Shown here one piece after another: positions 1 to 56,260 of a DNA stretch of 56,260 bases. Where the stretch lies: IMG/VR virus record IMGVR_UViG_3300009124_000014, positions 1-56,260 of that record, one strand, 5' to 3'. The translations under genes and the position numbers were made by a program. Numbering within the stretch: position 1 is the first letter of the stretch; the number at the start of each line of letters is the position of its first letter. This stretch comes from a virus. Under the pieces are notes generated by a model. That model was given only the letters and a program-made list of their open reading frames with translations. It was not told the origin of the DNA and ran no database searches.

Positions 1-1
1 A

Positions 2-1021
2 ATAAGGGGTAACGATTTCAACGCACGTATGACGATTGATTCGTCTGGCAATGTCGGTATCGGTACAACGACACCTATCAGCCCACTACATATCAATGGT
101 GCAGGCAATCTCCTTTCGTTACAAAGCACGGGGACAAGTGATCGCTCCACAATCAAGTTTCTAACGAATGGTTCTGATTGGGAGATCGGTGCGAGAGGGT
201 CAGCCGCTACTCCCAGTAACACACTCTACATTTACGACAACGACTCGTCTGCGTATCGCATGGTGATAGATACCTCTGGCAACGTCGGTATCGGTACAAC
301 GTCACCTGCCCACCCTCTGCATGTAACTGGTTCGGATAACCGACCAATTCGTGCTGAATCATCGGTGTCTGGTTCATATATTGACATTCAAGACTCAGCG
401 ACCACAGGCGAAGGTTATGTGGCTATCGGTGCTGTTGGCGACGAGGCACGAATCATTGCTGGTGGCACTACCAGAATGACGATTGACTCGTCTGGCCGTG
501 TCGGTATCAATGGCAACCCGTCAATACAGCCCGGAAGCGAATACATGCTGTTTGTCGAAGTCGGATCGGGCGGCGGCATAAACATCGATTTCCCAACAAC
601 CGCAACAACATCAGGTCTTATCAAGGGCTATTCCGATGTTGGCGGGACAGACACACTCCAGTTCGTCGTCCGTACCGACGGTGATTTTGAGTCACGCACC
701 AACTCATACGGTGCCACATCCGATGCGACGATCAAACAAGACATCGTTGATGCGTCCTCACAATGGGATGACATCAAATCAGTTCAACTCAGGAAGTATC
801 GCCTCATTGATGATGTTGCGGCAAATGGTGATGCTGCTCTTGTCCAGTTGGGTGTAGTTGCCCAAGAATTAGAAGCGGCTGGATTGGGAGGTTTGGTTGT
901 TGACGCTGACCCAGATAACGATAAGCCTTACAAGTCGGTCAAGTATTCCGTTCTGTTGCTGAAGGCACTCGGTGCTTTACAAGAAGCGATGGCCCGTATT
1001 GAAGCGTTGGAGGCTAACTAA
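2..1021 (+). CDS. Tail fibre protein with C-terminal S74 chaperone domain (5' partial)
   Basis: The reading frame is open from base 2, so the gene begins left of the window; the ATG at 29 is internal. The visible part carries repeats of the type SSGNVGIGTTSP, common in beta-structured phage fibres. The C-terminus (about the last 100 residues, from the TSDATIKQDI motif) matches the peptidase S74 or endosialidase chaperone domain, which trimerises the fibre and is then usually cleaved off autocatalytically. It ends in a short coiled coil (ARIEALEAN). The stop overlaps the next start (TAATG). It is likely a receptor-binding or side fibre. Confidence 0.85.
   Translation: MRGNDFNARMTIDSSGNVGIGTTTPISPLHINGAGNLLSLQSTGTSDRSTIKFLTNGSDWEIGARGSAATPSNTLYIYDNDSSAYRMVIDTSGNVGIGTTSPAHPLHVTGSDNRPIRAESSVSGSYIDIQDSATTGEGYVAIGAVGDEARIIAGGTTRMTIDSSGRVGINGNPSIQPGSEYMLFVEVGSGGGINIDFPTTATTSGLIKGYSDVGGTDTLQFVVRTDGDFESRTNSYGATSDATIKQDIVDASSQWDDIKSVQLRKYRLIDDVAANGDAALVQLGVVAQELEAAGLGGLVVDADPDNDKPYKSVKYSVLLLKALGALQEAMARIEALEAN
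284..307 (+). repeat. 24-base direct repeat shared between fibre genes, copy 1
   Basis: This block encodes VGIGTTSP and is identical base for base to 3023-3046 in the third fibre gene. A near copy lies at 53-76. Conservation at the DNA level between paralogous fibre genes offers a site for recombination between them. Confidence 0.7.
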
Positions 1022-2427
1022 TGCCTATTAACTTCCCTAATAGCCCCTCCCAAGGTCAAGTGCATAGTCAGGGCAAGAAGCGTTGGCGTTGGTCTGGTGA
1101 CTACTGGAAGAAGGTGGAGGCCGATGTCCCCTCTGCCTTACCTTCTCTTACCGTTGACGGGGACCTCACTGTTCATGGTACGACCACGACTCTATCCGCA
1201 GAGCAGTTGCGTATCGAAGACAACATCATCACTCTCAATGATGGTCAGACGGGGACCCCCACTCTCCATGCAGGTGTCGAAGTAGAGCGTGGTGATGCCG
1301 ACAACTCCGCTATTCGCTGGAACGAGACCGATGATCGCTGGGAATACTCAGCCGATAGCACGACGTACTATCCCATTTCATACCAGCCATCTGGCTCTAT
1401 CAGCCTATATGGCGGGGCAGCGGCCCCCACTGGCTGGCTCCTGTGTGACGGAGCAGCAGTAAGCCGTACCACATACTCAGAACTCTTTGCAGTGGTTGGA
1501 ACCACGTACGGTTCCGGTGACGGCAGTACGACCTTCAACGTCCCCAACCTCAAAGGAAAGGTCCCCGTAGGGCTAGACACAGGGGACACAGACTTTGCCA
1601 CACTCGCACAGACCGGTGGTACTAAGACGCATACTTTGACCGAGTCAGAGATTCCCAGCCATAACCACAACGCTGCTACGAACGCTCAAAGCACTTCTAA
1701 CTCAGGTAACTCCACCAACACCTATACGGGTGCTGGTCTCAACACGACTAACAACGCAGCCAAGAACAACACCGGTAACCAGAGTGCTAACCACACGCAC
1801 ACGTTCAACACGAGCGCCCACAACATCGACTATAACCATAGTCACAACACTGGTAACCCCAGTAACAACCACTACCACGGCGTGAACACCAACAACGCTA
1901 ACCACGCTCACAACTTCAACACCAACTCAAGGAACCTTGACTGGAACCACTCTCATTCACACTCACATGGAACCGGCGACGGCAACAAGAGTTTCCTTAC
2001 TCGTGAGAACATTTACACTAATGAAGCCAACGCTTTTAGGGTAGACGGCATCGGTAACCACAACACTCAGTTGACGTTTATTGGTAACACCGCTAATAAC
2101 GCAGCAGGCACAAACCTGAACTGGAACCACGACCACAACGGCGCTGTTGACGCCGCCAACGCTGGTCACGCCCACAACACAGGCAACGTCAGTGCTTGGC
2201 ATACTCACGGTACGAACGCTGCTAACCTCAATAACAACCACTCGCATAGCGGTACCACAGCCAACAACAGCGCTAACCACACGCATGATCTGACTCACAA
2301 GCACAACATGGCCCACACGCACAGTATCGGACACACCCATACGGTATCCTTGGGTAACACCGGTTCAGGCGGGGCGCACACTATTGTGCAGCCGTACATC
2401 GTTCTCAACTACATCATCAAGGCGTGA
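1021..2427 (+). CDS. Tail collar / fibre protein with His-rich HxH array
   Basis: 468 residues. The N-terminus (MPINFPNSPSQG...W.W.G..W) resembles that of the fibre at 2765 and probably docks it to the virion. Residues about 35-110 contain the TVDGDLTVHG and GVEVERGDADN.A.RWNE segments seen in aquatic phage structural proteins. A phage tail collar domain starts near residue 126 (SLYGGAAAPTGWLLCDG, then TYGSGDGSTTFNVPNLKGK). The rest is Asn/His-rich with over a dozen HxH motifs; in T4-type fibre tips such motifs bind metal ions along a trimer axis. Role inferred: distal fibre or receptor-binding needle. Starts on the stop codon of the preceding gene. Confidence 0.85.
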   Translation: MPINFPNSPSQGQVHSQGKKRWRWSGDYWKKVEADVPSALPSLTVDGDLTVHGTTTTLSAEQLRIEDNIITLNDGQTGTPTLHAGVEVERGDADNSAIRWNETDDRWEYSADSTTYYPISYQPSGSISLYGGAAAPTGWLLCDGAAVSRTTYSELFAVVGTTYGSGDGSTTFNVPNLKGKVPVGLDTGDTDFATLAQTGGTKTHTLTESEIPSHNHNAATNAQSTSNSGNSTNTYTGAGLNTTNNAAKNNTGNQSANHTHTFNTSAHNIDYNHSHNTGNPSNNHYHGVNTNNANHAHNFNTNSRNLDWNHSHSHSHGTGDGNKSFLTRENIYTNEANAFRVDGIGNHNTQLTFIGNTANNAAGTNLNWNHDHNGAVDAANAGHAHNTGNVSAWHTHGTNAANLNNNHSHSGTTANNSANHTHDLTHKHNMAHTHSIGHTHTVSLGNTGSGGAHTIVQPYIVLNYIIKA

Positions 2428-2429
2428 TT

Positions 2430-2765
2430 ATGGCATTTGCAGATATCAAACCATATGTAGATACTAAAACGATCTCATTAGATTTGGAGGTCGTGGCTGG
2501 TACTAGCGAGGAACGCTCCCACCTACCTGCATGGACCGTTGAAGAAAAGGTTGAGTTTGTAAGGGGATTCCGTAATGATTGGCTGAAGCGCTCTGATTGG
2601 ACAGTCGGGAACGACAGCCCTCTCTCTGATGAGCAGAAGACTGCATGGACGACGTACCGTCAGGAACTGCGTGACATGATGAACGTGGCTAACATTGACG
2701 ATGTTGTTATCCCCACGCCCCCCGATGTGTACGTAATTCAGCCGCTGTACATGGAGCCTGAATAA
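2430..2765 (+). CDS. Tail-assembly-chaperone-like small protein next to fibres
   Basis: 111 residues. The segment RNDWLKRSDWTVGNDS followed by LSDEQKTAWTTYRQELRDM matches the short phage tail assembly chaperone family (Phage_tail_APC type), which often lies beside fibre genes. A GTG at 2424 is in frame, but ATG 2430 has AAGG seven bases upstream and is preferred. The stop overlaps the ATG of the next fibre. It could act in fibre assembly; that is family inference only. Confidence 0.7.
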   Translation: MAFADIKPYVDTKTISLDLEVVAGTSEERSHLPAWTVEEKVEFVRGFRNDWLKRSDWTVGNDSPLSDEQKTAWTTYRQELRDMMNVANIDDVVIPTPPDVYVIQPLYMEPE

Positions 2766-4639
2766 TGCCTATCGACTTCCCCGACGCCCCCTCTAACGGT
2801 GATACACATACCGTAGGAGATAAGACATGGACATGGGACGGTACTGTCTGGAATGTTGTTACCAACAGTGGTTCTGACCATGGCAACCTTGGTGGGTTGG
2901 GGGACGACGACCACACCCAGTACCTACTAGCAGACGGCACCCGTACTGCTACAGAGTTGACTGTTAGCGGAGACTTGACAGTTGATACCAGCACGTTGCA
3001 TGTTGATGCCACGAATGATCGTGTCGGTATCGGTACAACGTCACCTAACTCCGCACTTCATATCGACAGCGGGTCTACCACAAACCCTACTCATTTATTT
3101 ACTCAGGGTTATGTCGCAGATGCCGCAACGGATACACGCACTGGAACAGTGCGTAACGCTTTTGACTCCAACACTGACTATGGAACGTATTGGACATCGT
3201 TTCGTGGAGCGAACGGTGGCTCGTACAAGTCTTTGTTTGGCGTGCGGACTGGTGGTGCTGACAATGATGTTCTGACCGTTGATTCGTCTGGCAATGTCGG
3301 TATTGGTACAACCAGCCCCGCATATCCCCTAGTGGTTGACGGTGCTATCCAAGCAGAACGCTACAGGGGCGAAAATGCTCTTGTATTGAACAATTATACG
3401 ACAGCAAACCCGTCATCGAATGTGTATCTGTATTCTCCTCCGGGCGACCGTGATGCTTGGATTTACCTTGATTCAGCGGCCACTACAAGCAACTGGGGTA
3501 TATATCATCGCCAGATCGACTCAGCCGTCGGAGATGTTCCAGCGAATTCTGTCGCTTTTGTCGGGGGTGGATCAAGTTCAGCGCAGGCTTATATAGGTCT
3601 CGGTTCTGGCGACATTTGGGCTAGAGGTGATATAACAAGCGGTGGCCCAGATGGTGGTATGGTCATGCGTTCATGGACTGGTAGTTCAAGTTTTGGCATG
3701 ATTGGTACTGCAAACATGACTGGCTCTGAGTACGCTCTGCTGACTGATGGTACTAACACGTATTTATCTGGCGGTACGGGAGGTTCGGTTTGGATTCGTG
3801 GTGGAAACAACGATCAAACGCCCCAACTAGTTATTAGCAATGATGAAGTTCAGTTAATACATGATGTGTCTGGCGGTTTAGGTGCAAACTTATGGATTCG
3901 TAATGGTGTAACAGCGGTAAACACTAGTTCCGCTGTGACCTTTGAGTGCGATGCCAGTACTGACACTGCTGGACCGAACGGTCGTATAGAGACTCGTTTG
4001 GTTAGTACTGCGACGGGTAGCAGTATCATGTTGTTTGACATCTGGAACGGTAGCAGTTTTGTAGAAACGATAAAGATATCTGAGGCTTACGGTTCGGGAG
4101 CGTCAGGTGTTTCGTTTGCTAATGCCGCTGTCGCCATAGACAGGGGATGGGGAAACTACCCAAGCATTACGGTGTTTAACAACCCCGCTACAACGGAGTT
4201 CCGTATCCACGGAGCGAATACTTACTATGGCTCATACCCCGGAACATCAGGCTCTGACTTTTCAGTCAACCTGAGAATTGACGGAGGAACATACTACTCC
4301 TCGGATAGCCGCCACAAGACAAACATTGTAGACAATCCCTACGGCTTAACTGCTATAAATCAGTTACAACCACGGAAGTTTGATCGTGTTAACTCTGATG
4401 GTGATATTGAAGATCACGCTACAGATATTTTAGGTTTTATTGCCCAAGAAGTAATGGAAGTGATACCTGAGGCAGTTACTTATTATGCCGATGAAGACAC
4501 CCCAAATGAAAATGGGTGGTGTCGTTCTTACTCTCTTAGCGAATCGTACATTGTTTCAACCCTTGTCAATGCTGCAAAAGAATTATCTGCCAAGAACGAC
4601 TTGCTTGAAGCACGCATCGCTGCATTGGAGGCTAACTGA
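2765..4639 (+). CDS. Tail fibre with S74 intramolecular chaperone domain
   Basis: 624 residues. The N-terminal ~30 residues (MPIDFPDAPSNGDTHTVGDK, then W.WDG..W) parallel the start of the collar protein at 1021. Residues about 75-200 have two VGIGTTSP repeats. The long middle is Gly/Ser/Thr-rich and beta-like. The C-terminal S74 domain starts near YYSSDSRHKTNIVDN, with the S-D-x-R-x-K signature of the autoproteolytic family, and ends in a short coiled coil (ARIAALEAN). Likely a trimeric receptor-binding fibre. The TAATG overlap with the upstream gene suggests translational coupling. Confidence 0.88.
   Translation: MPIDFPDAPSNGDTHTVGDKTWTWDGTVWNVVTNSGSDHGNLGGLGDDDHTQYLLADGTRTATELTVSGDLTVDTSTLHVDATNDRVGIGTTSPNSALHIDSGSTTNPTHLFTQGYVADAATDTRTGTVRNAFDSNTDYGTYWTSFRGANGGSYKSLFGVRTGGADNDVLTVDSSGNVGIGTTSPAYPLVVDGAIQAERYRGENALVLNNYTTANPSSNVYLYSPPGDRDAWIYLDSAATTSNWGIYHRQIDSAVGDVPANSVAFVGGGSSSAQAYIGLGSGDIWARGDITSGGPDGGMVMRSWTGSSSFGMIGTANMTGSEYALLTDGTNTYLSGGTGGSVWIRGGNNDQTPQLVISNDEVQLIHDVSGGLGANLWIRNGVTAVNTSSAVTFECDASTDTAGPNGRIETRLVSTATGSSIMLFDIWNGSSFVETIKISEAYGSGASGVSFANAAVAIDRGWGNYPSITVFNNPATTEFRIHGANTYYGSYPGTSGSDFSVNLRIDGGTYYSSDSRHKTNIVDNPYGLTAINQLQPRKFDRVNSDGDIEDHATDILGFIAQEVMEVIPEAVTYYADEDTPNENGWCRSYSLSESYIVSTLVNAAKELSAKNDLLEARIAALEAN
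3023..3046 (+). repeat. 24-base direct repeat shared between fibre genes, copy 2
   Basis: Identical to 284-307. It encodes the same VGIGTTSP turn in a different fibre gene. Confidence 0.7.
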
Positions 4640-4719
4640 CCGCTATTGAAGCAGAGTCCGCCCCCTAACCCTTATCCACCTGCTACACTCTCTACTAGCC
4701 CTGACAAAGGAGAACCAAT

Positions 4720-4974
4720 ATGGCTACGAAGAAGACCACCAAGATTGCAGAAGTTCTCATCGAGGACGAGGTTGAGGAAGTTGTGGAGGCCCCCGCCCCC
4801 GCTCCAGAGCCAACTATCGTCGCCCCCACCACAAAGAACGCCAAGATTAAGGGCACGTGGACAATGTTCTACGGCACTGGCCGCTGGGATTTTGTCGACG
4901 GACATCGTTATGACCTTCCTTTGGACCTCTATGAGTACCTTAGGAAGGCCGGTAATATTTACGACACGCTCTGA
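4720..4974 (+). CDS. Small unknown protein with Pro/Ala-rich linker
   Basis: 84 residues with a good Shine-Dalgarno (AAAGGAGAACCAAT before the ATG). The first half is charged and then Pro/Ala-rich (APAPAPEP). The second half is a compact conserved-looking domain (KGTWTMFYGTGRWDFVDG, ending DLYEYLRKAGNIYDTL). I do not recognise the family. It sits between two fibre genes, so a structural or fibre-assembly role is likely but unproven. The 80 bases upstream (4640-4719) hold only its ribosome binding site as far as I can see. Confidence 0.75.
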   Translation: MATKKTTKIAEVLIEDEVEEVVEAPAPAPEPTIVAPTTKNAKIKGTWTMFYGTGRWDFVDGHRYDLPLDLYEYLRKAGNIYDTL

Positions 4975-4986
4975 TAGGAGGGCCGG

Positions 4987-7056
4987 ATGGCCTTTATCAT
5001 CCCCAACGCTCTCAAAACAGCGGTAGGTGAGAAGTACGAGAACCTTGACCAGTCGGAACCGGACTCTCTAGACTTTGAGATTCTGGGTAACGCTGGTCGT
5101 TCTGGCGTGTTCTCGGGATGTGAGGTAACTCCTTTAAGCACCCCCGGTCTCGCAGTTCAGATCTCTGCCGGTGTCATCGTCCTTGACGGTAAGCCCTACT
5201 CGTTGAATGCGGCGACATCATTCTCGCTGCCTACTGCCCCCTCCGATAACCGGTTTGACCTCATTGTTGCTCGCGTGTCAGGGGGTATTGCATCTTTCGT
5301 TGCTGTACAGGGCAACGATGAGACTGCTAACCCGTATTTCCCCGACTCTTCTAATGTCCTTACTACGACGTTCGATGGCAGCATCAACATTGATTTCTCT
5401 ACGGATGTAGTTCTTGCGGCTGTCTACCGTCAGGGTTCGTCTGCTATCACCGAGTCACGTATTACAGACCGACGTGTTTTCCAGACCTCTGCGATTATCG
5501 ACCGTGGTAGCACCGCCCCTGCTAGTGGTTACGGTGATACCGGTAGCATCTACTACAAAGACAATGTTGCTGAGGGCACGACCGCTTCTGGTGTCTACGT
5601 CAAGAATAGCCTCGGTTCATGGATCGAGTTGGGACAAAATACTGGCCCCCAAGTCCCTGTTGGAACAGTAATTGCTTGGCTGGGTAAAGGGTCCGTCCCC
5701 GATGGTTTCTTGGAAGCCAACGGTCAGACCGTATCAAGGTCGACTTACGACGAGTTGTTCAGTGTATTTGGGACTGATTACGGCGCAGGCGACGGCAGTA
5801 GTACCTTCGGTCTCCCCAACCTCAATAGTAAGCACCTGAAAGGTACTACGACCGCTAACAGCGCTGGTGCCAACACCGGTAATGACAGCGTTACGCTCAC
5901 CAACACGCAGTTGCCTGCCCACACGCACTCGCTCGCTGGGCACACTCACGCTGTTTCTCACAGTCACACTATGGCGCATAACCACAGTGTGAACGTCGTG
6001 TCCGGTGGTGGGCACGCTCACAATGTGAGTGTTAACGGCACGACTACAACGCATAACGGCCACAGTCATGGGGACGGCAACTATGCAGGTAATACCAGTA
6101 ACCACTCAGGCCACAACCACGGTGTTAGCGGTGACTCAGGTGGGGCAGGAAGTCACAACCACGTCAATCTCGGGTATTGGAACGCCCTATTCAATAACTC
6201 TGCGTACGAAATAATTCGCCATACCTCCCTAGTTAGTCAGGATGCTGGTTACTACGTCATTCCTTACTACAACAGTTCAAGTAACGTCCCATTAGGCATG
6301 GTGGTTACCGCTAATGGCTTTGGACTGACCAATCCGGGCAACCATACTCATTCTGATGGTGGTTATGACGCTGATACCGGCGGTAGTCACTCGCATTCGT
6401 TCAATGTCGATGGCAACTCCGGTTCCGCTGGTAACCATAGTCACACTGTGGCGTCTAATGGCACCGCTGCTAACGCTGGTAGCCATAACCACAACGCCTC
6501 TGCCGGTACCAGCAGCGCTGCTAATACGGGTAACACTAATCCGACAACGAGCGCTTCTAACGCAAACAGCGGTAATACCGGTACAGGCTCTGCGTTTAGC
6601 ATTGTGCCGAATTCCACCTATGTTCGCTGGTTGATCCGTGCTACGGGAACCATCAATGCCACAGCCTCCGATGGTTCGGACCTTCTCTCAGAAGCGCGAG
6701 AAGAAGTCGTTACTATCGAACTCGCTGGCTCTGGGGCGCTTCCCGCTAGCCAGACTGGTGCGGCATACTATCGAGTACCTTGGGCTGCTACGCTGACTGC
6801 TGTCAAGGCAAACCGTAATGGTACCAATACCAACGGCGCTGTTACAGTAGACGTTAACGAGAACGGCACCAGTGTTCTAAGCACTGAGATCACTATCGAC
6901 CAGAACGAGTCTTCCTCGCTGACTGCCGCAACGCCAGCAGTTATTAGCGACAGTGCTATTGCTAACGATGCTCTACTGACATTCGATATCGATTCGGCCA
7001 ACACATCTGACGAAGGACCTTTGACAGTCACCCTGTACTTCATTAGGGAGGACTGA
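4987..7056 (+). CDS. Large tail collar / fibre protein with HxH array and C-terminal beta domain
   Basis: 689 residues. Residues 1-200 resemble a baseplate-attached fibre N-terminus (ISAGVIVLDGKPYSLNAATS, then ALPTAPSDNRFDLIVAR-like text). A tail collar domain follows near residue 225 (VPVGTVIAWLGKGSVPDGFL, TYDELFSVFGTDYGAGDGSS). Residues about 300-545 are Gly/Asn/His-rich with many HxH motifs (HTHSLAGHTHAVSHSHTMAH). Unlike the 1021 protein, it adds a ~130-residue C-terminal beta domain. SD GGAGGG lies just before the ATG. Probable receptor-binding protein. Confidence 0.85.
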   Translation: MAFIIPNALKTAVGEKYENLDQSEPDSLDFEILGNAGRSGVFSGCEVTPLSTPGLAVQISAGVIVLDGKPYSLNAATSFSLPTAPSDNRFDLIVARVSGGIASFVAVQGNDETANPYFPDSSNVLTTTFDGSINIDFSTDVVLAAVYRQGSSAITESRITDRRVFQTSAIIDRGSTAPASGYGDTGSIYYKDNVAEGTTASGVYVKNSLGSWIELGQNTGPQVPVGTVIAWLGKGSVPDGFLEANGQTVSRSTYDELFSVFGTDYGAGDGSSTFGLPNLNSKHLKGTTTANSAGANTGNDSVTLTNTQLPAHTHSLAGHTHAVSHSHTMAHNHSVNVVSGGGHAHNVSVNGTTTTHNGHSHGDGNYAGNTSNHSGHNHGVSGDSGGAGSHNHVNLGYWNALFNNSAYEIIRHTSLVSQDAGYYVIPYYNSSSNVPLGMVVTANGFGLTNPGNHTHSDGGYDADTGGSHSHSFNVDGNSGSAGNHSHTVASNGTAANAGSHNHNASAGTSSAANTGNTNPTTSASNANSGNTGTGSAFSIVPNSTYVRWLIRATGTINATASDGSDLLSEAREEVVTIELAGSGALPASQTGAAYYRVPWAATLTAVKANRNGTNTNGAVTVDVNENGTSVLSTEITIDQNESSSLTAATPAVISDSAIANDALLTFDIDSANTSDEGPLTVTLYFIRED

Positions 7057-7856
7057 TGGCTACTAAGGCGGAAATTGTAAATATTGCACGTAATTACTTG
7101 CGTGACTTCAAGCGCCCCTTTCAGCAGTCGTTTAATGTCCTTGGAAAGTCTTACGATCTAGGCAAACCTAATGTCGAGTCGACTTCTCTATGGGTTGCGT
7201 ATGTTCCGGCAGGTGGTTCGTCTGCTTCCGTACTGACACCCGATCAGTACGAACTAGACGCCAGAAACGGATTAGTTCGTTTGACCCCTACCCTGTCTAC
7301 GACGGACACAATGATGGTTGAGGGTTACTTTTACGAGTGGCTGCTGCCCGAAGATCTCGACTTCTATGCTGATATGGCTATCAACCTCAACACGCATAAC
7401 CTCAAGGTTCCGTTGTCAAACATGGCCCCCGCAGTTGCTGACGTTGTAGGTATTCACACATTGGTCCAGTCTCTGTGGGGACTTCTGTCAGAGTACAGTC
7501 GTGACATCGATGTAATTACCTCAGAGTCAGTACACATTATGGCTTCTCAGCGTTATCGCATGGTGTCGAGCCTGCTTGATTATTGGTCTGAGGAATACCG
7601 TAAGCGTGCTAACGCTCTCAATATCGGTTTGGAGCGCTTGGAAGTCGTTAACCTACGGCGTGTCAGTAAAACGACTAACCGACTCGTCCCTCTGTACAAG
7701 GCCCGCGAAGTCGGAGACTATGGTCCTATTGAACGTATCTGGCCAGAGATTGACGACGGGATCATTGATATCGAGGAAGAGGCGGATGATTTGCGTCAAG
7801 AAATCTACCTCGACGGCGAACCTCCTCCCGGTTTCCTTAGCACGGGGTACTACTGA
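7056..7856 (+). CDS. Putative neck / head-completion structural protein
   Basis: 266 residues, starting on the TGA of the fibre gene. It has no motif that names it. It combines a small beta-rich N-terminal half (residues ~1-95) with a helical C-terminal half (ITSESVHIMASQRYRMVSSL, LLDYWSEEYRKRANALNIGL). It heads a run of four overlapping genes that ends at the tail sheath, the usual place of neck, head-closure and tail-completion proteins. The function is inferred from position. Confidence 0.6.
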   Translation: MATKAEIVNIARNYLRDFKRPFQQSFNVLGKSYDLGKPNVESTSLWVAYVPAGGSSASVLTPDQYELDARNGLVRLTPTLSTTDTMMVEGYFYEWLLPEDLDFYADMAINLNTHNLKVPLSNMAPAVADVVGIHTLVQSLWGLLSEYSRDIDVITSESVHIMASQRYRMVSSLLDYWSEEYRKRANALNIGLERLEVVNLRRVSKTTNRLVPLYKAREVGDYGPIERIWPEIDDGIIDIEEEADDLRQEIYLDGEPPPGFLSTGYY

Positions 7857-8395
7857 TGGACCCCCGACGTGAACTCAGTCTGATTAACAAGACTGTCCGT
7901 CGGCGCAACAGGGAGGCAGGAGAATCCATTCTCTGGTATCAGTTCAGCCCATTACAAGGCGGTCTAAGCCAGTACGACGATGTCTACGATGAAGGCGTAC
8001 CCGGTTCCGGTGGTCGTCAGTATCTGCGCCCCATCGTTCTTCCAACTATTTACTTGGAAGAGATGGAGGATGAGTACCGCGCCATTGATGAAGGTCGTCA
8101 ACCTGTACAGACACTGAAAGCCACCATTTTGTACAAGGATGTAGAGGCCGCTGGCATGTTAAATGCTAGAGAATACAATTCGCACCTCAACGACGTGTTT
8201 AACTACGACAACCGCTACTACAAAGTACGTGAGTACAGCGTTAGGGGTCGTCTAGGTCGAGACAACCCTGCGGGCGACGTGATCCTTTCAGTTGAGGGCT
8301 ACGAGGTGTTCTTGGACCAAGAGTTCCTGTTTGATCCCGGTCCTCAAAATCCCCGCCTATACGACCTTCCTTGGCCTACATCGTTCCCCAGTTAG
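7856..8395 (+). CDS. Putative neck / head-closure protein
   Basis: 179 residues. It begins on the stop of the previous gene (ACTGATGG). The sequence RRNREAGESILWYQFSP near the N-terminus and the repeated DVILSVEGYEVFL-like strands suggest a small beta-rich virion protein. Position between fibre genes and the sheath favours a head-tail connector or tail-completion component. No family can be named with certainty. Confidence 0.6.
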   Translation: MDPRRELSLINKTVRRRNREAGESILWYQFSPLQGGLSQYDDVYDEGVPGSGGRQYLRPIVLPTIYLEEMEDEYRAIDEGRQPVQTLKATILYKDVEAAGMLNAREYNSHLNDVFNYDNRYYKVREYSVRGRLGRDNPAGDVILSVEGYEVFLDQEFLFDPGPQNPRLYDLPWPTSFPS

Positions 8396-8469
8396 GTGTA
8401 CTATGTAGGTATCGGCAGAGTGCTCTGTCGTGTTAATCGCCTTACAACGCACAGAACTGGGAGGTAGCC
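8396..8469 (+). other. 74-base gap with a short palindrome
   Basis: The stretch contains the inverted repeat CGGCAGAG-TG-CTCTGTCG (8413-8430, one G-T pair) followed by TGTTAATC, then the GGGAGG ribosome binding site of the next gene. The tight loop makes it a weak terminator or processing hairpin candidate. No coding potential is seen. Confidence 0.35.
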
Positions 8470-8868
8470 ATGGCGGCTTCCAAAATTAACTCTTCCCTTA
8501 GTTCTGTACCTACGTTGCTAAGCGGAGAACTAGGCATTCTCCCCAGCATTGATGACTTTGTTTCTAACTTTGTGGGAGAAGTTGACTCCGTTTTGGAGAC
8601 CTTTGAGGAACTCGCTGAAGAGGACTTCCGAGATGCGATGGTGTCAGATCCGGCTTGGCGTCAAGTGGCAGATTACGCTGACGTTACCGTTGAGAAGGGT
8701 GTAATCATCTACAGTCACACCGGTGACGATGACGTGGATGCGTATGCCTTTGGTCTGGAGTTCGGAGTGCGCCCCAACCCAGTAATGCGTAAAACAGTTA
8801 AGCGTCAGGAAGAGCAACTGTCTCCTCAGTTGAGCGAGTTGTTGAGTGGGGCGGTGCCTAGTGCCTAA
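8470..8868 (+). CDS. Putative head-tail connector (HK97 gp10-like position)
   Basis: 132 residues with a strong ribosome binding site (GGGAGGTAGCC before ATG). The central part, VADYADVTVEKGVIIYSH and YAFGLEFGVRPNPVMRKT, resembles minor tail or neck proteins that contact the tail terminator. It lies one gene before the tail-terminator candidate and two before the sheath. Role from context. Confidence 0.55.
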   Translation: MAASKINSSLSSVPTLLSGELGILPSIDDFVSNFVGEVDSVLETFEELAEEDFRDAMVSDPAWRQVADYADVTVEKGVIIYSHTGDDDVDAYAFGLEFGVRPNPVMRKTVKRQEEQLSPQLSELLSGAVPSA

Positions 8869-9571
8869 TCCCGGCTTTACCCTTGCAGAAGACGCTGCGT
8901 TGAAGAATCGTTTGTCGTTTCTCTCTGTCGCTGATGACCGGTCTGCTGACCGCCCCGTACAGGTATTCTTCCGTTTCCCAGATGGAGAAACAGAGAAGAA
9001 GTACCCGTTTATCACTATCGATTTGCTCGACATCAACCACGCACGCAGTCGTCAAGAGTCAGAAGTTACGTACTATTACAGTAACGATGCTCAGGTAGTC
9101 CAGAACGTAAGCAACACACAGATCGACATGGACTACTTTCCTTCTGAATATAGTTCTACTGAACTCGATGGGATTGTAGGAGGCGAAGGTTACGTTTCTA
9201 CAGATCAATATGTTCCTGTGGACCTCGTTTATCAGGTAACCACGCACTGTCGTAGCCAGAGACACGACCGTAAACTGACGGCAGACATGCTGCGCTACGT
9301 TTTCCCATTTCGACGGGGTTTTATTGAAATCCCCGAAGACGGCACAATTAGGCGCTGCGATGTATTAGACTGGAGACCGGCGGATATCCTTGATCAGGAA
9401 ACTGGTTACAAGAAAAGGATTTTCCGTAAGGTTTTCACAGTACAGGTCAATGCCGAGATTCCTCAAAAGGATTTGACGAATGTCGGTGTTGTTGAGACAG
9501 TAAACGGGACACTCACAGACAATTATTCGGAATCTAACGTCCTATCAACCTCATTCTCGGAGGAATTCTAA
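8861..9571 (+). CDS. Putative tail-completion / tail terminator protein
   Basis: 236 residues from the GTG at 8861, which overlaps the previous stop by eight bases; an in-frame GTG at 8846 would add five residues. The segment RPVQVFFRFPDGETEKKYPF, followed by ITIDLLDINHAR, and the later VPVDLVYQVTTHCRSQRHDR region resemble tail terminator or gp15-like proteins that cap contractile tails. Placement directly before the sheath gene supports this. Homology is not certain from sequence alone. Confidence 0.55.
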   Translation: MPNPGFTLAEDAALKNRLSFLSVADDRSADRPVQVFFRFPDGETEKKYPFITIDLLDINHARSRQESEVTYYYSNDAQVVQNVSNTQIDMDYFPSEYSSTELDGIVGGEGYVSTDQYVPVDLVYQVTTHCRSQRHDRKLTADMLRYVFPFRRGFIEIPEDGTIRRCDVLDWRPADILDQETGYKKRIFRKVFTVQVNAEIPQKDLTNVGVVETVNGTLTDNYSESNVLSTSFSEEF

Positions 9572-11089
9572 ATGCCCGCATATACAACTCCCGGCGTCTA
9601 CGTTAGCGAGAGCGCCCTTTCTAGCCTGACTCCTACCTTGACCGGGATCACCGCAGCGGTGTTCTTCGGTGAGGCAGAGCGCGGCCCCACCACCGCTACC
9701 TTGGTTCAGGACTGGACGACCTACAAGCGCGTCTACGGCGAACTCAAGAACGCCTACGATCTCGGTTACGCCGTGTACCATTATTTTGCAAACGGTGGAC
9801 GTGCGTGCTACGTCGTCCGTGTCGCCGCTTCCGACGCTAATACCGCTGTAAAGGAAGACTTCCCATACGAGCCGAACGGTGACGGTAACGCTTCCCCGCT
9901 GTTCGACGTAGAAGCCATCAGTGATGGGTCATGGGGTAACGATGTAACCGTGCAAGTTGCTGGTGGTCTGACCGCTACAAGCAACGATGCTCACGGTACT
10001 TTCACCATCATCGTCAAGTTGAACGGTACGGAAGTTGAACGCTGGCCGGAGGTTACGCTGGACACTGACGGTAACCGCTACGTTCAGACGGTTGTCAACA
10101 CTTATAGCAACTACATCAAGTTGACGAACGTGTCAGAAGTTGCTCCCGATGTCTCCCTTGTTTGGGACGAGACCGCTTATTCACTGAGTCTTGGCAGTGA
10201 CGGAACTGTGGCAGATAGCGACTACATGTCGTCTCTCACATCGATTGACGGCATCAACGGTAATTTGATCTTGAACGCCGTCGGTAAGACTTCAGGAACT
10301 ATTGTTACCGCTACGGTCAACAAGGCTGCTGATCGCGGTGACTCGTTCGTGGTTATCGATCCTGAAAAGACTGATGACAATTTGACCGCTACGCAGACCA
10401 CGGCTGCTACGTTCGCCGGACAGTCGAATGGTGGGTATGCTGCACATTACGCACCGGCTTTGAAGATGGTAGATCCGGGCAAGACTGGTCCGGGTGCTAT
10501 CCGTGATACTTATCCGGGAGGTGCTGTTGCCGGTCTTATTATCCGCACCGAGGTACAGCGTTCGGTCGCCAAGGCCCCCGCTGGTGTCGCCGCTGATATT
10601 CGGGGCGCTCTGGGTACCGTTTACCCGTTGTCGAATGACGATATCGGAACGCTGTACGACGGTAGCCCGTACGTCAACTCCTTCAAGGCCATTCCCGGCG
10701 CTGGGGTTGCGGTATACGGCGCTCGCACGTTGGCAAAGACCACCGCAGACAAGTTCATTCCAGTACGTCGTACGCTGAACTACCTGAAGTCCTCGTTGAA
10801 GGATCTCACGCAGTTTGCTGTGTTTGAACCGAACGACGAGAACTTGTGGTCCCGCATCAATGTGGTTACAGCAAGTTTCTTGGCTAACTTCTACCGTGAA
10901 GGCGGTCTGAAGGGTGAGAACTCCTCACAGGCTTTCTACGTCGTGTGCGATTCGACTAACAACACGGAAACCAGCATTGACCAAGGGATCGTCAACGTCG
11001 AGGTCGGGGTCGCTTTGCAGTACCCCGCCGAGTTCATCGTTATCAACCTCAGCCAGTGGACTGGCGGCAGCAACGCCGCTGAGTCCTGA
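9572..11089 (+). CDS. Contractile tail sheath protein
   Basis: 505 residues. The N-terminus MPAYTTPGVYVSE and the C-terminal region (LKSSLKDLTQFAVFEPND, LWSRINVVTASFLANFYREG, ending VGVALQYPAEFIVINL) are characteristic of phage tail sheath subunits. About one third of the way in, an insertion domain (VEAISDGSWGNDVTVQVAGG) decorates the sheath surface. It polymerises around the tube and contracts on infection. SD GGAGG lies nine bases upstream; the next gene is the tube. Confidence 0.95.
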   Translation: MPAYTTPGVYVSESALSSLTPTLTGITAAVFFGEAERGPTTATLVQDWTTYKRVYGELKNAYDLGYAVYHYFANGGRACYVVRVAASDANTAVKEDFPYEPNGDGNASPLFDVEAISDGSWGNDVTVQVAGGLTATSNDAHGTFTIIVKLNGTEVERWPEVTLDTDGNRYVQTVVNTYSNYIKLTNVSEVAPDVSLVWDETAYSLSLGSDGTVADSDYMSSLTSIDGINGNLILNAVGKTSGTIVTATVNKAADRGDSFVVIDPEKTDDNLTATQTTAATFAGQSNGGYAAHYAPALKMVDPGKTGPGAIRDTYPGGAVAGLIIRTEVQRSVAKAPAGVAADIRGALGTVYPLSNDDIGTLYDGSPYVNSFKAIPGAGVAVYGARTLAKTTADKFIPVRRTLNYLKSSLKDLTQFAVFEPNDENLWSRINVVTASFLANFYREGGLKGENSSQAFYVVCDSTNNTETSIDQGIVNVEVGVALQYPAEFIVINLSQWTGGSNAAES

Positions 11090-11107
11090 ACTTAAGGAGT
11101 AATCTCT

Positions 11108-11734
11108 ATGGCACGAGCAGCCCAAACCGACCCGATCAGGAACTTTAAGTTTCAGGTCCAGATCATCCCAACCGGGACCAAATTGAACACCGATCTTGGT
11201 GGCAAGTTGTCCACTCTCGGTTTCTCCGTTGTTTCAGGACTTACAGTCCAGAACGAGATGATTGCATACCGCGAAGGCGGGATGAACACCCATCCGCATA
11301 AGATGGTTGGTCAGAGCGACTTTGGTCCCGTTACCTTCACTAAGGGGGTGTACGGTCATCAGGACGGCCTCTACAAGTGGCAGCAGTTCATGCACTCTTG
11401 GGGACAAGGCGCTCTCGGGTATGGTTCAACGGAGGACGACAATGATTACCGTTGTGACATCGTCGTCAAGATCAAGGACCACCCAGTGTCCAGCGGTCGT
11501 TACGACCAGCCCGGTAAGCCAGACAACTCGTTCACGACCCCCGCTGGTAAGATCAAGATGGCCTACAAGTTGTACAACTGCTGGCCTGCCTCGTACTCGC
11601 TGGGTGACTTGAATGCTGGTGACTCATCGATTATGATTCAGCAAATGGTCGTTAACCACGAAGGCTTCCAGATCGTTTGGTCTGATAGCGCTGGCGGCGA
11701 GGTGTCTGCTGGTCTGATCGACTCTCTTACCTGA
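11108..11734 (+). CDS. T4 gp19-like tail tube protein
   Basis: 208 residues. The pattern DPIRNFKFQVQI, then FSVVSGLTVQNEMIAYREGG and VTFTKGVYGHQDGLYKWQQF, is typical of contractile-tail tube proteins of the T4 gp19 family; the stretch NDYRCDIVVKIKDH and the ending typical of tube subunits agree. At 208 residues it is slightly longer than T4 gp19. It forms the inner tube beneath the sheath encoded just upstream. SD AAGGAG. Confidence 0.93.
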   Translation: MARAAQTDPIRNFKFQVQIIPTGTKLNTDLGGKLSTLGFSVVSGLTVQNEMIAYREGGMNTHPHKMVGQSDFGPVTFTKGVYGHQDGLYKWQQFMHSWGQGALGYGSTEDDNDYRCDIVVKIKDHPVSSGRYDQPGKPDNSFTTPAGKIKMAYKLYNCWPASYSLGDLNAGDSSIMIQQMVVNHEGFQIVWSDSAGGEVSAGLIDSLT

Positions 11735-11762
11735 TTTTTACTCTACAACTTAGGAGCACAAT

Positions 11763-12563
11763 ATGATGACTAGTGATGATGCAGATGCAATTAATGCCGC
11801 CTCTGCCGAACCTGTACCTGAAGTAGGTAGCGCCCCCGAATCTATCGTTCACCTCATTCGCGGTATACGAGAAGATGCGGAAACAGGTGGCGTATGGCAC
11901 GATGTTGCGGAAGTCAGGGAACTTACCGGTGAAGATGAGGAGTACCTCGCTTCCATCGAGAACAAGAAGGGCCTTACGTACTCTGAGTACATGAGCGCCC
12001 TCCTTGCTCGTGCTACCGTCCGTATCGGTGGATTGGCCGTCAATAACGATCCTAGGATCGTCGACAAACTCATTCTCGGTGACAGGGATTTGTTGTATTT
12101 GAACATTGTTAGGGCTACTTACGGACAGACCCGTACTATTCGTATGCGCTGCAAAGAGTGCAACGAGTCCAACGATGTAGAGATTGATCTCGACGAAGAC
12201 TTCCCGTTGTTGGAGCACGACTTCGACCCCAAGCACGGTATCGATGTAGAGACATCTAAGGGTGTAGTCAATCTTCGCCTTCCTAACGGTGAAGATACTG
12301 TCACTGTCCAGAAGAGCACCAAGAACGATGCTGAATTGAACACCGCAATGATTGCGCGTTGCGCATCATGGCCGAACGGTCAGGGTCCCGAAGACAGGGA
12401 GGCATGGGCACGTAAGTTGAACATTGCCGACCGGCGTGCTCTGGTCACGTCCCTCCTGTCTGCTCAGGTGGGACCTCAGATCGGGGAGGTGAAAACTCAG
12501 TGTGCAGTCTGCGACGAAGATATGTCAATTATGCTCGACTGGGTCTCACTTTTATTCGGTTGA
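11763..12563 (+). CDS. T4 gp26-like baseplate hub / tail assembly protein with zinc motif
   Basis: 266 residues. The pattern VREL-TGEDEEYLASIENKKG, then RIGGLAV, LILGDRDLLYLNIVRATYG and a CKEC-type knuckle (RMRCKECNESNDVEIDL) fits the T4_baseplate (gp26-like) family, and a second CAVCDED knuckle lies near the C-terminus. In contractile phages of this kind the gene sits between tube and tape measure, where tail assembly chaperones are made. Its end overlaps an open frame that may be reached by +1 frameshifting (see 12502-12696). Two ATG codons start it; SD TAGGAG. Confidence 0.75.
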   Translation: MMTSDDADAINAASAEPVPEVGSAPESIVHLIRGIREDAETGGVWHDVAEVRELTGEDEEYLASIENKKGLTYSEYMSALLARATVRIGGLAVNNDPRIVDKLILGDRDLLYLNIVRATYGQTRTIRMRCKECNESNDVEIDLDEDFPLLEHDFDPKHGIDVETSKGVVNLRLPNGEDTVTVQKSTKNDAELNTAMIARCASWPNGQGPEDREAWARKLNIADRRALVTSLLSAQVGPQIGEVKTQCAVCDEDMSIMLDWVSLLFG

Positions 12564-12696
12564 TCTGACTATACTGTATTGGGAGTACGAAGCCATCGCC
12601 ACCGTATACAAAGGGTTCTCCTTATCTGATATGCGTTCAATGTCAGTTCGCCAACGGGACTTCTGGTACCGTATGGCACACTGGCGTAATAAATAG
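12502..12696 (+). CDS. Possible frameshifted extension of the gp26-like protein, or a separate small chaperone
   Basis: This frame is open from 12493 to 12696, in the +1 frame relative to the gp26-like gene. Its unique part (LYWEYEAIATVYKGFSLSDM, RSMSVRQRDFWYRMAHWR) looks like the second half of a tail assembly chaperone pair: short, helical, with W/Y residues and RQRDFW. It could be translated separately from GTG 12502, which has GGAGGT 11 bases upstream, or as a C-terminal fusion after a +1 shift at CTT-T (12549-12552). The protein is probably real; how it is translated is open. The listed span assumes GTG 12502. Confidence 0.6.
   Translation: MQSATKICQLCSTGSHFYSVDLTILYWEYEAIATVYKGFSLSDMRSMSVRQRDFWYRMAHWRNK
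12549..12563 (+). promoter_or_regulatory. Candidate +1 frameshift site
   Basis: Zero-frame codons read CTT TTA TTC GGT TGA. A tRNA on CTT can re-pair with TTT one base later, the same slip that bacterial prfB uses at CUU-U. The A-site codon TTA is usually rare in actinobacterial hosts, and the zero-frame stop follows two codons later. No downstream pseudoknot was checked. Confidence 0.35.
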
Positions 12697-12707
12697 CGGA
12701 GGCTTCT

Positions 12708-15596
12708 ATGGCTGATACACCCAAGGGTCCCCCCGCAAATGACGGGGGTGAAGAACCGGTTACCGGTAGACACGGTAACCGTATGGCTGATGTCAAAGCC
12801 TCCTTGCGCGTCGACACAGAGCAACTCAACAAACTCAAGCAAAGTCTAGACGACATTAGGAAGGCCGCTAAAGGTCTTCGTGATGAAATGGCTGGCCTCG
12901 CTGACGAGGCTGCTCGTGCCGCTGAAGCCACTGGTAACATCTCAGGAGGCGGCACTACTGGGTCAAAGCAGTTTAAAAACACTGCTCAATATCAGAACAG
13001 TAGTCAACAGTCGACTCGGGTGGGTGCGTCTAACTACCGTGATCCCTACTACGCCGGTATCAAACAGCAACAGAAGCGTATGGCTGGTGGGGGCGCTGGC
13101 GGTGGCGGAATTGGTCTAGGCTCGTTTAGGGCCGGTATGGCTGGTGAAGGCGGTGGAGCCGCCGGTATGGGGATGGGTGTAGCAGCCGCTTCAGCCGCAA
13201 TTACTCAGGCTATTAAGCCCCTTGTCCAAGCAATGGACAACCGTATTCAGACTCAGATGCAGAGGGCCACGTCTGTTGACCGCATGAACGTCCTCATGCA
13301 GCAGATGTACGGAATGAACCAATTAGAGGTGATGCAGGACGTTAGGGGTCCTTTGCGTAACTACCGATTAGGTCAAACAGGCATTACTGACATGCTTGCT
13401 TTCCAGACTCAGACCGGCTTTCAAGCGACTGAGCAATTAGCGCAATCGATTGAGGGCATCAGAACTTCGACTGGTTTCTCTAAGACTACTGCTGACATTC
13501 TCGCTGAGCAGAGGCAGATGCTCTCTCCAGAGGTCGCTACGCGCATGTTCTATATGGGTGGTGCGTCCCCGTACAAACTAGGTGGCGGTATGAAAGACCC
13601 GCTACAAGTTCGTCAAGAAATCATTCAAAACATGGGTCTAACGAATGAGCAGACTCTGCAAGGTGCTCTTGCCCCCGGTTCGGTTACTCGCGCCCGATTG
13701 GCTGACCTTGGCTTGGGCGAGGACATGCAGACCGAGATCCTTCAGTACGCCCAACAGAATGTTGAGTTCCAGAAACAGGGTGGTGAAGGATTCTACGATC
13801 CCGGTCGTAAAGCGGACCGCGAGCGTATGGGTATTGAGGAAAACTACGCCACACAGCAAGAGGAGACAGCCAGAACGCAAGCCGCTCGTGACGAGCAGTT
13901 TATGACACGTCAATTAGATAACTTTGCTCAGTTTGAAAAGAACCAGCAGACCATGATCGAACTGCTGGGACGAGTAGAGGATCATTTGAGCGGGATTGTC
14001 GGTGCTCGTACAAGCACTTTGCCGTTCGCTAAGTCAGCGGGTGCCTTTGGTGGCATGGTAAGTACTTTGGGTATCGCTGCAATGGCTGCTAACCCTGCAC
14101 TAGGCGGTGCGCTTTTTGCTGGTGGTCAACTACTCAACATGGCGGGCGACGGCTCTGGTACGGAAGCAGACTCTGGAGGGTCTGGCGCAGCAGTACCACC
14201 TTCTGATGCAGCCCACAAAGGTGGTGCGACTAATCCTAATATGTCTGCCGACGAGCAGATTAAAGTTCCTTTCGGTTACGGTAGCCAGAAGGTTTCCCTA
14301 AAGGAATTGCAGAACAAGACGACGTTTAACCAGATGCACCCGTCGTTCAGGCAGCGCTTGCTGAATATGATGCGAGCCAACCCTAATGTCGGTATCGGTG
14401 GAGGTATGCGTGACCCCAAGGCTCAGGAACAGATGTTCCGTGAGCGTTACGTAGAGACTGACGAAGACACTGGACTTAAATGGAACGGTAAGTTCTGGAA
14501 GCGTGTCCGTGGTGCCCCGGCTGCGCCCCCCGGACGCTCGATGCACGAGATTGGCCTAGCAGCAGACCTTGTTGGTGATCTGGATTGGGTGGTCGCTAAC
14601 GCCGGTAAGTTCGGTTTGAAGCACTTTAACGACGTTAACGGTGAGCCATGGCACGTCCAGCCAGCAGAACTACCAAACTCACGTTTCAAATATGAGCAAG
14701 CAGGTGCACCTTGGGGTACTTCTGGTACATACAATGTTGAAGAAGCAGCGCTTTCTCAGGCGCGTGACCCGTCAAGTGATGGCCGTGCAGGTTCAGGTAT
14801 GGCGATGCCGTTTAGCGAACACGGCGGTGGTTCCCTCTCTACGGCTATGTCGGATCAGGCTTCTCTCCAAGAGATTCTAGATGAGCACTTGTCAGGCAAC
14901 TCTTCCGCTATGGGTGGAGGAAGTGGTTCAAGCGAAAGCAGTAGTAGTTACTCCGCTCCTCGCACCCCTATTCCTATTCCTCGTGGAACTCAGCAACTTA
15001 CTGGTGAACAGGTAGCACAAGCAGCCCACAACGCCGGTTTTACGGGTGACGATCTAGTATCTGTGGTTGCCATCGCTAAGCGAGAGAGTAGTTGGCAATC
15101 AACTGCCTATAACGGCAATAGGAAGACAGGCGATAAGTCGTTCGGTCTGATGCAGATCAACATGATTGATTCGCTTGGCCCCTATCGACGACAATTGTTT
15201 GGCATCTCCGCTAATGAAGATCTGTTCGATCCTCAAACAAACATGCATGCTGCTAAGAAGTTGTACGACTTCCGTGGCGGAAGTCTGTACGACTGGGGTG
15301 CTTACAAGGGTGAATCAAACACGTACAACACTAATATGAGCGAAGCGGCGCAGGTCGTTAAGGACGCTGGTTTGTACAGTAGCGGTGACCCTATGCCGAT
15401 GGAACGGTCTTCGTCGATGGCTCCGTCAAAGGGCGGATCATCCACAGTCAACTACACGGGCGGCGCAAACATTACAGTCGCCCCCACTATCAACTTTAAT
15501 GGCCAGCCACAGACTCCCGACTTGCAAAATATTGCACAGACAGTGACAGATATGATTAAGGATGAGATGGCTATGGCTGGATTGAGGAGCGCCTGA
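12708..15596 (+). CDS. Tape measure protein with M15 peptidase and lytic transglycosylase domains
   Basis: 962 residues. The N-terminal ~500 residues are helical, Gly/Ala/Gln-rich with an early coiled coil, as in tape measures; one hydrophobic patch lies near residues 440-475. Around residues 540-650 is a VanY/M15-type D-Ala-D-Ala peptidase: RSMHEIGLAADL matches the zinc-binding SxHxxGxAxD signature and EPWHVQ gives the third ligand. Residues ~765-880 form a soluble transglycosylase domain with catalytic Glu in AKRESSWQ and the GLMQIN motif. The two enzymes would open host peptidoglycan as the tape is ejected. SD GCGGAGG; the next gene starts on its stop. Confidence 0.88.
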   Translation: MADTPKGPPANDGGEEPVTGRHGNRMADVKASLRVDTEQLNKLKQSLDDIRKAAKGLRDEMAGLADEAARAAEATGNISGGGTTGSKQFKNTAQYQNSSQQSTRVGASNYRDPYYAGIKQQQKRMAGGGAGGGGIGLGSFRAGMAGEGGGAAGMGMGVAAASAAITQAIKPLVQAMDNRIQTQMQRATSVDRMNVLMQQMYGMNQLEVMQDVRGPLRNYRLGQTGITDMLAFQTQTGFQATEQLAQSIEGIRTSTGFSKTTADILAEQRQMLSPEVATRMFYMGGASPYKLGGGMKDPLQVRQEIIQNMGLTNEQTLQGALAPGSVTRARLADLGLGEDMQTEILQYAQQNVEFQKQGGEGFYDPGRKADRERMGIEENYATQQEETARTQAARDEQFMTRQLDNFAQFEKNQQTMIELLGRVEDHLSGIVGARTSTLPFAKSAGAFGGMVSTLGIAAMAANPALGGALFAGGQLLNMAGDGSGTEADSGGSGAAVPPSDAAHKGGATNPNMSADEQIKVPFGYGSQKVSLKELQNKTTFNQMHPSFRQRLLNMMRANPNVGIGGGMRDPKAQEQMFRERYVETDEDTGLKWNGKFWKRVRGAPAAPPGRSMHEIGLAADLVGDLDWVVANAGKFGLKHFNDVNGEPWHVQPAELPNSRFKYEQAGAPWGTSGTYNVEEAALSQARDPSSDGRAGSGMAMPFSEHGGGSLSTAMSDQASLQEILDEHLSGNSSAMGGGSGSSESSSSYSAPRTPIPIPRGTQQLTGEQVAQAAHNAGFTGDDLVSVVAIAKRESSWQSTAYNGNRKTGDKSFGLMQINMIDSLGPYRRQLFGISANEDLFDPQTNMHAAKKLYDFRGGSLYDWGAYKGESNTYNTNMSEAAQVVKDAGLYSSGDPMPMERSSSMAPSKGGSSTVNYTGGANITVAPTINFNGQPQTPDLQNIAQTVTDMIKDEMAMAGLRSA

Positions 15597-17398
15597 TGGG
15601 TTACAGAAACGACCAATACTTCAATCTCCGTCAAGCGGGAGAAGCAGTCGGACTCAGCCCGAACGATCCCCGTAGTGGCGCAGAGATCGGCGCTCTCAAT
15701 AAGGACTTTGTGTACCCCGACAGGTCTGTCCGTGTTAATTCTGTTCTCGATGCTGGCAACTTCACAGTAGAGCCTAAATTACAACGAGGGTATATACGCT
15801 CCATCGCAGACAGTTTAGGTGGGGTTAAATTAACCAGATCCAAGTGTCAATTCCAATTTAATCCCAGAGTGCTAAACACTAGCGTCAACCAAAATACTAA
15901 GATTCTTGACTTCCTTCATCAAGACGCTTCTCAGTATGCGCAGCCAATTCCCGGCAACGTGTCCTTTAGTTTTGGGTTGTTCTTTGACCGTTCTTACGAA
16001 TTGAACAAGGGAGGCTCTGAGACCGCAACGGGGTACGACGTATCTTCGGATAACCCTTGGGAGAAGTACGGCCCCGAGACGATTGGGGTTCTTCACGACA
16101 TTTCCGCCCTCTACTCAGTAATCGGTCAAGGCATAGGTAGCCAGCAAAAGCAGTACATCCAGAGCGTCTTGGAAAGCCAGATCAAAGGTGAGATTAACGC
16201 TCAGAATACTAACGCTACGATTACCACTGATGCCGACGGTAATGTTGTCGACGATGGTGGCGGTGTTAGTGACGCTGCAAGTACGCAGGCCAACTACACT
16301 ACGGCAGCAGACGATTTCATCAATAACTTAGGAAATACGGGTAACGTAGCATTCTTACTTCCCCTACCTGTTCGCGTAGTGTTCTCTGCGTTGTACATCG
16401 TAGAAGGTCTTGTCCAGAACGCCTCCGTAAAGTTCACAAAGTTCAACCACGCAATGGTCCCTATGCAGGCGTCGGTAGAGTTAGTAATGGAGGCCAAGTA
16501 TGTTGGCTTTGCTAAGAAGAATACGTTCTTTACTGAGGTACTGGCTAAGAGAGAAGAGGTAGCCCTACAAGAGGCGCAGAAGATACAACAAGATAGAGAG
16601 CAGGCTCAATACTTTGCTGATAAGTTTTCGGCGGATCTCAACAAGGCTAAATTTAAGGTTGAAGTCGATTACACTACTGATTCCGACTCTTTCAACAGCA
16701 AGACGGTAGAGGACATGGTTACCCATGTCGCTAGTGGTACTCATAAATCAACTTCAATTAAAACAAGAATGAGCGTTGAATTCCCGTCCGAAGGTGGATC
16801 TAAGCAGGTACGTAACCTATATGCTGAAGGTAAGACTGTAGAAGTCCAAACAAATGCCGAGGTAGAACTGTGGCGTTATACCGATGTTTTTAAGGATGAA
16901 AACGCGGCTTTGTTCAACGATTCCTCAGATGAAGGCCAGACAGCGCTGTACGAGGCACTAGAGGAATGGGCCAACTACCAAGATTCTAGAGGGGAAAAGG
17001 ATAGGACCTCTTTACCTACTCTATATAGTGGAACTGCTCCCTTCAGGAATGTAATGAAGATCAGGCGTCACTGGATTACTCCCACCATGAACACCGACAG
17101 GGGCAAGCCCACTGCGGTAACTGAAGACGAATATAAAGACTTGTGCAATGGTATTCGCACTGGAGCGGCTGCGGGATCAGATGACAGGTCTATTGACTCG
17201 TCCCGTGAGGCGGCGGACCCGGACAACTTCTACTACCTGCTACGTTATTACGTGAAAGTGAGTGCTACTGTAGATGGCGCTACTGTCACTGGTGAAGGTA
17301 GTCAGTTATACGTGCGCGATGTTAAAGGAGCGAACTTTTCGACGGAAAGAACTATTGATATGGATTGGCCAACTTACAATGAGGAAGAGGAGGCTTAG
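15596..17398 (+). CDS. Baseplate hub / tube-initiator structural protein
   Basis: 600 residues, ATG overlapping the tape measure TGA. Near residue 80 it has CQFQFNPRVLNTSVNQ, the F-x-FNP type strand found at the start of contractile-injection tube-initiator and LysM-partner proteins. A helical region with IQQDREQAQ follows around residue 330. It is followed immediately by a LysM protein and a gpD-like hub protein, an arrangement typical of the baseplate hub in contractile tails. Exact counterpart in T4 not assignable. Confidence 0.65.
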   Translation: MGYRNDQYFNLRQAGEAVGLSPNDPRSGAEIGALNKDFVYPDRSVRVNSVLDAGNFTVEPKLQRGYIRSIADSLGGVKLTRSKCQFQFNPRVLNTSVNQNTKILDFLHQDASQYAQPIPGNVSFSFGLFFDRSYELNKGGSETATGYDVSSDNPWEKYGPETIGVLHDISALYSVIGQGIGSQQKQYIQSVLESQIKGEINAQNTNATITTDADGNVVDDGGGVSDAASTQANYTTAADDFINNLGNTGNVAFLLPLPVRVVFSALYIVEGLVQNASVKFTKFNHAMVPMQASVELVMEAKYVGFAKKNTFFTEVLAKREEVALQEAQKIQQDREQAQYFADKFSADLNKAKFKVEVDYTTDSDSFNSKTVEDMVTHVASGTHKSTSIKTRMSVEFPSEGGSKQVRNLYAEGKTVEVQTNAEVELWRYTDVFKDENAALFNDSSDEGQTALYEALEEWANYQDSRGEKDRTSLPTLYSGTAPFRNVMKIRRHWITPTMNTDRGKPTAVTEDEYKDLCNGIRTGAAAGSDDRSIDSSREAADPDNFYYLLRYYVKVSATVDGATVTGEGSQLYVRDVKGANFSTERTIDMDWPTYNEEEEA

Positions 17399-17400
17399 TT

Positions 17401-17643
17401 ATGGCTCTTTACGACGCTGCTTCACGTTATAAGTTAACGACCACTGGTAAGGAGGCTAAGCGAGGTGAGCGCATTACTGGTAAGTACACCTTGTACACCG
17501 TCAGGTCGGGTGACACTCTGGAGAACATAGCCATGCGTAGGTTGGGTTCTCCAACTCGCTACTGGGAAATTGCTGACATGAACCCCCAGTTCAAATTCCC
17601 CACAGACATTGACGTAGGGGATGTAATCAGGATTCCGTTGTGA
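17401..17643 (+). CDS. LysM baseplate protein
   Basis: 80 residues; the C-terminal ~50 form a LysM domain (YTVRSGDTLENIAMRRLGSP, TRYWEIADMNP, ending DVGDVIRIPL). Small LysM proteins sit between tube initiator and hub in many contractile phages and injection systems and glue the baseplate core together or touch peptidoglycan. It begins two bases after the preceding stop; its own stop overlaps the GTG of the next gene. Confidence 0.88.
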   Translation: MALYDAASRYKLTTTGKEAKRGERITGKYTLYTVRSGDTLENIAMRRLGSPTRYWEIADMNPQFKFPTDIDVGDVIRIPL

Positions 17644-18794
17644 TTACCAAGAAGCCGTACGGGGTTTCTCCCACAGTAGATGTACTGCTGGGTAACATGT
17701 CGTTCAACATGAACTCCCTCAATAGCATTGAGATTTTGTTAGAGGAGAGCAAGCACGACACGCTCGTCATGGACGTTACGGGTATTCCAACTCGTGCCAT
17801 CACGGAGTACTACGACAGCCCCATCCGTGTAGAGGTATCTCTTGGGGCGTATTTTAAGCACACGTTCCTTGGTTATATCGCTGACGTGCGCCCCTCACAC
17901 TGGTCAGGTGCTGGACTGGTCGATGAGTCACCGTTTCAGAAGGCAAAGATCGTATGCATGGGGGCATCGTATGAGATGCGTGGTAGCCGCAGTGCTCAGT
18001 GGTCTGGCTACTCGATGTCCGATGTTGCTGCTGAGTTAGCGTACAGGTACTCGTTCAGTCTCGATGTCCCCTCCCGTATGCCGGTACACACTCGTCTAGT
18101 GCAGACTAATGAGTCAGACTGGCAGTTCCTGACTAGGTACGCAAACTTACTGGGGTACCACGTCAACGTCCACGGCACTCACATGCACGTTTACGACCCT
18201 GATGATGCTTGGTCGCGTTTGACCTCCTTTCACAAACTTACAACAATGGGTAAGGCTGGAGGTATGGCTAAGGATTTCCCCGGCCAAATACTCCGTTTCG
18301 ACGGCTCCTTCTCTAGCCGTAACCCAGACGGCTTCTATTCAGATACCGTTGTCTCTGTGCTACAGGACGATGGGGCTGTGTTTGACGTTAGTTCGACAGA
18401 TGCTGGTATTGACGGCACCAATGGCGCTCGCTTTCCGAACCGCCGCAGTGATTACGCCGATACATTCGACGAGGCTGTTCTACGTGTTAAGGCGAATAGT
18501 AAGCAGGTGTACGATTACACCGCAAAGATTCTGGCTCTTGGGGTCGCCGGATGTGTTCCGGGTGGTATTGTTGAAGTCGACAACTATGGAGGCGACTTTG
18601 ACGGTGTGTGGTACGTACGCAGCGTAAAGCACGTTATCCACAGTGATGGATTTACCTCAGAACTATCTGTGGGACAGAACTCGTACAACGCTTTGCGTAA
18701 GGAGAATAAAGACGTGTTTCAAACGCCCCCTAAAGGCGTCTACGTCGATGGTAAGTGGAAGACATCGGAGAAGACGGTAAATGCATACTCCTGA
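17640..18794 (+). CDS. Baseplate hub protein (gpD / gp27-like)
   Basis: 384 residues from GTG 17640, overlapping the LysM stop. The middle segment SMSDVAAELAYRYSFSLDVP followed by VQTNESDWQFLTRYANLLGY is the hallmark of phage late control D, gp27 and VgrG N-terminal hub proteins. The C-terminus (GVAGCVPGGIVEVDNYGGDF, VWYVRSVKHVIHSDGFTSEL) closes the second barrel-like domain. It forms the tail hub that holds the spike encoded next. It overlaps the following gene by 14 bases. Confidence 0.85.
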   Translation: MITKKPYGVSPTVDVLLGNMSFNMNSLNSIEILLEESKHDTLVMDVTGIPTRAITEYYDSPIRVEVSLGAYFKHTFLGYIADVRPSHWSGAGLVDESPFQKAKIVCMGASYEMRGSRSAQWSGYSMSDVAAELAYRYSFSLDVPSRMPVHTRLVQTNESDWQFLTRYANLLGYHVNVHGTHMHVYDPDDAWSRLTSFHKLTTMGKAGGMAKDFPGQILRFDGSFSSRNPDGFYSDTVVSVLQDDGAVFDVSSTDAGIDGTNGARFPNRRSDYADTFDEAVLRVKANSKQVYDYTAKILALGVAGCVPGGIVEVDNYGGDFDGVWYVRSVKHVIHSDGFTSELSVGQNSYNALRKENKDVFQTPPKGVYVDGKWKTSEKTVNAYS

Positions 18795-21348
18795 TTTTGA
18801 GGTACACAGAGCGGTAGTTCATTCATCCAACACGGTGACTGGTGAGGCACTGGTTCGTATACCGGCGCTCTTGGGAGCGAGCCAAGTAGTAAGCGTCCCC
18901 CGTACAGGCCTGACGCAGGTCAGTGGGTTTTGGAACGTCCCCCAAGAAGGTGCTTCTACCTTCGTGGCGGTGTCAGATGATCGCACTCAGTTCTTCTGGT
19001 TGACCGCCGTAACGACTCCGTCAGGAGGAGACGACCGTGACGTAGTCGACTCCTTGCAGTTCAATGTTGGTGCCAACATTACAGTTGAGTCAGAGGGTCT
19101 TCTGGCGTGGAACGAGGACTGGGGAACGGTCGACATCGGGTTGCACGGTTCTAACGCCGTACTTCACGTCGGTCAACAGGTTTACTATTACGCTAAGAAC
19201 CAGACGGGGTCACAGATCGACAAGGGAACAGTTGTTCGCTTTGATGGTGCTCTAGGTGCCTCGGGCCACCTCAAGATGGCCCCCTTCCTTGCTGATGGCA
19301 CGTACCCATCTGAATACGTTATGGGTGTCACTGCACACGACATTCCAGCCGGTGACGATGGTTACGTTGTCCACTTTGGTGCCGTACGCGGCATTGACAC
19401 TGCTACTCCCGGCTGGTCTGCTGGTGACGTGGTGTACGCCTCGCCAACTGTTACTGGCGGTCTGACCAGCACTACGCCAGTGGCCCCCAACAACATCATT
19501 CTTGTAGCCGCAGTAGTCAACTCCCATCAGAATAACGGTGAGTTGTTCGTACGCCCCACACTGGCAGCAAACATCCTTAACGACGAAGGCATCGTTTACA
19601 CCAACCTCGCTGATAACGACTTGCTGAGGTACAACTCAACTACTGGAGCATTTGAGAACTTTGATGCGTCCCCGACTATCACCCTTGCAGGAGATGCCAC
19701 AGGAAGCGTGACGCTCACAAACTTGGGTAACGGGACGCTGACTATGGCAGTGGTTAACGACAGTCACACCCACGATGGGCGCTACTACACGGAAACAGAA
19801 TCCGATTCTAGATTCGTTAACGTAGACGGGGATACCATGACCGGTGCTCTAACCGCAACATCTTTTTCAGGTAGCGGAGCATCACTCACTTCGCTCAATG
19901 CCTCGAACATTTCATCGGGAACATTCCCTGATCGTTTTGATTCTGGCACCCGTTACAACATCGGTTATATCGACGGTGTAGGAGTCAGCAGTTACGACAA
20001 ACTTCGTGTGTGGAACAGCAGTTCTTACACGATTGGCATGGTGTCAGGAATCACCTACGGGCACCTCGGTGATTATGCGATGACGTTCCGCATGAACAGC
20101 GACAACGACCGTGGGTTCTGGTGGGGCGACACATCACACACGGCGGCTACTGGCGCGATGTCACTCACGACGAACGGGCGACTCACGGTGGCTACGTCAT
20201 TGAGCGTTGGGCAAGGCGAAAGCATCACATCGCCATCGACAACTACGTTGTATGTCAATGGCGGTTTGCTCGCTACTGGCAACGTGGAGGCACAAGGCAA
20301 TCTCGTCGTCACTCGCCCCGATGCACTCATGCTCGCTGGCGCATCAGACAACAACCACAAAATATATTCAGTGAACGCCGCCGACACAGGACTGCCGTGG
20401 TCTGACGGACCAGTTCTCGTCGGTCACAGCGGTTGGGGAATGTACTGCGAGCAAGAGAACGTCTGGCGAATGGGTCTGCGAGGCTCCAACTCAAATTCGA
20501 ACACCCGCTATGGCTGGTACAACTGCAACCTTCTAGTAGGGAGCGCCCCAGACGATGCCAAGAACACTCATACATTCCGTGTTCAAGGCAACATGTACAT
20601 CACTAGTGGTATTCATCAGGACGACAATGGAACTATTAACTATTTCGATGCTGAGTCAAAGTTTAGGTACGAGAGCACTTCTAATGACTGGTCAGCCCAA
20701 CCGGTGCAGTTGATGTCACAGTATGACATCGGATTAGCCGTCCGTTCGTACAATTCCGATGCCAGCACCATGATGATGCGTCCAGCCAGTGGTCTCGTTT
20801 ACTTCCAGAACCACAATGACAGTGCTGGCGTGACTTTGGTTGCCGCTGGGTATAGCCCGTCCTCAATGCAGTATAAGCAGGATATTGAGACTTGGGATAC
20901 ACCTAAGTCTGTCGGCGCTGCTGTCGGACCGGACGAGGTTGTAGACGCCACAAGTATGCTTAAGTCCCTTCGTCCCGTGACGTACCGAATGGATAGGATG
21001 CATTACTTGTCGGTCTCCCCCCAATCAGAGCGTAGAAGAGAAGCCCTGAAGAGGCTCAACGTCTACCGTCGTAGCAAGGGCATGAAGAACTTTACGTCGG
21101 AAGAACTTGTTCACCAGTGTGGGCGTGACTGCGACGGCTCTTCAGAGGAACCCTGTCTTTTTTATCGTAACTGGGATCGTAAGAACTTAGGCTTTGTCGC
21201 TGAAGAGGCGGGTGCTGTATCCGCTCACCTAACCAAAGAGGGTAAGGATGGGGATAACACTCTTATCGACTTCACGGCTGTGTCTGCTACCTTGGTTAAA
21301 GCCTTCCAAGAGTTGGAGACTCGTCTCGCTGCTCTTGAGGGTAGTTGA
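18781..21348 (+). CDS. Spike / fibre fusion: gp5-like N-terminus with S74 fibre C-terminus
   Basis: 855 residues. Residues ~1-85 look like the OB-fold part of a gp5/gpV-type baseplate spike (ALVRIPALLGASQVVSVPRT, then GSTFVAVSDD-like text). Residues ~105-270 hold a DUF2190-like beta barrel pattern (VGQQVYYYAKNQTGSQIDKG). The rest is fibre-like, with a collagen-free DGDTMTGALTATSFSG repeat, and ends in an S74 chaperone from SSMQYKQDIETW (residue ~693). The S74 part holds an inserted segment with three Cys (residues ~779-790). A spike fused to a fibre is unusual; the order after the hub gene supports the spike role. Confidence 0.75.
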   Translation: MHTPDFEVHRAVVHSSNTVTGEALVRIPALLGASQVVSVPRTGLTQVSGFWNVPQEGASTFVAVSDDRTQFFWLTAVTTPSGGDDRDVVDSLQFNVGANITVESEGLLAWNEDWGTVDIGLHGSNAVLHVGQQVYYYAKNQTGSQIDKGTVVRFDGALGASGHLKMAPFLADGTYPSEYVMGVTAHDIPAGDDGYVVHFGAVRGIDTATPGWSAGDVVYASPTVTGGLTSTTPVAPNNIILVAAVVNSHQNNGELFVRPTLAANILNDEGIVYTNLADNDLLRYNSTTGAFENFDASPTITLAGDATGSVTLTNLGNGTLTMAVVNDSHTHDGRYYTETESDSRFVNVDGDTMTGALTATSFSGSGASLTSLNASNISSGTFPDRFDSGTRYNIGYIDGVGVSSYDKLRVWNSSSYTIGMVSGITYGHLGDYAMTFRMNSDNDRGFWWGDTSHTAATGAMSLTTNGRLTVATSLSVGQGESITSPSTTTLYVNGGLLATGNVEAQGNLVVTRPDALMLAGASDNNHKIYSVNAADTGLPWSDGPVLVGHSGWGMYCEQENVWRMGLRGSNSNSNTRYGWYNCNLLVGSAPDDAKNTHTFRVQGNMYITSGIHQDDNGTINYFDAESKFRYESTSNDWSAQPVQLMSQYDIGLAVRSYNSDASTMMMRPASGLVYFQNHNDSAGVTLVAAGYSPSSMQYKQDIETWDTPKSVGAAVGPDEVVDATSMLKSLRPVTYRMDRMHYLSVSPQSERRREALKRLNVYRRSKGMKNFTSEELVHQCGRDCDGSSEEPCLFYRNWDRKNLGFVAEEAGAVSAHLTKEGKDGDNTLIDFTAVSATLVKAFQELETRLAALEGS

Positions 21349-21381
21349 CACACCGCCCCCACAACAGATAAGGTACACAAC

Positions 21382-21525
21382 ATGAACATTTCACCAGAAG
21401 AAGTCATCCAAGAGTTCCAGCGGCAGTTCCCCAAGGAGTTCACGATCTGCGTACAGGCGATTCAGATCACCAAGTTGCAGGAACAGGCACAGGAACAGGA
21501 GAAGACCGTTGCCGGAGAAGACTGA
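21382..21525 (+). CDS. 47-residue unknown coiled protein
   Basis: A short frame from ATG 21382 encodes MNISPEEVIQEFQRQFPKEF and a Gln/Glu-rich helical tail. It has weak AAGG upstream. Its 3' end contains the AGGAG site and TTG start of the oxygenase gene, so the two are probably coupled. Similar short helical proteins occur after fibre genes in phages; no function known to me. Confidence 0.55.
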   Translation: MNISPEEVIQEFQRQFPKEFTICVQAIQITKLQEQAQEQEKTVAGED

Positions 21526-22243
21526 AGCACGATGGCCCCTCGGTAAGGGGGCCGGTATCTGCATCCACGAAAACGTCCTTCCCTCAAAGTTATGCAAGAG
21601 CATCATCAAGTTCTTTGAGGAGCGACCCCACTTCCAGCACCCCGGAAAGACTTTTGGCGGAGTTACTCCTGAGATTAAACTGTCTACAGACTCTCACATC
21701 ATGTCAGGTAATCCGTACGCTGAGACCGACGAAGAGCGGGAGTTTCTCGGCAAGGCTGACCATGCCATCTACGAGTTGTATCGTGTAGTTCTCGCTGAGT
21801 ACATCTCTCAGTACTTGTCGCTGACACGTGAATGGGTTCACAGAGAGGACACCGGTTACCAGTACCAGAGGTATACCAAGAAAGAGGGCTTCTACAAGCC
21901 CCACATTGACGGTGCTCCTTACGCTGGTCCGGGCGGTGCCGAAAGGGTACTCGCTTCTGTTATGTACCTAAATACTGTGAAGAAAGGTGGCGGAACTCAC
22001 TTTGACTACTTTGACTTTACCTGCGATGCGGTAGAGGGACGTATCGTCACGTTTCCCGCTACGTTTCTTCACCTGCACGGTGGGTTGGTCCCCAAGTCGA
22101 GCGATAAGTGTATTATCAGTACTTTTGTAAAAGCGCCTCCTCCCGCCGCCGCACCCGAGTCCCCCGACATAACACCTACTTCAGAGGTAGTGCCTATAAA
22201 GGCGGAGTTGCCGGATATTGATTTGTCGGAGTTTGACATCTAA
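21509..22243 (+). CDS. 2-oxoglutarate/Fe(II) oxygenase (prolyl hydroxylase-like)
   Basis: 244 residues from TTG 21509 with AGGAG seven bases upstream. Metal ligands are visible: H132-x-D134 in KPHIDGAP and H190 in HLHGGLVP, with K200 placed to bind 2-oxoglutarate. The preceding YQYQRYTKKEGFY segment is typical of P4H-like enzymes. The C-terminal ~35 residues are a Pro-rich tail. It lies in the tail/lysis region, so it may hydroxylate a virion or host envelope protein; the substrate is unknown. A promoter begins inside its last codons. Confidence 0.85.
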   Translation: MPEKTEARWPLGKGAGICIHENVLPSKLCKSIIKFFEERPHFQHPGKTFGGVTPEIKLSTDSHIMSGNPYAETDEEREFLGKADHAIYELYRVVLAEYISQYLSLTREWVHREDTGYQYQRYTKKEGFYKPHIDGAPYAGPGGAERVLASVMYLNTVKKGGGTHFDYFDFTCDAVEGRIVTFPATFLHLHGGLVPKSSDKCIISTFVKAPPPAAAPESPDITPTSEVVPIKAELPDIDLSEFDI

Positions 22244-22263
22244 ATGTAATATTGTGGTATACT
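22233..22263 (+). promoter_or_regulatory. Candidate sigma-70-type promoter for the lysis block
   Basis: TTGACA at 22233-22238, 19-base spacer, TATACT at 22258-22263 preceded by TGG (extended -10). A start near 22270 leaves a ~20-base leader with a strong GGAGGAGG site before ATG 22291. The spacer is longer than optimal. Confidence 0.5.
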
Positions 22264-22290
22264 GGTACCTACCTGAGGAGGAGGTATCAC

Positions 22291-22878
22291 ATGCTACGAA
22301 TGCTTTACCTTGCTGTAAGCGCGTTAGTACTTACCCTGTACAGCGCTTTGAGTCCCAACGACTCGTACGGAGTCGCTGAGATAGTTCCTGTGACTAGCAC
22401 TACTGCTGTACCGGTTACATACCCTATCAATCCTTTGATGATCGAGGACTTGTTGGCGGATGCGCACCACACGGAATCGTCTATTCCGGTGCTAGCACCC
22501 ACCCCCAAGAGTGTTACGAGAATCGTACCGAGTACCACCACCACCACCACTCTTCCAGACGGTAAGTGTAGTGAATGGTATCCACAGGCTCTGGAGGCAG
22601 GCTGGGAGGTAGATCAACTGACTAAAGTTGGTCGCATTGCTTGGGCTGAGAGTAGGTGCCAACATGACATCGCTAACAAGACCTACTCGTACGGATTGAT
22701 GCAGGTTGAGTGGTCAGCGCACAAAGGTTGGCTGGAGTCAGAATTCGGCATAACTGACAGAGAAGCGCTGTACGACCCTGTGGTAAACTTAGAGGTATCT
22801 AAGTGGTTGTTTGATTACGCCGAGGAGCACTATGGTTGCGGTTGGCAACCTTGGTACATGAGCGGTGACTGGTGTTAA
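22291..22878 (+). CDS. Secreted lytic transglycosylase with Thr linker
   Basis: 195 residues. ATG 22291 follows GGAGGAGGTATCAC, so the in-frame GTG at 22252 is not used. An N-terminal hydrophobic segment (MLYLAVSALVLTLYSAL) suggests export. A short linker STTTTTTLPDGKC at ~81-93 leads to an SLT-like domain with catalytic E120 in AWAESRC and the SYGLMQVEW motif; two more Cys near the end could form disulfides. It probably cuts peptidoglycan from outside the membrane at lysis or entry. The linker style is common in acidimicrobial secreted proteins. Confidence 0.75.
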   Translation: MLRMLYLAVSALVLTLYSALSPNDSYGVAEIVPVTSTTAVPVTYPINPLMIEDLLADAHHTESSIPVLAPTPKSVTRIVPSTTTTTTLPDGKCSEWYPQALEAGWEVDQLTKVGRIAWAESRCQHDIANKTYSYGLMQVEWSAHKGWLESEFGITDREALYDPVVNLEVSKWLFDYAEEHYGCGWQPWYMSGDWC

Positions 22879-22946
22879 TCGTCGGCTGCATCATTCTGAT
22901 GATTATTTGCGTGGACGTAATCCTGAGGTTTTTGGATGAACTGTAG
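22872..22946 (+). CDS. Possible 24-residue membrane peptide
   Basis: GTG 22872 overlaps the transglycosylase stop and the frame ends with TAG directly abutting ATG 22947. The product MLIVGCIILMIICVDVILRF plus LDEL is one membrane-spanning helix. It fills the gap exactly, and the next gene lacks a good ribosome binding site of its own, which would fit translational coupling. No Shine-Dalgarno is evident here either. Confidence 0.4.
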   Translation: MLIVGCIILMIICVDVILRFLDEL

Positions 22947-24251
22947 ATGCGCAAAGTTTCTTTTTTACCCTTACTTCTGTGGGTCTTTTCGCTGTTCTAC
23001 GCCCCCTCTGTATCGGCAGGCTCTTATTCAGTACTAAGCGAGAGCGACTGGTTTTTCACAGTAGAGGAAGACCAGACTCTCGTCATCATCTACGGCAACA
23101 GCAACCGAGAGTGTAACGAGCCGGGGGCTGACCCTTATCTGTGGCTGTACACGGCAGATGGATCACTAGTAGCCCAAGACGACGACGGTAACCACGGCGC
23201 TGGTCAATGTGTTTCCTCAAAGATATATACGACGCTTAGTGCTGGAGATTACAGATTACGCGCAGGTTATTACTTCCAACAGCGGGGTATCGGCTACGAG
23301 GGTGGTGTGTATGAGTTACTATTTGACTTAGACCTGACCGGCACTACCACCACAACGACATGGGTACCAACTACAACTTCCACCACGACAACCACCACCT
23401 CGTCAACGACAACCTCGTCAACGACAACCACTACGTCGACGACGACCACGGTGCCTCCCACTACGTCGACATCGTCAACGACGACGACAGTGCCTCCTAC
23501 GACGACTACCGTAGCGCCGACGCCTACTACCTCAAGCACAAGTACAACGTCGACCTCGCTTCCCCCTACAACGACCAGTTCCACCACGACCAGTACCACC
23601 ACGACCACTACCGTCGCACCAACGACAACAGTGCCCCCGACGACCTCTTCGACAACTTCTACGACGAGTTCAACAAGCACTACAACCACGACAACGACGA
23701 CGACCGCACCGCCACCGCCATCGACTACGTCAACAACCACGACTACGACAGTCCCCCCGACAACTACATCGACAACTTCTACGACGACTTCTACTTCAAC
23801 AACTTCCACGACGGTGCCTGTGACGAGCACCTCGTCAACAAGCACCACAACTACGACTGAAGTCCCCGTAACGACGACAACTCAGCCCCCCAGGACACCT
23901 GAGTCGGCTATAATTGCTCGCATAACCGATATCGAACTTGCTGAGTCAGTGGAAAGTATCATCACTGGTGAAGTAACCGTCGAAGTACTTGACGAACTGG
24001 TCAATAACGAGAACTTCGACAACCTTGACGAGGAGACTCTAGAGGCTGTCAGCGAAGCCCTATCCGAGGCCCCTACCGAGATAAAAGAAGAGTTTGAATC
24101 TGAAGTGAACATATATAACGGGTCTTTTGACACTTATGTTCCAGTAGGTAGCCGCATCAGCGTCGAAGATCGACGTGTCGTTGTCGCGGTTACAGCCACG
24201 GTCTCAGCAGCAGCAGCCGCCCCCGCAGGAGGTGGCAGAAGGAGACGTTGA
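22947..24251 (+). CDS. Secreted Thr-stalk protein with PPC-like domain
   Basis: 434 residues. Signal peptide 1-24 (hydrophobic core, SVSA cleavage site). Residues ~25-130 resemble a bacterial pre-peptidase C-terminal beta sandwich (DWFFTVEEDQTLVI, DPYLWLYTADGSLVAQDDDG, LSAGDYRLRAGYY) with two Cys. Residues ~132-314 are an almost pure Thr/Ser/Pro/Val stalk. Residues ~318-400 are an acidic helical domain, and the end is Ala-rich then GGGRRRR. It could be an extended cell-surface or virion-surface adhesin or a superinfection-blocking protein; function unknown. Its stop overlaps the next ATG. Confidence 0.75.
   Translation: MRKVSFLPLLLWVFSLFYAPSVSAGSYSVLSESDWFFTVEEDQTLVIIYGNSNRECNEPGADPYLWLYTADGSLVAQDDDGNHGAGQCVSSKIYTTLSAGDYRLRAGYYFQQRGIGYEGGVYELLFDLDLTGTTTTTTWVPTTTSTTTTTTSSTTTSSTTTTTSTTTTVPPTTSTSSTTTTVPPTTTTVAPTPTTSSTSTTSTSLPPTTTSSTTTSTTTTTTVAPTTTVPPTTSSTTSTTSSTSTTTTTTTTTAPPPPSTTSTTTTTTVPPTTTSTTSTTTSTSTTSTTVPVTSTSSTSTTTTTEVPVTTTTQPPRTPESAIIARITDIELAESVESIITGEVTVEVLDELVNNENFDNLDEETLEAVSEALSEAPTEIKEEFESEVNIYNGSFDTYVPVGSRISVEDRRVVVAVTATVSAAAAAPAGGGRRRR
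23343..23890 (+). repeat. Low-complexity ACN repeat encoding the Thr stalk
   Basis: About 550 bases of degenerate acg/acc/aca codons with interspersed tcg, ccc and gtg. The bias makes the other frames open too (a Val-rich antisense frame and an Asp/His/Asn-rich sense frame), which are not genes. Such tracts are prone to length change by slippage. Confidence 0.85.
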
Positions 24252-24430
24252 TGCTGAAACGACTGTTCAAGGAGGGGTACGCCCTCGTATGGACACTATC
24301 AGGTACGGCTTTAGTGCTAATCACGCTCTCAGGTGAGGTTCTGCGTTACGCACTATGGATCAGCGGAGCGTCAATCGCAGCCCACCTTGTAGGTTTCCTG
24401 TTCTTTGGAGGCGAAGATGACGAGTCTTAG
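24251..24430 (+). CDS. Two-helix membrane protein, holin-like
   Basis: 59 residues; ATG 24251 overlaps the previous TGA. Two hydrophobic stretches (ALVWTLSGTALVLITL and ALWISGASIAAHLVGFLFF) with an acidic tail (GGEDDES). Small size and position upstream of two further membrane proteins and the endolysin suggest a holin, antiholin or accessory lysis protein. Its end carries the GGAGG site of the next gene. Confidence 0.6.
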   Translation: MLKRLFKEGYALVWTLSGTALVLITLSGEVLRYALWISGASIAAHLVGFLFFGGEDDES

Positions 24431-24665
24431 TATGGTTAGAGACGTTTTGGTTCGCATGTTTGCGACCTTTACAGCGTCTGCTCTAAGCATCATTTCTGGG
24501 GCTGCGATTGTAGGTGACATCCCCATGCACAAGGCAGCGTTCCTCGCAGGGTTTGTGGCCGTGGCTCAGGTTGCTGAGAAACTGGCCCGTGCCAGTATGG
24601 ATGGAGAACTCACCAAGGAAGAGATCGACGAAGCGTTTCTAGGTGCCAGAATCAAGTCTGAGTAA
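24417..24665 (+). CDS. Putative holin with two membrane helices
   Basis: 82 residues from ATG 24417 (GGAGG five bases upstream). Helices FATFTASALSIISGAAIVG and AAFLAGFVAVAQVAEKLA, then a charged tail (DGELTKEEIDEAFLGARI). The pattern resembles actinophage holins that sit beside endolysin genes. It overlaps the preceding gene by 14 bases. Confidence 0.65.
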   Translation: MTSLSMVRDVLVRMFATFTASALSIISGAAIVGDIPMHKAAFLAGFVAVAQVAEKLARASMDGELTKEEIDEAFLGARIKSE

Positions 24666-24728
24666 ACCCACACACCTGTAGTAGTATGTGGTAGTGTTTG
24701 TATGTCCGATATACCACTGGAGGTATCC

Positions 24729-24959
24729 ATGTTTGAACCAAAGTTTCTTAAGGACGTTGCTGAGCGTGCAGTGGCTACGTTTGCACAGACTCTCGTCGCT
24801 CTTGTCGGTACTGACGCCGTCGACATTCTGTCGGTGGGCCTCGGGGACTCCCTGAAGGCTGCTGCCGTGGCCGCTGGCCTGTCTGTAGTCAAGTCTGTAG
24901 CCGCCGCCCGTGGCCCTATTGGGGACTCGTCAGCCAGCGCTGTAAATCTTGGGAAGTGA
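24729..24959 (+). CDS. r1t-type holin
   Basis: 76 residues from ATG 24729, chosen because GGAGG lies six bases before it; an in-frame ATG at 24702 lacks a site. The sequence FLKDVAERAVATFAQTLVAL followed by two weakly hydrophobic helices and VKSVAAARGPIGDSSASAV matches the r1t holin family common in actinobacteriophages. It would trigger release of the endolysin encoded five bases downstream. The 63 bases before it (24666-24728) contain a GTGGTA/TACCAC inverted repeat of unknown use. Confidence 0.8.
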   Translation: MFEPKFLKDVAERAVATFAQTLVALVGTDAVDILSVGLGDSLKAAAVAAGLSVVKSVAAARGPIGDSSASAVNLGK

Positions 24960-24964
24960 TCTAG

Positions 24965-25918
24965 ATGGCTAAGAGGCCCTACACCGGGTATGACGATACC
25001 GCTACAGGTAAGCGTCCCGGCTTTGAAACGCTTATCGACCTTTTGGAGGCTCATTTTGGCCTCTGGAATAACGGTACGTACGGCGTTCGTAAAAAGCGCG
25101 GGAAGTCATCCCTGTCCGTTCATGCGACGGGGCGGGCTGGGGATCTCAGTTGGCGTGGTGCCCCGTATCGCGGAACTGGTAACTATGACGACGCCTGCAA
25201 GATGATGGACTGGCTCACGGAACACGCAGATGCTCTAGAGATCGAAGCCATATTCGACTACTACCCACAGCCGTACGGACGTGGGTACAAGTGTGACCGT
25301 GACGCTTGGAATGTTTATGACAAGCGTGCGTTTTCTGGTGCCCCCGGTGGGGACTGGGTACACGTCGAGGTGTCTAATAAGTACGCCGATGATCCTCAGT
25401 ACTACATCGATTACTTTACAAAGCACCTAGGTGAAGCCGATGTTAAGCCATCCCCTCCCAAGAAGACTACGAAGAAACCAGCCGGAAAAGATCCTTGGCT
25501 TCAGGTCGGGTCTAAGGGAGAGCAAGTCAAAGTCGTTCAAAAGGTGGTTAACGCTACCGTCGACGGTAATTTCGGTCCCCAGACCGAGGACGCAGTTAAG
25601 CGCTGGCAAGCAGAGCGCGACTTACACGTAGACGGTATCGTCGGACCCGCTACATGGGCGATCATTGAAGAGGTCGCTAACGGCACAGATTCCGACGACA
25701 AACCAGAGCCAGAGCCGACAGGGAATGAGTATCCGGGCACCCCTATCCAGCGTGGTAGCCGTGGTGACGACGTTAAGAAGGTTCAGACAAAGGTCGGTGC
25801 TAAAGCCGATGGATGGTTCGGTCCTGCCACTGAGCGTCGTGTAAAGAACTGGCAGAAGGCAAACGGTGAGCACGTCGACGGGATTGTCGGTCCCAAGACG
25901 TGGGCCGCGATGTTCTGA
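24965..25918 (+). CDS. Endolysin: M15-like peptidase plus two peptidoglycan-binding repeats
   Basis: 317 residues. The N-terminal domain has S51-x-H53...D60 in SVHATGRAGD and H133 in DWVHVEV, the zinc ligands of M15-type peptidases. After a Lys/Pro linker come two PG_binding_1 repeats (about 178-235 and 255-317), each with VDGxFGPxT-like and VDGIVGPxTWA signatures. It would cleave host peptidoglycan at lysis; no signal peptide, so it relies on the holins just upstream. Confidence 0.9.
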   Translation: MAKRPYTGYDDTATGKRPGFETLIDLLEAHFGLWNNGTYGVRKKRGKSSLSVHATGRAGDLSWRGAPYRGTGNYDDACKMMDWLTEHADALEIEAIFDYYPQPYGRGYKCDRDAWNVYDKRAFSGAPGGDWVHVEVSNKYADDPQYYIDYFTKHLGEADVKPSPPKKTTKKPAGKDPWLQVGSKGEQVKVVQKVVNATVDGNFGPQTEDAVKRWQAERDLHVDGIVGPATWAIIEEVANGTDSDDKPEPEPTGNEYPGTPIQRGSRGDDVKKVQTKVGAKADGWFGPATERRVKNWQKANGEHVDGIVGPKTWAAMF

Positions 25919-25926
25919 GGTGATTA

Positions 25927-26313
25927 GTGAGGTCTTTCTCCATTCCGTTTCGGTTCACAGGTGGTAAGGTCGCTTTTACTACCGATCCCACTACTGAGAT
26001 TGAGCAAAAGATCGTCGACTGCCTAGTTACTTCTCCTATGGAGCGCATTGGGGTCACAGACTACGGTGCGAACTTGTATAATCTAGTTTTTGAGAACATT
26101 GATGACCTCGTAGAGGGTGACCTCCGCTTAGACATTGTGTCTGAGATCGAGAGCAGGGTTTCCGGCGTGACGGTTGTTGGTGTGGAATTCAAGGAGCACG
26201 AGTGGTACGACAGTACGGTAGTGTGTCGAATTTCCTATTCGATGCCGCTCAGCCCCCCGAGGGTCGTAGAAGTAAACTTGTCTGCATTACTAACTGAGGA
26301 GACTCCACTCTAA
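25927..26313 (+). CDS. Baseplate wedge protein, gp25/gpW family
   Basis: 128 residues from GTG 25927, eight bases after the endolysin stop. It has the family pattern EIEQKIVDCLVTSPMERIGV, then DYGANLYNLVFENIDDL and the terminal strands. gp25 links wedge to sheath and starts sheath assembly. The following J and I genes complete a classic gp25-J-I baseplate cassette; TAATG couples it to gpJ. Confidence 0.92.
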   Translation: MRSFSIPFRFTGGKVAFTTDPTTEIEQKIVDCLVTSPMERIGVTDYGANLYNLVFENIDDLVEGDLRLDIVSEIESRVSGVTVVGVEFKEHEWYDSTVVCRISYSMPLSPPRVVEVNLSALLTEETPL

Positions 26314-27836
26314 TGGCTTTTGATTACACCAGCAGAGACTTTAATACGGTCAAAGCCGACCTTCTCGCCCGCGCAGAGCGTGTGGTACCAGACTGGACCA
26401 GTCGTGACCAGTCAGACTTTGGTATGGTTATGGTTGATTTGTGGGCCTATGGGATGGATGTTTTGCACTATTACATCGATCGCGCTGCCGGTGAAACCTT
26501 TCTACCCACTGCCACACAGCGCGAATCGGTGCTGGCGTTGGCTAATCTATTTGATTACACGCCCCGCAGCAGGACTAGCGCTCAATCTGTTCTGACACTG
26601 TCTAACTCAGGTGGAGAAGAGGTTGTTATCCCTCGTTACACGAAGTTTGTTGCTAGGTACGATGGTAAAACCTACAACGCATACAGTAGTGGTATTAGCA
26701 CAATTCCGGCTAACTCCACGGGCATCGTACCGGTTTACGAAGGTACGATTGTTAATGACCCATCCGAGGTGCTCACGATATCTTCTACAGGCGAAGTATC
26801 TCAGCGTTACACTTTGTCTAATCGTGGCGTAGTAGCGTCTTCCGTCGTAGTTAGGGTGTTGGAGGACGGCGTCAATCCTGTTTTGTACCGTAGAGTCAAC
26901 AGAATCTCTACAGCCGCAGCCGGTGATCGTGCTTACGTGATTCGCCTTAACGCAGATAACAGTACAGAAATTGTGTTCGGCAACTCTGTCGCAGGGTTCT
27001 CCCCTCCAGCAGGTTCAAGAATTGAAGTTATCTACGCTACTTCTAGCGGTGCAGGCGGTAACATACCTGCCAACTCGATTGCATCGTTCTATAGTGTTAC
27101 TCCCGATTACATCACAATTCAGTCAAGTACTGCGTTTTCAGGGGGCGTTAGCGAAGAGAGTATTGACACCTTAAAAACCACCGTTCCATCTGTTATCGCT
27201 TCTCAGAACAGAGCAGTAACAGCAACTGATTACAAGAACCTAGCCTTGCAGGTAGAGGGTATTTCTAAAGCCGCCGTCGCCTACACCCCCAACCCAGCCG
27301 GGGGTTCCAGCGCAGGTAACGCTAGCGTGACTATCTACGCCCAACCAGACCGGACGGACGATTACCTCACCGCCAACACGGCTGAGGATCAACTGAGTGC
27401 TGGACCTCCTGTTATTTGGGGACAAACCCTTACGACGGATCAGAGGCAGGCAGTTGTCGACTTTATTTCCCCCAAGACGATGCTGGGTGTCGAGGTAGTT
27501 TGTGCAGAGGAGATTGTGTGGACTGCGATAGATATCGATATCACTATCACGGTTAATCCTAGGGCCGTTGCTGCTTGGGTAAAGCAGTCAGTAGAAGATG
27601 CTTTAGACGCTATCTTTACTTTCAACTCAGTATCGTTTAACCAGACCCTTTCCTCATCCCAGATTTATAGGACGGTTATGGGTATCGATGGGATCGACTA
27701 CGCTGTTCTGAGTGTGTTTGACGAGACTAATGACAGTTCACAAACAGTGGAGGATACGATTACAGTAGGCCAGTACGTACTGCCTAAGAAAGGCACTATT
27801 ACAGTGACTGTTCTTGGCGGCATCACAAGCGTGTAA
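26313..27836 (+). CDS. Baseplate J-like wedge protein (gp6-like)
   Basis: 507 residues. The N-terminal YTSRDFNTVKADLLARAERV, with VDLWAYGMDVLHYYIDRAAG, and the later EIVFGNSVAGFSPPAGSRIE and GISKAAVAYTPNPAGGSSAG segments fit Baseplate_J. It forms the inner baseplate ring with gpI. Length is within the usual range for J/gp6-type proteins of actinophages. Confidence 0.92.
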   Translation: MAFDYTSRDFNTVKADLLARAERVVPDWTSRDQSDFGMVMVDLWAYGMDVLHYYIDRAAGETFLPTATQRESVLALANLFDYTPRSRTSAQSVLTLSNSGGEEVVIPRYTKFVARYDGKTYNAYSSGISTIPANSTGIVPVYEGTIVNDPSEVLTISSTGEVSQRYTLSNRGVVASSVVVRVLEDGVNPVLYRRVNRISTAAAGDRAYVIRLNADNSTEIVFGNSVAGFSPPAGSRIEVIYATSSGAGGNIPANSIASFYSVTPDYITIQSSTAFSGGVSEESIDTLKTTVPSVIASQNRAVTATDYKNLALQVEGISKAAVAYTPNPAGGSSAGNASVTIYAQPDRTDDYLTANTAEDQLSAGPPVIWGQTLTTDQRQAVVDFISPKTMLGVEVVCAEEIVWTAIDIDITITVNPRAVAAWVKQSVEDALDAIFTFNSVSFNQTLSSSQIYRTVMGIDGIDYAVLSVFDETNDSSQTVEDTITVGQYVLPKKGTITVTVLGGITSV

Positions 27837-27839
27837 ACC

Positions 27840-29792
27840 ATGGCTAGAGTATCGTTTAGCCTACGCCGAGACGTAGCAGACCAAGGTTCGTACGTAAGGT
27901 ACGACGACGCTGAATTCGGTCTACGAACAGACGCCGATGGCATTCTTCGTGCAGACGGTTACCAACTACCTCCCGGCGAATTCCCTGACAACTTCTTTCA
28001 GGCAGTTCCCGTAGGTTACGGCGCTGTCCAGATTGACTGGGGTATTACTTACTCTGAGATATCGGGATCGACGGCTGTCACTGAGATTGTCTTGATGTAC
28101 TCAGACGTAGGTGAGCCGCAGACGGTGTCATCTGGCTCAGAGATTCTGCGAACGAGTACCGATTTCGAGTACTTCCACGAGTACAACCACCTGTCTAAAG
28201 ACCGCCCACCGGTACCCGGTAACTGGGCTTACTATTCTTTGTTTGCCCACTACTCATCGACCGCAGGGGACGACTACTACGAAAGGCTGGCTTCCTTAAG
28301 TGTTCTCGTTCCCAAAGACCACGGGTCAACACTGTTTTTGTACAGCAGAATCCCTGCTTACTACCGTGATCTAGATGAAGCGCAGGCCACATACCTGAAC
28401 CCAGAATCTCAGGCCGCTCTGCGTGACTATGGGACCATTCCAATGAATGGACGTATTGGTCCCCTGTTTAGATTCCTGTCAGTAGCAGGTTATGACATGG
28501 ACAAGGTGCGCACGTTGATCGACTACTTAATGGTCAGTCGTGATCCCGCATTGGCAGAGACTGAGACACTCGATGCCATCGCTGAGCAGGTAGGTGTACC
28601 TTTGCGCACGTCTGATCTGGGAGCATCGCGTCTGCGCTCCCTACTTGATGAGATCGGGGTTCTAAGGCGCACTAAAGGTACTTTGGATTCTTTGGTCACC
28701 ACTGGGAGGGCTATCTCTGGCTCTGATGTTGAGTTTGATGAGGACAACTTGTCTCTTAAATTCTACTCGCAGCGCGTCAACTACATCACTGATCCCCTCG
28801 ACTTAACTGGTGGGTTCGACCATCGACCGGCACATGAGGTAGAAGATTACGCAATACGAACATCTAACTTGCAGGGGTCTTATGACCCCTCTACCTACGT
28901 TGGAGGGGCCTCCGCTACTTACCCTACACCGACTACATCGGACTCTTACCTAACAGGTATGTATTGGACGGCATCCGCTTCTGCGGGTAGTTTTAATGGA
29001 TTCCCAGTAGCGGTAGGGGACCTTATCGTTGCTTACGGTGCCCCCTCAGGAACTGCTATGGATGCAGATGAGGTGGAGTTTGGTGTAAATCCTGTAGACG
29101 TGACCGCTACTACCTATGATTCTTACACGCCGTACACCATGGCTAATACGGCAGATCCTAATTTTACTCAAGGCACGCTTGCTGACGGCGTGAACAGGCT
29201 ACTGGTTCATATGACCGACCCCATTCCAGTAAAACTAGGAGACAACGTGGGTATATCTGTTCACGACACTATCGGAACGTCCGCTGCGGTGTGGGCGCGG
29301 TTAGTAGATGTTGACGGTAATGTTGTAGGCTGGTCTAGTGTCCAGACACGCGCAGACAACTTTCCTGCGTACCAAGTGCCTGCTATCGACAACGTGGTAG
29401 CGGATGACTGGACCATCGTCTTCGTAGAGTTGCTGGTAGATATCTCGTCGACCGCACAGTACCGCATGCGTAACGTCCTCGCAGAGCGCAACTTTATCGG
29501 TAAGTACTTTGACGGGAACACGTCTATTGGTGGCTGGTTGATCGATGATCTCAGCAGCATCTCTGATTACCGGTGGTCGGCAGAGGGCGAGAACAACGGC
29601 AACGCCTACCAGAGTATCTCTATCTATACGGAGCAGTTCCGTAGGACTCGTGGGATTCTGAAGGAACTTTTCTTCTCATTTCTGCCGATTGCTGAAGATT
29701 ACCGCTATCGTGACGGCACAGGTGAACCAAACGTCACCGCGTACGATGCGATTCCGGGTCAGTCCGCAATCGATGCGTACTTGACACCCTGA
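27840..29792 (+). CDS. Baseplate wedge protein, tail protein I-like, extended
   Basis: 650 residues. Residues ~160-320 match phage tail protein I (FLYSRIPAYYRDLDE, LFRFLSVAGYDMDKVRTLID, EQVGVPLRTSDL, RRTKGTLDSLVTTG). The N-terminal ~160 residues and C-terminal ~330 residues are extra beta-rich domains, as in large wedge proteins such as T4 gp7, and may carry fibre attachment. It is the last of the gp25-J-I set, followed by a hairpin. Confidence 0.8.
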   Translation: MARVSFSLRRDVADQGSYVRYDDAEFGLRTDADGILRADGYQLPPGEFPDNFFQAVPVGYGAVQIDWGITYSEISGSTAVTEIVLMYSDVGEPQTVSSGSEILRTSTDFEYFHEYNHLSKDRPPVPGNWAYYSLFAHYSSTAGDDYYERLASLSVLVPKDHGSTLFLYSRIPAYYRDLDEAQATYLNPESQAALRDYGTIPMNGRIGPLFRFLSVAGYDMDKVRTLIDYLMVSRDPALAETETLDAIAEQVGVPLRTSDLGASRLRSLLDEIGVLRRTKGTLDSLVTTGRAISGSDVEFDEDNLSLKFYSQRVNYITDPLDLTGGFDHRPAHEVEDYAIRTSNLQGSYDPSTYVGGASATYPTPTTSDSYLTGMYWTASASAGSFNGFPVAVGDLIVAYGAPSGTAMDADEVEFGVNPVDVTATTYDSYTPYTMANTADPNFTQGTLADGVNRLLVHMTDPIPVKLGDNVGISVHDTIGTSAAVWARLVDVDGNVVGWSSVQTRADNFPAYQVPAIDNVVADDWTIVFVELLVDISSTAQYRMRNVLAERNFIGKYFDGNTSIGGWLIDDLSSISDYRWSAEGENNGNAYQSISIYTEQFRRTRGILKELFFSFLPIAEDYRYRDGTGEPNVTAYDAIPGQSAIDAYLTP

Positions 29793-29820
29793 GTGGTAGC
29801 CGCTAGGATCGGCTACCGCT
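29792..29820 (+). terminator. Hairpin after the baseplate operon
   Basis: AGTGGTAGCC (29792-29801) pairs with GGCTACCGCT (29811-29820), ten pairs with one G-T, nine-base loop. No T-run follows. It could be a non-canonical terminator or an mRNA-stabilising end; it lies 20 bases before the next start. Confidence 0.45.
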
Positions 29821-29840
29821 GACCTAGTAGGAGGACCACA

Positions 29841-30683
29841 ATGGCAACACACGCAGTAATCGGTACGGGCACTGCCCCCAGTAAGGTAATTATGGATGGC
29901 TTGGCAGAGGCTGTCGAGGACGGCGACACCTTGTCGCTGGTATGGACTGGTGCCCCAGAAGAAGGCTCCGCTATCGAGTCTGTCTACGCTTTCGTAAAGG
30001 ACAGCGAGACTCCCACGACTGTGTATCACGAGGATGGGCAGAACATCCCGCAGGCTTTGCGCTCGTGGGACAACGTGAGTGTGGTGAAGACCCGCCAGCC
30101 TTTTGCGTCTGCGCTTGACAGTGTCTCTGACGATGGAGTGGTCTTGTTCTTGTGGAACGATGACAAGCCCGACGAGATTCATGGTGTGTTTGACCACTCT
30201 GAGTCGTACAACGTCATGGAGTTGAGTAATGGTCTGTGCCCTATTATTCCGGGCGACGACACAGCACCCCCTGCATCGCCCCCCACTCCTGAGCCTGAAC
30301 CACGCAAGTCAAAGGCTCCCAAACTGCTGAGCATCGATGAGTTGCAAGTTATGACCGCAGTCGCAGTCAAGCAATACGGGCAGGATATGGGTTGTGAGTC
30401 CAAGACAAAGTCAGGCATCATCGAAGAGATTGCCGCACGTTTGGAGACAGAGGTCCCCAGCCCCCCGGAGTCGGTAACAGAGGAACCAGCACCCGTCGTA
30501 AAGGTCGATAACGTATCATTCCCGACCACCAAGCCGGAGAGCACAGCGTCTGATTGGGATGAGGAACTCATCGATTTGACCAAGGATTTCTTGAACCAGA
30601 GACAGACTGGGTTTGAGGCCGACATGGCACACCTTGCCCTTGGTCAGGCACGGCTGTGGATGCTTAAGGCGCTGAATCGTTAA
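29841..30683 (+). CDS. Unknown acidic protein with Pro-rich linkers
   Basis: 280 residues with a strong site (AGGAGGACCACA before ATG). Residues ~1-130 form a compact domain (TLSLVWTGAPEEGSAIESVY); two Pro/Glu-rich linkers flank a helical segment with SIDELQVMTAVAVKQYGQDM, and the C-terminus is helical. I do not recognise it. As the last gene before the early promoter it may belong to the late, structural transcript. Confidence 0.65.
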   Translation: MATHAVIGTGTAPSKVIMDGLAEAVEDGDTLSLVWTGAPEEGSAIESVYAFVKDSETPTTVYHEDGQNIPQALRSWDNVSVVKTRQPFASALDSVSDDGVVLFLWNDDKPDEIHGVFDHSESYNVMELSNGLCPIIPGDDTAPPASPPTPEPEPRKSKAPKLLSIDELQVMTAVAVKQYGQDMGCESKTKSGIIEEIAARLETEVPSPPESVTEEPAPVVKVDNVSFPTTKPESTASDWDEELIDLTKDFLNQRQTGFEADMAHLALGQARLWMLKALNR

Positions 30684-30700
30684 TAATCCTTACCTCTACG

Positions 30701-30728
30701 TTGCCTCAGGTGAACGTGGTGGTATAGT
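30701..30728 (+). promoter_or_regulatory. Candidate promoter of the replication operon
   Basis: TTGCCT at 30701-30706, 16-base spacer, TATAGT at 30723-30728 in the context GGTGGTATAGT. The predicted start near 30735 coincides with the beginning of a structured leader. Confidence 0.5.
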
Positions 30729-30732
30729 ACCA

Positions 30733-30846
30733 ACGTACAGTGTTGCTACTTTTAGTAGAAGTCCTCCTCAGACGGCTGTACGTGGTAGCGAGTGGCCCCC
30801 CACCTCCAGTAAGGTGTGGGGGCCGCTTGCGTAATAGGGAGGTTGT
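30733..30846 (+). ncRNA. Structured 5' leader of the replication operon, candidate riboregulator
   Basis: Three nested or serial helices are visible. P1: ACGTACAG (30733-30740) with CTGTACGT (30776-30783). Inside it P2: CTACT-ttt-AGTAG (30746-30758) and an unpaired CCTCCT (30763-30768) that could mask the GGGAGG ribosome binding site at 30837-30842. P3: an 18-pair, GC-rich hairpin (30788-30830) with loop CCAGTA, one bulged T and two G-T pairs. ATG of the first gene follows at 30847. P3 lacks a T-run, so it may terminate poorly, pause, or insulate. Regulation is inference from the base pairing. Confidence 0.5.
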
Positions 30847-31569
30847 ATGCCAGTATTTGGTGCTGATCCAGAAGCAGAAGACAGAGGATGGGAAGACGTG
30901 AGGACATCACAGGGAGTATTCGTCAGTAGGCCGGTACGGGAGTTGACCAACTATTTTGCATACCACCGCAACACTCGTATGAGTCAGCGGTGCAACGAAG
31001 AGGACAAGTCACGGTTGAACATCTTCTTCTCACGTAAACTGAAGCAGGGGTTTGACAGTGCCTCGATCAAGGAGATCATCGACAGGTTCTACCAGTCACC
31101 AGCGGGTCAGCATGAGTTTGCATCCGCACTCTTCTGCAAAGATGATGTGCAGAAGGAATTGATGGAAGATATCGACATCACCAACAACGACCCTGTTTTA
31201 CAGTGGTTGTTGGATGGGATGCCGAACAGTGGTCCTTTCACTGATCCACGTGAGGTACGCAAAGCCATCATGCAGGAGTGTGTTGAGTCGTTGCTCCGCT
31301 ACCCAGAAGTAGTCGCTGACATTATTCGCATCGACGATCCCGAGCCTCATCTCTCACACCGTTTGGCCAGTTTAGAGAGTCTGATTCTCTGGAACCTCAC
31401 AGATGATTCCGGGAATGCTGGACAATGGCAGGATGTTCTGTGTATCATCACTCTTCCTAAGGAACTGGCTTCACGAGGACGTTCACCGAAGAGCGTACGG
31501 CTTAAGCATGGTTCCGTAAAAGATGCAGTGATGAGGATTCCCATGAGGAGAAGCAAGGAGAGCAGTTGA
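30847..31569 (+). CDS. Unknown replication-operon protein
   Basis: 240 residues, SD GGGAGG. First gene after the structured leader and directly before the helicase loader, with which it overlaps (TTGAA at the stop). The segment RLNIFFSRKLKQGFDSASIK, then EIIDRFYQSPAG, is reminiscent of phage replication initiation or helicase-assistant proteins, but no catalytic motif is visible. A replisome or origin-binding role is suggested by context only. Confidence 0.6.
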   Translation: MPVFGADPEAEDRGWEDVRTSQGVFVSRPVRELTNYFAYHRNTRMSQRCNEEDKSRLNIFFSRKLKQGFDSASIKEIIDRFYQSPAGQHEFASALFCKDDVQKELMEDIDITNNDPVLQWLLDGMPNSGPFTDPREVRKAIMQECVESLLRYPEVVADIIRIDDPEPHLSHRLASLESLILWNLTDDSGNAGQWQDVLCIITLPKELASRGRSPKSVRLKHGSVKDAVMRIPMRRSKESS

Positions 31570-32135
31570 ACTTTAGTACACCAACCGAGTGGAAGAGCGA
31601 GAACTGGTGGAGAAACCGCCCAGTAGATGAGCGGCTGTTCCATCTGCACATACCTAAGCGAATTCGTGAGAACATGGAGGACTGGGAGAGTGTGGCCTTA
31701 AAGGGCGACGGCAACCTGTTCATACAGGGCGCATCAGGGTCAGGCAAGTCACTCATCGCCGCCAAGACGCTTACGTCCATCATACAGAAGCACAAAGTCT
31801 CAGGACGTTGGGTCGAGGCTGACGACTACATCGAGATGATCAAGGACTCGTTCGACAACGAGGGTGTTTTGCCTGAGATGTACTCTAGCCCCCATGTCGT
31901 GAAGTACGTCAAAGGAGTGTTTGATGTCGTTGTCATCGACGGTCTTGGAGAAGAGCGTCTGACGGAGTTCGCTAGTCACGAGTTGGGGAGCCTTATCCGT
32001 AAGCGGTTCGACAAGCAGAAGGCGACGATTATCACGTCACGACTTTCGTTACAGGACATCAAGCACCGCTATGGACCTAGGTTGGCTAATCCGCTCGCAG
32101 ACTTTGAGTTTGAGGTTCTCCGTGGAAAACGGTGA
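31566..32135 (+). CDS. DnaC-like helicase loader ATPase
   Basis: 189 residues from TTG 31566. Walker A GASGSGKS at residues 55-62 and Walker B VVVIDGLGEE near 120, with a sensor-like TIITSR later, identify a small AAA+ protein of the DnaC/IstB kind. Such proteins load DnaB-type helicases onto DNA, and the helicase is encoded two genes downstream. Its end overlaps the next start. Confidence 0.85.
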   Translation: MNFSTPTEWKSENWWRNRPVDERLFHLHIPKRIRENMEDWESVALKGDGNLFIQGASGSGKSLIAAKTLTSIIQKHKVSGRWVEADDYIEMIKDSFDNEGVLPEMYSSPHVVKYVKGVFDVVVIDGLGEERLTEFASHELGSLIRKRFDKQKATIITSRLSLQDIKHRYGPRLANPLADFEFEVLRGKR

Positions 32136-32586
32136 CATCGCCCCTACCGTGCATAAGCATATTGCTTGTTGGTTTGAAGACTTGTTGATGACACGGCAGG
32201 AAGACCAGCCGCAGAGGCGCAACCTGTTCCTTCGGCGTATCAACAGTAGAGAGATGACGTACGAAGAGGTCATCAAGAACGAGGTGCGGAAGTGGAAGGT
32301 AAACGAGATGCCTCTCAAGTCCGTGCACCATATGGTCAACCAGTTAGAACTCGGCGTGGAGGTGTACACCTACTTGGACGAGGACCTTGTTGAGCAGGTG
32401 GAGCATTGGCTCGCTAGAAAAGGTATCAGCGTGAGCGTGTATCACTACCCTGACTTTGATACTCTGCGTGACGACTTTAAGTACAACAGGGACGTGCACA
32501 CGCTGTTTACTCCGTACGAGGACGACGCGGCGTGGTTAGGGTTTAGGGCGACAGTAGTGCGCTCAGACGGGACATTTGGAATCTAA
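32122..32586 (+). CDS. Unknown protein between helicase loader and helicase
   Basis: 154 residues from GTG 32122, which has GAGG six bases upstream and overlaps the loader; a longer start at 32071 would have no site. Helical, charged, with EEVIKNEVRKWKVNEMPLKS and a C-terminal alpha/beta part. No known motif. Coupled on both sides (TAATG into the helicase gene), so probably a replication accessory. Confidence 0.7.
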   Translation: MENGDIAPTVHKHIACWFEDLLMTRQEDQPQRRNLFLRRINSREMTYEEVIKNEVRKWKVNEMPLKSVHHMVNQLELGVEVYTYLDEDLVEQVEHWLARKGISVSVYHYPDFDTLRDDFKYNRDVHTLFTPYEDDAAWLGFRATVVRSDGTFGI

Positions 32587-33836
32587 TGGCATCAATCGAA
32601 CACTTAGTAATCAGCAAGATCATCGAGGACCAGTCACTCACAGAGGCGAGCAAATCAGGCATCAAGCCTGTCTACTTCGCTGGTGAGTGGGAGTCAATCT
32701 ACCAGTGGGTTCTGGAGTACAACAGTAATCACGGCGCTGTCCCGACAGAGCGTGCGTTCCACACGGCGTATGGCGATGTGGAGATTGTCGACACCGCTAC
32801 GGAGTCGTTTAGTGGTCTTTTTGAAGAACTACTGAACGCATACCGCTCTCGTACTGTCATTGAGGCCGTTAGCGCTGCTATGGGTCCCCTTGACAAGAAC
32901 GATGTGAGCAACGCTATGTCGATCCTGTCCTCAGGGTTGCAGGCCGCTAGCACGGAAACTGCCCGACTGCGTGACTTCAATATCGTTGAGGGTTGGGAAG
33001 AGCAGTTGCAGATGTATCGAGAGATGAAGGATAACCCCAATGCTTTACGTGGCATCCCGACCGGGTTCACCGGGCTTGACCGGGTGACCTACGGATTGCG
33101 CCCCCAGCAGTTCATTGTCATGGTAGGAGAGCCTAAGCGTGGTAAATCACTCTTTGAACTGATCATGGCTAATGCCTGTCACCGTCATGGCTTGGTTCCG
33201 CTGTTCATCTCGTTTGAGATGTCTGTGGCTGAACAGCGTTCTAGGTTCTACTCTCTGATTGCAAAGATTCCCTACGAACGCATCCTCAGCGGGCAGATGT
33301 CCGAAGCAGAGTTCATGCGATTAGAGAAGTCGATGCGGATGATGAAGAACATGCAACCTTTTATGATGTCAGAAGACTCCAGCAGTCTCACCACCATCAG
33401 TGCTATCGCTGGCAAGATTCAGGAGTACCAGCCTGATGCTGTGTTCATCGACGGTATGTACCTCATGGACGACGAGAACGGAGAACCAAAAGGTACACCG
33501 CAGGCTCTGACTAACATCACTCGTGGAGTCAAGCGTCTCGCTCAGCGGTTTGACATCCCCATCGTCGGCACATCTCAGGTGTTGTCGTGGAAGTTGAACA
33601 ACAAGCGCACAAGAGCCATCACTGCTGACTCCATCGGCTACACGTCGTCTTTTGTGCAGGACGCTGACTTGGTTCTTGGTGTAGAACGCAATCCTGACCT
33701 TGACGATCAGGCCATCATTCGTGTGGTAGAGGCTCGTACGGCACCCCACGCAGAGGTCCACGTTAAGTGGGACTGGCAGACAATGGAGTTTGAAGAGGTA
33801 TCGGAGGTTGATGAAGTTGACCCATCATTCGACTGA
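32586..33836 (+). CDS. DnaB-like replicative helicase
   Basis: 416 residues. The RecA-like core has Walker A GEPKRGKS (~181-188), FISFEMS (motif 1a), FIDGMYLM (Walker B, ~290) and GTSQ with downstream VQDADLVLGVER. The N-terminal ~170 residues form a helical domain shorter than in bacterial DnaB. It unwinds DNA at the fork together with the primase encoded downstream and the loader upstream. Confidence 0.92.
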   Translation: MASIEHLVISKIIEDQSLTEASKSGIKPVYFAGEWESIYQWVLEYNSNHGAVPTERAFHTAYGDVEIVDTATESFSGLFEELLNAYRSRTVIEAVSAAMGPLDKNDVSNAMSILSSGLQAASTETARLRDFNIVEGWEEQLQMYREMKDNPNALRGIPTGFTGLDRVTYGLRPQQFIVMVGEPKRGKSLFELIMANACHRHGLVPLFISFEMSVAEQRSRFYSLIAKIPYERILSGQMSEAEFMRLEKSMRMMKNMQPFMMSEDSSSLTTISAIAGKIQEYQPDAVFIDGMYLMDDENGEPKGTPQALTNITRGVKRLAQRFDIPIVGTSQVLSWKLNNKRTRAITADSIGYTSSFVQDADLVLGVERNPDLDDQAIIRVVEARTAPHAEVHVKWDWQTMEFEEVSEVDEVDPSFD

Positions 33837-33837
33837 C

Positions 33838-34101
33838 ATGGACATAGTGGAGCGCTTGGAGTACGCATCGATGAGCACTCCAGAGATTTCCCTATTAAGA
33901 GAAGCCGCCCAGCATATTCGTAAGTTACGTGAAGAACTGGCAGAGGCTCAAGACGAGAGCATCGTCATCCACGACAAGGATGGCAACGAGTTGTGCGTTA
34001 TCGAAGGTCCAGCAGCGGAGCATCTGAAGAAGCACGCTATCTCTGACTACGTAACTAACGCCCTCCGTCACATACTGGAAGAGTATGGACAGGAGCACTG
34101 A
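33838..34101 (+). CDS. Small helical protein
   Basis: 87 residues from ATG 33838; an in-frame ATG at 33811 has GGAGG only three bases away and would add nine residues. The pattern DIVERLEYA...SLLREAAQHIRKLREEL is a recurring phage motif of short coiled proteins. It overlaps the primase start by 17 bases. Confidence 0.6.
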   Translation: MDIVERLEYASMSTPEISLLREAAQHIRKLREELAEAQDESIVIHDKDGNELCVIEGPAAEHLKKHAISDYVTNALRHILEEYGQEH

Positions 34102-34990
34102 TCTTGTAGAGGTCCTCACCGAACTAGGTGTTGACGTACGTAAGATACAGAGCGATGAGATCAACGCTCGTTGCCCTGTTCATCACCTAACCAAGGGCCG
34201 TGACAGCACTCGTTACTCTTGGTATCTCAATGTCGACACCGGTCTTTGGTACTGCTTCTCTTGCGGTGCTAGAGGTAACTTATCGCATCTGATAAGCCAA
34301 CTTACTGACGACCCTTCCGCTCTTTGGGGCATCCAAACTCATCTCATTGAGTCTGGTCTCAAGCGCCTAACTACAGTTGAGGAAGACGTTTCAGAGGCTT
34401 ACACGCCTTTAGACTGGAATCGGTACACGTCTTTTGAACTTTACCCAGCAAGACTGTGTGAAATACGTCACATTGATATCGACGTAGCGCATCGTTACGG
34501 CATTAGGTGGGATAAGGATACTAAGTCCACAGTTATCCCTATCGTGTCCCCCATAGGCCAGTTGTGGGGGTGGCAACTAAAGAAAGAAGGGTGGGTACGT
34601 AACTACCCAGAGGGTGTGCATAAGGGAGACACCTTGTTCGGTATCGAGCGTGCTCACGGCGACACTGGCCTGTTGTTGGAGTCTCCCTTAGACGTAGTGC
34701 GCTTCCACTCAGTGTACGGTGGTTCTGAGGTTTCGGCAGTAGCGTCGTTTGGTGCCAACGTGTCCTCCAACCAAATATCACTTCTATGTGATAGATTTGA
34801 TTCACTGGTCATTGCTCTGGACAACGATAAGGCGGGCAAGATGGAGACAACGAGAGTAGCCAAGAGCCTCCCCTCCCTCCGTCACGGTGTTCGCTACTGG
34901 AAGTACTTAGACGATGTGAAGGACCTTGGCGACATGTCCGATGTACAGATCATCAAGGGCATTCTCAATACGTCGGTGATCCATGTTTAA
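34085..34990 (+). CDS. DnaG-type primase with zinc finger and Toprim domain
   Basis: 301 residues. CHC2-like zinc ligands C30-x2-H33 and C57-x2-C60 (CPVHH...CFSCGARGN). The Toprim fold has LLLESPLDVV (~196, catalytic Glu) and VIALDNDKAG (~243, Asp-x-Asp). It is shorter than bacterial DnaG, lacking the helicase-binding tail. It synthesises RNA primers for the phage fork. It overlaps the next gene by eight bases. Confidence 0.9.
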   Translation: MDRSTDLVEVLTELGVDVRKIQSDEINARCPVHHLTKGRDSTRYSWYLNVDTGLWYCFSCGARGNLSHLISQLTDDPSALWGIQTHLIESGLKRLTTVEEDVSEAYTPLDWNRYTSFELYPARLCEIRHIDIDVAHRYGIRWDKDTKSTVIPIVSPIGQLWGWQLKKEGWVRNYPEGVHKGDTLFGIERAHGDTGLLLESPLDVVRFHSVYGGSEVSAVASFGANVSSNQISLLCDRFDSLVIALDNDKAGKMETTRVAKSLPSLRHGVRYWKYLDDVKDLGDMSDVQIIKGILNTSVIHV

Positions 34991-36518
34991 GGGTCAACTA
35001 TGGCCATATCAGCAAGAGGCTGTAGACCGCATGGTCGACCGAGGGCAGATGCTGCTAGGCATGGTCATGGGCGCGGGGAAGACGCCCACGACTCTAGGGG
35101 CAGTAGAAGAGTTACATGCAGAGGGAGAGATCGACCGGTGTCTGGTTATCGTCCCCGCTTCTCTGAAATACCAATGGGCTAGAGAGATCGCTAAGTTTAC
35201 TGACGCCAAGTCGACGGTTATCGACGGTCCAAAGAACAAGCGGCAAATGCAGTGGAGAATGTCAATCAATAGTAGGTATGTCATTGTCAATGCTGAGACC
35301 CTTGCTAACGACCTCAAGGATTTGGGGATCATTCAAGCGATCGTTGTAGACGAGAGTACGATGATCAAGAACCGTTCTGCAAAGCGTTCTAAGTTGGTTA
35401 AACGTATAGGTAAAACCGTCCCCTACCGATTTGCGCTCACTGGACAGCCCATCGAGAATCGCCCCGAAGAACTGTTTAGTATTATGGAGTTCGTAGACAA
35501 GCAAGTTCTAGGCGACTTCCAGTTGTTTGACCGCACCTTCATTGTAAGGGATAACTGGGGCAGACCTCTGCGTTACCGAAATCTGGACAAGATGCACAAG
35601 TCGATGCAGGAGTGCATGATTCGTAAAACTCGTGACGACATCAAGGATCAATTACCGGATATCATTCACCAAGTCATACCTGTGCCATTTGACGTAGGTG
35701 GAGCAAAGGTATACCGAAGCATCTCCAACGATCTACTCAGAAAGATCAGCGAGACAACACAAGGTAACAGTGGTTTCAACTTGTGGGCGCATTACAACGG
35801 TGGAGATGGTAGTGAGGCGCAGGGCCAGATCATGGCTCGTTTAACGGTGCTTAGAATGCTGTGCGACAACCCTGAACTGGTGCGCAAGTCGGCAGACAAT
35901 TACAGCAACGCTGATGTCGCTACTGGTAGCCAGTACGCCTCCGAGATCATGGCCATGGGGTGGATGGAGTCTGCTAACAAGTCCCCCAAGTTAGAAGCAT
36001 GCTTGGAGTACATAGAAGACGTTCTATCTCAGGACGAGAACAACAAGGTCGTTTTATTTTCTTTCTTCAAGGACAACCTGCGCATGATCCAGCAGGCCAC
36101 TAGCCACCTAGCGGATAGCGTGCTGTTCATGGGTGGCATGGACGCAGCGGCACGAGACGCCAGCAAGCAGAGGTTTGCCGAGGACCCTAAGTGCCGTCTA
36201 TTTCTGTCGTCCGATGCAGGAGGCTACGGGGTTGACCTTCCCATGGCTAACTATTTGATCTCGTACGACTTGCCATGGAGTAGTGGCAAGTTGGAACAGA
36301 GAGAGGCTCGTATCATTAGGTTGTCGTCGGAGTTTCCTCACGTTACAATCGCCACCTTCGTTATGCAGGGCAGTATCGAAGAGCGTCAGTACGAGATGCT
36401 TCAGATGAAGCGCTCAGTCAATGAGGCGTTCATTGATGGCAAGCACCATGACAACGATGGAGGAATGACACTGACGCTTGACACGCTCAGTGGGTTTCTG
36501 CGAGAATCAAGCGTATGA
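34983..36518 (+). CDS. SNF2-family DNA helicase/translocase
   Basis: 511 residues. Motif I GMVMGAGKT (~26-34), motif Ia VIVPASLKYQW, motif II VVDEST (~121), motif III ALTGQPIEN, and the C-terminal lobe with LFLSSDAGGYGVDL, LPWSSGKLEQREARIIRL (motif VI). Such translocases act in phage recombination or fork restart. Positioned between primase and small accessory genes. Confidence 0.9.
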   Translation: MFKGQLWPYQQEAVDRMVDRGQMLLGMVMGAGKTPTTLGAVEELHAEGEIDRCLVIVPASLKYQWAREIAKFTDAKSTVIDGPKNKRQMQWRMSINSRYVIVNAETLANDLKDLGIIQAIVVDESTMIKNRSAKRSKLVKRIGKTVPYRFALTGQPIENRPEELFSIMEFVDKQVLGDFQLFDRTFIVRDNWGRPLRYRNLDKMHKSMQECMIRKTRDDIKDQLPDIIHQVIPVPFDVGGAKVYRSISNDLLRKISETTQGNSGFNLWAHYNGGDGSEAQGQIMARLTVLRMLCDNPELVRKSADNYSNADVATGSQYASEIMAMGWMESANKSPKLEACLEYIEDVLSQDENNKVVLFSFFKDNLRMIQQATSHLADSVLFMGGMDAAARDASKQRFAEDPKCRLFLSSDAGGYGVDLPMANYLISYDLPWSSGKLEQREARIIRLSSEFPHVTIATFVMQGSIEERQYEMLQMKRSVNEAFIDGKHHDNDGGMTLTLDTLSGFLRESSV

Positions 36519-36529
36519 CAGGAGGACAC

Positions 36530-36949
36530 ATGGACGAGATCGAACGCATGGCAGAAGAGTACGTGCGGCACAACGAGCATTCTCAGGCTTTGCAGAAGAT
36601 GCTTGACGAACTGAAGAAGCACCTGACCGAGTACATCGAGAGCAGTGGTGAGACCGACGAGCGGGGCAACCAGTATCTGCCCGCAGGTAGGTTCATGCTA
36701 CGCCGTCAGCGTCGTGAGAGCCGCCCTTCCTTGAATAAGGACCGTGCAGAGCAGTGGGCTAAGGAACAGGGGATCTGGGACAAAGTCTCACGTACTGTGG
36801 AGGTCCTTGACGAAGATGCTTTGGTGGGCTATATTTTTGAGAACCGTGACACAGATGGTCTGGAAGAAGAGTTTCAGAACCTTCACGATCCCCCCAAGAT
36901 CACGTTTGCGTTTATGAAGCCAGTAGAGGAGGAACAGTATGACTACTGA
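36530..36949 (+). CDS. Unknown coiled protein, replication region
   Basis: 139 residues from ATG 36530, preceded by AGGAGGACAC; the in-frame ATG at 36515 lacks a site. N-terminal coiled coil (EIERMAEEYVRHNEHSQALQ) and a basic middle (RFMLRRQRRESRP). Family unknown to me; basic patch may contact DNA. Confidence 0.65.
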   Translation: MDEIERMAEEYVRHNEHSQALQKMLDELKKHLTEYIESSGETDERGNQYLPAGRFMLRRQRRESRPSLNKDRAEQWAKEQGIWDKVSRTVEVLDEDALVGYIFENRDTDGLEEEFQNLHDPPKITFAFMKPVEEEQYDY

Positions 36950-37088
36950 GTACGACATCTTGAGCGTCACTCGTGTCGGCATGTTCCGCTGGGAGGCAAT
37001 GGTACGCACTAGTTATATCGTTATGTATTTTTACGGGTACAGCAAAGGCGCTGTAAAGCGCAAAGTTGCTCGGTATTTGGGCAAGTAG
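36939..37088 (+). CDS. 49-residue unknown basic protein
   Basis: ATG 36939 has AGAGGAGGAACAGT upstream and overlaps the previous gene by 11 bases. Product begins MTTEYDILSVTRVGMFRWEA and ends in a basic helix (KGAVKRKVARYLGK). Aromatic middle (SYIVMYFYGYS). Real on ribosome-site evidence; function unknown. Confidence 0.6.
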   Translation: MTTEYDILSVTRVGMFRWEAMVRTSYIVMYFYGYSKGAVKRKVARYLGK

Positions 37089-37110
37089 TACTCGTTTAGG
37101 AGCGTAATTA

Positions 37111-37557
37111 ATGCCTAGAGACCCTTTAGACCTCTTTAATTCTCTAAAAGAAGAGGATACTGATACGGATTATCCGGGTAAGACTGCGCCCAAGAACCGG
37201 GATTCTTCACCAATCACGCACGAGTGGTTGACAGGGATTCCGTACCAAGAGTATATTGTCAAGGGAGTTACCCGTAAGTTCTACACCATCGGGTCACTCG
37301 CCAAGGCTATAGGTCGCGCTCCTGTGACCATTAGGGAATGGGAGCGTAAAGGCTGGTTACCTCCAGCCGCATTCCGCACTCCAACGCCTAAAGGGGAGCA
37401 AGTCCCCGGTAAGCAGGCCAAGGGTCGGAGACTTTATTCAGAGGCACAGGTTGTGTTTCTCGTAGAGTCAATGGTAGGTTTCAGTATTGATGATCCTCAC
37501 AACTCTGATTGGGAGGGCTTCAAGGCTGAGATAGCCAACAATTATCCACGCAACTGA
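37111..37557 (+). CDS. MerR-like helix-turn-helix protein
   Basis: 148 residues, SD AGGAGCG. Residues ~57-90 read FYTIGSLAKAIGRAPVTIRE-WERKGWLPP, the MerR/HTH_17 recognition pattern, followed by GRRLYSEAQV, where MerR wing residues lie. No effector domain is seen. It may regulate transcription or act as an excisionase-like architectural protein. It lies just ahead of the ssDNA-binding protein. Confidence 0.7.
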   Translation: MPRDPLDLFNSLKEEDTDTDYPGKTAPKNRDSSPITHEWLTGIPYQEYIVKGVTRKFYTIGSLAKAIGRAPVTIREWERKGWLPPAAFRTPTPKGEQVPGKQAKGRRLYSEAQVVFLVESMVGFSIDDPHNSDWEGFKAEIANNYPRN

Positions 37558-37592
37558 CAAACTCAGAGACAACGACAAGAAAAGAGACAAAC

Positions 37593-38267
37593 ATGGGAAT
37601 CTTCGACGAAGACACCAATGATTCGACCGTAGCGGTCGAAGACAGCGACAGCGACATCGACCGTGGAAAGGCACGACGTGTGATCCGTCGTGGCTGGGGC
37701 AATGTCGACAGCACCAAGCAGGCTGACAGCCCGTACGCACAGCGCTTGAAGATCGAGGACAAGCCGGTAGTGGTCAAGTTCCTTGAAGACGAGCCGTACA
37801 CCTCCTTCCGCATGCACTGGGTGGAGCGTCAGGGTCAGAAGTCCTTCACCTGCATCAGCGACATGCACCCTCAGGGTTGCCCTCTGTGTGACGCAGGACA
37901 CCGCCCCTCCGCTCGCTTTGCCTTCAATGTGGCTCTTATGAGCGAGGACGGAGAGACAGTTATCCGTTCCTACGAAGTCGGTCCCCGTGTGATCGATTCT
38001 TTGAAGAACTTCCATCAGGACCCACGTCAGGGTCCACTCCCCAAGCACTACTGGGCGATCAGCCGCAGTGGCAAGGGTCCCACGTCACAGACCAATCACC
38101 AGATGATTCGTGACCGTGATCTGGAGGAGGAGTGGAACATCGAACCGCTCACTGAGGAGCGCATTGAGTCGCTGAAGTCGGAGTCTTACGACGACAGCAT
38201 CGTCCCCATTCCGAACCGCAAGACTCTCGTCACCATTGCGGCAGAGGACATGGATTACGACGACTGA
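37593..38267 (+). CDS. ssDNA-binding protein with zinc knuckle
   Basis: 224 residues. An acidic start (DSDSDID) is followed by a fold with VVVKFLEDEPYTSFRMHWVE and a C87...C96-x2-C99-x3-H103 zinc knuckle (FTCISDMHPQGCPLCDAGH), as in phage single-strand binding proteins with gp32-like zinc. An acidic end (EDMDYDD) is typical of SSB tails that recruit partners. It lies directly before the DNA polymerase with a strong hairpin between. Confidence 0.75.
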   Translation: MGIFDEDTNDSTVAVEDSDSDIDRGKARRVIRRGWGNVDSTKQADSPYAQRLKIEDKPVVVKFLEDEPYTSFRMHWVERQGQKSFTCISDMHPQGCPLCDAGHRPSARFAFNVALMSEDGETVIRSYEVGPRVIDSLKNFHQDPRQGPLPKHYWAISRSGKGPTSQTNHQMIRDRDLEEEWNIEPLTEERIESLKSESYDDSIVPIPNRKTLVTIAAEDMDYDD

Positions 38268-38268
38268 C

Positions 38269-40365
38269 GTGAACCTCAACAGTGCAGGCGACCAGCGGGG
38301 GCCGAGTGCCCCCGCTGTGTTGTCTATATCGGAGTTATCGACCATTGTCGATATCGTCAAGGAGGAGGGAGCCTTCTCGTTTGACGTAGAAACACGTGGC
38401 AACATTGAGCGTCATGCTGATGTGATGGACCTCGTAGAGCAAGAGTGGATCGCTAAAGAGGCCACCTTGAAGGCCACTCACCCATCAGTGCGTGAGCGCT
38501 CACGTCAGGCCATCGAAGACAAGTGGCGTGGAAACGTAGCCATTGACACCTTGCGTAACGAGGTCTTTTGGATAGGTATCGCCACTCGTAACCACTCTTG
38601 GGCTATCCCTATGGGTCACCCCAACGGTGAAATACTCGTACCGGAAGACAGGGGCGATGGCAGTACCATCCCCCCTGAAGGCTACAGGGCTGTACTTGCT
38701 TCTGGTAAGGAGTCGATGGCTCGTGCAAAGTACTTCATTCCTGCTACGTTCACAGATCCCCCGGAGCAGTTAACACAAGAGCAGGTCTTTACTGCTTTAG
38801 AACCGCTGTTCATGGATGAGGGGATCGTTAAGGTCAATCAGAACATCAAGTTCGATGTGAAGTCAGTGGCTAAGTACTACGGTGGCGAACTACCTAAAGG
38901 TAGGTATATCGACACCATGATCCTCATGCATATCGTGGACGAGAACCTGCCATCGTACAGTCTGAAGAACATCATTGATCGTGTGTACGGCTTTGATCCC
39001 TATCACAGGGACGGCAAGATCGGTAAAACCATCACGACAGAGCCTTTCAGCAAGGCGTGCCGCTACGTTCACTATGACGCCCGTTGGGCTTGGATGCTTT
39101 ACCGGCGTTTGTATAAGTCGATCATGTCGGTGCCGTCTCTGTCTAAGGCTCTTTACCTTGACTTAGATGTCCTTAGTGTCCTTGCACAGATGGAGATGAA
39201 CGGTATCGCCGTCAACCAGCGTGCTATGAAGAATCTCCGCAAGGAACTCGACCTCGACCTCAACACGAAGTTATTGGACATCTCCCAGTACGCCCCCGTC
39301 GGTTTCAATCCTGACAGTAACGCTCACAAGGCCAAGTTCTTGTTCGGTAAGAAGCGTGAGGGCGGTCTTGGTCTGAAGCCGAAAAAGGTGACAGCCAAAG
39401 GTAATCCAAGTGTAGATGACGACTCTTTGAAGTCATTGCAGGGCAAGCACCCCGTCATTGACATGCTGATGGAGTACGCCGAGTTGAAGAAGATGAAGTC
39501 GACGTATGTTGATGGGCTGATCCCACTGCTTCACAGTGGTCGCCTCCATCCCCAGTTCCACTTGCATAGGACTGCTACAGGACGCCTATCCGCTAGTGAC
39601 CCCAATCTTCAGAACATTCCTAGAGACGGTAGGGTTCGTGGATTGTTTGTGGCAGAGCCGGGGAACAGTCTTGTAGTGGCTGACTACTCTCAGATCGAGA
39701 TGCGCATCATGGCTATGTACTCGCAGGACCCTGAGTTGATGAACATCTTTGAGAACAACATCGACGTACACGCCGGTACTGCTAGCGTCATCTTAGGGAA
39801 GCCCCCCGAAGAAGTGACAGGGGAAGAGAGGACGATCTATGGAAAAGTTCCGAACTTCCTCATGGGCTACGGCGGCGGTCCTAAGCGTCTTGTCGATGCT
39901 ACTGGTGGTCAGTTATCTCTTGATGAGGCTCGTGTTGTCGTAGATAACTACAACGCAGGGTACAAAGGTTTGACCTCGTGGAAGGCCAATGTCCTAATGA
40001 AGGCCCGTAAGCAAGGGTACGTTGAGACTATGTACGGTCGTAGACGGAGAGTTCCGGGCCTCTCATCAGATGATTTTGCAGAGAAGTCGAGGTCGGAACG
40101 TCAGGCTATTAACGCTATAGTTCAGGGGACTGCTTCTGAGATATGTAAGGATGCGATGCTCACAGTTAGTTCGGCGTTGCCTTACCCTAAATGCAGGATG
40201 CTGGTGCAGGTGCATGACGAGTTAGTCGTCTCAGTACCCACTGATGAGGTAGTTGAGTGGGCGTCAACCATCGAGAGAGCCATGGGAAATGGTAAGGTGA
40301 TTATGGGAGTTAGTTTGGAAGTCGAAGCACACTTTGCTCAGTCTTGGGCGGAGGCGAAGGGATGA
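38269..40365 (+). CDS. Family A DNA polymerase with 3'-5' exonuclease domain
   Basis: 698 residues if GTG 38269 is used; GTG 38317 or TTG 38320 would put the start after the hairpin. Exonuclease motif SFDVETRG begins at residue 37, with VNQNIKFDVKS and YVHYDARWAW as Exo II/III. Polymerase motifs: A DYSQIEMR (~471), O-helix RTIYGKVPNFLMGYGGG (~521), C VQVHDELV (~646). Length is close to T7 polymerase. It replicates the phage genome with the helicase, primase and SSB upstream. Confidence 0.95.
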   Translation: MNLNSAGDQRGPSAPAVLSISELSTIVDIVKEEGAFSFDVETRGNIERHADVMDLVEQEWIAKEATLKATHPSVRERSRQAIEDKWRGNVAIDTLRNEVFWIGIATRNHSWAIPMGHPNGEILVPEDRGDGSTIPPEGYRAVLASGKESMARAKYFIPATFTDPPEQLTQEQVFTALEPLFMDEGIVKVNQNIKFDVKSVAKYYGGELPKGRYIDTMILMHIVDENLPSYSLKNIIDRVYGFDPYHRDGKIGKTITTEPFSKACRYVHYDARWAWMLYRRLYKSIMSVPSLSKALYLDLDVLSVLAQMEMNGIAVNQRAMKNLRKELDLDLNTKLLDISQYAPVGFNPDSNAHKAKFLFGKKREGGLGLKPKKVTAKGNPSVDDDSLKSLQGKHPVIDMLMEYAELKKMKSTYVDGLIPLLHSGRLHPQFHLHRTATGRLSASDPNLQNIPRDGRVRGLFVAEPGNSLVVADYSQIEMRIMAMYSQDPELMNIFENNIDVHAGTASVILGKPPEEVTGEERTIYGKVPNFLMGYGGGPKRLVDATGGQLSLDEARVVVDNYNAGYKGLTSWKANVLMKARKQGYVETMYGRRRRVPGLSSDDFAEKSRSERQAINAIVQGTASEICKDAMLTVSSALPYPKCRMLVQVHDELVVSVPTDEVVEWASTIERAMGNGKVIMGVSLEVEAHFAQSWAEAKG
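38293..38317 (+). terminator. Perfect GC-rich hairpin between SSB and polymerase genes
   Basis: CAGCGGGGGC (38293-38302) pairs perfectly with GCCCCCGCTG (38308-38317), loop CGAGT, then TGTTGTCTAT. It begins 26 bases after the SSB stop and lies within the first codons of the polymerase frame if GTG 38269 is the start. A partial terminator here would keep SSB mRNA above polymerase mRNA. Confidence 0.6.
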
Positions 40366-40829
40366 TTATGCACGATGAAGAAGCCCGCAGGCTGAGCCAG
40401 CGTAACTTTTACTTGCGACTATCACCCTTCGGCGGGCACGACATCGCTAATGACGAGGCTGGGTTTATGACTCCAGCCGATGACATCATGGAAGCGGAGA
40501 TGCGTGATGTGCTGGCTCTGTGGCTGTCTTTGCAACAAGGCAAAGCAGGAGAAATTATCGCTAACTGTGCGTGGTGGATGAACCAGTACATGGACCCGGA
40601 CAGGAAGTTTGACGCTAATACAGGCGTTGAGCATTTAGATAAGTTGACTTCCTACGGTGTCGCACTTATTGGGTTGCTGATGGATGCTGGTGTCATAGAG
40701 TTGGTTGACAAGCCAGATATTCCAGACATCATGCTTTCTTCAGCCACAGACTTCGACTTTACTCAGTTAGACTTTTTGAATAAGTTAGAAGAAATCTGGA
40801 ACTCGGAGGAGGACAGTGATGACAAATAA
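40362..40829 (+). CDS. Unknown helical protein
   Basis: 155 residues from ATG 40362, overlapping the polymerase TGA (ATGA). Contains MRDVLALWLSLQQGKAGEII and an acidic end (EEIWNSEEDSDDK). No motif recognised; coupled to the polymerase gene. Confidence 0.7.
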   Translation: MIMHDEEARRLSQRNFYLRLSPFGGHDIANDEAGFMTPADDIMEAEMRDVLALWLSLQQGKAGEIIANCAWWMNQYMDPDRKFDANTGVEHLDKLTSYGVALIGLLMDAGVIELVDKPDIPDIMLSSATDFDFTQLDFLNKLEEIWNSEEDSDDK

Positions 40830-41271
40830 CGCCTCGTGGTGGGCTAACAAGTTAGGGCAGACACAACCTGCACGGCACGGTATTACAGTCGCCCCAGCAC
40901 AGCCTCAGCCGGTTCAGCAACCACAACAGGTACAGCCTGTACAACAGCAACCGCAAGCACCTGCACCACAGCCGACTATGGAGGGCGTGCCTCTGAACCA
41001 AGGAGAACGCCAGCAGGTTCTGGACCCTAATCGTGCCGCTAACGCTGAGATCAGTATGAGTGAGGCTATGCGGTTGTGGCGTGGTGGTGAGGCTCACCGT
41101 ACTGAAGGTAATATGGCATGCCCTGCCTGCGGTAGCGCTACCGGCTATACTGCGTACTCCGGTATGGGAGCAGGTGCCGCCCGTGTCAACGGGCAGACTC
41201 CTCGCCCCCACTGCTTTGAGTGTGGGTACAACGGAGCCTACTCACAAGGGCTGGAGTCCAGTTGGGCTTAG
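40819..41271 (+). CDS. Zinc-ribbon protein with Gln/Pro linker
   Basis: 150 residues from ATG 40819 (SD GAGGACAGTG). After a short N-terminus comes a 50-residue Gln/Pro-rich tract, then a C-terminal zinc ribbon with CPACG and HCFECGY pairs spaced about 45 residues apart. Located before recA; probably binds nucleic acid or protein in the replication complex. Confidence 0.7.
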   Translation: MTNNASWWANKLGQTQPARHGITVAPAQPQPVQQPQQVQPVQQQPQAPAPQPTMEGVPLNQGERQQVLDPNRAANAEISMSEAMRLWRGGEAHRTEGNMACPACGSATGYTAYSGMGAGAARVNGQTPRPHCFECGYNGAYSQGLESSWA

Positions 41272-41298
41272 ATCGAACATAACAACTAAGGGGAATAA

Positions 41299-42318
41299 GT
41301 GGAGCACAAAAGCATCGAAGAACTAGCAGCAGAAATCCAGAAGAAGTATGGGGAACACGTACTGGTAAAGGGTAGTGATGCACGTCAGGAGACGGTACAT
41401 ACCCCCACAGGTATCCTCGCTTACGATCTCGCTCTGGGTGGCGGTTGGGCCGCTAACCAGTGGAATGAGATCATTGGAGAAGAGTCGTCGGGTAAGACGG
41501 CCATTGCGTATAAGACCATTGCTACCAATCAGGCTCGTGATCCAGAGTGGAAGGCTCTGTGGATTGCAGCCGAAGAGTACGTACCTGAGTACGCCGCATC
41601 CTTTGGCGTGGACTTAGACCGGCTTTGGGTCGTAGAGAGCAACGAGATGGAATCTACTCTTGAGTTCATCCTCACCGCTGTCGAGAACCGTGCTGTCGAC
41701 TGCGTCATCATTGACTCGATTCCTGCACTCGTACCTGATCGTGAGGTCGAGAAGAACATGGACGAGGCAACGGTCGGCGTAGGGGCTTTGTTGCTGGGTA
41801 AGTTCTTCCGCAAGTGCGCAAAGGCACAGCGCCGCCATGAGGGTGAGCGTGACGTAACGCTGATTGCCATCAACCAGTGGCGTGACAAGATCGGAGTCAT
41901 GTACGGTGACCCTCGTACGACGCCCGGAGGTAAGGCTAAGAACTACTTCTACTTCACTCGGGTCGAAGTGCGCCGTGACGAATGGCTCAGCGAAGGGTCC
42001 AAGTTGGACAGTCGTGTTGGCCAGTCGATCAAGATGCGTGTCATCAAGAACAAGACCTACCGCCCTCAGCAGATTGCTGTAACTGACTTCTACTTTGCAG
42101 ACACGGTTGGGTTCCGTATGGGGGACTTTGACGTGGTTAAAGACATCGTAAACGTCGCCCTCGCTCTGGAGTTGTTTGAAGGACGCTACAAGTTTGAGGG
42201 CGAGAGGATTGCCAGCAAGAAGGATGAACTGTACGATATGGTTCGTCAGGACTTAGGCTTGCAGGAACGTATCCGTCAGGCCGCAGTGAAAGCAGTATTT
42301 GGAGCAGAAGATGAGTGA
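41299..42318 (+). CDS. recA: RecA/UvsX-type recombinase
   Basis: 339 residues from GTG 41299 (AAGGGG seven bases upstream). Walker A GEESSGKT at 60-67, Walker B VDCVIIDSIPALV (~145), RecA signature ALLLGKFFRK and LIAINQWRDKIG; loop L2 equivalent GKAKNYFYF. Performs strand exchange for recombination-dependent replication and repair. The following genes code for resolvase-like nucleases. Confidence 0.93.
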   Translation: MEHKSIEELAAEIQKKYGEHVLVKGSDARQETVHTPTGILAYDLALGGGWAANQWNEIIGEESSGKTAIAYKTIATNQARDPEWKALWIAAEEYVPEYAASFGVDLDRLWVVESNEMESTLEFILTAVENRAVDCVIIDSIPALVPDREVEKNMDEATVGVGALLLGKFFRKCAKAQRRHEGERDVTLIAINQWRDKIGVMYGDPRTTPGGKAKNYFYFTRVEVRRDEWLSEGSKLDSRVGQSIKMRVIKNKTYRPQQIAVTDFYFADTVGFRMGDFDVVKDIVNVALALELFEGRYKFEGERIASKKDELYDMVRQDLGLQERIRQAAVKAVFGAEDE

Positions 42319-42610
42319 CACATATACACGTAACAGGGACTGGGCTGACAGTGAGCACAACCCATTCAGGGATATGAAGGGAGCCATGTCGGACCGCTCA
42401 GGTGTACGGCCTGCCCCTGTTCAGGGTCGTCTGTTCGATCCCGACAAATACACCGACACCCCTTCCTCGCAGAAGACTCTGGAGCAGGTCAAAGAGATCA
42501 AGGCCGAGGTAGCAGAGATCAAGAAGATGTTTGAGGAGTTTCGTGAGATTCTCGACACGCAGGCTGAGGCGATCCGTGAGATAACCGAGATACTCATCGA
42601 CAATGAGTGA
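42311..42610 (+). CDS. Coiled-coil protein
   Basis: 99 residues from ATG 42311, with GGAG six bases upstream, overlapping recA by eight bases. The C-terminal half is a long heptad coiled coil (TLEQVKEIKAEVAEIKKMFE). Probably an oligomerising partner; function unknown. Confidence 0.7.
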   Translation: MSDTYTRNRDWADSEHNPFRDMKGAMSDRSGVRPAPVQGRLFDPDKYTDTPSSQKTLEQVKEIKAEVAEIKKMFEEFREILDTQAEAIREITEILIDNE

Positions 42611-42929
42611 CTCTGGTAAAAAGTCCAAACAGCAAGAAGAGCGCACGGCTAAGTCCTACAAGGGTAGCCGTAACGCCATGTCAGGTGCAGGCTGGGTTAG
42701 GAAGGCCGATGTTCGCACCGAGGACTTTATGATCGAGAATAAGTTGAAGATGGACCCTAAGGCTAAGTCGTACAGCCTGAAGGCCGTCGACCTACGTGAC
42801 CTAGTAAAGAGGGCACGGTTAGAGGGGCGAATCCCTCTCATGCAGATTGACTTGGCAGGCCATAGGTATGTAGTGTTGGCCGAGGACGACTTTTTGGAGA
42901 TGATTGGTGAGGACGATAATCAGGACTAG
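42603..42929 (+). CDS. PD-(D/E)XK resolvase-like nuclease, small
   Basis: 108 residues. The order SGAGWVRKADVRTEDFMIENK gives a G..RK.DV...F.IE.K pattern of phage Holliday-junction-resolvase-like enzymes, followed by LVKRARLEGRIPLMQIDL and YVVLAEDDFLEM. The catalytic Asp and ExK are present. Overlaps the preceding stop (ATGAGTGA). It may resolve recombination intermediates made by RecA. Confidence 0.6.
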   Translation: MSDSGKKSKQQEERTAKSYKGSRNAMSGAGWVRKADVRTEDFMIENKLKMDPKAKSYSLKAVDLRDLVKRARLEGRIPLMQIDLAGHRYVVLAEDDFLEMIGEDDNQD

Positions 42930-42945
42930 CAACACGTTGGGCGAC

Positions 42946-43299
42946 ATGACTGAGCGCTCATACCAGATCAATAGATACCTACACCACGCTGGTGAGTACG
43001 GGTGTACATGGCAGGACATCGCTGACCGTATGGGTACCCACCACGGTACGGCCTCCGGGGCGCTATCAGTCATGCACAAAAACAAGGAGATCGCTCGCCT
43101 CAAGGATAAGCGTAACGGTTCCTCTATCTACGTTCTTCCTCAGTACGTCAAGGGGCGTGCAACCTCATCGTACCGCTCCAGTGCTGCTAAACGTGCTCTG
43201 CTTGAGTTGGTAGATCAGATAGAAGCCGACCTTGACAGGGGCGACTACGATGCCGCATACCGACACCTACAGGAAACGAGAGACAAGTTCAATGACTGA
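42946..43299 (+). CDS. Winged-helix DNA-binding protein
   Basis: 117 residues from ATG 42946. Helix-turn-helix pattern GCTWQDIADRMGTHHGTASG (residues ~20-40), then a wing (IARLKDKRNGSSIYVLP). Helical C-terminus. Likely transcription or replication regulator in this operon; overlaps the next gene (AATGACTGA). Confidence 0.65.
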   Translation: MTERSYQINRYLHHAGEYGCTWQDIADRMGTHHGTASGALSVMHKNKEIARLKDKRNGSSIYVLPQYVKGRATSSYRSSAAKRALLELVDQIEADLDRGDYDAAYRHLQETRDKFND

Positions 43300-44176
43300 C
43301 CAACCGTGGTACATGAAGAACTATCAGGAGCAGTTTAGTGCTCGTAGCACTATGCGTGTTCTTCCCAAGATCGAGACTGCTCTTGCTCTAGAACAGGCAG
43401 AGCGCAACTCGCACCGTGACACCGATCATTTCCACTCCAGTGAGATGGCGAAGGAGAACTGGTGCCCCCTATCTTCTTGGTACAAGATCACAGGAGAGGA
43501 AGAGAGTGATCCTCAGTCGTTCAGCCTTTCTCGCATGAACATCTTTGCTGAAGGTCACAACATCCACGATAAGTGGCAGAGGTGGATGTGGCGTGCCGGT
43601 GGCCTGTGGGGCAACTGGTTGTGCCAGACCTGTGAGTACAAGTGGGAAGACCGTTCTCCCAGCATGTGCCCCCTCTGTTCTTCAGATGACGTTGGTTACA
43701 GGGAGGTACCTCTCAGCAGTGACCGTTATCAGATTGTCGGCCACGCAGACGGAGTGTGGGAAGACGACAAGGGTAAGGCTGTCATCGAGATCAAGTCAGT
43801 TGGACTAGGTACTATTCGCTGGGACGCCCCTAAGTTGTACGAAGGGTACGACAAAGGTGACCTCTCTTTAGATGACCTTTGGAAGAAGATTAAACGCCCT
43901 CTGAAGGCACACATTCGTCAGGTCAACCTGTACATGATGTGCCTCGGGATCGAGGATGCTGTTGTAATTTACGAGTGGAAGCCCTCGCAGGACGTGAAGG
44001 AGTTCCATCTGAAGTACGACGAAGCGCTCATTTCAGACATCTTGGTCGGCATCGACGACGTTCTCGACTGCATGAAGGCAGGCGTAAAACCAAACCGGCC
44101 TGTGACGGCGACACACAAAAGTTGCAGTATGTGTAAGTTCTGTAACTACAAGAGCAGATGTTGGAGTAGCAAATGA
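43292..44176 (+). CDS. Cas4/RecB-like nuclease with inserted zinc ribbon
   Basis: 294 residues from ATG 43292. PD-(D/E)XK core: GHADG (D153), IEIKS (E166, K168), and Q210-x3-Y214. A putative 4Fe-4S cluster is formed by C58 and C278, C281, C284, C290 (CSMCKFCNYKSRCW). An extra zinc ribbon, C111-x2-C114 and C126-x2-C129, interrupts the fold before the active site, which I have not seen described as standard. It is a stand-alone 5'-3' exonuclease candidate for recombination; no CRISPR array or other cas gene is near, so it is not a CRISPR locus. Confidence 0.8.
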   Translation: MTDQPWYMKNYQEQFSARSTMRVLPKIETALALEQAERNSHRDTDHFHSSEMAKENWCPLSSWYKITGEEESDPQSFSLSRMNIFAEGHNIHDKWQRWMWRAGGLWGNWLCQTCEYKWEDRSPSMCPLCSSDDVGYREVPLSSDRYQIVGHADGVWEDDKGKAVIEIKSVGLGTIRWDAPKLYEGYDKGDLSLDDLWKKIKRPLKAHIRQVNLYMMCLGIEDAVVIYEWKPSQDVKEFHLKYDEALISDILVGIDDVLDCMKAGVKPNRPVTATHKSCSMCKFCNYKSRCWSSK

Positions 44177-44406
44177 TGACGTATCACGTTGATTACGATG
44201 AATGGGTAAAGTACGGACAGCAGAGGGGTTGGATTGGCCCCCTCGTCTGCTCTACCCACGACGGTATCCCCATGTCAGAAGAGGAAGAAGAAGAGTGGGA
44301 AGAGGGTAACGACCCCTGTCAGTGGATCTTCCGTCGCTACGACAATGATTCTCATAAGTTCTCCGTAGAGAACAACCACGCACCTAGCCGCTGGAGGAAC
44401 CTGTGA
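44173..44406 (+). CDS. Small acidic unknown protein
   Basis: 77 residues; ATG overlaps the nuclease TGA. Contains CSTHDGIPMSEEEEEEWEEG and DPCQWIFRRY; this compact pattern recurs in actinobacteriophage small proteins, but no function is known to me. Its stop overlaps the GTG of the next gene. Confidence 0.7.
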   Translation: MMTYHVDYDEWVKYGQQRGWIGPLVCSTHDGIPMSEEEEEEWEEGNDPCQWIFRRYDNDSHKFSVENNHAPSRWRNL

Positions 44407-44630
44407 TTTCTAACGATACTCGATCACGGCGCTACCGCAAGGCTATGGCTCTTAAAGAGCAGTTAGGATTCACCACTGAAGAGCGTCACGAACTTGCGCT
44501 GATGCTCCCTCGTGTCGACAAGGACGATGGAGGATCGTGGAAGGAATTAGACGAAAACCAACTTCACGACCTCATTACCATGATGGAGGGGTACATATGG
44601 ATAACGTACATGATGATGCAAAGGACGTAG
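44403..44630 (+). CDS. Small unknown helical protein
   Basis: 75 residues from GTG 44403. Contains LGFTTEERHELALMLPRVDK and GGSWKELDENQLHDLITMME. Overlaps the next gene by 34 bases, which is more than its neighbours do but within phage norms. Function unknown. Confidence 0.6.
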   Translation: MISNDTRSRRYRKAMALKEQLGFTTEERHELALMLPRVDKDDGGSWKELDENQLHDLITMMEGYIWITYMMMQRT

Positions 44631-44788
44631 TCTGCGAGGGGTCAGGTACCCCCGGCTTCGTCAATCTCTCGATAGGAGAGAACGGTAAATCATTCAGGTA
44701 CTACAGGTGTGGTACCTGCGGGGCGTTCCTCCCTTACACCCCGTTGAAAGCCCACCTACCAATTAACCGCATCCATGGCAATCGGTAG
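44597..44788 (+). CDS. Small zinc-ribbon-like protein
   Basis: 63 residues from ATG 44597, which follows GGAGGGGTACAT; an upstream in-frame start at 44537 has no site. Cys pairs VCEG and YRCGTCGAFLP suggest a zinc-bound ribbon. Function unknown. Confidence 0.6.
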   Translation: MDNVHDDAKDVVCEGSGTPGFVNLSIGENGKSFRYYRCGTCGAFLPYTPLKAHLPINRIHGNR

Positions 44789-44996
44789 CGCCCCCGAGAT
44801 CGGTAAGGAGTTCCTTACAGGGGGCAAAGTTCACTACCCATGGATTATCGACGGGGTGCAACACCAGTTGATGCTTGGAGATAGTAAGGTGGTGTACGTC
44901 AAAGGGCGACCCGACAACATCTACCCTGCTGGAGATGAGTGGGAGTATTCGGAAGGTGGCTCATGGGAACCAGCGTATGGAGACGTAGATGGGTAA
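44775..44996 (+). CDS. Small unknown protein
   Basis: 73 residues; ATG overlaps the end of the previous gene by 14 bases. Beta-rich look with VHYPWIIDGVQHQLMLGDSK and a Trp/Tyr-rich acidic end. No family recognised. Confidence 0.6.
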   Translation: MAIGSAPEIGKEFLTGGKVHYPWIIDGVQHQLMLGDSKVVYVKGRPDNIYPAGDEWEYSEGGSWEPAYGDVDG

Positions 44997-45357
44997 CAGG
45001 AACAAGGCTAAGGGGACATCGTTTGAGACGCTTATCGTCAGGTATCTACGATCTCGCAGTTTTAAGAAGGCTTTTCGGCCTAGTTTGTCTGGTAAGTATG
45101 ACAGCGGTGACATCAACGGTATTGCTAGCCCTCGCCGTCAAGCAATCATCCAGTGCAAGAATCAGAAGAAGTTCAACCTCTCAGGATGGCTCAATGATGC
45201 TGTATCGCAGGCACAGCAGGAGGAAGTCGGGGGGAACGCTCTACCAATCTTGGTAGTCAAACGACCCGGAGTTGGAGAGAAGTCCGTGGGAGAGACGTAC
45301 GCAGTAATGCGTCTAGAGGACGTTTCTAACCTCCTCAAAGAGGCTGGTTACAACTAG
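44989..45357 (+). CDS. PD-(D/E)XK nuclease, Holliday junction resolvase-like
   Basis: 122 residues from ATG 44989, GGAG six bases upstream. Pattern GTSFETLIVRYL, GKYDSGDINGI (Asp) and AIIQCKNQ (QxK), then a helix with AVSQAQQEE and a terminal beta pair, fits archaeal-type Hjc or VRR-NUC-like nucleases. It is a second resolvase candidate beside the one at 42603. Confidence 0.65.
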   Translation: MGNRNKAKGTSFETLIVRYLRSRSFKKAFRPSLSGKYDSGDINGIASPRRQAIIQCKNQKKFNLSGWLNDAVSQAQQEEVGGNALPILVVKRPGVGEKSVGETYAVMRLEDVSNLLKEAGYN

Positions 45358-45377
45358 TATAGTGTTGTCAGCACAAC
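45358..45377 (+). promoter_or_regulatory. Candidate -10 and operator-like inverted repeat upstream of spoVS-like gene
   Basis: TATAGT at 45358-45363 in GTATAGT context, immediately followed by GTTGT-CAGC-ACAAC (45364-45377), an inverted repeat that would sit at the start of the transcript. No convincing -35 is visible. Confidence 0.3.
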
Positions 45378-45399
45378 TGTCTAACACAAGGAGTCCATC

Positions 45400-45678
45400 A
45401 TGGCAGATAATGACGATGTTATCAAGGTGTCCGGGTCCAGTAACCCATCGTCCGTAGGGTCTATTCTAGCGAGAGCAATTGTTGCTGGAGAGTCCCCAAA
45501 GATGCGTGCTATTGGTGCATCTGCGGTCAATCAAGCCTCCAAGGCGTGCGCTATCGCCCGTGGTTTTGTAGCCCCCCGAGGCATCGACCTCGCCTTTGTC
45601 ATCGGTTTTGACGACATTCAGGGTGATACAGGTGACACAATCTCTAGCGTGACGTGGAAACCCATCGCCCGTAAGTGA
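45400..45678 (+). CDS. spoVS: SpoVS-family protein (Alba-like fold)
   Basis: 92 residues, SD AAGGAG. The sequence IKVSGSSNPSSVGSILARAI, IGASAVNQASKACAIARGFV and APRGIDLAFVIGFDDIQ matches stage V sporulation protein S throughout, at its usual length. In bacteria SpoVS affects sporulation and septation and is thought to bind nucleic acid through an Alba-like fold. In a phage it might alter host division or coat DNA/RNA. It sits alone between the recombination genes and the cysteine-free operon. Confidence 0.85.
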   Translation: MADNDDVIKVSGSSNPSSVGSILARAIVAGESPKMRAIGASAVNQASKACAIARGFVAPRGIDLAFVIGFDDIQGDTGDTISSVTWKPIARK

Positions 45679-45696
45679 TTGTGATACCATACTGGC

Positions 45697-45837
45697 ATGC
45701 ACAAAGAGCATGAACCAGACCTTCTCCAAGACCTTGAAGATGATGATCTAGACGACAAAATACCTGCACGATACAGGGATTTATTGGAGTCTGATTCGTT
45801 TGAGAAGTTTAGGAAATCCTCAGATTGGTGGGACTGA
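45697..45837 (+). CDS. 46-residue acidic unknown protein
   Basis: ATG 45697; product MHKEHEPDLLQDLEDDDLDD followed by a helical segment ending DWWD. Highly acidic N-terminal half. Its TGA overlaps the next ATG. First of ten cysteine-free gene products. No ribosome site of note. Confidence 0.6.
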   Translation: MHKEHEPDLLQDLEDDDLDDKIPARYRDLLESDSFEKFRKSSDWWD

Positions 45838-45995
45838 TGCTAGTAGATCGCCCCAAACCTCCTATGAAAGCCGAGCAAGACAAGAAGAAGGCTGAGATGT
45901 CACGTACTGACACCCGGCCTATTTCTACTGTCGGTGGTCAAGGCGGATCTTTGATGGCGTTTACTTCTGGTGCCCAAGTTATGAGCGGGCGATGA
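45837..45995 (+). CDS. 52-residue unknown protein
   Basis: ATG 45837 on the previous stop, own stop on the next start. Lys-rich N-terminal half (KAEQDKKKAEM) and Gly/Ser/Met-rich end (GGQGGSLMAFTSGAQVMSGR). Exact coupling on both sides supports it as a gene. Confidence 0.6.
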   Translation: MLVDRPKPPMKAEQDKKKAEMSRTDTRPISTVGGQGGSLMAFTSGAQVMSGR

Positions 45996-46483
45996 ACAGT
46001 TACACGTTCAGCAACTGGGCAGGCGGGTACGACCCTGCCGGAGGTGAATCTCAGCCAGTATTGGGTCCCTCTCCCATGTTTAGGGACGCTAAGGATCGTC
46101 GTTTGGCGGCTTTTGGGGCGACTCCAGACACGCAGCACCCAGACGGTTATCTGGGCACCATGTCCAGCAACCGCCGTCAAGATAAGTTGCTCAATTCCGT
46201 CAAGCGTCAGAACCATCGTTCATACAGCCGAGGCGTACATAAGGGTGAGCGCATCAACCCCGGTGACTATTTGTGGCCTGAGGAGTTCAACTTGACGACC
46301 GGCTTGGAATTACAGGCAAAGGGTGAGAAGTTTGCTCCTCCCGGTGCAGAACCGATTAGACTAACTAATGATGGCAAGGCAGGTCCTCGTGGTATTCCTC
46401 GCGGCATCGAGCGGACCCAACAAGAACAGATCGACATGCAGAGGCGTTCAATGCTGAAACGTCTCACACCTAGTTGGAGGTAA
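45992..46483 (+). CDS. Unknown Gly/Arg/Pro-rich protein
   Basis: 163 residues, cysteine-free, largely disordered in appearance. Motifs YDPAGGESQPVLGPSPM, GTMSSNRRQDKLLNS and a C-terminal basic helix (QIDMQRRSMLKRL). Member of the orphan operon; virion or DNA-binding role possible. Confidence 0.65.
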   Translation: MNSYTFSNWAGGYDPAGGESQPVLGPSPMFRDAKDRRLAAFGATPDTQHPDGYLGTMSSNRRQDKLLNSVKRQNHRSYSRGVHKGERINPGDYLWPEEFNLTTGLELQAKGEKFAPPGAEPIRLTNDGKAGPRGIPRGIERTQQEQIDMQRRSMLKRLTPSWR

Positions 46484-46488
46484 TAGGT

Positions 46489-46899
46489 ATGCCACATTCA
46501 CCAGATCATATGAACCAAGGTGCCGGTGAGGCACGTGATTCTAACGTCCAGAATGTGATGAATACGTACGGCGTTGAGGAGCACAACGTCGATACGTTTG
46601 GAGTTGGGCACTTGGCCCGACGTGGAAAATCCGTATTGAATCCTGCTAACATCACAAAGAACGCAGTAAGGGTGGCGCGTACCGAAGGAGACACCGCTTA
46701 CGGCGAGGATGGTGGCTCATACCACCTACAAGAGGGGACTTTAACCGGCCCCGGTGCTGACCCATCTGCGTTTGTCGGTAAATTGGTGAATTTCACAGGT
46801 CGTACTGATGAGGCTACTAACTTTGGTGGTAAATCACGACGTACAGTAACCGGCTGGAACATGTCTGGCCCCCTCATGGAGCAGGAGGATAAGAAATGA
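46489..46899 (+). CDS. Unknown orphan-operon protein
   Basis: 136 residues from ATG 46489, GGAGG eight bases upstream. Asn/Gly-rich N-terminus (HMNQGAGEARDSNVQNVMNT), basic middle (LARRGKSVLNPANITKNAVR). No cysteine, no membrane helix, no recognised domain. Ends ATGA with the next gene. Confidence 0.65.
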   Translation: MPHSPDHMNQGAGEARDSNVQNVMNTYGVEEHNVDTFGVGHLARRGKSVLNPANITKNAVRVARTEGDTAYGEDGGSYHLQEGTLTGPGADPSAFVGKLVNFTGRTDEATNFGGKSRRTVTGWNMSGPLMEQEDKK

Positions 46900-47189
46900 G
46901 CGACGACGCAAACCCAGAGGGCATCGACCGTGCCCCTATTAACAATTTTCTACGTAGGCACAAGGGTTACGGGATGGAGCAGTCGAAAGCATCTTTCCCG
47001 TTGCCGTCTATCCACGCTAAAAAGGGTGGCAACTTTGTAAAGCCGTCTGACGACCCCAACGTGACTCAGACTGGTGCTATTTACGATGCCGAGAAGGAGC
47101 CGGGTGGCTTCAAGCATGAGAAGACCGGGTTCACTCGCGGTAAGCAGCACGGCGTGTATGACTGGGCCAAGGAGCCGAAAGAGAAGTAA
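46896..47189 (+). CDS. Unknown orphan-operon protein, Lys/Gly-rich
   Basis: 97 residues; ATG overlaps previous stop, SD AGGAGG. Contains NNFLRRHKGYGMEQSKASFP and HAKKGGNFVKPSDDPN, and a Lys-rich tail. Appears disordered. Function unknown. Confidence 0.65.
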   Translation: MSDDANPEGIDRAPINNFLRRHKGYGMEQSKASFPLPSIHAKKGGNFVKPSDDPNVTQTGAIYDAEKEPGGFKHEKTGFTRGKQHGVYDWAKEPKEK

Positions 47190-47192
47190 AGC

Positions 47193-47492
47193 ATGGCTAA
47201 GCCGTGGCAATCCCGTAGTGAGTACCTTGTAGACCTTGCTCTCGAAAGCGCCCTCGCTGCCTCACCCGAGGAACTGCGGGAGATGCGCCCCGTTGCTGCG
47301 CCTCAAAACCCGTTCCCAGAGCGTCGAGGTTACGCCAAAGGCGAATGGAACATCATGGAAGTGATGAACATCGACCGTTACAACCCGACGTACAGGTCGT
47401 GGATGAGCGGCATGCCGGTTATGCCTAGTGTAATGTCTGATCAGGCATGGTCAGGAAGCGCTAGAAACGCTATGAGCGAAGGGATGTGGTGA
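47193..47492 (+). CDS. Unknown orphan-operon protein, Met-rich C-terminus
   Basis: 99 residues. N-terminal helix (SRSEYLVDLALESALAASPE), then Pro/Arg segment and a Met/Ser-rich end (WMSGMPVMPSVMSDQAWSGS). No cysteine. No family recognised. Confidence 0.65.
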   Translation: MAKPWQSRSEYLVDLALESALAASPEELREMRPVAAPQNPFPERRGYAKGEWNIMEVMNIDRYNPTYRSWMSGMPVMPSVMSDQAWSGSARNAMSEGMW

Positions 47493-47493
47493 T

Positions 47494-47730
47494 ATGCGGC
47501 AGCCATATGACGCAACCCAGATTAGCGACCGTGAAGTTGCTCGTACCCTTGCCTCCGAATCGTACGGTGCCCCCTACGGTATCGGTACCGAGGCACGTGG
47601 GGCTATGAGACTTCGCGGCGGGTCAGCCGCCTCTTACTTGCACTTAGCAAACATTAGCGAGCCTCAACAGTTGCCGTTCTACCTGTCTAATCGCCAGTTT
47701 CAAAAGTGGGCAGGAGGTGGATTCCAGTGA
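47494..47730 (+). CDS. Unknown orphan-operon protein
   Basis: 78 residues. Contains TQISDREVARTLASESYGAP and GGSAASYLHLANISEPQQLP. It ends inside the ribosome site (AGGAGGT) and GTG start of the next gene. No cysteine. Confidence 0.65.
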   Translation: MRQPYDATQISDREVARTLASESYGAPYGIGTEARGAMRLRGGSAASYLHLANISEPQQLPFYLSNRQFQKWAGGGFQ

Positions 47731-48035
47731 ATGAACAAGGACCTTACGTGTCATCCCTGTCTACTGACGACGTAGACGCAGAAAGAAAATGGGCACTGGG
47801 ATCAAAACTGGGTATGGAAGATCCTAACCGTGCCTTTGAACGGCAGGAGTTAGGTGGCATCGTAGGAAACCGTGGACGAGCGATGCGCTCCGCACAGAGT
47901 TACGCTCAGGGCTACCGCATGGATGACGTTGCTTCTAACACGGTCAATAGCCGTGCAAGTGGTCGTAGCCGCTTTGCCAACATGACTATCAGCGAACCCG
48001 CTCAGGTTCTCGACGTAACTAAGCCGATGGGATAA
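47727..48035 (+). CDS. Unknown orphan-operon protein, Arg-rich
   Basis: 102 residues from GTG 47727, with AGGAGGT eight bases upstream; overlaps the previous TGA. Arg/Gly/Ser-rich (GGIVGNRGRAMRSAQSYAQG, SRASGRSRFANMTISEP). The ANMTISEPAQ segment echoes LANISEPQQ in the preceding product, a hint of shared ancestry or shared binding partner. Confidence 0.65.
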   Translation: MNEQGPYVSSLSTDDVDAERKWALGSKLGMEDPNRAFERQELGGIVGNRGRAMRSAQSYAQGYRMDDVASNTVNSRASGRSRFANMTISEPAQVLDVTKPMG

Positions 48036-48038
48036 CGT

Positions 48039-49160
48039 ATGGCGTACGGAACAGGGTATGATCCCAACTCACCTGTAGCCCCCAGAGGAGCGACTGCTTT
48101 CGGCGTAAAGCCTATGACCGAAAGCCCAATCAATGCAGCCCGTGCGTGGGCACGAGCCGGTGAGGTTGGTAGTTACGATAATGCTAAGAGAGCATCTGCC
48201 ACGTCAGTCGACCCCACCCAATCGAGGTCGCTAGGCGGCGCTAACGCCGCTATGGGGAGCATTAGAGGCACTCGTGCAACTGCTCGTCCTAGCATTACAA
48301 CGCTCGGTTCGGTTGGTGCGGCCCCCGAAGAAGCAGACGTTAGAGGAGACGCAGGTCCTTCTCGTCTAACTTCAGGTGTTGCCCCTAACTTCTACGCACC
48401 TAGGCCATACTACGACCAGACGTATGGTACGACTGGTACGGTAGCGTCTAACCTCATCAAACTACTTAATTTCGGTGGCAGGGAGAAGGAGGCACCTAAA
48501 GATGATCCAAAAGGCCCTCCTGAATTGGGTCCCGGCCCTGATCGCCCCAAGATAGGGACCGGTGGTGGACCTTCTCCTGTCCCGTACCGTGGCGGATCTC
48601 CCGACATTTACAATCCTCCTGTAGATGGGGAAATTGTTGACGAGATCGGTACTACCTACCCTGCTCTAGGTCAAGAAATCATTGACGTTGAGTCGTGGGA
48701 AACTGCTGGTGAACTTGGCCGTGCTCGCACTCCCGGTATGGATCGTCGTGCACAACGTGCCATCGGTACAGGAAATAAGGCACTGGGCGCAGGCGATCCC
48801 GATGCTGGCCCTAACCCAAGTCTTGGTCCTCCTGAGGGGTTCGCAATGGGCCCTACCCCAGCAGATCCGTTTGGTCGCTCACAAGGAACTCGTGTACCGA
48901 GTCGTTTCGGTGGACGTGGCTCGTACGGGTTCCGTCCCATGGGAGAGGTTAACTCCGCTCAGAACGCCCCAGAACAGGCAGATGTAGAAGCAGCAGCAGA
49001 TGCGTACGAGTTTGGAAACGCATACTTTGGAGAGAGTAACAATCCAGTAGGCAGAAAAGGCTCTAACCGTAGAAGCGCTATGGGAGAGTTCAACGCCAGA
49101 ATGACAGAAGACCAAGGCCAAATCCCCGGTATGGACTGGGGAGACATTGATAGGATGTGA
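48039..49160 (+). CDS. Large disordered Gly/Pro-rich protein
   Basis: 373 residues, no cysteine. Gly, Pro, Ala, Arg-rich throughout with a Pro/Gly core (GPPELGPGPDRPKIGTGGGP) and helical end (RSAMGEFNARMTED). No domain recognised. The largest product of the orphan operon; may be a scaffold or virion interior protein. Confidence 0.65.
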   Translation: MAYGTGYDPNSPVAPRGATAFGVKPMTESPINAARAWARAGEVGSYDNAKRASATSVDPTQSRSLGGANAAMGSIRGTRATARPSITTLGSVGAAPEEADVRGDAGPSRLTSGVAPNFYAPRPYYDQTYGTTGTVASNLIKLLNFGGREKEAPKDDPKGPPELGPGPDRPKIGTGGGPSPVPYRGGSPDIYNPPVDGEIVDEIGTTYPALGQEIIDVESWETAGELGRARTPGMDRRAQRAIGTGNKALGAGDPDAGPNPSLGPPEGFAMGPTPADPFGRSQGTRVPSRFGGRGSYGFRPMGEVNSAQNAPEQADVEAAADAYEFGNAYFGESNNPVGRKGSNRRSAMGEFNARMTEDQGQIPGMDWGDIDRM

Positions 49161-49163
49161 CCC

Positions 49164-49391
49164 ATGGCAGTAAACGAAACCCGAAACATGAACGCCGATC
49201 TACGTGAAGGCATCACCGATGGCATGGTCAAGAAGGTCAGCCCTGATCGTGGTGGATTCCCGAACGACGATATGGACGCCGGTGCTGTACGTAGCACCGT
49301 CAGTGCAGCGTTGTATGACACTGTAAGCGGCCCTAACCCCGCTCAGAACTACCACGCTGCCCGCTTGACACAGCCACCAGTTCGATACTAA
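49164..49391 (+). CDS. Unknown orphan-operon protein, last of the set
   Basis: 75 residues. Contains NMNADLREGITDGMVKKVSP and GAVRSTVSAALYDTVSGPNP. No cysteine. Followed by a perfect hairpin, so the orphan transcript may end here. Confidence 0.65.
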   Translation: MAVNETRNMNADLREGITDGMVKKVSPDRGGFPNDDMDAGAVRSTVSAALYDTVSGPNPAQNYHAARLTQPPVRY

Positions 49392-49393
49392 AC

Positions 49394-49413
49394 TAACTCG
49401 CTAAAGCGAGTTA
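49394..49413 (+). terminator. Perfect 8-base-pair hairpin after the orphan operon
   Basis: TAACTCGC (49394-49401), loop TAAA, GCGAGTTA (49406-49413). No T-run follows; CCTAGGAG with the next ribosome site lies immediately after. It could be a weak terminator, an RNA processing site, or a translational control element. Confidence 0.4.
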
Positions 49414-49427
49414 CCTAGGAGCACCAA

Positions 49428-49907
49428 ATGGCACGTTTGCTTATCTGTAATACCTGTAAGACGGTCGACACTCTGCCCGACTATGCGTCAGAGAACGATC
49501 CCGAGGCGAAGTACGACTACCACCTTCAGGATGCCTGCGATCTTCATGTACGCAAGCACGGTGGTCCCATCGACCGTCACAAAGCCAACCTGTTCAGCAT
49601 CGCTGACGATGAACTGGCTTTGATCGACTCTTCACGCCTTGAACAGGCTGTCCACGACAATCGTCTTGAATCTTTCCTGAAAGAGGAAAGAGAGAACTAC
49701 AAGAACGACGCTCTGAAATGCTACGAACTGCATAATCGCCCCACGTACGGTATTGGTTATGGTTCTGGTTGCGCTGATTACAAAGCAGAGCACCGTGCTA
49801 TTGGTCGCACTACCGGCATTCCTAAAGAGCAGTGGAACTTCATCTGCGACTTCTGCCCGTACAACTCGTACGTGGAGCATGCGGCACGTAAGAAAGCCGG
49901 TCTCTAA
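49428..49907 (+). CDS. Cys/His-rich zinc-binding unknown protein
   Basis: 159 residues, SD TAGGAGC. N-terminal LLICNTCKTVDTLP and C-terminal FICDFCPYNSYV give two CxxC pairs; further CDLH, CYELH and CADYKAEH motifs could bind metal. Appears to be a conserved actinophage protein of unknown role; sits at the start of a new operon. Confidence 0.7.
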   Translation: MARLLICNTCKTVDTLPDYASENDPEAKYDYHLQDACDLHVRKHGGPIDRHKANLFSIADDELALIDSSRLEQAVHDNRLESFLKEERENYKNDALKCYELHNRPTYGIGYGSGCADYKAEHRAIGRTTGIPKEQWNFICDFCPYNSYVEHAARKKAGL

Positions 49908-49909
49908 CC

Positions 49910-50107
49910 GTGCGTGAGGGCACGCAGAAGATACTGAACTTTGCCCTCCTAGTTGGATGCGCTTACGAGATCGTCGCTTTACTGTGGCGAAAGGTCCCCA
50001 CCATTACTCGCATGCTACGCCTACTAGGCAGTATGCGGTTCGGTAAAGCACTTGTGTGGATGTGGTGCGGCTACATATCTTGGCACTTCTTGGAGCCTAT
50101 GGAATGA
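49910..50107 (+). CDS. Small membrane protein
   Basis: 65 residues from GTG 49910. Two hydrophobic stretches (FALLVGCAYEIVALLW and ALVWMWCGYISWHFL) flank a basic loop. Its end overlaps the next ATG. Function unknown. Confidence 0.6.
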   Translation: MREGTQKILNFALLVGCAYEIVALLWRKVPTITRMLRLLGSMRFGKALVWMWCGYISWHFLEPME

Positions 50108-50580
50108 TCGTATTCAACTTCAACGTACTGGCTCAACCCGCTCAAGAGTTCGGGTCTAGAGTACCTGACCGAGATGGCGTTCTTCTTTGGCGATCTTTGC
50201 ATGAGTCTCAGGTGGGTAGATTGGCTGTGGTGGTGGATGACGCCCCCTCCAATGAGATGCTTGAGCACTGGTTGAAACTGAATCAAATCAAAGCGGTGAT
50301 GTACGAGATCATTGGAACAACGGAACCTAAGGTAAAAGCCGAAATCGTGGCAAGAATCATGGCAGCCTCTGGTTCGCGTGGAATGTACCTCGACACCGAC
50401 CCTGCAACCGTCTCTAACACCATGAAAGAGGGTCTACCATCGATATTGGTGTGCCAGCCATTTGTCATCCGGCAAGAGTGGTCATCCCCTAAACAGATGC
50501 GCTCATGGGATACTCTAGTTACCGAAGTAGAGCAACAGGCTCTTGCTAGATCCGAGAAGAACTGGGGTGAGTTCGATTGA
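50104..50580 (+). CDS. Unknown alpha/beta protein
   Basis: 158 residues from ATG 50104 (GGAG eight bases upstream; overlaps previous TGA). VGRLAVVVDDAPSNEMLEHW and GMYLDTDPATVSNTMKEGLP suggest a Rossmann-like or HAD-like fold, but no catalytic signature is clear. Coupled to the next gene (TTGA). Confidence 0.6.
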   Translation: MIVFNFNVLAQPAQEFGSRVPDRDGVLLWRSLHESQVGRLAVVVDDAPSNEMLEHWLKLNQIKAVMYEIIGTTEPKVKAEIVARIMAASGSRGMYLDTDPATVSNTMKEGLPSILVCQPFVIRQEWSSPKQMRSWDTLVTEVEQQALARSEKNWGEFD

Positions 50581-52010
50581 GAGTAGTTCTGTCTGGTGGC
50601 GAGAAAGGCACGTACAGGAACATTCTAACCTCCCATAACGTGTCCAGTATCGCTCTAAACTTTACGCAGTACAGCGTTCCGAAGACGAAGAGCGTTGATC
50701 TACGGGAACTTCTAGGCGGTGCTGCTGTGTTCGTGTACACCTCTGACGGTGACGAGAATGTGGCCGAGTTTGACGAGTTCATCCGAGAGCACGCCGACGA
50801 AATCGAAGTAGTCATAGGTCGGGCGGACTACAACGGAGACTGGCTTGGTGAAAAGTATGTACCGCTGTGGAACGACGATAAAGACTTAGAAAGGCTTGCA
50901 CATCTTTGCCAAAAGTACGGCAGAGTCGCTGTAAGCGACAGAGCAATAAATAGCAAAACTATCTCCCGTATTAGGCAGTTACAGCAGCGATGGGGAGCCA
51001 AGTTGTATGGGCTTACCAGCAAGATTGATACCATCGAAACTTTGGATTGGGACACGGTCATCGTTTCGTCTTGGACGAGCGTTGTTAGGTACGGTGAAAC
51101 ACAGGTTTGGGATGGCCACGGACTGCGCCGTTATCCCGCTCAAAAGAAAGAATCTTCCCGTAAAAAGCACCGATCAGACATTCTAAGACTGGGCGTCGAC
51201 TTTGAGGCGATCATGGAAGATGACGTTTCAGAAGTTGCCAAACTCGCTGTAAAGTCATGGATGTCGTGGGAGGAGGCGACCTTCGGAATGGGGGCCTATC
51301 ACCCCTCTGGGGACGATGACGAGACCGAGTTCGACACCCCCGAAACAGGGCAGATAGTAACTACACCCCCCCTAAACGTAAGTAGCCCAAATCCGGTTTC
51401 AACCCCCCCTGCTATTGCTCACGAGGGGGTGCAGGGTAGGCACGAAAGTGAGCGCGAGTTACTACCGGGTTTAGGGGTCGAAATCGTCCGATCCAGCCCG
51501 GTGGTGAACACCATAGATGGTGATGAAGTCGTTGAGAATCAAGACTTAGCAGTGCATACAGTGGTTCACAAGGACTCAGGGATACGTAACTGCGATAGTT
51601 GCTATCTGGCCTCCCGCTGCCCTGCGTTCAAGGAACATGTAGAATGTGCCTACAAGATCCCCGTAGAGATCAAGACCAAAGATCAGTTGCAAGCGGTTCT
51701 AACAGCCATGTTGGAGATGCAAACTAGCCGAGTTCTGTTCGCCCGCTTTGCAGAGGAACTGGAGGGTCAGGGCATGGACCCTAACCTTTCTAACGAGATG
51801 GATCGCCTCTTCAAACTGATGAAAGAGTTCAAAGAAATATCAGACACCAGAGACCTTGTTCGCATCGAAATGGAGGCACGGGGATCATCTGGTGTGCTGT
51901 CACGGATCTTCGGTGAAAAGGCCGCTAACAAGGCTAACGAGTTGTCAGCGCCTATTAGCCAAGAACAAGTGGATGACATCATCCTCAATGCAGACATCAT
52001 TGACGATTAG
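50577..52010 (+). CDS. Unknown multi-domain protein with four-Cys cluster
   Basis: 477 residues from TTG 50577. Residues ~1-225 look like an alpha/beta barrel domain (MRVVLSGGEKGTYRNILTSH, VIGRADYNGDWLGEKYVPLW, VWDGHGLRRYPAQKKES). A Pro/Ser-rich linker follows (~250-320), then CDSCYLASRCPAF and a further C-terminal Cys (~339-358), then a helical end. I recall similar proteins in actinophages as uncharacterised. A nucleotide-processing or metal-cofactor enzyme is possible; no claim of function. Confidence 0.65.
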   Translation: MRVVLSGGEKGTYRNILTSHNVSSIALNFTQYSVPKTKSVDLRELLGGAAVFVYTSDGDENVAEFDEFIREHADEIEVVIGRADYNGDWLGEKYVPLWNDDKDLERLAHLCQKYGRVAVSDRAINSKTISRIRQLQQRWGAKLYGLTSKIDTIETLDWDTVIVSSWTSVVRYGETQVWDGHGLRRYPAQKKESSRKKHRSDILRLGVDFEAIMEDDVSEVAKLAVKSWMSWEEATFGMGAYHPSGDDDETEFDTPETGQIVTTPPLNVSSPNPVSTPPAIAHEGVQGRHESERELLPGLGVEIVRSSPVVNTIDGDEVVENQDLAVHTVVHKDSGIRNCDSCYLASRCPAFKEHVECAYKIPVEIKTKDQLQAVLTAMLEMQTSRVLFARFAEELEGQGMDPNLSNEMDRLFKLMKEFKEISDTRDLVRIEMEARGSSGVLSRIFGEKAANKANELSAPISQEQVDDIILNADIIDD

Positions 52011-52022
52011 GATTACAAACCT

Positions 52023-52319
52023 ATGAGCGACATTAGAGCAGAAGTATTACAGGAAGCAGAGAGCCTCATCAATGGCGACCGTAACAACGAATACGGCGAC
52101 CCTAATGATGACTTCAACAAGACGGCCAAGATGTGGGACATCTACCTCAAATCTGTCTACGAGAGCCGCAGTTACCTTCTCCCCCACGATGTGGCTGTAC
52201 TCATGTCGATGCTGAAGTTGAGCCGTATTGCATGGTCCCCTGAGCGGCGTGACAACTGGGTCGACCTTGCAGGTTACGCCGCTTGCGGTTGGGACTGTGT
52301 GGAGAACAGTTTCAAATAA
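52023..52319 (+). CDS. DUF6378-like protein
   Basis: 98 residues. The pattern NNEYGDPNDDFNKTAKMWDI, HDVAVLMSMLKLSRIAWSPE and DNWVDLAGYAACG fits a phage family of unknown function often seen near nucleotide metabolism genes. TAATG overlap with the first WhiB gene. Confidence 0.75.
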   Translation: MSDIRAEVLQEAESLINGDRNNEYGDPNDDFNKTAKMWDIYLKSVYESRSYLLPHDVAVLMSMLKLSRIAWSPERRDNWVDLAGYAACGWDCVENSFK

Positions 52320-52690
52320 TGCGTCACTGGTCCGATGACTCTCTGTGCCGTGGTCTGCACCAAGAGATGTTCTACCCACCTCTACTCAAAGAGGATCGGA
52401 CAGCACCAGAGTCCCATTACTACGCTTTGGGCAAGTTTGTGTGCGAGAACTGCCCCGTAGTAGAGCAGTGCCGTGAGGCTGGTCAAGATGAGGAGTACGG
52501 TCTATGGGGAGGTCAGTCGCCCAAAGATCGTCGTCTAAACCGTGTCGAGTTCAACAAGACTTACATGCCCTTACAGCACGTTGCAGACATGCCTTTAGAT
52601 GACAAGCAGCCACTCGACGCTGCTGCCGTACGGGAAAGTATTCGACCCATGTTGAAGCGGCGAAAGAGAAAGAGTAGAATATCTACATGA
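52319..52690 (+). CDS. WhiB-like iron-sulfur protein 1
   Basis: 123 residues from ATG 52319 on the previous stop. Four cluster cysteines: C10, C42, C45, C51 (VCENCPVVEQC), then the G-L-W-G-G turn. A basic C-terminal end (KRRKRKS) may bind DNA. WhiB proteins hold a 4Fe-4S cluster and modulate sigma-A transcription; phage versions such as TM4 WhiBTM4 inhibit host septation or block superinfection. Longer than the second copy and overlapping it by four bases. Confidence 0.82.
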   Translation: MRHWSDDSLCRGLHQEMFYPPLLKEDRTAPESHYYALGKFVCENCPVVEQCREAGQDEEYGLWGGQSPKDRRLNRVEFNKTYMPLQHVADMPLDDKQPLDAAAVRESIRPMLKRRKRKSRIST

Positions 52691-52935
52691 GTAGCGACTT
52701 ACCTGTAGAGATGACGTTACCCACACTCGCAGACCCCAGCGCCCCCACCACGTGGAGAGAGCACGCCGCCTGCCAGAAAGAGGGAAACTTCATCTTCTTT
52801 ACGTCTTCGGAAAGAGATCACGCCATAACCATTTGCCAGTCGTGCAGTGTGAAAGAGGATTGCCTCAACTTTGCCATCAGTAACAAGATGAAAGATGGTG
52901 TTTGGGGCGGTCAATACTTTGGCAGAAAGAAATGA
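52687..52935 (+). CDS. WhiB-like iron-sulfur protein 2
   Basis: 82 residues. WREHAACQ (C29), then IC50-x2-C53-x5-C59 (TICQSCSVKEDCL) and GVWGGQYFGRKK, a complete WhiB core of normal length. It starts on the stop of WhiB-like 1 and ends on the start of the glycosyltransferase gene. Probably another transcription modulator of host or phage promoters. Confidence 0.9.
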   Translation: MSSDLPVEMTLPTLADPSAPTTWREHAACQKEGNFIFFTSSERDHAITICQSCSVKEDCLNFAISNKMKDGVWGGQYFGRKK

Positions 52936-54005
52936 AGATCGGCATTGCGAGTGCCGACAACCTACGAGCCGACCGATCCGCTGACGGGAAAGAGAAATGG
53001 GGCGGTGCTGGATGGGCACGCATAGGTCAGTATGTCCCTCACCTCAGGGCGGCAGGCCACGAGGTAGTAGTCGGCATCATGTGGGAGAAAGATGACTCGA
53101 TTGCCATCGAAGATTCTGAGGGAAACTACGTCCACCCTGATCTGCTCATCATGCAGCGGATCATGCATGAAGGTGTCCCCAAGACGATTGCAAAGGCTCG
53201 CAAACAGGGTCAGATAATCGTACAAGAGATCGACGATTGGTACTGGGGCCTCGACACGAGAAACGAGGCGTGGAAGGCAACCCACCCAAAGTTCAACGAC
53301 AAAGAGAACACTGCGTTCTATGCGAGAAATGTAAAGGCATCAGACCACGTCTGGTGCAGTACCCCGTGGATCGCTGAGAAGGTGAAAGAAAGGTTTGGAG
53401 TGCCCACAGTGCTTCTGCCTAACCACATCGACGTGGGTAGGTTCACCCCTGTTGCGCAGTCGGCTGGTGTCCCGACCTTCGGATGGACTGGGTCGACTGC
53501 TCACCGCTCTGGGGACTTAGAGCAGTTGAAGGGCATTTACGGTCGTTTCATCCGCTCAGGCCAGATCAAGATGCACCATTCTGGTGCTCGCCCAGATGCT
53601 CCGCCGTTCCATGAGATGGTCGGCTTGGCGGAAGAAGATGTGACCAGAACAGATGGTGTCAACGTCGAGTTCTACCCCTCTTTGATGTGCTTTGACGTTG
53701 GTCTGGTGCCGTTACGTGACATCCCCTTCAACCACGCTAAATCAGAGATCAAAGGTCTGGAGTACTCGGCAGCGGGAATCCCGTTCATTGCTTCGGACCT
53801 TCCTAGTTACCGCTCGTTACACGATGATTGGGATGGTTTGTTCCCGTTAGCAAAGCGCCCCAAAGACTGGATCAAGGCAACTACTTCGCTGCTCGACCTT
53901 GGCCGTCGGGTGGAAATGCAGGAAGCACTGCTGGAACGTGTGCAGACCAGAGACATCTCGATTGGTGCTAAGGCAATGTTAGATGTAATCGGAGGCTTGC
54001 AATGA
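52932..54005 (+). CDS. Glycosyltransferase, GT4-like
   Basis: 357 residues from ATG 52932, overlapping WhiB TGA. GGAGWARIGQYVPHLRAAGH gives the N-terminal nucleotide-sugar fold start; FGWTGSTAHRSGDLEQLKGI and the C-terminal KGLEYSAAGIPFIASDLPSY with PSLMCFDVGLVPL match GT-B family 4 enzymes. It could glycosylate host wall polymers, or phage DNA or proteins. The first start at 52902 is not used. Followed at once by a phosphoesterase. Confidence 0.8.
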   Translation: MKIGIASADNLRADRSADGKEKWGGAGWARIGQYVPHLRAAGHEVVVGIMWEKDDSIAIEDSEGNYVHPDLLIMQRIMHEGVPKTIAKARKQGQIIVQEIDDWYWGLDTRNEAWKATHPKFNDKENTAFYARNVKASDHVWCSTPWIAEKVKERFGVPTVLLPNHIDVGRFTPVAQSAGVPTFGWTGSTAHRSGDLEQLKGIYGRFIRSGQIKMHHSGARPDAPPFHEMVGLAEEDVTRTDGVNVEFYPSLMCFDVGLVPLRDIPFNHAKSEIKGLEYSAAGIPFIASDLPSYRSLHDDWDGLFPLAKRPKDWIKATTSLLDLGRRVEMQEALLERVQTRDISIGAKAMLDVIGGLQ

Positions 54006-54736
54006 AGGTACTTCTGGTAGGTGACACGCACGGTGACTCTAAGTTTGTGTCGAGCGTGAACAGGCTCGCAAAGACGCAGAACGCTCAGTGTGTGATCCAG
54101 TTGGGCGACTTCGGCTATGACTTCAATCCCAACGCCTTAGCCTCGATTAGAGCATGGTTAGACGTGGACGAGAAACGCCGCTGGATGTGGATCGATGGGA
54201 ACCACGATCAGCACGACTACATCCGCTCAGAGATATGTAAGGGCAAGCACCCTAAGAAGCCGGTCAAGCATTTCCATGACCGCATGTTCTATTGCCCTCG
54301 TGGAAGCACCCTCAGGATCGGCAAGAGCAAGGTGCTGTTCCTCGGCGGTGCCGTGAGCGTTGACAAGTCTCGACGACAGCAGGGGATCAACTGGTGGCCT
54401 CAGGAGTCGGTCTCCACTGCCGATGTGCACCGTGCCATCGAGCAGGGTCAGGGTGCGAACGTGCTCATCTCACACGATGCGCCCCCCTCAGGAGCGGTTA
54501 GAGGATGGCTTAGAGAGTGCGGCTACAAGTTAGATAAGGCTTCACAGCACAACAGACAGGCCGTCGAGGCCGTCATGCTGGAGACTGGAGTGACTCAGGT
54601 GTACCACGGCCACTACCACCACCGTTACACCACTGAGCACAAGGACGTACTCATCGAGGGACTTGGGGCGAACTACGCACGAGGAGAGAGCGTCAAGGCG
54701 ACGCTCGATCTCAACGTGTTGGTGCGTGACTTCTAG
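54002..54736 (+). CDS. Metallophosphoesterase (calcineurin-like)
   Basis: 244 residues; ATGA overlap with the glycosyltransferase. Signature blocks: GDTHGD (8-13), GDFGYD (35-40), GNHDQH (66-71), LISHDAPPSG (~157), and YHGHYHH (~200). Two-metal phosphatase or nuclease; substrate unknown (nucleotides, phosphoproteins or RNA ligase products are options). It converges with the reverse-strand repair gene, sharing CTAG at 54733-54736. Confidence 0.9.
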   Translation: MKVLLVGDTHGDSKFVSSVNRLAKTQNAQCVIQLGDFGYDFNPNALASIRAWLDVDEKRRWMWIDGNHDQHDYIRSEICKGKHPKKPVKHFHDRMFYCPRGSTLRIGKSKVLFLGGAVSVDKSRRQQGINWWPQESVSTADVHRAIEQGQGANVLISHDAPPSGAVRGWLRECGYKLDKASQHNRQAVEAVMLETGVTQVYHGHYHHRYTTEHKDVLIEGLGANYARGESVKATLDLNVLVRDF

Positions 54737-55179
54737 ACCGGCCAGATGTACGGCAGGTCACTGGGGATGCTGGGCCACAGCGGCTGGTAGTGCTCAGGCA
54801 GTTTGCGGATGAGATTGGACTTGTGAGAGTCGGCAATGTCATCGAGGTACGTAGGCAGGGTGTCAGCGTCGCCCCACATTGTGAACAGGTCATGCACTCC
54901 TCGGAAGCGCTCCAGCAGGCTGTCGTTGTAACCTCGACGACGCCACTCCATACAGCACAGCATGCCGTAGCGTGCAAGGGCGGCGATGTGGCCTTCCCAC
55001 ATCTTGGTGGCAGGGTGGTTGACCCATCCCTTGTGGTCCTTGGGTGCACCGTCGTTGTCGACCCCACGTAGGCAGTTCAGTATCTGCCACGCTTCGACAC
55101 GTTGCTTGCCAAGGCGCTGGTAGTCGAGCGCCTCAAAGCCCTTGGTCAGGTTGCGTCCTTCTGGAACGAATGTCTGCAT
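54733..55179 (-). CDS. Endonuclease V-like pyrimidine dimer glycosylase (Pyr_excise family)
   Basis: 148 residues on the reverse strand, SD GAGGAGGAC before its ATG. The N-terminus MQTFVPEGRNLTKGFEALDY, RLGKQRVEAWQIL, and HPATKMWEGHIAALARYGML with EWRRRGYND fits the family of T4 DenV-type DNA glycosylases. It would repair UV dimers in phage DNA, useful for a phage of sunlit water. It ends against the phosphoesterase gene. Confidence 0.82.
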   Translation of the reverse strand: MQTFVPEGRNLTKGFEALDYQRLGKQRVEAWQILNCLRGVDNDGAPKDHKGWVNHPATKMWEGHIAALARYGMLCCMEWRRRGYNDSLLERFRGVHDLFTMWGDADTLPTYLDDIADSHKSNLIRKLPEHYQPLWPSIPSDLPYIWPV

Positions 55180-55205
55180 GTTGTCCTCCTCGTGGTGCAG
55201 TATGG

Positions 55206-55337
55206 CTACTGCTTCTCTTTCATCAATCTACCGCCGCCAGTGTGCTTACTGCACGTAGGTGGGTACGTAGGTTTGACGTTGACCGTGATCTTGTTGCCGC
55301 AGGCAGGGCACTCATATGTCTTACTGTTCTTAGCCAT
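55206..55337 (-). CDS. 43-residue zinc-ribbon protein
   Basis: ATG at 55337 (reverse) follows GGAGGTCTAACC. Product starts MAKNSKTYECPACGNKITVN and has a CPACG pair and a C-x2-H-like CSKH, forming a ribbon. Too short to show in usual gene scans but the strong ribosome site makes it convincing. Confidence 0.65.
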   Translation of the reverse strand: MAKNSKTYECPACGNKITVNVKPTYPPTCSKHTGGGRLMKEKQ

Positions 55338-55370
55338 GGTTAGACCTCCAGCGGTCACGGTAGCACACTC

Positions 55371-55436
55371 TCATCTCCACCTGATGTAGGCGATTACGGC
55401 AACTCCCATCACTGCCGTGAGTAGGTGGCATGTCAT
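55371..55436 (-). CDS. Possible 21-residue membrane peptide
   Basis: ATG 55436 (reverse) overlaps the stop of the upstream membrane protein (CCATGACATG). Product MTCHLLTAVMGVAVIAYIRW plus R, a single hydrophobic helix with a basic end. A competing 33-residue frame starts at 55431. Low confidence. Confidence 0.3.
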   Translation of the reverse strand: MTCHLLTAVMGVAVIAYIRWR

Positions 55437-55642
55437 GGGCGATTCTTCTTGTAGTAGTCGGGGTCATTGAGCCAGCCCTCGATCTTTGGTTTGGTTTCGT
55501 GCAACTGCTCGTGCAAAAAGCGACGTGTGCGTGGAGCGTTCTTCCATACGTAGTAGAACGATCCAAGAATGAATGCCGCAATCAAGAAGATGATGAAGTC
55601 GAGCATTGCCGTGCTGTGGCGTAGTCCTTCGTAAGCAAGCAT
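55433..55642 (-). CDS. Small single-pass membrane protein
   Basis: 69 residues. ATG 55642 has GAGGT five bases upstream. One hydrophobic helix (FIIFLIAAFILGSFYYVW), then a basic, helical cytoplasmic tail. Overlaps the gene above it by none; starts one base after its stop. Function unknown. Confidence 0.6.
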   Translation of the reverse strand: MLAYEGLRHSTAMLDFIIFLIAAFILGSFYYVWKNAPRTRRFLHEQLHETKPKIEGWLNDPDYYKKNRP

Positions 55643-55643
55643 G

Positions 55644-55838
55644 TCATACCTCGCAGTACATTGCGATGTAGTTGCCGACGGTCAGGCGCTCTTCGTGGCA
55701 CTGCCACAAGACCCTCTGAGCCTCTCTAAAGGACCACGCACGGTAGATGCCAGTGTGATCGGTTACTTTGAACTTCGTGTTGCTCTTACTCTCGTCCCTT
55801 GTCAGGTACGGCATGCGCTTCTTCTTGTCAGTGGTCAT
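55644..55838 (-). CDS. Small unknown protein
   Basis: 64 residues; ATG 55838 (reverse) preceded by GAGGAAC. Basic N-terminus, then YRAWSFREAQRVLWQCHEER and TVGNYIAMYCEV. Overlaps the upstream zinc-ribbon gene by 11 bases. No family recognised. Confidence 0.6.
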   Translation of the reverse strand: MTTDKKKRMPYLTRDESKSNTKFKVTDHTGIYRAWSFREAQRVLWQCHEERLTVGNYIAMYCEV

Positions 55839-56007
55839 TGTTCCTCATTTCCATCAGGTACTCGTAATCTGCTTCATAGGTGTAGTCGCACTCATCATTG
55901 GTGCAGTGTCCCTCATACTTGTCTCCTTCAAGTCCACCGTCGCACTGGGGGCAACGTGGGACCTCCTCATCGGGATTGGTTGTCTTCCAGTTGTCGTAGG
56001 CGCTCAC
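55828..56007 (-). CDS. 59-residue zinc-ribbon protein
   Basis: GTG 56007 (reverse) overlaps the upstream stop (GAGTGAGC). Product MSAYDNWKTTNPDEEVPRCP continues QCDGG...HCTNDECDYTYE, a CPQC and CTNDEC pair that should bind zinc, then an acidic helix. Absent from simple ATG-based scans but fits the leftward operon exactly. Confidence 0.65.
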   Translation of the reverse strand: MSAYDNWKTTNPDEEVPRCPQCDGGLEGDKYEGHCTNDECDYTYEADYEYLMEMRNNDH

Positions 56008-56186
56008 TCCAAGCCCTCCACGGTCAATCGCTCCATCACCTCGATGTGCGCTTCTTCTTTGGTCTTCTTTCCCATGAAGATCGAGAAGGCGTGTGCCGCC
56101 ATCAGTTCATCGTAGCGAGTTACAGGGTGCATCTCGGCGTACCTGCGCTCGCCCTCTTTGACTGCTTCCCATTGTGGTGTTGCCAT
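56004..56186 (-). CDS. Small helical protein
   Basis: 60 residues from ATG 56186 (reverse), SD GAGGAGGAGG. Contains WEAVKEGERRYAEMHPVTRY and AFSIFMGKKTKEEAHIEVME. An extension upstream to 56234 would pass over this site and is unlikely. Function unknown. Confidence 0.65.
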   Translation of the reverse strand: MATPQWEAVKEGERRYAEMHPVTRYDELMAAHAFSIFMGKKTKEEAHIEVMERLTVEGLE

Positions 56187-56187
56187 G

Positions 56188-56260
56188 TCAGTTGTCCTCC
56201 TCCTCAAACATGATGACGTTGCGGTCAGTGGCATGAATCTCGCACACCGGCGAGATTTCG
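56188..56260 (-). CDS. C-terminal fragment of a gene running off the window
   Basis: The reverse frame is open from the window edge to TGA at 56188-56190, encoding a 23-residue tail ending HATDRNVIMFEEEDN. The start lies right of the window. Its end contains the ribosome site of the next gene, which supports real coding. Confidence 0.55.
   Translation of the reverse strand, partial: EISPVCEIHATDRNVIMFEEEDN
56236..56257 (-). repeat. 8-base inverted repeat at window edge
   Basis: AATCTCGC-ACACCG-GCGAGATT, perfect arms, within the partial reverse gene. Purpose unknown; may be chance. Confidence 0.3.

What the first reader, a model, noticed from the sequence alone, without database searches (positions are those of the whole stretch)
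30701..30846. Structured leader RNA with a masked ribosome site before the replication operon
In this densely packed genome the largest gap holds a promoter (TTGCCT-16-TATAGT), then an 8-pair helix P1 whose 5' arm begins at the predicted transcript start, a small helix P2 and a CCTCCT able to pair with the GGGAGG ribosome site, and an 18-pair GC hairpin P3 just upstream of that site. The layout resembles a riboregulator or attenuator. It could control the switch into replication. Seen: the base pairing. Inferred: the regulatory role.
Basis: partly seen in the sequence, partly recalled or inferred. Interest (0 to 1): 0.65.

Follow-up and report, generated by a model that had tools for sequence, protein, structure and literature searches.

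The report
Conserved hairpin leader before phage replication genes
Just before its DNA-replication genes this uncultured phage makes an RNA leader with a stem at its very 5' end and a strong hairpin beside the ribosome site; related phages keep the same two-stem plan with matching sequence changes, so the structure is real, but the idea that it hides the ribosome site is not supported.

Summary
The window is an IMG/VR phage record. The 163-nt gap 30684-30846 precedes an unassigned gene followed by DnaC-like, DnaB and primase genes. Promoter, P1, P2, CCTCCT, GGGAGG and the 18-pair hairpin P3 are all present; P3 is the strongest hairpin in the window. Relatives (42-69% protein identity) carry a leader at the same place in several distinct lineages. 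A covariance model built from three of them finds the other leaders exactly there. Over eight aligned leaders 96.7% of pair cells are standard and 12 of 25 pairs show changes on both sides (shuffled mean 3.0). In every lineage the -10 box ends 5-6 nt before the first stem, so the transcript appears to start with a stem. RNAalifold leaves the pyrimidine tract (equivalent of CCTCCT) and the ribosome site unpaired; masking is no stronger than composition predicts. The window's own P1 is lineage-specific and unremarkable by energy. P3 has no U-run. The leader is missing in at least three lineages. Best reading: a conserved structured 5' UTR, probably stabilising the replication-operon mRNA and setting its translation. 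A regulated switch is possible but not shown. New leader family, not in Rfam; ordinary kind of mechanism.

The parts
30701..30728 (+). Promoter-like -35 TTGCCT / 16 nt / extended -10 TATAGT; predicted transcript start about 30735
   Evidence: same position relative to the first stem in all homologous leaders, -10 ends 5-6 nt before it
30733..30783 (+). P1: 5' arm 30733-30740, 3' arm 30776-30783; 5'-terminal stem specific to the window's lineage
   Evidence: not above shuffles by energy; relatives have a different stem (GGCACC/GGTGTC) at the same +1 position
30746..30758 (+). P2: CTACT-TTT-AGTAG, the part that aligns to the relatives' P1
30759..30770 (+). Pyrimidine tract with CCTCCT (30763-30768), counterpart of TCTCYTTTCA in relatives; unpaired in the family consensus
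30788..30830 (+). P3: 18-pair GC-rich hairpin just upstream of the ribosome site; no U-run follows
   Evidence: family P3 covaries
30837..30842 (+). Ribosome site GGGAGG, 4 nt before the ATG at 30847
30847..31569 (+). First gene of the replication operon, 240 aa, no Pfam or PHROG match; start MPVFGADP conserved
31566..34990 (+). DnaC-like helicase loader, unknown, DnaB-like helicase, unknown, primase

Best explanation
The gap is a conserved structured 5' untranslated leader carried with its own sigma-70-type promoter. Shown by comparison: the predicted transcript begins with a stem (P1 in relatives, a lineage-specific P1/P2 in the window), then a single-stranded pyrimidine-rich stretch, then a strong GC hairpin (P3, in most relatives extended to within a few nt of the ribosome site), then an unpaired ribosome site and ATG. 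Inferred: the 5'-terminal stem protects the long replication-operon mRNA from 5'-end-dependent decay, and P3 walls off the ribosome site from upstream RNA, so the module mainly gives stable, well-initiated expression of the replication genes rather than a ligand- or fold-switched response. That it is a conserved RNA structure I hold at about 0.9; the stability/insulation role at about 0.45.
For: Leaders before the same gene in seven separable lineages. Model R1 from three close leaders finds L178/L183 (E 1e-5 to 8e-5), L001 (0.003), L035 (0.013) and L118 (0.05) at exactly this place in 383 kb; each tested record has at most one convincing copy. Covariation: 96.7% of cells paired, 12 pairs changed on both sides against 3.0 in shuffles and 0-2 when slid; RNAalifold predicts the same P1 and P3 with tract and ribosome site unpaired. 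The -10 box ends 5-6 nt before the first stem in every lineage, so the 5' end is predicted to be base-paired; such 5' stems are known to hinder RppH and RNase E (PMC3997798). Five-prime parts of the relatives' leaders are modestly more stable than shuffles (p 0.03-0.15).
Against: No transcript data; starts are inferred from hexamers. The window's leader matches the family model only weakly (10.4 bits in a targeted search, not found in a whole-window scan) and its P1 is not above chance by energy. For the window and L026 the stem at +1 was chosen by looking there. At least three lineages do without the leader. The conserved pyrimidine tract is not explained by a pure stability role. The host and its decay enzymes are unknown. 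The counted alignment was fitted to the structure, which inflates pair counts.
Confidence: 0.5

Rival explanations
1. Riboregulator that masks its own ribosome site: CCTCCT pairs with GGGAGG (with the 5' end on the start-codon region), P1 frees it, and a factor or the order of folding chooses.
For: Two nearly equal, mutually exclusive folds in the window, -56.8 and -57.7; minimum-energy folds of L035, L183 and L118 pair tract and ribosome site; pyrimidine tract conserved.
Against: Tract-to-site pairing not above composition-preserving shuffles (window p 0.76, others 0.08-0.5); opening energy of the window's site equals the genome median; consensus structure leaves both unpaired; the P1 that would compete is absent in relatives, and their P1 does not exclude the pairing.
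Confidence: 0.14
2. Transcription attenuator or small-RNA terminator: P3 stops a share of transcripts, leaving a short RNA of about 95 nt.
For: Strong GC hairpin soon after a promoter; the layout resembles attenuators.
Against: No U-run after P3 in any leader (at most 3 T in the following 8-9 nt), while some other hairpins in relative G001 do have T-richer tails; no competing antiterminator strong enough to open P3 was seen; no conserved upstream ORF.
Confidence: 0.13
3. Recognition site for a protein acting on RNA polymerase or ribosome: P1, single-stranded UCUCYUUUCA (boxA-like CUCUUUCA in L110-type leaders) and P3 as a nut- or put-like antitermination signal, or a ribosome standby site.
For: Primary sequence GGTGTCTCYTTTCA..GGTATGGG is conserved across leaders whose first-gene proteins are well diverged; placed just after an operon promoter, as nut sites are.
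Against: Tract in the window and L183 is CCTCCTCA / TCTCCTCA, a poor boxA; no N-like protein identified; no Rfam match. boxA resemblance is from memory, not tested.
Confidence: 0.13
4. RNase III or other processing site: P3 is cut to give a new 5' end next to the ribosome site.
For: 12-18 pair, sometimes extended, near-perfect stem.
Against: No direct evidence; stem length and loop vary widely between leaders.
Confidence: 0.1

Closest known systems
5'-terminal stabilising stem-loops of bacterial mRNAs (ompA, papA type; reviewed in PMC3997798)
   Same: Stem at or within a nucleotide or two of +1, unpaired ribosome site downstream, no ligand needed
   Different: Here a second strong hairpin abuts the ribosome site, and stability was not measured; sequence unrelated
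Extended start-associated sequences (ESAS) of Cluster K mycobacteriophages and analogues in Microbacterium phages (PMC3203893, PMC7302621)
   Same: Inverted repeat immediately upstream of the ribosome site of non-structural genes in phages of Actinobacteria
   Different: ESAS occur in many copies with a conserved sequence and without pairing-preserving changes, read as DNA sites; this one is single-copy, varies in sequence and shows compensatory changes
Phage nut/put antitermination leaders (lambda, HK022)
   Same: RNA hairpins and a single-stranded tract just after an operon promoter
   Different: No boxA in the window, no partner protein identified; resemblance from general knowledge only

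Membership tests
Conserved structured leader RNA (own family, models R1/R2) | Same genomic place, P1 and P3 kept by compensatory changes | tested here: met
Conserved structured leader RNA (own family, models R1/R2) | Window's own leader recognised by the family model | tested here: inconclusive
   10.4 bits, E 0.0035 in a 177-base targeted search; not found in whole-window scans
5'-terminal stabilising stem-loop | Stem begins at the transcript start | tested here: inconclusive
   met by prediction only: -10 box ends 5-6 nt before the stem in all leaders; no mapped 5' ends
5'-terminal stabilising stem-loop | Removing the stem shortens mRNA half-life | not testable with these tools
   needs experiment
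Translational riboregulator with masked ribosome site | Anti-ribosome-site pairing stronger than expected and conserved | tested here: not met
Intrinsic-terminator attenuator | GC hairpin followed by a U-run | tested here: not met
Leader-peptide attenuator | Conserved short ORF in the leader | tested here: not met
   start, frame and length differ between leaders; none beginning with ATG in the window
ESAS (Cluster K) | Repeated copies with conserved sequence, no RNA-pairing support | tested here: not met
   single copy, compensatory changes; definition from PMC3203893
Any Rfam 15 family | Score at or above gathering cut-off | tested here: not met

The most novel reading that the evidence does not exclude
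The leader is a binding site for a phage or host factor that times the start of replication-gene expression, through the conserved single-stranded tract between P1 and P3 (antitermination-like or translational).
Probability: 0.2. Interest if true: 0.65.

Novelty: new member of a known kind. Interest (0 to 1): 0.4.

Why it matters
It gives a testable, covariation-supported leader RNA family at the head of the replication operon in uncultured tailed phages whose replicative proteins resemble those of Streptomyces phages. If factor-dependent it would be a control point for entry into replication; if not, it is a compact natural 5' UTR for stable expression.

Tried and rejected
GenBank phages: no DNA match to the region and no protein match to the first gene; no match in bacterial and archaeal genomes. 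Rfam: nothing above threshold. MAFFT alignments misplaced the stems, so covariance-model alignments were used; model R1 carried two mistyped outer pairs, removed in R2. Ribosome-site masking: tested and not above null. Upstream ORF: rejected. A weak R2 hit in G015 (3419-3510) lies on the strand opposite to its genes and was dismissed as chance. Repressor-operator and replication-origin ideas were considered and not pursued: several relatives lack the leader entirely and GC skew does not turn sharply there.

Full report
What was checked. P3 is the strongest 44-base hairpin in the window. The leader folds better than its shuffles, almost entirely because of P3; P1 and P2 alone do not. The P1 fold and the fold that covers the ribosome site differ by about 1 kcal/mol and swap with a 2-nt shift of the start or a change of the 3' end, so prediction from the window alone cannot say whether the site is masked.

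Context. The window is a virus record of IMG/VR. The gene after the gap (240 aa) has no Pfam or PHROG match; it is followed by DnaC-like, DnaB-like and primase genes, later SSB, A-family polymerase and RecA/UvsX-like genes. DnaB and PolA relatives include Streptomyces phages at about 31-32% identity, so an actinobacterial host is plausible but not shown.

Relatives. Pattern and protein scans of viral contigs gave homologues of the first gene. Those with about 40-69% identity fall into leader-bearing lineages (window, L001, L110/L111/L127, L183/L178, L118, L035, L026) and leaderless ones, in which the upstream gene abuts the start codon (L113, L116/L117/L120/L121, L181). The tree needs at least three gains or losses of the leader; L001 is the window's sister (98/96). 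A far group (21-24% identity) has its own, different hairpin leader at the same place.

Structure. A model from three close leaders recovers the other leaders at this exact place. On the resulting alignment of eight leaders 12 of 25 pairs show changes on both sides, 17 cells against 3.3 in shuffles, and sliding destroys the signal. RNAalifold, given only the alignment, predicts P1 and an extended P3, and leaves the pyrimidine tract and ribosome site unpaired. Because the alignment was fitted to a structure, the counts lean upwards; the slid controls and the diversity of pairs in P3 (for example C-G, G-C and U-A at one pair) make the conclusion reasonably safe. The tested records hold at most one convincing copy each.

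The window within the family.

Transcript start. A best-promoter search in the 60 bases before the first stem gave TTGACA-like/TAnnnT pairs whose -10 ends 5-6 nt before the stem in every lineage. The transcript is therefore expected to begin with a stem. For the window and L026 the stem was itself chosen with the promoter in view.

Masking and attenuation. Pairing between tract and ribosome site does not exceed a null that keeps linker composition, and opening the window's site costs the median of its other genes. No leader has a U-run after P3, and no upstream ORF is conserved. These readings are less likely but not excluded.

Interpretation. The simplest account is a structured 5' UTR that protects the 5' end and isolates the ribosome site. 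5'-terminal stems are known to hinder RppH and RNase E (PMC3997798). The conserved single-stranded tract is the main feature that this does not explain and the best lead for a binding factor. Against the nearest phage precedent, the Cluster K ESAS, this element differs in copy number, sequence variability and compensatory change (PMC3203893).

Noticed in passing
window 38286-38325: Second strongest hairpin of the window, at the SSB/PolA junction and apparently inside the first codons of polA. It is at the same place in nine relatives, including phages without the leader and a 53%-identity group; in a codon-level alignment of seven, 5 of 13 pairs change on both sides (shuffled mean 1.7), some of them changing amino acids.
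   Followed up: partly
L150, L164, L147, L179, L175, L177, L169, L182, L167, upstream of the homologous gene: Far homologues have a different leader: a 13-14 pair stem (CAAAGGAAAATGTC/GACATTTTCCTTTG and variants with matching changes) followed by GGGCTTCGCCC before the ribosome site; upstream are repeated GGGGGTCACCAGTGACC blocks.
   Followed up: partly
L026 / L125 leader: The 10-pair stem TCTCAGGTAG/CTACCTGAGA begins at the predicted start, and CACAGGGG inside it can pair with CCTCCTGTG downstream, a possible pseudoknot or switch.
   Followed up: no
L198 (G001:C1:5701-5744, minus strand): In a relative another strong GC hairpin (AAAGGGCGGGGGC/GCCCCCGCCCTTT) lies just upstream of AGGAG and ATG of what looks like a different gene.
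   Followed up: no
window 30697-30736: TACGTTG and CAACGTA form a 7-base inverted repeat flanking the promoter; could be an operator or chance.
   Followed up: no
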